IMG/VR virus record: IMGVR_UViG_3300031227_004810
Coordinates: 1 to 22,858 of that record
DNA: 22,858 nt
DNA from: a virus
Strand: one strand, 5' to 3'
The notes under the pieces were generated by a model. It saw nothing but the letters and a program-made list of their open reading frames with translations. It made no database searches and was not told the origin of the DNA. The translations under genes and the position numbers were made by a program. Below are positions 1 to 22,858 of the stretch, piece by piece; the first letter of the stretch is position 1; each line of letters starts with the position of its first letter.

Positions 1-100
1 CACCCATTGAATTTATCGTTTCGTTAAGTTCTTTGATTGCTTCCAGTTGTATTGCTTCTCTATTATTCTGTTTTCTTTCTTTGTTGAACCAGTCTTTCAT
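1..100 (-). CDS. Hypothetical protein, C-terminus outside window
   Basis: The minus-strand reading frame starts at the ATG at 98-100 and runs off the left edge, so only the first 33 codons are visible. A GAGGTG ribosome site lies four bases upstream of the start, which supports a real gene. The visible part begins MKDWFNKERKQNN and is charged and probably helical. It is too short to assign a family. It follows the gene at 130-456 by 29 bases in the same direction and would share its promoter. Confidence 0.6.
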   Translation of the reverse strand, partial: MKDWFNKERKQNNREAIQLEAIKELNETINSMG

Positions 101-120
101 AGAGCACCTCTTTTCTAATA

Positions 121-147
121 GAAGTGCTCCTAAAAAGGAGACACTTC
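121..147 (-). other. Hairpin overlapping a stop codon
   Basis: Arms 121-131 and 136-147 pair through about 11 base pairs with one bulged base around an AAAA/TTTT loop. The hairpin covers the stop codon (130-132) of the gene at 130-456 and lies 15 bases before the ribosome site of the next gene. The sequence after it on the minus strand (TATTAGAAAAG) is not a T-tract, so it is a poor terminator. It may affect mRNA decay or translation of the next gene. Confidence 0.35.
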
Positions 148-456
148 GGGTTCAAAATATGACATGATTGTTATTGCTTGAGTACGTTTTCTATCTTTCG
201 TTGTTCTTCTGTTTCTATACCAATTTTTAAGTAGATTCTCTGCGGCAATATAATAAGCCTCAATATTTTTTAAATCTCTAAACTCTTGTTCTAAATCATC
301 TCTTGATACGAAATACCACTTTTCATCAAGTTCTCCAAACTCTTTCTCGTAATAATTCTGTGTTTCAAAATGTTGCTCTTTTGCTTTTTCCACTTCTCTC
401 TTTAGTTCATTTTCTGTCATCAATTTCAATAATGTAAAATGCTGAGTATTGTACAT
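130..456 (-). CDS. Hypothetical charged helical protein (108 aa)
   Basis: I do not recognise this protein. It begins MYNTQHFTLLKLMTENELKR and is rich in Glu, Lys and Arg, with a predicted helical middle part and a strongly basic stretch near the C-terminus (RNRRTTKDRKRT). The frame is open upstream to 504, but the ATG at 456 is the start: AAGGAG lies six bases before it, while the ATG at 504 falls inside the -10 box of a good promoter. It is therefore first in its own transcript, separate from the gene ending at 524. No signal peptide or membrane segment is seen. Confidence 0.7.
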   Translation of the reverse strand: MYNTQHFTLLKLMTENELKREVEKAKEQHFETQNYYEKEFGELDEKWYFVSRDDLEQEFRDLKNIEAYYIAAENLLKNWYRNRRTTKDRKRTQAITIMSYFEPEVSPF

Positions 457-499
457 ATGACAACTCCTTTTTATTAGTTTGTTTTTGTCTTTCACAAAC

Positions 500-527
500 A
501 TCATATCACATTGAAAAGTAGTGTCAA
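500..527 (-). promoter_or_regulatory. Strong sigma-A-type promoter for the 108-aa gene
   Basis: A perfect -35 box TTGACA (522-527) is followed by a 16-base spacer and a TATGAT -10 box (500-505). The bases TGA directly before the -10 make it an extended -10. It overlaps the stop codon of the gene at 524-748. Transcription should begin near 493, leaving a short leader before the ATG at 456. Confidence 0.75.
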
Positions 528-748
528 GCTTTGGAATTGAGCTCCTCGTCTTTTAATGCCAAATCTTTTATCTTGTTTAATATGTTCAACCCTACAGTTA
601 AATCTTCTACAACTTTGGCTACATTCTCAGGAGTACTCATGGAGTCTAAAGTTTCTTTGAAGACCTTTTTAAGTTCTGGGTTTTCTCTAAATATTCTTTG
701 TATATTCTTCTTAGCTTCTTCTGCCTTTTCTTTAGAAGTTTTACTCAT
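524..748 (-). CDS. Hypothetical small charged protein (74 aa)
   Basis: Unrecognised 74-residue protein, rich in Lys and Glu, likely all helical (MSKTSKEKAEEAKKN at the N-terminus, then an amphipathic region ending KDEELNSKA). Its ATG is eight bases inside the end of the transglycosylase gene (ends at 741) and is preceded by GGGGAG four bases upstream, so it is translationally coupled to it. That makes it the last gene of the modification operon. No catalytic motif is visible. It could be a small partner of the transglycosylase, but only its position supports that. Confidence 0.7.
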   Translation of the reverse strand: MSKTSKEKAEEAKKNIQRIFRENPELKKVFKETLDSMSTPENVAKVVEDLTVGLNILNKIKDLALKDEELNSKA

Positions 749-2765
749 TTTTCTCCCCTTTCACTTCTATTATATTATTAATATCTATAATATCTTTATT
801 ACTTATTACTGAATTCTCAACCTCTTTTTTTGGTTCTGGTTCTGGTTCAAAAGAATCTTTACCTAATCTGTTTTTAAAGAGTTGTTCTATTATACTTCCT
901 TGTTGTGGATTTGTAACTTTAGTTTCCTGCTCACATGATCCATCTGCTTTTAAAGTTGTAGTTTGTCTCAATATTTGTGATGAACTATTGTCGTATAAGT
1001 TCTTTAATGTAGTTAGTAGTCTGATGTTTTGGTCAATCATAGCTGTTAAAGTACCATCAGGTACACCTGAGTCTAAGGTTTCAAATATCATAGCGCGTTG
1101 CATACGTTCAAGGTTCATTGCTATAATACCCTGTATAGCTTCGATTATATCTGTCATATTTCTAGTATCAAACCTCTTGAACATCTTACTATAAGCACAT
1201 ACATACCCCGCTTTAAATTCTGGACAAGTAGCAGCAGAATAGCATCTGTCACAAGCCAATTTAGGGTACTTCTCAGAGTACATTTGTTTTGGTCTGTGTA
1301 CGCTCTTCTGACCCTTTATGAACTTTCCTCCTTCATCTCTCACAGGTATTATATCTGTACCTTTAAATATCTCTTCATCCATAAGGTCAATAGGGTCTGT
1401 TGTATTCTCTGGAAGTAAGTTCTTTAAACTCTCTTTAACTTCCTCTTCTGTTAAATCTATTATATCGTGGGTTTCTTCCATCATGTAGCTCTCACGCTCT
1501 TTAACTACTCTATCGAATGTTGTTCCTTTGATTAACAACTTATCGTTCTCTCCCATTACAACATCAGTAAAGAACGATGTGAGTTCTTCTATTCTAGCAT
1601 CATCATCCTCACACATAGAGTTCAGATAGAAGTTGTATAGGTTTTTAATCGTGGTTTCATCTTTGAGATAGTCTTTAAGGAATAGTTGGTTATACCCTTC
1701 TTCTTTTCTCTTTATGAATAGGGTACAATCTAAAACTATATCCATAACACCTTCTGCTTCTGGGTTTATGTTTAAATCTTTTGCATAGGCTTCTGGCTTA
1801 TCAAATTCAGTCTTTCCCTCACACCATTCTAAGCTAGGGAACTTAACTTCTACTAAAGACTTGGGTTTTGCTACAGCAGGTTTCAACCAGTACATTCTGA
1901 TGTGCAGGTGGGTTCTTATATACTTCTCTGCTTCCATGAAAGCTATTATATTGGCTTTAACCATTTCATCAGTGTCTTCATCTAGTAGGAGTTTTCTATT
2001 TATACCCAAAGCTTCTATCTTATCTAGGTACTCACCCTTCCACTTATCTTTTTTGAGTCGTGTCATCTTCTTACCTGTCCAGAAATTTATCTCCCCATAC
2101 TGTAATCCGACTAACCATGTCGTACTATCTGAACTGTAGAATGGTAATTTTGGGAGAATAGCTGTCTTGGTCATACCATATCCATGGCATAGAGAGTTGT
2201 ATTTCTCTGCTGTCTTTAATTTTGCGAAGTATGCTGTGAAATCTAATGACACCCCGTTAGTATTTATTCCCGAAAATCCAACATAAGGGTATCTCTCACA
2301 GTACATATCCCAACTTAAAGCAGAATTGTCATGCCATACGAAACAAACAGGTATGTTATTCTCTATCATGAATGGTTCAAAGTACTCTTTGTTCCATCTA
2401 TCTACTACATCCCCACCTACTAGATTCTCAAAATCAAAATTAGCTATGGCAAAGATGTATTCTTTATGGTTTTTAACCCACTGTAGATACTTCTTTAGAT
2501 GCTCTTCCCAATACTCTACTGAATAATCTTCGTACTCAGCATTGTTTTGGTAGGTATGTGCACCAGAGTCAATGAATAATCGTACATCTTGACCCTCAAA
2601 TCTCTGCTTTATATCAATACTCTTACCCTGTATGTAATGATAGGACATAAGGAAACTTCTTATACCCAAATCATACAGGATTTTATAGTATCTATCGTTC
2701 TCTACTCCTGAATAAATGATTGTGAATAGCTTAGATGTATCCATTACATCTCTCATGTTTGACAT
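741..2765 (-). CDS. dpdA: DpdA/TGT-like DNA deazaguanine transglycosylase with long C-terminal extension
   Basis: Predicted to exchange guanine in DNA for a 7-deazaguanine such as preQ0. Residues about 10-290 look like the TIM barrel of the TGT superfamily. FIDSGAHTY (64-72) carries D66 in the place of the DSGG motif of tRNA-guanine transglycosylases, and YSSDSTTWLVG (210-220) holds D213 as the candidate nucleophile, as in phage DpdA proteins. The usual bacterial TGT zinc motif near the C-terminus is absent. The protein continues to 674 residues: an acidic linker, a C505-x2-C508-x5-C514-x8-C523 cluster, then a helical region (about 530-600) and a Pro-Glu tail. This extension is not part of standard TGT and I do not recognise it with certainty. 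GGAGGG four bases before the ATG sets the start. It overlaps the flavoprotein gene by 13 bases and follows folE in the same operon. The family call is good; the exact base inserted is inference. Confidence 0.75.
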   Translation of the reverse strand: MSNMRDVMDTSKLFTIIYSGVENDRYYKILYDLGIRSFLMSYHYIQGKSIDIKQRFEGQDVRLFIDSGAHTYQNNAEYEDYSVEYWEEHLKKYLQWVKNHKEYIFAIANFDFENLVGGDVVDRWNKEYFEPFMIENNIPVCFVWHDNSALSWDMYCERYPYVGFSGINTNGVSLDFTAYFAKLKTAEKYNSLCHGYGMTKTAILPKLPFYSSDSTTWLVGLQYGEINFWTGKKMTRLKKDKWKGEYLDKIEALGINRKLLLDEDTDEMVKANIIAFMEAEKYIRTHLHIRMYWLKPAVAKPKSLVEVKFPSLEWCEGKTEFDKPEAYAKDLNINPEAEGVMDIVLDCTLFIKRKEEGYNQLFLKDYLKDETTIKNLYNFYLNSMCEDDDARIEELTSFFTDVVMGENDKLLIKGTTFDRVVKERESYMMEETHDIIDLTEEEVKESLKNLLPENTTDPIDLMDEEIFKGTDIIPVRDEGGKFIKGQKSVHRPKQMYSEKYPKLACDRCYSAATCPEFKAGYVCAYSKMFKRFDTRNMTDIIEAIQGIIAMNLERMQRAMIFETLDSGVPDGTLTAMIDQNIRLLTTLKNLYDNSSSQILRQTTTLKADGSCEQETKVTNPQQGSIIEQLFKNRLGKDSFEPEPEPKKEVENSVISNKDIIDINNIIEVKGEKNE

Positions 2766-3310
2766 AAACCCTCCGTATTACTCATGTACTCTATAAGTTC
2801 TGAAATATTCCGTCTATCTTTCATACTTAAAGGTAACTTTTCATCATCTGTCTCTTTAAATATGCATCCCAACCATTTATAATCACAATAGTTACACACT
2901 CGTTTCAAAGACTTCACAACTAAGTCTGCCCCTCCCATATGAAAATTATCACCCGATACTAAAATACTGGCGAACATAACATTGTATAACTCCCCTTTAA
3001 CATTAGGCATATATAATCTATCTAAAAATGACTTAGCTTTGGCAGTTAGACCAAAGAAATATATAGGACTAGCAATAACTATTACATCATATCTAGTTAT
3101 TTCTTTTAAAACATCAGTCAATATATCCTGTGGTAAAGGACATTCATCTAAACACCTATCACAATGAATACATGCTTGTATCGGTCCCATGTATAAATGA
3201 AGGTATGTAGAAGTATGACCTTTTTTGGTTAGGGTTTTTCTAAACTCTTCTACTAACACTTCGGTGTTTCCATCTACTCTAGGACTACCTGAGACAACTA
3301 AAACTCTCAT
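2753..3310 (-). CDS. Iron-sulfur flavoprotein, NADPH-dependent FMN reductase family
   Basis: A 185-residue flavodoxin-like protein. SGSPRVDGNT (7-16) is the FMN phosphate-binding loop and SPIYFFGLTAKAKSFLDR (81-98) is the second typical flavin segment. Between them C47-x2-C50-x2-C53-x3-C57 is a compact cluster-binding motif like that of iron-sulfur flavoproteins (Isf family), so it probably carries FMN and a 4Fe-4S cluster. C139, C142 and C149 form a second cysteine group near the C-terminus. It starts at 3310, overlapping the folE stop by four bases (ATGA), and its own end overlaps the transglycosylase gene. Radical-SAM enzymes need a one-electron donor, usually flavodoxin, so it may serve QueE or the QueC-fused radical-SAM domain. 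That role is inferred from context. A direct reductase acting on the modified base is an alternative. Confidence 0.8.
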   Translation of the reverse strand: MRVLVVSGSPRVDGNTEVLVEEFRKTLTKKGHTSTYLHLYMGPIQACIHCDRCLDECPLPQDILTDVLKEITRYDVIVIASPIYFFGLTAKAKSFLDRLYMPNVKGELYNVMFASILVSGDNFHMGGADLVVKSLKRVCNYCDYKWLGCIFKETDDEKLPLSMKDRRNISELIEYMSNTEGLCQT

Positions 3311-3894
3311 TCTTCACCTGCCATTTTAAAAAACATTTCTCTTAGCTTCATGGCTCTATCTTCTGTCATTTGTAAGTTCCAAGCATCGAGTACTGTATCT
3401 GTAATACCCTCACTTTCTATCCCTCGACTTGACATACAAGTATGCTCTGCCCTTATTCTTACAATAATAAACTGAGGATTTATAACATCAGTTAAATATT
3501 TAAGAATATCCTTTACAAGCCTCTCTTGTATTTGAGGTCTTTTACTAAAATATTTCACTACTCTTGGTATTTTAGACAAACCTATTATCTTATCCTCGGG
3601 CAAGTATCCTACATCAACTGTACCCATGAACGGTAACCAATGGTGTGAACACATAGAATAAAACTTTATATGCTTAATTACAACAACGCCTGTATTTTCC
3701 TCTAAAGGAAATGTTTTCATACGAGAATTCAATTCAGCAATGTTGTAATCATTTCTATTCACAAATAACTCATTGTTGAACATTTTAGCCACTCTAAGTG
3801 GAGTCAATTTATTATCTTCACTCTCTTTTATTTCGAGTACATTCATTATAGCCTGCATATGTTCTCTAATTAATTCTACTTTATTATTTATCAT
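3307..3894 (-). CDS. folE: GTP cyclohydrolase I
   Basis: Converts GTP to dihydroneopterin triphosphate, the first step of folate and of 7-deazaguanine synthesis. The 195-residue length fits the family. The hallmark SMCSHHWLPFMGTVDVGYLP (80-99) supplies C82 and H85, and AEHTCMSSRGI (149-159) supplies C153, the expected zinc ligands. GLSKIPRVVKYFSKRPQIQE (105-124) is the conserved substrate-side segment. AGGAGA lies five bases before the ATG. The gene overlaps the HNH endonuclease before it and the flavoprotein after it by four bases each. Queuosine-type genes nearby suggest it supplies precursor for base modification rather than folate. Confidence 0.95.
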   Translation of the reverse strand: MINNKVELIREHMQAIMNVLEIKESEDNKLTPLRVAKMFNNELFVNRNDYNIAELNSRMKTFPLEENTGVVVIKHIKFYSMCSHHWLPFMGTVDVGYLPEDKIIGLSKIPRVVKYFSKRPQIQERLVKDILKYLTDVINPQFIIVRIRAEHTCMSSRGIESEGITDTVLDAWNLQMTEDRAMKLREMFFKMAGEE

Positions 3895-4568
3895 GATTTT
3901 CTCCTGAATTCTTTAAAGTATTTTAATTCTGCTTCTTTTCTAACTTTTACCGCTTCATCTAAAGTCTTGTACTTACCTAAGTATATGCTCTTATTGTTAA
4001 TTTTAATAACAGCTAAGTACCTGTTGAGTTTACTTAAAAAACATACCCCTGAAAATCCTGATGTGTTGTTTTTATGTAATTTATGGTTCATACAATTTTG
4101 AGATGGAGTGCAGATTCTTAAATTAGATTTTACATTATTACTTGGATTACCATCTTCGTGGTCTACCATTTCGTTTTCAGGTGTGCTTAAAATAAATCTG
4201 TGAAGCCTAATTCTTTTTTTATTTCTTTGAGAATACCAGTAAGAGTCTTGTAAACTCCAATACTTTGAGCGTATTTTTTCAACATCCTCAGTATCTATCA
4301 AAGTACAATTACCTCGGGTGTCATACATCTCTGTAATTTTACCTTTACATGTAAAAGTGTTATTTGATACACTCCTCTCAATCGTTATCTCACTTCTGTA
4401 ACACCCACAACTCGTAGTTAAACCGTTAACTAAGCTACCTCTTCTCACTACAGTAGTGTTACCACACTTACATACACACTCCCATCTAGTGTGTCCATCT
4501 TTACTGGGAGCAAAATCAACAACACTAAGTCTACCAAATTTATGACCTATTATATTCTCTAGCTTCAT
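3891..4568 (-). CDS. HNH homing endonuclease with AP2 DNA-binding domain
   Basis: Free-standing mobile nuclease. The N-terminus has a small zinc-type module with C31, C33, C35, C54 and C56 (WECVCKCGN and TSCGCYRSE), common in phage HNH proteins. The HNH nuclease core follows: LHRFIL with H123, then VDHEDGNPSNNVKSNLRIC with D136 and H137. The C-terminal part from about 168 (TSGFSGV) to 220 is an AP2-like DNA-binding fold. It is the first gene after the promoter at 4601-4629 and overlaps the folE start by four bases. AAGGGG sits five bases before the ATG. Its insertion at the head of the folE operon looks secondary. No link to base modification is needed, though folE depends on its transcript. 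Confidence 0.9.
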   Translation of the reverse strand: MKLENIIGHKFGRLSVVDFAPSKDGHTRWECVCKCGNTTVVRRGSLVNGLTTSCGCYRSEITIERSVSNNTFTCKGKITEMYDTRGNCTLIDTEDVEKIRSKYWSLQDSYWYSQRNKKRIRLHRFILSTPENEMVDHEDGNPSNNVKSNLRICTPSQNCMNHKLHKNNTSGFSGVCFLSKLNRYLAVIKINNKSIYLGKYKTLDEAVKVRKEAELKYFKEFRRKS

Positions 4569-4600
4569 ACAAACCCCTTATGTACAATTTTGTCACATAA

Positions 4601-4629
4601 AGCGTATCACTTTGTTACTTGTATGTAAA
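4601..4629 (-). promoter_or_regulatory. Probable promoter of the HNH-folE-dpdA operon
   Basis: TTTACA (4624-4629) matches the -35 consensus at five of six bases, with a 17-base spacer to TACGCT (4601-4606). The -10 box is weak, but TGA directly precedes it (extended -10). It lies just after a terminator at 4637-4663 and before the ATG at 4568, as expected for a new transcript. Confidence 0.5.
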
Positions 4630-4636
4630 CAAATAC

Positions 4637-4663
4637 AAAAAGAAACTCCTCAATGGAAGTCTC
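4637..4663 (-). terminator. Rho-independent terminator of the 40-aa gene
   Basis: An eight-pair stem (two G-T pairs) with a six-base loop lies at 4642-4663 and is followed on the minus strand by five T residues (4637-4641). It comes 31 bases after the stop codon of the 40-residue gene and before the next promoter, isolating the small gene. A longer AACTCC/GGAGTT pairing with 4685-4690 is also possible. Confidence 0.7.
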
Positions 4664-4694
4664 TCTTATATTAAAAATATTCTGGGAGTTCTAA

Positions 4695-4817
4695 TTACCT
4701 TTCTCTTTTAGGAGCAGCAGCAGCTCTTGTTAAACCTCTACCAGCTTTAGCTTTAGCTCCAGCTTTCTTACCAGCTTTTGAAGCATCACTTCCACCTTCA
4801 GCATAAACTTTCATCAT
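4695..4817 (-). CDS. Small basic Lys/Ala/Gly-rich protein (40 aa)
   Basis: A 40-codon frame on the minus strand, too short for ordinary gene calling. It begins MMKVYAEGGSDASKAGKKAG and ends RAAAAPKRER; nearly all residues are Ala, Gly, Lys or Arg, so it is strongly basic. GAGGTG lies six bases before the first of two ATGs. It has its own perfect TATAAT box, a hairpin leader and a terminator, all signs of a real and perhaps highly expressed gene. The composition recalls small nucleic-acid-binding or histone-like tails. I recognise no family and no function is shown. Confidence 0.75.
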   Translation of the reverse strand: MMKVYAEGGSDASKAGKKAGAKAKAGRGLTRAAAAPKRER

Positions 4818-4841
4818 AATAATCACCTCTTCGTGTTTTTG

Positions 4842-4909
4842 AGTGTTTTAGGGGAACTCTCATAAGTGAAAACAAGCGAACCTAAAAACTTATGAGCCTA
4901 AACAACACT
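4842..4909 (-). promoter_or_regulatory. Structured 5' leader hairpin
   Basis: On the minus strand AGTGTT (4904-4909), TTAGG and CTCATAAG (4889-4896... paired strand) fold back on CTTATGAG (4859-4866), CCTAA and AACACT (4842-4847). This gives about 19 pairs with a 2-base and a 6-base bulge and a 22-base apical loop. The loop holds TTTTTAGG, which could pair instead with the CCTAAAA of the 3' arm, giving a second fold or pseudoknot. The structure starts about four bases after the predicted transcription start and ends 12 bases before the ribosome site of the 40-residue gene. A 5'-terminal mRNA-stabilising stem is the simplest reading; a regulatory switch is possible. Confidence 0.6.
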
Positions 4910-4919
4910 TCTTACAATA

Positions 4920-4948
4920 ATTATACACTGCATACAAAAAACTGAATA
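4920..4948 (-). promoter_or_regulatory. Promoter of the 40-aa gene
   Basis: A perfect TATAAT -10 box (4920-4925) stands 17 bases after TATTCA (4943-4948), a three-of-six match to the -35 consensus. Transcription should begin near 4913, just before the hairpin leader. The -35 box nearly touches the queC fusion stop at 4953. Confidence 0.6.
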
Positions 4949-4952
4949 GTGT

Positions 4953-6620
4953 TTACGGTTCAATGTCATACTCACAAAAATAACAAGAAGGTATGTTACC
5001 TGAACAAAGGTTTAATCTGCTTAACTGTTTCAATCTCTGTTCTCTATAGTTTTTCAAACATGCTGATATACTTCCAGAGCCTGTGACATTTGTTATGGCA
5101 TGACTATTGTATTTTACTTGTGATATTTCTAATGCACAACCTAACAAGTATCCATCAGGTGTTAGTGTTACTTGCCACTGTCCCCTATTACAAAAGAACT
5201 CAAATGTTAATATCATACCGTTAACTGAATTCAATCCTGTATTTATCACATCGTTTACAAAAGGTGTGATGTAATAATCTCCCCGCAAAAACTTACTTGT
5301 CCAAACATTAGGTGAGTGGAAAGTTATTTCTAAGTTCTTGAACTCATAATACAAGCTTTTAAATACATCATCATACTCTCTAGCCGTAAGTATACTATCT
5401 AAGTTCTTAGCTTTCCCTACAGGTATTACAGGTTTAATGAAGAACTTCGTTACCCCGAAATGTAGGTGTAATGTACTCACTATATTATACACACTTTTGT
5501 AATTTCCCTTATGTACAGATATATGAATTTCCATAGGTATTTTGTTTTGTTCAAGTGCATGGAATGTAGTATATTTAATCTCTTCTGGTCTTACCTCTAC
5601 TTCATTGAGATTATCTACAGATAGCACAATCTTTTCAAATCCTGCAGTTTTTATATCTTCTATATATCTAACAACATTAACACCATTGGTTACTACATCG
5701 TATGTGACATCAGGAAAGTTAAACTTTAAATACTTTACATAGTCGAATATAGTATAGTCAAACATGGGTTCTTTCCCTGCAAAATGAACGTGCTCTATAT
5801 CCAATTCTCTAATTGTTCTACTTAGTGCATTACACTTTTCAAAATAACTCATCTCAGCAGTAACCAACTTTTCAGTATGGTAACAATGAGTACACTCAAA
5901 TTGACACCTATTATTTATTAAAAATCTTAACTCTGTTACAGGTTCTTTCATATAACTTTTCGCGAACTCATCTGTGTAACCTAGAGTGTCACCTAAACAC
6001 CATTCATACTGAGGATTGAATATTGTCTTTAAAGTTTCACAATCTCCACATTTACCGCAAGGCTTACCTTCTATGGGTGTGTTACAACTGAATACATCAT
6101 CTTCGTGCAACCCAAATTCTATAGCTTTCTGCATTAAATCATACTTGTTTAGTGCAGCATATGGAGCAAGTATTTGTACTCCTGCCATCATTGCAACTTT
6201 GTTAAGAGTATCTACAAATTCAATAGAAGTGTCTGTAAACCCAATATTCTGTGCAATTATTGCAGTGTATATTTCACTTACTCCTAAAGATTCTGCAACT
6301 GAAACTGCGTAAGATAAAAATATAAGGTTCCTCATAGGAATGTATTGGTCTTTATCATCAGGTGATATGTGAGAGTCATACAAAGTTGTTTTCGCCCAAA
6401 ATAAAGTAGGAAGTTCTATTTCCATAAATTCTGCGATTAGTTTTTTATTCATAACATTGATTTTTCTACACGCTGTATCCATGCAATTTCTTTCTTGAAC
6501 ATAATTTCTCTGTCCATAGTTAAAGAAAATACATCTTACATGGTTACCTCTACTTATCAATTCGTGTAAAAGAATTACACTGTCATATCCACCACTGTTT
6601 AACATTATAACTTTATTCAT
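4953..6620 (-). CDS. queC: QueC preQ0 synthase fused to a radical-SAM/SPASM-like enzyme
   Basis: A two-enzyme fusion of 555 residues. Residues 1 to about 225 are QueC, which turns 7-carboxy-7-deazaguanine into preQ0 using ATP and ammonia: SGGYDS (9-14) is the PP-loop, YIPMRN (93-98) the conserved RN segment, and C179, C188, C191 and C194 the zinc site. From about 230 a radical-SAM domain begins with RFLINNRCQFECTHCYHTE: C239-x3-C243-x2-C246 for the 4Fe-4S cluster, and AGKEPMF (281-287) in place of GGEP. C477, C495, C539, C546 and C549 at the C-terminus suggest SPASM-type auxiliary clusters. QueC alone is about 220-230 residues. An in-frame upstream extension to 6674 is rejected because AGGAGG sits four bases before the ATG at 6620. 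The gene follows queE by eight bases. The product of the radical-SAM part is unknown. Confidence 0.92.
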   Translation of the reverse strand: MNKVIMLNSGGYDSVILLHELISRGNHVRCIFFNYGQRNYVQERNCMDTACRKINVMNKKLIAEFMEIELPTLFWAKTTLYDSHISPDDKDQYIPMRNLIFLSYAVSVAESLGVSEIYTAIIAQNIGFTDTSIEFVDTLNKVAMMAGVQILAPYAALNKYDLMQKAIEFGLHEDDVFSCNTPIEGKPCGKCGDCETLKTIFNPQYEWCLGDTLGYTDEFAKSYMKEPVTELRFLINNRCQFECTHCYHTEKLVTAEMSYFEKCNALSRTIRELDIEHVHFAGKEPMFDYTIFDYVKYLKFNFPDVTYDVVTNGVNVVRYIEDIKTAGFEKIVLSVDNLNEVEVRPEEIKYTTFHALEQNKIPMEIHISVHKGNYKSVYNIVSTLHLHFGVTKFFIKPVIPVGKAKNLDSILTAREYDDVFKSLYYEFKNLEITFHSPNVWTSKFLRGDYYITPFVNDVINTGLNSVNGMILTFEFFCNRGQWQVTLTPDGYLLGCALEISQVKYNSHAITNVTGSGSISACLKNYREQRLKQLSRLNLCSGNIPSCYFCEYDIEP

Positions 6621-6628
6621 TTTTCCTC

Positions 6629-7267
6629 CTAAGGAACATTTAATATTTTCTGTAACTGAACTGATACTCTGCAATCAAGTTTATCTTTTATTATCCAATT
6701 GCATAGCTCTTTAGATATGACTGGATTGTTACCTACGAATACAGGGCTAAATAGTATCTTTGCTTTTGTTTCATACCTAGCTAAAACTCTCTTCGCGAAA
6801 TTATAATCTTCTACATCAAATACTACAAACTTTACTTCATCAATTGTTTTTAACCTAGATAGATTTGAATATACATTTTTATGTGATACATTACTGGATG
6901 GGCATTTTATATCCATAGTATATCTGTAACTTCGTGCATACTGGTCTTCTGCTATGTAGATACAACCGCTTGTTTCAATATTAACTCTGTATCCGCATCT
7001 TAACAATTCATACACTAAAGGGTAAGTGTCTGTCTGGAGTAAGGGTTCTCCTCCTGTCACACATACACTCCTTACTTTCAGTTTATAACTTCTTACTTTA
7101 TCTAAAATATCAGTGATTAACATATTTTTCGCCTTACTTGGTTCAGGTGTTGTGTCACAATAACTACAGTTTATATTGCACCCATACAATCTAACAAATA
7201 CAGTAACAAGACCTGCATCACTACCTTCACCCTGAACTGAGCAGAAAATCTCTGTAATTGATAACAT
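6629..7267 (-). CDS. queE: 7-carboxy-7-deazaguanine synthase (radical SAM)
   Basis: Rearranges 6-carboxytetrahydropterin to 7-carboxy-7-deazaguanine. It has 212 residues with ITEIFCSVQGEG (4-15), the typical QueE opening, the cluster motif C30-x3-C34-x2-C37 (GCNINCSYCDT), GGEPLL, and the C-terminal SVQLQKILNVP that matches the family. The frame is open to a TTG at 7288, but AAGGGGG lies eight bases before the ATG at 7267, which I take as the start. It sits between queD (27 bases upstream) and the queC fusion. It needs an electron donor; an iron-sulfur flavoprotein is encoded at 2753-3310. Confidence 0.93.
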   Translation of the reverse strand: MLSITEIFCSVQGEGSDAGLVTVFVRLYGCNINCSYCDTTPEPSKAKNMLITDILDKVRSYKLKVRSVCVTGGEPLLQTDTYPLVYELLRCGYRVNIETSGCIYIAEDQYARSYRYTMDIKCPSSNVSHKNVYSNLSRLKTIDEVKFVVFDVEDYNFAKRVLARYETKAKILFSPVFVGNNPVISKELCNWIIKDKLDCRVSVQLQKILNVP

Positions 7268-7294
7268 CTTGCAAACCCCCTTATTCAAAATAGG

Positions 7295-7711
7295 CTACTC
7301 ATAAATATTACCACCGCTATATTCTGCACAACTATTTGCTGTCTCCCAAAGTTTAACTTTCATTAACTTTAATTTTCTTATGTTAAATGGACCTAAAAGA
7401 GCATGAAATATAAATACTACTAAATTTTCAGCAGTAGTATTAAAATCAAATCTGAAATTTAAATTAGAATGATCCGTTATTTTGATGATATTAGTCTGTA
7501 CAATTTCTTTCATTTCATTATAGTCACACACAAATCCTTGCTCATCTAAACTTCCTGTTATAAATACTTCTAGTGAATACGTATGTCCATGTTCGTTTCC
7601 GCATGGACCATTATAGTCTATTAAATGATGTGCTGAGTCAAAGGTGAATACTCTTGATATTGTAACCTTTGCATTAGGTATGAATACTAATGAATTTTCT
7701 TTATTTATCAT
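7295..7711 (-). CDS. queD: 6-carboxy-5,6,7,8-tetrahydropterin synthase
   Basis: Converts dihydroneopterin triphosphate to 6-carboxytetrahydropterin. The 138-residue length and T-fold motifs fit: FTFDSAHHL (22-30) and CGNEHGHTYSLEV (37-49) give zinc histidines H28, H41 and H43 and the catalytic C37. DHSNLN (80-85) holds the catalytic Asp-His pair, and E123 in LWET is the pterin anchor. GGGAGG lies nine bases before the ATG. It precedes queE and the queC fusion, so pathway order matches gene order. Substrate would come from FolE encoded in the next operon. A folate-type pyruvoyltetrahydropterin synthase is the main alternative, unlikely given the neighbours. Confidence 0.93.
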   Translation of the reverse strand: MINKENSLVFIPNAKVTISRVFTFDSAHHLIDYNGPCGNEHGHTYSLEVFITGSLDEQGFVCDYNEMKEIVQTNIIKITDHSNLNFRFDFNTTAENLVVFIFHALLGPFNIRKLKLMKVKLWETANSCAEYSGGNIYE

Positions 7712-7734
7712 GTTGTTAATCCTCCCAGATATTA

Positions 7735-8001
7735 TTAATACATTAGTTTAAATATCATCATGGTTCTTTTCTCCCCGTCAATTTCTGTCTCACCAAACCC
7801 TACTCTCACTAACAGGTCTAATCCCTTTGATGCTAAAATACCTCTTGCAATGGCTGTAGCTTTTGCCATCTGATTTGTACTTGAAGCTCCTATTGCTCTC
7901 AACTCTACTTCTTTGTTGTCTTCAATTGATTTAACAATAGAACCCGATACAGCTTGTACACTAGAATGACCTGCAACTTTAAGTATTTTTAGTTCCTTCA
8001 T
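7735..8001 (-). CDS. spoVS: SpoVS-family protein
   Basis: An 88-residue protein matching the small stage V sporulation protein S family along its whole length: MKELKILKVAGHSSVQAVSG, AIGASSTNQMAKATAIARG, then GLDLLVRVGF and IDGEKRTMM. Bacillus SpoVS is about 86 residues and affects late sporulation; its fold is Alba-like, so nucleic-acid binding is possible. The frame is open further upstream, inside the signal peptidase gene, but GAGGGG eight bases before the ATG at 8001 fixes the start. It overlaps that gene by 23 bases. In a phage it could alter host sporulation or bind nucleic acid; neither is shown here. Confidence 0.88.
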   Translation of the reverse strand: MKELKILKVAGHSSVQAVSGSIVKSIEDNKEVELRAIGASSTNQMAKATAIARGILASKGLDLLVRVGFGETEIDGEKRTMMIFKLMY

Positions 8002-8356
8002 TATTTTTACCCCTCTTCTTATGGAAAATAACTTCAGCCACGATTGCTTTCTGCGATACATAACCATATTCTCTACTATCTGTAGAGTATTCTCTATTGT
8101 CTCCAATAAAGAAACATTCTTTCTTATCATTAACTGCAAACAATCTTTTTACAACTCTCAAACCACTTGGACTATCGTAAACATAGATATTCCCTAAAGT
8201 TGGTTTATAGAATCTGCAACATAAAATTACATCCCCATCTAAAAGAGTGGGTTTCATAGAACTACCAACTACTTCTGCGAGTGGAAACGAATAAACCATT
8301 GATGTTATTACGGTTAGTACTGAGATACCTGCTACCATGTATGCTGCTATATTCAT
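7979..8356 (-). CDS. Phage-encoded signal peptidase I (S26 family)
   Basis: A short type I signal peptidase of 125 residues. A membrane segment occupies about 5-23. VVGSSMKPTLLDGD (29-42) contains the catalytic S33 just before Met, and VVKRL (68-72) gives the catalytic K70. FIGDNREYSTDSREYG (83-98) is the conserved box E. The core is complete, but the beta-domain insert of larger enzymes is missing, as in small Gram-positive forms. The catalytic side would face outside the membrane. AAGGAG lies nine bases before the ATG. It sits between a nuclease gene and spoVS in the queD-queE-queC operon, with no obvious link to base modification; a membrane or exported phage protein may be its substrate. 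Confidence 0.88.
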   Translation of the reverse strand: MNIAAYMVAGISVLTVITSMVYSFPLAEVVGSSMKPTLLDGDVILCCRFYKPTLGNIYVYDSPSGLRVVKRLFAVNDKKECFFIGDNREYSTDSREYGYVSQKAIVAEVIFHKKRGKNNEGTKNT

Positions 8357-8369
8357 TATATTGTTCTCC

Positions 8370-9107
8370 TTATTTTTTCATTGATTGAAAAGGGTTACTT
8401 AAAGGTTTTTTAGTTTCTTCCGCTTTAATATTCTGCCCAGTTACTACACTGGCTTTTGTGTTTAAATCTGTGGACTTTGTTGAATATCTCCCATTATGTA
8501 CTTTACCTACTGCATCACTAAAATAACCTTGTGTATTTCCTCCGCTGGTGTCTTTCTTTTTTACTTTAGACATTTGCAATTCCTCCATTATTTTATTTTT
8601 TGGTACTAGTTTAAAGAAATCTTCTAAAGACACGGCGACAAAATCTCTATTTGAGTCGTGCCTATGAAATATAACCATAGGAACTGTATCTTGGGGTGCG
8701 TCTTCTTCTGCTTGTTCTAACCACTTGTTAAGGCTCCAAGTCTTCTGATTTTTGGCTTCAATATGCAACTTGAACTTTATGTCTTTATCTACTGTTATTA
8801 TATCTCCTCTAAACTGTTCAGCTTTATCACTCTTCTTAACAAAACCACCACTTTGTGGAGTTCTCACTAACTCTACACCGTACTGCTTCTGAAATTTCTT
8901 TGCTACTGTTCTCTCAAAAGACCCGCCTTTTTGTTTAGCTGTTCTCCCTCTTTTCATTCTAGCAAGAGTTATTTCTAGTTCTGCGATTTTATCCTCTGTA
9001 GCATGGGAAGGTGTCAATCCTTTTAAGAACTTTAGTTTCTCTTCCACGAAAGGTCTTGATACTTTACCTGGCTTTCTTATTTTCTTCACATCTGCTTTTA
9101 TTGCCAC
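8370..9107 (-). CDS. PD-(D/E)XK nuclease, Holliday-junction-resolvase-like
   Basis: Residues about 55-170 form a PD-(D/E)XK core: GGSFERTVAKKF with E65, RTPQSGG, FRGDIITVD with D102, and LHIEAKNQ with E117 and K119. This order fits Hjc-type resolvases and related phage nucleases. The N-terminal 50 residues are basic and helical, and the last 60 are low-complexity and probably disordered. The start is GTG at 9107 with GAGGGAG eight bases upstream. It is the first gene after the promoter at 9129-9157, leading the queD-queE-queC operon. It may resolve branched phage DNA; a nuclease that attacks unmodified DNA is a speculative alternative suggested only by the neighbours. Confidence 0.75.
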   Translation of the reverse strand: MAIKADVKKIRKPGKVSRPFVEEKLKFLKGLTPSHATEDKIAELEITLARMKRGRTAKQKGGSFERTVAKKFQKQYGVELVRTPQSGGFVKKSDKAEQFRGDIITVDKDIKFKLHIEAKNQKTWSLNKWLEQAEEDAPQDTVPMVIFHRHDSNRDFVAVSLEDFFKLVPKNKIMEELQMSKVKKKDTSGGNTQGYFSDAVGKVHNGRYSTKSTDLNTKASVVTGQNIKAEETKKPLSNPFQSMKK

Positions 9108-9128
9108 GTTATCAACTCCCTCAACTCA

Positions 9129-9157
9129 AGTATAATACTTGGCAACTAATAAGTAAA
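9129..9157 (-). promoter_or_regulatory. Promoter of the nuclease-sipS-spoVS-queD-queE-queC operon
   Basis: TTTACT (9152-9157) and TATACT (9129-9134) are separated by 17 bases and match the -35 and -10 boxes at four and five of six positions. It lies between the terminator at 9161-9192 and the GTG start at 9107. Confidence 0.65.
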
Positions 9158-9160
9158 CAA

Positions 9161-9192
9161 AAGAAAAGGATGGTAAACTGGGTACCATCCTT
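9161..9192 (-). terminator. Rho-independent terminator of the recA operon
   Basis: A perfect ten-pair stem, AAGGATGGTA (9183-9192 paired with 9166-9175), with a seven-base loop is followed on the minus strand by TTCTTTTGTTT. It stands 14 bases after the stop of the gene at 9206-9760 and directly before the next promoter. Confidence 0.85.
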
Positions 9193-9205
9193 CAATTTGA
9201 AAGGC

Positions 9206-9760
9206 TCACTTCTTTTGCATATTCTCATTATGATTTTCATCTCTAAAGTCTAACCCTCTTCTGCTCATTTCTCTGGAAATAGAAAATATTGCATCTGAAA
9301 TACTTTCAAGATTGTTATACAAAAGTAACAGTTTCTTCTTATCATCCTTCATCTTCATAAAATAAGGTTTGACTTCTTCACAATTGTTAATCAATACCTC
9401 TTTTGCAGTTTCAGACATTTTCTTGTCTATAGAGTATTCTTTATACAACCCTATCTTGCTGTTAAAATATTCTCTCTTACTCTCTTCTAAGGAAATTTCT
9501 TGCCATCCTGTGAATGTTCTTATATACAACTTGTATTGGGTAAAGGTATTAAGGTAACGACCTAGGTCTTTTGATGATGAATTAGTTATGTCATTTGGTA
9601 GGGTTAAATACCTATTGTTTATATCTAGGTCTCCATCTAGGTCTATTGGTTTGAAAAACTTTACTTCTTTGTCTTCTAACTCACCTGTCAATTTCTCTAC
9701 TAAATTCTTCTTTAACACTTTAATTGGATTAATTGGGTTACTCGGTTTCTTCCTTAGCAT
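9206..9760 (-). CDS. Hypothetical phage protein (184 aa)
   Basis: I do not recognise this 184-residue protein. It has a basic N-terminus (MLRKKPSNPINPIKVLKKN), a middle segment with LPNDITNSSSKDLGRYLNTF, and a helical, Lys-rich second half (DDKKKLLLLYNNLESISDAI). No catalytic motif or membrane segment is visible. AAGGGG lies seven bases before the ATG. It is the last gene before the terminator of the recA operon and follows the 81-residue gene by 12 bases, so a role in recombination or replication is possible but not shown. Confidence 0.65.
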   Translation of the reverse strand: MLRKKPSNPINPIKVLKKNLVEKLTGELEDKEVKFFKPIDLDGDLDINNRYLTLPNDITNSSSKDLGRYLNTFTQYKLYIRTFTGWQEISLEESKREYFNSKIGLYKEYSIDKKMSETAKEVLINNCEEVKPYFMKMKDDKKKLLLLYNNLESISDAIFSISREMSRRGLDFRDENHNENMQKK

Positions 9761-9772
9761 ATCAATACCCCT

Positions 9773-10018
9773 TTACTGATTATATCTATCAAGATTAGCC
9801 AATATCATTTGGTCTATAATGTCTGCTTGTATGTGTCCTATAGCTTCATTTCTTACAGCCCAGTTAGCATTAAAGTATCCCGTAACCCATTGTCCTTCTT
9901 TGTCTTTCATTGCTAGTACAATAGTATCTATAGAATCAGTTTTCTCGTCTAATACTAATTCACTTAAAAACTCTTTGGCTTTTTCTACTTTTGATTTAAA
10001 ATGCAATATATTATCCAT
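9773..10018 (-). CDS. Hypothetical phage protein (81 aa)
   Basis: Unrecognised 81-residue protein. The N-terminal third is helical and charged; then IVLAMKDKEGQWVTGYFNA looks like a beta hairpin, and GHIQADIIDQMILANLDRYN is a C-terminal helix, a layout seen in small conserved phage proteins of unknown function. AGGAGG lies five bases before the ATG at 10018, which is better than the in-frame start at 10045. It overlaps the dNMP kinase gene by eight bases. Confidence 0.65.
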   Translation of the reverse strand: MDNILHFKSKVEKAKEFLSELVLDEKTDSIDTIVLAMKDKEGQWVTGYFNANWAVRNEAIGHIQADIIDQMILANLDRYNQ

Positions 10019-10574
10019 TTTTTCCTCCTGAGATTTTATCTGCAAAAAATTCTACTTGGTCTACCAAATTTATTAACCCATTTTTAGCTCTGATAGTGTA
10101 ATCGAAAATATGGTCATCTAAAGCTGTTTCAGATATGTGTTCCTGCTGTTCGGGACTTAATTTACTCGTATACTCTAACCTCTCAACTCTTACTGTAATT
10201 ACATTATATCTTGCCATCATTTCAAAGATTTCATTATACATCCTTACATCAGAAATAATTACATACTCATATTCTAGTTCTTTAAGGGCTACTAACTGTA
10301 ATTCCATGTGCTTAATCCAATAGTCAGGATGTCTCTTTCGCATAAGTTCAGTACCGAAATCTTGTAGTATCTGTCTTTGTTCAAGTGTTTTCTCCTCATT
10401 AAACATATCTATAGGTAAACCTAAATCTAAAAACAAATCTGCTAAAAACTTAACGGCATCACCATAATGTGAAATAGCTACAAGTCTCCCTCTTCTTATA
10501 AGAGTTGCTTGTAACATTCTAGCTACTGAGTCTTTCCCGTGTTGTGCTTTACCTGATATTAATATTAACTTCAT
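10011..10574 (-). CDS. Deoxynucleoside monophosphate kinase
   Basis: Predicted to phosphorylate dNMPs for phage DNA synthesis. The N-terminal P-loop is SGKAQHGKDSVA (7-18) with G13, K14 and the Asp-Ser pair typical of the phage dNMP kinase family. VIISDVRMYNEIFEMM (about 104-119) is the conserved DVR segment near the phosphate site, and the length of 187 residues fits. AAGGGG lies nine bases before the ATG. It lies among recombination and nuclease genes in the recA operon. A kinase that also accepts a modified dGMP cannot be excluded, but transglycosylase-based modification does not require one. Confidence 0.8.
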   Translation of the reverse strand: MKLILISGKAQHGKDSVARMLQATLIRRGRLVAISHYGDAVKFLADLFLDLGLPIDMFNEEKTLEQRQILQDFGTELMRKRHPDYWIKHMELQLVALKELEYEYVIISDVRMYNEIFEMMARYNVITVRVERLEYTSKLSPEQQEHISETALDDHIFDYTIRAKNGLINLVDQVEFFADKISGGKNG

Positions 10575-10587
10575 GATAATTTTCCCC

Positions 10588-11469
10588 TTAATTAAAACAA
10601 TCGATTTGGAAGTTGCAGTATCTACACTCTGAACAGCCTTTTGTTCTCTCTATATCTCTTTTAGGAGGAACACCTTTACTTATCGCATCGTTAATTATTT
10701 CATAGTCTTTTAATATTTCCTTCTCTAAAGTAGGTATTCTATTGAATGTGAATTCCTTTAACTTCTGAGTATTCTTACATTCATATAAAAATATCACTTT
10801 GTTAATAGGTTCACTAGTACAGTATAATAAGCTATCTATTTTTAAGTGTGTTTCCACTCTGAAATTAATCTTCTGTGCCTTAGTGTATTGTTTACCATCT
10901 ACTAAATGCTGGTACTTTTTTGCGAAATATTTCGCTCTTGTCTGAACAGAGAAATTGAAAGAAGATAGGGTACTGTACTTTCTCCTTATGTCTTTTCTTC
11001 TCTGTTCAATACAATACAAATACATAGAGGCTTGAGACATATGACTATCCCACACAGCTTTAAGTTTAGTGAAATAACTTTCCTTCATGGATTTTATTTC
11101 TAGCAAAGCAAGTTCATTTACAGACAATCTTATAATCCCATCTGTATGTCCCTGTATCTGATACTTATCGTTTATTACTGGTGCTTCATCCATTATTAAT
11201 TTTTTCATATCTGTTAGATACTTTTGAAGTCTTAAATGAACATGAGTACCATTATCAAATACTCTTCTTAATCTGGCATCTACTACCATTGTATTTCCAC
11301 CTAAAGTTCTGGCAAAATAATTTGCTCTTAAACAATTACCTGCAGCAGAAGGAGAATTTACATTCACTGCTCTATCACTTTCCTCTTTGAATGTTGTTAA
11401 GTATCCGTCTAAGTCTTTTGTTAAACAATCGTTAAGTTTTACGTTATCAAGTAAATTCTTTATATTCAT
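10588..11469 (-). CDS. Cas4/RecB-like exonuclease with 4Fe-4S cluster
   Basis: A PD-(D/E)XK exonuclease of 293 residues. The catalytic core shows IQGHTDGIIRL with D110 and LLEIKSM with E124 and K126, then Q146 in SQASMYLY (motif QxxxY). C46 near the N-terminus and C282-x2-C285-x5-C291 at the C-terminus match the split cluster ligands of Cas4, AddB and related enzymes; C279 is an extra nearby cysteine. The likely role is end resection in phage recombination, fitting its place in the recA operon. AAAGGA precedes the ATG, whose A overlaps the stop of the upstream gene (TAATG). No Cas1, Cas2 or CRISPR array is present. Confidence 0.85.
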   Translation of the reverse strand: MNIKNLLDNVKLNDCLTKDLDGYLTTFKEESDRAVNVNSPSAAGNCLRANYFARTLGGNTMVVDARLRRVFDNGTHVHLRLQKYLTDMKKLIMDEAPVINDKYQIQGHTDGIIRLSVNELALLEIKSMKESYFTKLKAVWDSHMSQASMYLYCIEQRRKDIRRKYSTLSSFNFSVQTRAKYFAKKYQHLVDGKQYTKAQKINFRVETHLKIDSLLYCTSEPINKVIFLYECKNTQKLKEFTFNRIPTLEKEILKDYEIINDAISKGVPPKRDIERTKGCSECRYCNFQIDCFN

Positions 11470-11798
11470 TATGTTTTCCTTTCAAAAGTGAGAGTATATT
11501 CAAAACTTCTATTTTGCGTAATCTCTTTTTTATGTACTATGACTTCATAATCAGGCATTCTTTCCCCTTCTTCTATTTCTTCAAATTCATCACACTGTAC
11601 CTCTAACTCAAAAACTCTTTGTAAATATATCATTTCACATCTGAAAACTAAAATCTGAGACATAAGTAATTCTTTGAATAAGATGTTAATCTCCTCATAT
11701 AAGTCTCTAGGAATTCTAAGTCTCCCAATTCTTCTCATATTTAGTTTGGGTTTATCTTTTATCAAATCTAGTTGTACTTCCACATATACTTTACTCAT
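11469..11798 (-). CDS. Hypothetical protein (109 aa)
   Basis: Unrecognised protein, probably mixed alpha-beta: VYVEVQLDL at the start, RIPRDLYEEINILFKELL as a helix, an acidic stretch EFEEIEEGER, and two C-terminal strands. No motif of known function is visible. It overlaps the PD-(D/E)XK nuclease gene before it by eight bases and the exonuclease gene after it by one base, so its translation is coupled to both. GAGGGG lies nine bases before the ATG. A subunit or regulator of these nucleases is a guess from position. Confidence 0.65.
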   Translation of the reverse strand: MSKVYVEVQLDLIKDKPKLNMRRIGRLRIPRDLYEEINILFKELLMSQILVFRCEMIYLQRVFELEVQCDEFEEIEEGERMPDYEVIVHKKEITQNRSFEYTLTFERKT

Positions 11799-12315
11799 TT
11801 GTTATTTCCCCTCTCTCTTCTAATATCTCTTCAAATAAACTCCAGCTCATAACTACTAAATCGGTTCTATCATTTAGTGTACGTTGATATTTTATGTACC
11901 TCTCTGCATAGCGTGCTATGTGTTTGTTTAACTCAAAAAATTTAGATTTAACAACAAAACTCTTTCCTTTTTTTATCTTACAAACAGTATATGTATCATA
12001 ATCAGTACCATTAAAACACCAATCATGAGACACAACAGCATAGGAGTATTTACCATCCTCTAATTGTACATTCATTAAAGGTTCTCTTATACCATCTTTT
12101 ATTGCTTCTTTTCTTATTTTGTCCCATATATCGAATTTTACAGAATATGATTTCTTACTGGTTATTTTACACTCACATAGAAACTCTTTACTTCTGGCAT
12201 CACCCTTCATAGTCCAAAGGGAGCCTGATGCTATTTGAACTTTCCCCCCTAATCTCTTAGCAATTTGCTTTTCTTGTTTCTTTGATTTTTCTCTGTCTTT
12301 TCGATAATCTTTCAT
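11791..12315 (-). CDS. PD-(D/E)XK nuclease, resolvase-like (174 aa)
   Basis: The N-terminal half matches small Hjc-like phage nucleases: SKKQEKQIAKRLGG (11-24) with E15, GDARSKEFLCECKIT (38-52) with D39, E48 and K50. The usual order of E, D and ExK is intact, so it is probably active. The C-terminal part is beta-rich and then helical, without clear motifs. GAGGTG lies five bases before the ATG, which overlaps the stop of the HNH endonuclease by four bases. That endonuclease carries a near copy of this protein's first helix. Likely role: junction resolution or DNA trimming in recombination. It is one of three PD-(D/E)XK enzymes here. Confidence 0.75.
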   Translation of the reverse strand: MKDYRKDREKSKKQEKQIAKRLGGKVQIASGSLWTMKGDARSKEFLCECKITSKKSYSVKFDIWDKIRKEAIKDGIREPLMNVQLEDGKYSYAVVSHDWCFNGTDYDTYTVCKIKKGKSFVVKSKFFELNKHIARYAERYIKYQRTLNDRTDLVVMSWSLFEEILEERGEITNE

Positions 12316-12950
12316 ATTATCACCTCATTCAAATATGCAAACGCACCATACAATTCAAAGGCTTTTTTATTGTACGCTAGAGCTGCTTCTTCCTCTGTAA
12401 GATAATAACCTAAAGAAAACTCTTTACCCAGATACCTTACTCTAGCTGACCAATATTTAATTCTTTTTTTATTTTTATATGGTTTATTGTACCTAACACC
12501 CTTATATTTGGAGCTTGATGGGTATATCCCCTCTATCTTAGGTTTGTTCATACTGTTTAGTTGATTATTACACACTCGTAAATTACTTCTCCAATTATGT
12601 AGGGGATTTCTATCTTTATGGTCAATCATAACTTTAGGGTCTGTAACTCCCATTAAGTGTCTTTGCAAACTTATCATTTGAGCAGGATAAGTTTCTCCCT
12701 TTAAGGTATGTCTAATTATATATCGTGTCTTTTTATTAGAAAACCAGTTATAGTTAGATACGTCTTTATAATCTTCCTCGCTAACAAAAAACTCATGGTT
12801 AAGCGTAAAAAGAGAGCGTATACGCTCTCCTATCACAGGTCTCCCTCCAAGAGCTTTGGCTATTTGTGCTTCTTGCCTGTTACTCTTTTCATTAATGGTC
12901 TTGCAATGTCTGTTGATGTGAAGTTTTTGTTTTTCGTCATTAGTTTTCAC
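12312..12950 (-). CDS. HNH-AP2 homing endonuclease with a nuclease-derived N-terminus
   Basis: A 212-residue mobile endonuclease. The HNH core spans about 90-136: SLQRHLMG with H98, MIDHKDRNPLHNWRSNLRVC with D110 and H111, and N135. An AP2-like domain follows at about 145-205 (SSSKYKGVRYNK and YWSARVRYLGKEFSLGYY). Residues 21-36 (EKSNRQEAQIAKALGG) do not belong to HNH enzymes and closely match the start of the PD-(D/E)XK nuclease downstream. The start is GTG at 12950 overlapping the previous stop (GTGA), with AAGGAGG eight bases upstream. No ATG is in frame nearby. It differs from the HNH protein at 3891-4568, which has a zinc module instead. Confidence 0.88.
   Translation of the reverse strand: MKTNDEKQKLHINRHCKTINEKSNRQEAQIAKALGGRPVIGERIRSLFTLNHEFFVSEEDYKDVSNYNWFSNKKTRYIIRHTLKGETYPAQMISLQRHLMGVTDPKVMIDHKDRNPLHNWRSNLRVCNNQLNSMNKPKIEGIYPSSSKYKGVRYNKPYKNKKRIKYWSARVRYLGKEFSLGYYLTEEEAALAYNKKAFELYGAFAYLNEVII
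12860..12940 (-). CDS. Possible 26-aa overlapping ORF in another frame
   Basis: Inside the 5' end of the HNH gene, an ATG at 12938-12940 in a different frame opens 26 codons (MTKNKNFTSTDIARPLMKRV, ending GKKHK). AGGAGG (12950-12955) lies nine bases before it, an ideal spacing. It could be a real leader peptide, or the remnant of an older gene start broken by a frameshift or by insertion. Only spacing supports it. Confidence 0.3.
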   Translation of the reverse strand: MTKNKNFTSTDIARPLMKRVTGKKHK

Positions 12951-13450
12951 CTCCTGTCCCTCCTTGCATTAAGGACTTGTCTTCTTCTACCTTCTACTTT
13001 ATCATATTTTTTCTTTTCTTGACTACTAACTACTTCCCAATAAAGACAAAATATAGTAGTGTCTTTCAATACTAAATCAAACTCAGACACACCATTGTTA
13101 TTGCATACTTCTTCACCTTCTGGCTTAACAGAATAGTAATGGTTACACGCTAAACAATTCATATAAGCTTTGGGGTAACCCTTTTCTTTTTCTCTTACAG
13201 CTTCATATCCTCTGGAATGTCTTACTCTCTTAGGTTTATCATCATAAAAACCGCCTTCTAAATTACCGCCATTAAAGAACTCTCTATTCGCGTGTCTCTT
13301 ACCAAAACCGCAAGCTCTATCTATCATGTCGTCTGTATGGTCGCTCATATCTCTACCCCTTTTACACGCTTTTATTCTAGGTTCATCATCATCAATATTA
13401 CCACCGTTAAAATACTCTCTTGCTTTATGACTTAGAAATCCATCCCCCAC
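12947..13450 (-). CDS. Hypothetical protein with internal repeat and zinc-type cysteines (167 aa)
   Basis: I do not recognise this protein. It carries two copies of a short motif, AREYFNGGNI (about 10-19) and NREFFNGGNL (about 55-64), each followed by acidic then Lys/Arg-rich sequence. The second half has C99-x2-C102 with C116 and C135, which could bind zinc. The C-terminus is strongly basic (EGRRRQVLNARRDRR). The frame opens with a GTG at 13459, but GAGGTG overlaps it; the GTG at 13450 is six bases after that site and is preferred. It follows recA closely and overlaps the HNH gene. DNA or RNA binding is plausible from charge only. Confidence 0.65.
   Translation of the reverse strand: MGDGFLSHKAREYFNGGNIDDDEPRIKACKRGRDMSDHTDDMIDRACGFGKRHANREFFNGGNLEGGFYDDKPKRVRHSRGYEAVREKEKGYPKAYMNCLACNHYYSVKPEGEEVCNNNGVSEFDLVLKDTTIFCLYWEVVSSQEKKKYDKVEGRRRQVLNARRDRR
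12950..12965 (-). promoter_or_regulatory. Tandem ribosome-binding sites
   Basis: Two purine-rich sites stand in a row: AAGGAGG (12959-12965) is eight bases from the GTG at 12950 (HNH frame), and AGGAGG (12950-12955) is nine bases from the ATG at 12940 (other frame). They lie within the last codons of the upstream gene. Confidence 0.5.
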
Positions 13451-13460
13451 ATTGTTCACC

Positions 13461-14588
13461 TCATTCTAGTTTAACTTTTCTAGTAATTTCAAGTACCTGT
13501 TGTTTTATACTCTCAACTTCATCAGGCTTGTCTCTAAAGTAACAGACCATCTCTTCTACACCTTGACATTTAAAATCTTTATAGGTGTACCATGAACCAC
13601 TCTTTACTACAATTCCCCAGAACACAGCTTCTTGTACTACTGACTTTTCATTATCAAAGAACAACTTCTTAACACCTGCTTCATTTCTCTCTGAAAAATA
13701 GAAGTCAAACTCACCTGTCTTGTAAGGTGTATCTACTTTATTCTTAAAGATTTTAAATTTATTGATTTGACCTACTTGAACTTTCTTATCTTTAGTTCCT
13801 ATGGCAATCCAATCACCTCTTCTGTAACGGACTTGAATGGACGCATAGAAACCAGTAGCACGCCCCCCTGGGCAATATTCTATATCTCCAAACGACCCTA
13901 TTTTCTCTCGAAGTTGGTTTGTAGCAACTAAAGTGAATGGCATCTTACCTTCTCTGGAAAGTAAATTATTGTTGGCTTGAAACTTTCGGAAGAATTCACC
14001 TAGTAGTTTTGGACGAGAACCCATCTGCACAGTTTGATCCATTTCACTAAAAAATTCTATCATGGGTGGTGTTGCTTCAATTGAGTCCCACAATGCAAAA
14101 TTAATTACACCTGACTTCTGAAAATCTAATATCATTTGAGTGGTTTCTTCTAACCCACAAGGTCTTGAATAAAGAAGAACTGAAGTATCTACACCTAAGT
14201 GTTCAAGATAGTCTTTGTCGGAAGTTCCTTCTACATCTAAAAAGGAACATTTTAATCCCATCTTTTGTGCTTGGACTAACATATGAACAGCACTTGTTGT
14301 TTTAGTGGAAGAAAGGGCTCCCGAAACTTCTGAGACTCTCCCAATTGGAATACCTCCACCTAACGCAATATCTAATGCAAATATCCCCGTGGAGATTCTA
14401 GTCTTTACTTCTGTTCTATCTAATAATTCAGGTCCAAAAACTAATGCATTATTACCATGCTTTTTATTAAGTAGTGTAACTAGGTCTACCAATTCTTTTG
14501 ACGGACTATTCTTTTTAACTACCTTTTTAACTGTCTTTTTATTTCCTTCTGGGGAAGACTTTTTTCTCTTGAAAGCTATAACACTCAC
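13461..14588 (-). CDS. recA: RecA-like recombinase with unusual Walker A motif
   Basis: Strand-exchange ATPase of 375 residues. After a Lys-rich N-terminus come STGIFALDIALGGGIPIGRV (66-85), the Walker A region GALSSTKT (90-97), FLDVEGTSD with E120 as catalytic base, ALWDSIEA (165-172) as Walker B, ATNQLREKIG (222-231) near loop L2, and PGGRATGFYASIQVRYRR (240-257). In Walker A the glycine before K96 is Thr, where nearly all RecA proteins have GK. Its own promoter is at 14619-14647. The start is uncertain: the GTG at 14588 is directly joined to the only ribosome site (GAGAGG), while an in-frame ATA at 14577-14579 is nine bases from it. No ATG is near. It heads an operon of nucleases and dNMP kinase. 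Confidence 0.92.
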   Translation of the reverse strand: MSVIAFKRKKSSPEGNKKTVKKVVKKNSPSKELVDLVTLLNKKHGNNALVFGPELLDRTEVKTRISTGIFALDIALGGGIPIGRVSEVSGALSSTKTTSAVHMLVQAQKMGLKCSFLDVEGTSDKDYLEHLGVDTSVLLYSRPCGLEETTQMILDFQKSGVINFALWDSIEATPPMIEFFSEMDQTVQMGSRPKLLGEFFRKFQANNNLLSREGKMPFTLVATNQLREKIGSFGDIEYCPGGRATGFYASIQVRYRRGDWIAIGTKDKKVQVGQINKFKIFKNKVDTPYKTGEFDFYFSERNEAGVKKLFFDNEKSVVQEAVFWGIVVKSGSWYTYKDFKCQGVEEMVCYFRDKPDEVESIKQQVLEITRKVKLE

Positions 14589-14618
14589 CCTCTCAAATTC
14601 AATATTTGGTACTCTTTA

Positions 14619-14647
14619 ATTATATCATTTTTGCACAAAATTATCTA
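14619..14647 (-). promoter_or_regulatory. Promoter of the recA operon
   Basis: A perfect TATAAT (14619-14624) with TGA directly before it (extended -10) follows TAGATA (14642-14647, four of six -35 matches) at 17 bases. It overlaps the end of the gene at 14641-14799. Transcription should start near 14612, giving a leader of about 24 bases before the GTG. Confidence 0.7.
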
Positions 14648-14799
14648 TCTTTTGGTATGTATTTCATTATACTCATATCCATATCCCAATCATCTGCATC
14701 TTCGTCACAAAATTTATCGTAAAGAAATATAGCTATCTCTCTCACTTCCTCTAAAGAAATGAAAGAACCTCCTACGTTATTTTCATCACTTACTTTCAT
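14641..14799 (-). CDS. Hypothetical acidic protein (52 aa)
   Basis: A small acidic protein, unrecognised, ending with DEDADDWDMDMSIMKYIPKD. The ATG at 14799 lies 14 bases inside the end of the upstream gene. It has no clear ribosome site, so it would depend on translational coupling. The frame is open to a TTG at 14841, also without a ribosome site. The whole product could be helical with an acidic tail; a DNA mimic or partner of a basic protein is only a guess. Confidence 0.5.
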   Translation of the reverse strand: MKVSDENNVGGSFISLEEVREIAIFLYDKFCDEDADDWDMDMSIMKYIPKDR

Positions 14800-15040
14800 T
14801 TTTTGAGTACCACGTTCTTCTCCAGTTAACTGCTTTATCAAATGATTTTAAACAGTCTGATAAGTATTTGGCTAAAATGAAGTCTGGTGTATCACTCCCA
14901 TTTTCCATACAGTTAGTGTTTAGTATCTCTTCTAGTTCTACTCTGAATTCTTTTCTATCTTGTTTACTAACCCCTCTTTTTACTGCATCTGGAATAATTG
15001 TTGCTGTATTGAAGTCTTGTTTTACTATTGGCATTTCCAT
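14786..15040 (-). CDS. Conserved-type hypothetical phage protein (84 aa)
   Basis: An 84-residue protein with the pattern TATIIPDAVKRGVSKQDRKE, then DTPDFILAKYLSDCLKSFDK and WRRTWYS near the end. This pattern resembles small conserved proteins of unknown function found near replication genes in many phages. AGAGGAGA lies about ten bases before the ATG. It follows the GIY-YIG endonuclease by 18 bases and overlaps the next small gene by 14 bases. No function is assigned. Confidence 0.7.
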   Translation of the reverse strand: MEMPIVKQDFNTATIIPDAVKRGVSKQDRKEFRVELEEILNTNCMENGSDTPDFILAKYLSDCLKSFDKAVNWRRTWYSKNESK

Positions 15041-15058
15041 AACTATAATTTCTCCTCT

Positions 15059-15727
15059 CTAAACTCTAGTCCAAGCATAACTACAATATCTTGCTCTTTC
15101 TCCATCCTTTCTGAATTTGTCAGTGAATCTAACTAGGTTACCTGAATTAGTTGAAGGCTTATCTAAAAACTTACACACCTCCGAAGCACTATCAAATTCT
15201 TTCAGTATATTCCCTTCACTGTCTAACATAGCAAGTCTTATCTTTCGGGAATTATTATACTTCTTAAACCCTGCCACACATACATCTAAATTAGCTAAGG
15301 TATTCTTTCTGCATAACTCTTTTGTAGCTTCTGTATGTAATCTTCCAGTAGATAACTCTCTTTGCAACTTTCTATGTGACTCTGACTTCATTTTTTTACG
15401 GTGGCGTGATATACATTCAGCATCACTCATAGGGTTGTCATAACCTCCGTATGTTAAATTGTAACCTCCTTTATTGTGATGAGCATCAAGTAAGTCTATG
15501 TAGTAAGTCTCTAGGTCTTTCCACTCATGTTCTTCACAAGTACGAATTAACGATATAGTAAAGTTCTCTTTCCCTAACTTCATTATCGCTTCGTGTATAT
15601 TTGTATGGAGGTGTGCTACACAATGTCCGCTAAATCTGTGTTTAAGAGAGTAGGTTGTTACACCCACATATTTACGATTGTTTATGTCATTGTTTATCAC
15701 ATAAATTTTATATCTACTTCGCTTCAT
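15059..15727 (-). CDS. GIY-YIG homing endonuclease with NUMOD-type C-terminus
   Basis: Mobile endonuclease of 222 residues. The nuclease domain shows KIYVI (7-11) and KYVG (19-22) for the GIY and YIG motifs, R31, E73 in LETYYIDLL as the metal ligand, and GYNLTYGG (88-95). The C-terminal part (about 165-222: SEGNILKEFDSASEVCKFL then CSYAWTRV) looks like a NUMOD1 DNA-binding module. AGGAG lies nine bases before the ATG. It begins 14 bases inside the end of the DNA polymerase gene, a common location for such elements, which target conserved replication genes. The polymerase next to it is uninterrupted. Confidence 0.92.
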   Translation of the reverse strand: MKRSRYKIYVINNDINNRKYVGVTTYSLKHRFSGHCVAHLHTNIHEAIMKLGKENFTISLIRTCEEHEWKDLETYYIDLLDAHHNKGGYNLTYGGYDNPMSDAECISRHRKKMKSESHRKLQRELSTGRLHTEATKELCRKNTLANLDVCVAGFKKYNNSRKIRLAMLDSEGNILKEFDSASEVCKFLDKPSTNSGNLVRFTDKFRKDGERARYCSYAWTRV

Positions 15728-17744
15728 AGTAGTTTGCTCCTGATCCTGCTGTCGAAGTTAGAGGTAGATTCAGATGAACATCGTCACCAAATGGGAATGC
15801 CATGTAATGTTGTATAATAGGAATTGCTTCCGCAACATTCTCTTTAGGGCATTTAAAACAGAGCTCATCATGTACCTGTAACAACATAAAACAACGTAAT
15901 TCAACAAGCCTTTTATCTCTAGCTATTCTTATTTGTGCATTGGATGTCAAATCAGCCGCACTTCCCTGAATAGGTGCATTAACTGAAAGTCTCTCTTCAT
16001 ATGAAGCTTGTCCAAAGTCACTACCATTTATGTGCAATAGTCTTCTTTTTCTACCTAATATGGTATTAACATAACCATATTTTTTAGCAAACTTTTTCTG
16101 ATTTTTAATGAAATTAGCTACCCAAGTAAAGGTCTCAAAGTACTTATCAATGTATATCTGAGCTACTTGTTTACCTGTCTTCACTCCATACTTAACTAAA
16201 TACTCAGGGTCATTAAGATTAACATCATTATCCATCAGTGTTTCTTGTAAAGCACTTGCTCCTCCTCCATATGCTAAAAGGAAAGCGATTACTTTTCCCA
16301 CTTGTCTTAACATAGGATATTGCTTCTTACATTCGTCTGGTTCACATGGCAAATTAAACATATTAACTGCTGTTGTTCCATGTGAATCTATCTCCCTCTC
16401 AAACATATCTAGTAGTATGGGGTCTTTACTAAAGTGAGCCATTACTTTTGTTTCAAGGTTGACATAATCTATTGCAATTATCTCATCCCCTTCACTCACA
16501 AATAAGCTTCTGATTTTATACTTATCCTCTTCTTCTGATTTCGGTAAATTCTGTAGGTTTGGTTTAGAACTAGATAGTCTTCCTGAGTCAGCACCTATTA
16601 TGTTGTAGCTGCAATGTAACTTATTGTCATCATAGAGGTTTTTAAGGATACCATCTATAAATGTTGTCTTCAAAGTCTGCAATTTCTTAAACTTCATGAG
16701 GTATCTACACATTTCTATACCTCTTTTGGTGTGCATATTATTACTTGTTTTCATAGAAAGTTCTTTAAGTACAGCACCTGCAGTTGAAGGTGCACCTTTT
16801 TTAGTTAAACTAACTACTTTAAATTCAAATGACAGTTTAAGAATATCTACATTAGGATTTTTGGATCCTCTATAATTGAATAACAATTCTTGAAGTTGTT
16901 GGTCACTACCCGGATTAAATACTATACCAGCACATCTTATTATCTCTTGAAGAAGGTCATCTAAATCGGCTTCCATTTCTTCTTTCATCACATACAATTT
17001 ATCTAGGTCAACATCTATTCCTCGCTCTACCATATCAAATAACACACTTACATATGGCATATACATCTTGAAATAAATCTCTTCCATTTCTTCTTCTTCT
17101 AACAAAAAACTGAAATAAATATAAAGTTCCCATGTGTAGTAAGCATCGTCTAAAGCATAGGGAGCAAGTGTATCTATCCTTACTAAACTACAAGGTACTT
17201 TGTTATTAGCTTTGTACCCACACATTTTCTTCTCTTCTGCGGTTACCGTTTCTACTGTTTCTTTAAAGTGTGTTTGGTCTGCACCCAATAATCTCATGCT
17301 CACATCTTTGAGTCCATTTGGTGTGTTTTCATCACATAACCAAGATGCAATCATTGTATCAAATACATCATTTGTGAGAATATCAAGTCCTATTCTCTTT
17401 AATACGTGTCTGTCAAAACCTAAGTTGTGAGCTATTACTCTCACATCCATTCTTTCAAATACAGGCTTTAACAACTTGATAACAATATCTAATGGAATAT
17501 TTCGTTCTTCATCAAATATATGTCCTATAGGAATATAGTAATTATTACCTCTACCCCAAGAGAAACTAATACCTACAATGTTGAATACTTCATTTCCCCC
17601 ATTTACTCTGTCTTTAGTTGTTGTCTCGGTGTCGTATGCATACTCTTTAACTTGCATTAGTTTAAGATACAATTGCCATAGTTCAAATTCATTTTTAATT
17701 ACCGAATTGTATTTTTTTATTCTAGCGTAATTAAATGCTCTCAA
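15714..17744 (-). CDS. polA: Family A DNA polymerase with 3'-5' exonuclease
   Basis: Phage replicative polymerase of 676 residues. The proofreading domain has AYDTETTT (exo I), HNLGFDRHVLK (exo II) and PYALDDAYYTWEL (exo III). The polymerase domain has DYVNLETKVMAHF (motif A, catalytic Asp), RQVGKVIAFLLAYGGG (motif B with R, K, F and Y in the expected places) and VHDEL (motif C). There is no 5'-3' exonuclease domain. The frame is open to a TTG at 17819, but that stretch runs through a hairpin; GGAGG six bases before the TTG at 17744 fixes the start (MRAFNYARIKKYN when the TTG is read as Met). Phe in motif B suggests discrimination against dideoxynucleotides. Confidence 0.95.
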   Translation of the reverse strand: MRAFNYARIKKYNSVIKNEFELWQLYLKLMQVKEYAYDTETTTKDRVNGGNEVFNIVGISFSWGRGNNYYIPIGHIFDEERNIPLDIVIKLLKPVFERMDVRVIAHNLGFDRHVLKRIGLDILTNDVFDTMIASWLCDENTPNGLKDVSMRLLGADQTHFKETVETVTAEEKKMCGYKANNKVPCSLVRIDTLAPYALDDAYYTWELYIYFSFLLEEEEMEEIYFKMYMPYVSVLFDMVERGIDVDLDKLYVMKEEMEADLDDLLQEIIRCAGIVFNPGSDQQLQELLFNYRGSKNPNVDILKLSFEFKVVSLTKKGAPSTAGAVLKELSMKTSNNMHTKRGIEMCRYLMKFKKLQTLKTTFIDGILKNLYDDNKLHCSYNIIGADSGRLSSSKPNLQNLPKSEEEDKYKIRSLFVSEGDEIIAIDYVNLETKVMAHFSKDPILLDMFEREIDSHGTTAVNMFNLPCEPDECKKQYPMLRQVGKVIAFLLAYGGGASALQETLMDNDVNLNDPEYLVKYGVKTGKQVAQIYIDKYFETFTWVANFIKNQKKFAKKYGYVNTILGRKRRLLHINGSDFGQASYEERLSVNAPIQGSAADLTSNAQIRIARDKRLVELRCFMLLQVHDELCFKCPKENVAEAIPIIQHYMAFPFGDDVHLNLPLTSTAGSGANYYEAK

Positions 17745-17762
17745 TTTATACCTCCACACTCT

Positions 17763-17808
17763 GAAAATAAATAGCTCGTAACTACTTTTTATTGTAATAG
17801 TTACGAGC
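17763..17808 (-). terminator. Hairpin between the HU and polymerase genes, probable leaky terminator
   Basis: A perfect 11-pair stem (17798-17808 with 17774-17784) encloses a 13-base loop and is followed on the minus strand by TATTTATTTTC. It lies between the HU stop and the polymerase start. The broken T-tract and the lack of a promoter after it suggest partial termination that lowers polymerase expression. Confidence 0.65.
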
Positions 17809-17815
17809 AAATTAA

Positions 17816-18103
17816 TCAATTATTTAGCACATCGTTAAACTCTTTTCCCAAAATTGCTTTTATACCTATTTTAGCAGGTACATAATACATTTCACCTGTT
17901 CTTGGATTTCTTCCTTGTCTTGAAGCTCTGTGTATTTTTCTAAGAGTTACGAAATTTACTATCTGTAGCCCTTCTACTTTCGGTTTTAACATTTCATTAG
18001 CTAAAACGTCAAACATATCCTTTACTCTTTCATATGCTTCAAGCTTAGTTAAAGAGTATTCCCTAGCATAGGCTTCTGCTAAGGATTTAATTCCAACATA
18101 CAT
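17816..18103 (-). CDS. HU/IHF-family DNA-binding protein
   Basis: A 95-residue histone-like protein that bends DNA as a dimer. FVTLRKIHRASRQGRNPRTG (51-70) with the following GEMYYVPAK is the beta-arm with the family signature GRNPRTGE, and PAKIGIKAILGKEF matches the end of HU. The ribosome site is weak: AAGGAA is about 14 bases from the ATG, and the gene follows the ssDNA-binding protein by 11 bases, so coupling is likely. A strong hairpin follows its stop. Some phages with modified DNA encode their own HU (for example TF1 of SPO1), though that is context only. Confidence 0.93.
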   Translation of the reverse strand: MYVGIKSLAEAYAREYSLTKLEAYERVKDMFDVLANEMLKPKVEGLQIVNFVTLRKIHRASRQGRNPRTGEMYYVPAKIGIKAILGKEFNDVLNN

Positions 18104-18114
18104 TGAAACTCAAC

Positions 18115-18903
18115 TCATTCCTTTTTAAATTTACCAAATTTACTTCTTGCAGGTTTTTCTTGTTCAGGTTTTTTGAATGTTCCAAATGTGGACTTTTTAA
18201 CTTCTTGCTTGGGTTTGTCATCTTGTATTCTAACAATTGAGTCTCTATTATCGGGTACATCGTCCTCTTCTTTTACACTATCTTTACTTGGAAGAGCTAA
18301 ACTTAATTCCTTCTCTACTATTTTGTATAGTGAGTCGGTAGTTCCGTCATACATACCTCTTCTGTTCTCAGGAAGTAAATTTTCAATCTCTTTTTTAGAT
18401 AATTTAGCGCACTTATCCCCACGCTCAACAGTATAGGATGTTTGTTTTTCTAATCCTAATCTTATCATTGTGACAATTCTATTATCTAAACCATACTTTG
18501 TTGAAATTCTATCTAGCTGACCTGTTACTTTTACTCCATACACAAACAATTTCAATTGGTCTTTTCTTGTTTCTGTTTTACCATTCTTATCTTTCACTTC
18601 AAATTCTCTCTTATCAACAACAAGATAAGCACCTTTAAATGTTGGTCTATCTCCTCCTGCACACAATTCACAGTCTGCATCACAAGAACAAGTCACACCT
18701 TCAAAGAAAGACTTCCCGTTTCTAAACGTTTGTACAGAATGCTCATAAAAATTAGTCGGTAATTCCATTAGAAACTGTAGTTCACCTTCACCTCTATCTT
18801 CTTTGATAAAGTATCTCCAAATTCGTTGTCTTTTTTCTTTGTCTTCTGCCATTTGGACAGCTACTTCTTTTCCTTTTTCGTAACCTCTTGAAAATAATGA
18901 CAT
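18115..18903 (-). CDS. gp32-like single-stranded DNA-binding protein
   Basis: A 262-residue protein with the layout of phage ssDNA-binding proteins related to T4 gp32. The core spans about 25-160: WRYFIKEDRGEGELQFL, PTNFYEHS, a zinc site C72-x-C74-x3-C78-x2-C81, then RPTFKGAYLVVDKREFE and DQLKLFVYG. An acidic stretch (about 209-229) is followed by two copies of a basic end motif, TFGTFKKP (239-246) and KFGKFKKE (255-262). AAAGGGG lies eight bases before the ATG. Its own promoter lies at 18931-18959, as expected for an abundant protein. Family assignment is by overall pattern, so moderately sure. Confidence 0.75.
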   Translation of the reverse strand: MSLFSRGYEKGKEVAVQMAEDKEKRQRIWRYFIKEDRGEGELQFLMELPTNFYEHSVQTFRNGKSFFEGVTCSCDADCELCAGGDRPTFKGAYLVVDKREFEVKDKNGKTETRKDQLKLFVYGVKVTGQLDRISTKYGLDNRIVTMIRLGLEKQTSYTVERGDKCAKLSKKEIENLLPENRRGMYDGTTDSLYKIVEKELSLALPSKDSVKEEDDVPDNRDSIVRIQDDKPKQEVKKSTFGTFKKPEQEKPARSKFGKFKKE

Positions 18904-18930
18904 TATTTAATCCCCTTTCGCTTCTATACA

Positions 18931-18959
18931 ATTTTATCACTCTTGCAGATATTGTTCAA
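18931..18959 (-). promoter_or_regulatory. Promoter of the SSB-HU unit
   Basis: TTGAAC (18954-18959) and TAAAAT (18931-18936) lie 17 bases apart, with TGA before the -10 (extended). It falls in the 66-base gap between the primase and the ssDNA-binding protein genes. Confidence 0.7.
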
Positions 18960-18969
18960 CCCTTGATTT

Positions 18970-19923
18970 TTAAGACTTCATTGATAAAATCCTCTTGTTT
19001 TTTATCATGTTTTCAATCTGTTTTGGTGTACAATTACAAGCATCTTTTATATCAGGGTCTGGGTATTCCATACCATACATTATTTTGTACTTAAACTCTT
19101 CTCTTATACGTTTGGCTGCTTCTTTTCCTCTTTCATCATTATCGAGCATACTGATAATGGAAGTTGCGTACATTAATAACCATTCTTTTTGAAACTTTGA
19201 TAAGTTATCACCTAGAATGGCTAAACAGTTCGTGTAACCTAATTGATGCATATACATTGCATCTAGTATTCCCTCTACTAAAATAACTTGCTTATTGTGA
19301 GATACATATTTATTCAAGGGAAATAAAGTGTCTGATTTCTTAAAGTTGTAAACTAAATATCTTGCATTGTGGGGAACTCTATCTATCTTTCTGCCAATAA
19401 CTCCAATAAATTCACCATACTCATTTCTTAACGGAATGGTAATGGTTCTTTGAACTAAGTCTCTGCCTACTTCAAAATCTTTCATGGATTGTATGGTAAA
19501 TCCTCTATGAAAGAAATACTCATAGGTTTCTTTACCACTATCAAAGGCATAGAGTATTAAGTCATTCTGTCTTACAGCTAATTGCTTTTCACTTTGTCCA
19601 TACATCGGAATTTGACGTTTATTGTCTAGCTCTAAAGTGTTTAGGTTCACTCCATATCTTTTTAAAATAAATTCATCAGCGTGTTTTATGCTTTTTATTT
19701 CGTCAGGTAAGGATTTGAATAACAACCAATTTGCTCCACCAGAAAATCCACATGAGAAACAATTGCATAATCCTTTTTCAATACTAAAACCCATACTTGG
19801 ATTTTTCTCACCATGTACAGGGCAGCAGAATTGAATGTCATCTTTGTACTCAAAATTTCTAATCTTCTCTACTCCTATGTAGTTCAATAAGTCTAAAACA
19901 TCATCTCTCTTTAATAAGCCCAC
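18970..19923 (-). CDS. dnaG: DnaG-type primase (CHC2 zinc finger and TOPRIM)
   Basis: Makes RNA primers at the replication fork. The N-terminal CHC2 finger uses C34, H37, C55 and C58 (CCPVHGEKNPSMGF and CNCFSCGFSGG). The TOPRIM domain has VILVEGILDAMYMHQLGY with E217 and MLDNDERGKEAAKR with D261 and D263. At 317 residues it is shorter than bacterial DnaG and lacks a clear helicase-binding domain, which is common in phage primases. The GTG start at 19923 has AAAGGGAG seven bases upstream. It follows the helicase gene by 34 bases. Confidence 0.93.
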   Translation of the reverse strand: MGLLKRDDVLDLLNYIGVEKIRNFEYKDDIQFCCPVHGEKNPSMGFSIEKGLCNCFSCGFSGGANWLLFKSLPDEIKSIKHADEFILKRYGVNLNTLELDNKRQIPMYGQSEKQLAVRQNDLILYAFDSGKETYEYFFHRGFTIQSMKDFEVGRDLVQRTITIPLRNEYGEFIGVIGRKIDRVPHNARYLVYNFKKSDTLFPLNKYVSHNKQVILVEGILDAMYMHQLGYTNCLAILGDNLSKFQKEWLLMYATSIISMLDNDERGKEAAKRIREEFKYKIMYGMEYPDPDIKDACNCTPKQIENMIKNKRILSMKS

Positions 19924-19957
19924 AAGCTCACTCCCTTTAAGTTATTTTCCTATACAG

Positions 19958-21283
19958 CTATGTTTGTAATTTAACTACACCTTCTTGTTTCACATTCTCT
20001 CGGTCTTCTTCATCACCTCCCTTATCATCTTGATGTATTGCAGAAAATTCCATAGTATCAAAGTCCCAATTCATTGTGATATTGTTAATACCCCCTTCTC
20101 TATTCTTCAATATCTTAATTAACATTTGTTTATCCCCTCTCATTTCGGCACTTTGAAACATACTCATTACAACATCGCTGTCCTCTACTATTGCTCGCGC
20201 ATATTTAGCGTTCTCTAATTCAGGACCAGTTTTAACGTTTGAGTCACTATTTGCTTGGACTGATATTATAATAGGTATGTGTTTTGACCCGGCTACATTG
20301 TGTAAATCTCTTGTAATGTGGGCTACACGCAACCAATCATCTTTGGCACCTCTATCGTCAGGCATAAGATAGGCACTATCTATAACCACAAAATCAGGTT
20401 GTAGAAGTTCTATATCTGAGACAATACCAGATACTCCTGCAGCTACATCTAAATACATTGGTTCTAGTTTTGGGAGTATATTGTCCAGAAAGTCAAAGTA
20501 GTTCTCTTGCTCTTTAGCTGTTAATGATCCCGACTTAAATCTGGAATAACTAATATCTCCCACGGTTTGTTTATAGAGTAACACTTCATTTCTATCTCTT
20601 ATCATTGCAGGCGACATTTCTGTTGTATAAAAAATACCTCTGTAATTATTTAGCATTGCATTAGTGGCAATCATTGTTAAGAGAAATGTTTTACCCACAC
20701 CTGTTTTTGACATGATAGTAATAAGCTGCTCATTTTGCATACCTTTCAAATAGAAATCTAACATATCTATTCCCATTGGTATTCCCAACATACCTTTTGT
20801 CTCTTTGTTTTTTAAGTACCTGGCTTTTCTATCTTCTGAATTTTCAGTAATATTTGTCATGGAAGACTCAATAATATTATCTTCCACTTCTAAAACTAAA
20901 CTCTTTATTTTGTCGTAGGCTTCTTCTGTATTCATGTCTTCCATATTGTCTAATGCTTTTGCCATTGTTTGAGCAATGGTATTATGCTTCATCTTTTTTC
21001 TGACTTCTTCACACCAGAATAACATCGGTTCATCTGTACCTATTATTTTGAGACCATCTTTCTCGTAAGTGTCAAACCTAAACAAGGGAAATCGAGATTT
21101 TATCACTCGTAAAGTAGGAAATTCACCGAAATTTAACTTATAATCTTGAATATATTGAAACATCGTCTTACTCTCACCTATAAAAAACATAGGTTTTATT
21201 TGCTTGTTTTTTATTGTTTCTAAATCCTGTGTCTCTACTAATTTTGACAAAAACGATTTTTCAATGTCATATTCTATTCTCAT
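19958..21283 (-). CDS. dnaB: DnaB-like replicative helicase
   Basis: Hexameric helicase of 441 residues. The N-terminal half is helical; the RecA-like motor domain begins near 165 with GIPMGIDMLDFYLKGM. Walker A is SKTGVGKT (192-199), FYTTEMSP (218-225) holds the catalytic Glu, FVVIDSAYLM (298-307) is Walker B, and IIISVQANS (338-346) carries the sensor Gln. KILKNREGG near 390 contains the arginine-finger-like segment. The ATG at 21283 overlaps the stop of the upstream gene by four bases. The acidic C-terminal tail (GGDEEDRENV) may contact partners. A DnaC-like loader is encoded two genes upstream. Confidence 0.92.
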   Translation of the reverse strand: MRIEYDIEKSFLSKLVETQDLETIKNKQIKPMFFIGESKTMFQYIQDYKLNFGEFPTLRVIKSRFPLFRFDTYEKDGLKIIGTDEPMLFWCEEVRKKMKHNTIAQTMAKALDNMEDMNTEEAYDKIKSLVLEVEDNIIESSMTNITENSEDRKARYLKNKETKGMLGIPMGIDMLDFYLKGMQNEQLITIMSKTGVGKTFLLTMIATNAMLNNYRGIFYTTEMSPAMIRDRNEVLLYKQTVGDISYSRFKSGSLTAKEQENYFDFLDNILPKLEPMYLDVAAGVSGIVSDIELLQPDFVVIDSAYLMPDDRGAKDDWLRVAHITRDLHNVAGSKHIPIIISVQANSDSNVKTGPELENAKYARAIVEDSDVVMSMFQSAEMRGDKQMLIKILKNREGGINNITMNWDFDTMEFSAIHQDDKGGDEEDRENVKQEGVVKLQT

Positions 21284-21735
21284 TTAGTTCTCCCTATTAA
21301 CAAATTAATTTCATCTAAAGTTCTGCAGCCTTTATGCATGACTTTTATTACTTCTGTCAAATTATCAACATAATGATAAATTTCTCCTGTATTTAGCATC
21401 ATGTTAATATCGGCATAATAATTATCTGCCTTAACAAATGTTAATTCACTGAAAAATACTTCACGTCCCAACATTTTTAACATACGTGTATATACTTTAG
21501 TCTTTATTGTATTGAGTTCACCTTTGTAGATTAAATGAACCGTCATATCAGTTCGTTTAAAAATATGCTTTATTGAGTCTGCTATTTTTCTATCCAACTC
21601 AGTTCCTGCATTGAAATTAAACAACTTGGTAATTAATTTACCTACTAAACTATTATCTGTTTCTTTTAACAGAAAATTATCGACTCTAAAGTATATTGCC
21701 GGTGCTGACATATTAGAAATATCATTATGTAACAT
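21280..21735 (-). CDS. Hypothetical protein between loader and helicase genes (151 aa)
   Basis: I do not recognise this 151-residue protein. It has alternating helices and short strands (APAIYFRVDNFLLKETDN; DMTVHLIYKGELNTIKTK; EIYHYVDNLTEVIKVMHKG) and no visible nucleotide-binding or metal motif. GGGGGA lies six bases before the ATG. It starts two bases after the loader gene's stop and overlaps the helicase start by four bases, so it is tightly coupled to both and may act in helicase loading. This is inference from position. Confidence 0.7.
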   Translation of the reverse strand: MLHNDISNMSAPAIYFRVDNFLLKETDNSLVGKLITKLFNFNAGTELDRKIADSIKHIFKRTDMTVHLIYKGELNTIKTKVYTRMLKMLGREVFFSELTFVKADNYYADINMMLNTGEIYHYVDNLTEVIKVMHKGCRTLDEINLLIGRTK

Positions 21736-21737
21736 CG

Positions 21738-22400
21738 TTAATCCCCCATCTTTCTTCTATCTGATGTGGAGAAATGAAGCTCTATACGTTTATGTACCGC
21801 TAAACTACTTATACTCTCGCCATATCGGTAATTGAAATCTGTAGGATTGAGATTAGTAATAAGTATTGTTACCAAACTTTTCATAGCTCTATATCTTAAA
21901 CAATCCTCTAATATAACAGGAGAAATCTTGGTAACGTACTCTTTTCCTATTTCATCTAATACAAGTATATCTACACCCTTCCATCTATGCTTAAAGTTGT
22001 ACTTCAATTCTTGTTGTGTATCGAAATCTCTACATGACCATGCTTCTGTATAATGTTCTATGTACTCGGGAAAGGTAATCAATGCCGTTGAAAACTGTCT
22101 TCTATAAGCGTCTTTCACTAAAAGTGAGCATAACATTGTCTTTCCTGTACCATTTGAACCCCAAAGATATATCCCTCTTCTTTCATCAAAATTTTCATAC
22201 ATATTCTCACAATACTCTATAAAAAATGCTTTTGCATCTTCAAGGTCTTTCTCACCATAGGTGTTAAAATCTTCAAAAGTTCTTTCCCAATGTTCTTTCG
22301 GTATTCCAAATCTAATCATATTAGATTTTGCAAGTACTTTTCTTAAAGGTTTATGTGGTGCTACCACCATTTCCCCATCTATCATTACTCTTATAGTCAT
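21738..22400 (-). CDS. DnaC/DnaI-like AAA+ helicase loader
   Basis: Loads the DnaB-type helicase on DNA. The AAA+ core shows Walker A GSNGTGKT (81-88), Walker B DILVLDEIGKEYV (144-156), sensor 1 ILITNLNP (179-186) and the box with conserved Arg (VHKRIELH, 202-209). The N-terminal 75 residues are helical and would contact the helicase. The 220-residue length fits phage DnaC/DnaI loaders rather than full DnaA. It is followed by an unknown protein and then the helicase. It starts one base after the stop of the 82-residue gene. Confidence 0.9.
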   Translation of the reverse strand: MTIRVMIDGEMVVAPHKPLRKVLAKSNMIRFGIPKEHWERTFEDFNTYGEKDLEDAKAFFIEYCENMYENFDERRGIYLWGSNGTGKTMLCSLLVKDAYRRQFSTALITFPEYIEHYTEAWSCRDFDTQQELKYNFKHRWKGVDILVLDEIGKEYVTKISPVILEDCLRYRAMKSLVTILITNLNPTDFNYRYGESISSLAVHKRIELHFSTSDRRKMGD

Positions 22401-22401
22401 T

Positions 22402-22650
22402 TTATTTCTCCCTTTTTATCGTGTATTTATTCTGTGCGTGATTTCTTAATGCAATATATACCCTAATATCTTCGTCTGTTAATTCTTTATCTTGTACCAA
22501 CTTAGCAGGGACATAAACATCGGGATTTGTGCTGTAAAGAACCATTTCTTCATTAGGGTCTTCTAAAAAGGTTACATCAAAGTCGTTTACTCCGTCATTA
22601 TAACCGCCTACTAACTGTTTTTTCGCTTTTCTTCTTTCTGCTCTACTCAT
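22402..22650 (-). CDS. Hypothetical protein (82 aa)
   Basis: Unrecognised. The N-terminus is basic (MSRAERRKAKKQ), the middle is acidic, and KLVQDKELTDEDIRVYIALR (51-70) resembles the first helices of winged-helix domains in phage replication initiators, but the domain is too short to be complete. AAAGGAG lies five bases before the ATG. Its position just before the helicase loader suggests part of a replication initiation module, which is not proven by sequence. Confidence 0.65.
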   Translation of the reverse strand: MSRAERRKAKKQLVGGYNDGVNDFDVTFLEDPNEEMVLYSTNPDVYVPAKLVQDKELTDEDIRVYIALRNHAQNKYTIKREK

Positions 22651-22668
22651 AGTATCTCCTTTAATGTT

Positions 22669-22857
22669 TTATAAATATTTGTGTCCTTTTTGTACACAAC
22701 CTGTGTATTTTTTATTTGGGTCTTCTCTATATTCTCGTATATTAACCACTTCTCGTTTAAAGTTTAATATTGTATAATGATTGTGAGCAAATCTCCTGTT
22801 GTCGGGTTTAACTTGTGTAATCACAACAAACTTATTTAAGTCCCTAATTTGATTTAA
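22669..22857 (-). CDS. Partial gene, N-terminus outside window
   Basis: A minus-strand frame is open from the right edge to TAA at 22669-22671, giving the last 62 residues of a protein. Visible parts include FVVITQVKPDNRRFAHNHYT, then a basic, strand-rich tail ending CVQKGHKYL. The gap to the next gene is 18 bases and contains its ribosome site, as in the rest of this operon. No family is recognised. Confidence 0.6.
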   Translation of the reverse strand, partial: LNQIRDLNKFVVITQVKPDNRRFAHNHYTILNFKREVVNIREYREDPNKKYTGCVQKGHKYL

Positions 22858-22858
22858 A

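Follow-up and report, generated by a model that had tools for sequence, protein, structure and literature searches.

The window (the whole stretch of 22,858 nucleotides that was analysed, IMG/VR virus record IMGVR_UViG_3300031227_004810) encodes a protein in which a QueC domain is joined in frame to a radical-SAM domain, within a group of 7-deazaguanine genes. The features are as follows:

741..2765, minus strand: DpdA-like DNA-guanine transglycosylase with a long C-terminal extension (phrog_887, 5.6e-70)
2753..3310, minus strand: FMN-reductase-like flavoprotein with a Cys cluster (FMN_red, 2.8e-21)
3307..3894, minus strand: FolE, GTP cyclohydrolase I (2.7e-48)
4695..4817, minus strand: small basic ORF starting MMKVYAEGG, directly downstream of the fusion gene in all three loci that carry it
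4953..6620, minus strand: QueC/radical-SAM fusion gene, 555 aa, with full-length relatives at L003:6529-8196 and L008:7992-9671
4956..5945, minus strand: radical-SAM and twitch/SPASM-like half, residues 226-555 (Pfam, NCBIfam scores and fold matches)
5136..5192, minus strand: C477-x12-G490-x4-C495, first part of the SPASM/twitch auxiliary-cluster motif, invariant in the three fusions
5883..5906, minus strand: radical-SAM cluster motif C239-x3-C243-x2-C246, invariant in the three fusions
5946..6020, minus strand: variable linker of low identity, residues 201-225
6021..6620, minus strand: QueC (PP-loop ATPase) half, residues 1-200 (Pfam, motifs and fold matches)
6629..7288, minus strand: QueE, 7-carboxy-7-deazaguanine (CDG) synthase (phrog_2076, 2e-35; TIGR04349, 3.4e-58, under its cut-off)
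7295..7711, minus strand: QueD, 6-carboxytetrahydropterin synthase (PTPS, 5e-32)

The fusion is genuine and conserved. Its frame runs from the ATG at 6620 to the stop at 4953 through 555 codons with no internal stop, and a ribosome-binding site is present, TTAGGAGGAAAA preceding the ATG. A preliminary description of this DNA had placed an in-frame fusion at 4953-6620, and those coordinates are right, with the gene on the minus strand. Pfam matches QueC at residues 3-199 (3.1e-34; PF06508, 118.8 bits vs a cut-off of 22) and Radical_SAM at residues 235-341 (9.3e-10; PF04055, 39.4 bits vs 29.5), both above the curated cut-offs, and PHROGs give the same picture (phrog_1550, QueC-like, and phrog_1802, radical SAM). 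L003 comes from an 84-kb IMG/VR contig that was reached via a DpdA search, and its fusion is 32% identical to that of the window. L008 is contig JACDNZ010000010.1 of a Thermosipho MAG, found by scanning GTDB genomes with a two-row alignment; its fusion is 39% identical over residues 3-554, and the contig is a myovirus genome with genes for terminase, portal, major capsid, sheath and tube. The BFVD entry A0A8S5QS09 (Myoviridae sp. ctgXL3, 571 aa) is 32% identical to the window fusion over 565 columns. Since the same two-domain frame recurs in L003, L008 and the BFVD entry, chance or an assembly accident is excluded. Three lineages are counted (window, L003 and L008), and A0A8S5QS09 may be a fourth or lie near L003. 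Measured against the window, the QueC half has 38-47% identity and the radical-SAM core 30-35%, with the linker at only 15-16%; between the fusions, the linker is 15-19% identical compared with 30-48% in the flanking domains. Conserved halves around an unconserved linker are what is expected of two selected domains.

The fusion is carried by a rare family of tailed phages. Within the nucleotide collections searched it was seen in three lineages only, to which the one BFVD entry is added. When the fusion was scanned as a single protein, viral contigs gave no relative (alignment queries were needed to reach the relatives), and the same type of scan of INPHARED phages gave, among the matches listed, only matches to the QueC half, none covering 80%. 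The radical half as a lone query found no standalone relatives in viral contigs, and the motif TPDGY[LI]LGC, searched as DNA, led to contigs already known and no others. The 103 genomes from the phylum of the Thermosipho MAG yielded the single fusion of L008; the 398 genomes sampled from the phylum of a Clostridia-type host yielded none, an empty answer that had no positive control there. The literature searched, mostly papers outside subscription, names no QueC/radical-SAM fusion, and neither do the results of the 2026 PF06508 survey, in whose text the word 'SPASM' is absent (PMC13329287). The type of pathway is already known; the QueC/radical-SAM fusion is a new variant within it.

A survey of the gene neighbourhoods finds the fusion with QueD, QueE, FolE and DpdA in all three lineages, in the order SpoVS-like gene, QueD, QueE, fusion, small basic ORF, FolE and DpdA, with occasional inserted genes; QueE is indeed encoded separately next door, as had been noted at the outset. 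In the window and in L008 the flavoprotein, a possible electron donor, separates FolE from DpdA; it was not seen in L003. Residues D66 and D213 of the window DpdA align with invariant Asp residues of phage 9g and CRB2 DpdA, and the catalytic Asp residues are intact in all three loci. A DpdA system, meaning a DpdA with catalytic Asp residues together with FolE, QueD, QueE and a QueC, is therefore present, and no member of the QueC family other than the fusion was found in the phage contigs. Because QueD, QueE, FolE and an intact DpdA surround it and there is no other QueC, the fusion is concluded to stand in for QueC in a 7-deazaguanine DNA-modification pathway. The rest of the Thermosipho MAG, which may be incomplete, holds no clear QueC (just weak PF06508 cross-matches) and no QueF above the cut-off, and a TGT is present. 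No QueF-type preQ0-consuming enzyme was found, the QueF family matching FolE alone and under its cut-off; the virus records, too, may be incomplete. Family search or inspection by eye assigns the neighbours identified in the three loci to the deazaguanine pathway, replication, recombination and processing, and no CD-NTase or Qat gene was seen among them. More distant DpdA phages (L144-L146 and L108, Bacteroides phage BS162P1) have a standalone QueC-like gene near DpdA at the equivalent place; thus, it looks as if the radical half had been added to a QueC slot.

Several side observations were made on the deazaguanine genes of these and related phages. The SpoVS-like gene lies near the deazaguanine genes in the window (7735-8139, minus strand), L003, L008, L108, L144 and L146, with or without a fusion; matches in L109 and L145 are weaker and look out of frame. 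DpdA is a single long protein in the fusion phages (741-2765 in the window), while in the distant phages (L108 10034-11666; L144-L146) two separate ORFs match it, one to the catalytic N-terminal part and the other to the Cys-rich C-terminal part. The 5.6-kb viral contig L007 carries two adjacent, different QueC-like genes (1816-3109) beside DpdA, QueD, QueE and FolE. At 9241-9933, next to DpdA, L144 encodes a standalone QueC-like protein that has SCDNP and whose PP-loop is degenerate (SAGKES).

The QueC half had been called intact, and this holds for the nucleotide- and metal-binding motifs. The PP-loop (SGGYDS or SGGFDS) and the cysteines of the Zn motif C179-x8-C188-x2-C191-x2-C194 are kept in all three fusions, the first gap being one residue longer in L008. 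Together with the RN of VPxRN and the place in the pathway, these motifs (SGGxDS and C-x8-C-x2-C-x2-C) are shared with canonical QueC (PF06508 cluster 1), and Y35 and an aromatic residue in the YPDC region are also retained. The fusions differ from canonical QueC in having Asn or Asp at Tyr189, the Tyr after the first Zn Cys (SCNTP or SCDTP), [FY][ST]DT for YPDC, Asn for the His of YxQxHxxE, and the extra 330-residue radical-SAM half; the window reads FTDT, Asn and YGQRN in place of YPDC, Tyr and YGQRH. The NCBIfam equivalog TIGR00364 reaches 104.8 bits on the window fusion, under its cut-off of 150.3. Nearly all standalone QueC proteins compared keep SCY, the exceptions being L017, one L007 gene and L144, so that loss of this Tyr is not exclusive to the fusion. 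In the PF06508 survey, which also defines the canonical signature, the E. coli QueC mutants Y35A, R99A, Y131A and Y189A are inactive (PMC13329287). Since all three fusions lack the YPDC Cys and a Tyr that E. coli QueC cannot do without, the QueC half would not be intact in function and may not make plain preQ0.

The fold of the fusion was modelled with AF2; a 3-row alignment gave a pLDDT of 56, which was too poor, and the model from 26 rows (pLDDT 78) was used. For the QueC half, Cap9 is the closest in fold (Z 21.6), ahead of QueC (Z 20.1 and 19.1). Cap9 and QatC are protein-modifying relatives of QueC. Cap9, of type IV CBASS, attaches CDG to an amine of CdnD, using a protein amine in place of ammonia (PMC13279940), and it too lacks the Tyr after the first Zn Cys, reading SCE there (cf. 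PMC13329287). The shared loss of Tyr and the fold match suggest that the QueC half may use an amine other than ammonia. The resemblance has limits, since Cap9 and QatC have no radical-SAM domain and occur in a defence context with a CD-NTase or QatB, Cap9 keeps YxDC, and the fusion sits in a DpdA pathway.

The radical-SAM motif C239-x3-C243-x2-C246 is present as first described, and VTNG is conserved across the fusion lineages. The GGEP found in all 14 of the other radical-SAM proteins aligned is replaced by GKEP, GKEP and GREP in the fusions. By sequence, the closest families are MoaA and NirJ2 with all NCBIfam scores far under the cut-offs, and on these scores the radical half belongs to no curated family. 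It was considered as a second QueE and rejected: the one QueE model that matched, TIGR03963, gives 5e-4 (19.9 bits, cut-off 260) vs 3e-58 for the neighbouring QueE. Thus, the earlier view that this half must do something other than QueE is borne out by family scores as far as QueE goes, and the 'must' was a matter of inference.

The C-terminal cysteines had been counted as five, but there are six after residue 470 (477, 495, 521, 539, 546 and 549), and only C477, C495 and C546 are aligned across the three fusions. The seven-cysteine motif of SPASM domains is C-x9-15-G-x4-C ... C-x2-C-x5-C-x3-C ... C. The first part occurs in the radical half and the second is absent, with C546 alone invariant beyond the first. 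The label 'SPASM-like' therefore fits the twitch/SPASM-like fold and the first motif part but not the full cysteine set. The half may contain a twitch domain, a truncated SPASM with three or four cysteines for a single auxiliary cluster: three cysteines are invariant and the fold matches MoaA (Z 17.2) and BtrN (Z 13.3), but residues 537-555 are modelled poorly (pLDDT < 50).

The fold matches of the radical half (PqqE, Z 18.1; SuiB, 18.0; MoaA, 17.2; also anSME and viperin) span a range of about 16.5-18, and BlsE is among both its fold and its sequence relatives. MoaA, PqqE, SuiB, anSME and BlsE likewise have a radical-SAM core and then an auxiliary-cluster domain, and MoaA is the best or near-best sequence family, but the fusion differs from all of them in its scores far under the cut-offs, its G[KR]EP and its three invariant C-terminal cysteines. 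Enzymes acting on small molecules (MoaA and BlsE) and on peptides or proteins (PqqE, SuiB and anSME) have similar Z scores, and with values so nearly equal the fold gives no preference for either kind of substrate.

The reading preferred here, with a probability of about 0.5, is that the fusion is a bifunctional enzyme of a phage DNA-hypermodification pathway that combines CDG activation, radical tailoring and insertion by DpdA. FolE, QueD and QueE would make CDG. The QueC half would bind ATP and CDG and activate the carboxylate, and its altered active site makes an amine other than ammonia possible. The radical-SAM/twitch half would then carry out radical tailoring of the 7-substituent, acting on either the free base or the base already in DNA, and DpdA would swap guanine in the phage DNA for the tailored base. 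Retention of the PP-loop, the Zn-Cys4 site and the three radical-SAM cysteines in all three fusions is consistent with this scheme.

The logic of tailoring and then insertion follows two known systems. Gat-QueC of phage 9g and archaea likewise joins QueC to a second catalytic domain within a FolE-QueD-QueE-DpdA phage cluster; it makes dG+ and channels it to DpdA, so that the fused partner alters the base inserted and marks the next chemical step in phages (PMC6884629). It differs in that the partner is an N-terminal class-II glutamine amidotransferase and the 9g QueC keeps SCY and YPDN. Archaeosine is made from preQ0 by ArcS with the radical-SAM enzyme RaSEA (PMC11298593), so that here too a radical-SAM enzyme modifies a base derived from preQ0 while complexed with the enzyme that catalyses the step before. 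RaSEA differs in that its substrate is tRNA-bound preQ0-Lys, and it is not among the NCBIfam matches listed for the fusions. In addition, MoaA binds guanine N1 at its twitch-domain cluster (PMC9012708). Weighing against the tailoring enzyme are the fold of the radical half, as close to PqqE and SuiB as to MoaA, the replacement of GGEP by G[KR]EP, the few lineages and the loss of the E. coli-essential Tyr, which could mean a different or a lost QueC reaction.

It is probable that these phages incorporate an unusual modified base into their DNA. What we infer of the two chemical steps and their product extends no further than a 7-substituted 7-deazaguanine other than preQ0. That the base is a previously undescribed one, in which CDG has received an unusual amine (or been modified further) and the radical half installs or rearranges the 7-substituent, is put forward tentatively. 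The preliminary description had proposed action on preQ0, its precursor or the inserted base and a new 7-substituted deazaguanine; the DpdA-dependent setting agrees with this, while the new base itself was conjecture. More and more DNA bases able to block restriction enzymes are coming from phage 7-deazaguanine pathways, and new phage bases have tended to accompany a recognizable extra enzyme. A second radical-SAM domain on QueC, kept in divergent phages including that of the Thermosipho MAG, points to chemistry without an assignment so far, and the fusion, if correctly interpreted, would be a radical-SAM tailoring enzyme for 7-deazaguanine in DNA.

An unlikely alternative, though one that deserves weight, is that the QueC half makes ordinary preQ0 or ADG, that the radical half (regulatory, degenerate or unrelated) has no effect and that the DNA carries dPreQ0 or dADG. 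FolE, QueD, QueE, QueC and DpdA are the minimal set that gives dPreQ0 in CAjan and Rosebush (PMC6884629), the PP-loop and Zn site are retained, and G[KR]EP stands where the other aligned radical-SAM proteins have GGEP. However, lineages whose radical halves are just 28-36% identical to that of the window still share the three radical-SAM cysteines, VTNG and the SPASM-like motif, which argues for a selected function, and the QueC half has lost Y189 and the YPDC Cys, needed or conserved in canonical QueC.

Bases other than preQ0 are already known from phages, dDG and dCDG among them. It is improbable that the radical half leads by another route to such a known 7-deazaguanine, either archaeosine through RaSEA-like cleavage of an amine adduct or 7-deazaguanine through decarboxylation of CDG: RaSEA is a radical-SAM enzyme of a deazaguanine pathway (PMC11298593), the radical-SAM decarboxylase BlsE is a relative and dG+ occurs in phages (PMC6884629), but RaSEA is missing from the family matches listed, no ArcS-like protein was noticed among the neighbours of the fusion and a decarboxylase would have no need of the QueC half.

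It is equally doubtful that the QueC half puts CDG on an amine of a phage or host protein on which the SPASM-like half then acts. The fold of the QueC half, best matched by Cap9 in complex with its modified partner, would suit such a role, as would the shared absence of Tyr and the high rank of PqqE, SuiB and anSME among the fold matches of the radical half, and the small conserved ORF after the fusion in all three loci is a candidate substrate. On the other hand, canonical QueC folds follow close behind Cap9, the fusion is surrounded by a complete DpdA pathway for DNA with no other QueC, and the small ORF looks like a virion protein. A protein-bound product would connect phages with protein modification of the Cap9 type.

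The small ORF has its own leader in each locus (L003 8327-8506; L008 about 9810-9977), a conserved start, [MI]K[VA][YF]AEG, and a terminator-like hairpin 3' of it (read by eye). A scan of viral-contig DNA for MK[VA][YF]AEGG found such small ORFs only beside the fusion, the remaining matches falling in unrelated frames. Its N-terminal [VA][YF]A|EG start is common to the major capsid, scaffold-like, tail tube and terminase proteins of these phages. Its own leader, the hairpin and the [AV]xA start shared with virion proteins make the small ORF a probable virion protein, possibly a packaged DNA-binding protein, rather than a pathway member; a role as substrate of the fusion is less likely. A RiPP precursor was rejected because a start shared with capsid, scaffold-like, tube and terminase proteins fits a processed virion protein better, and a riboswitch in the leader was rejected on the lack of an Rfam match, fold z-scores of only -1.5 to -3.0 and a poor alignment.

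A signal-peptidase-like S26/S24 gene is present in all three loci (window 7979-8356, minus strand; L008 5743-6081; L003 1276-1656), and leaders ending in [AV][YFN]A| occur on the major capsid, scaffold-like and tail tube proteins and the terminase large subunit in two phages (structural genes of L121 and L125) as well as on the small ORF. The conserved protease gene and the common leaders suggest that the capsid is matured by a signal-peptidase-type protease.
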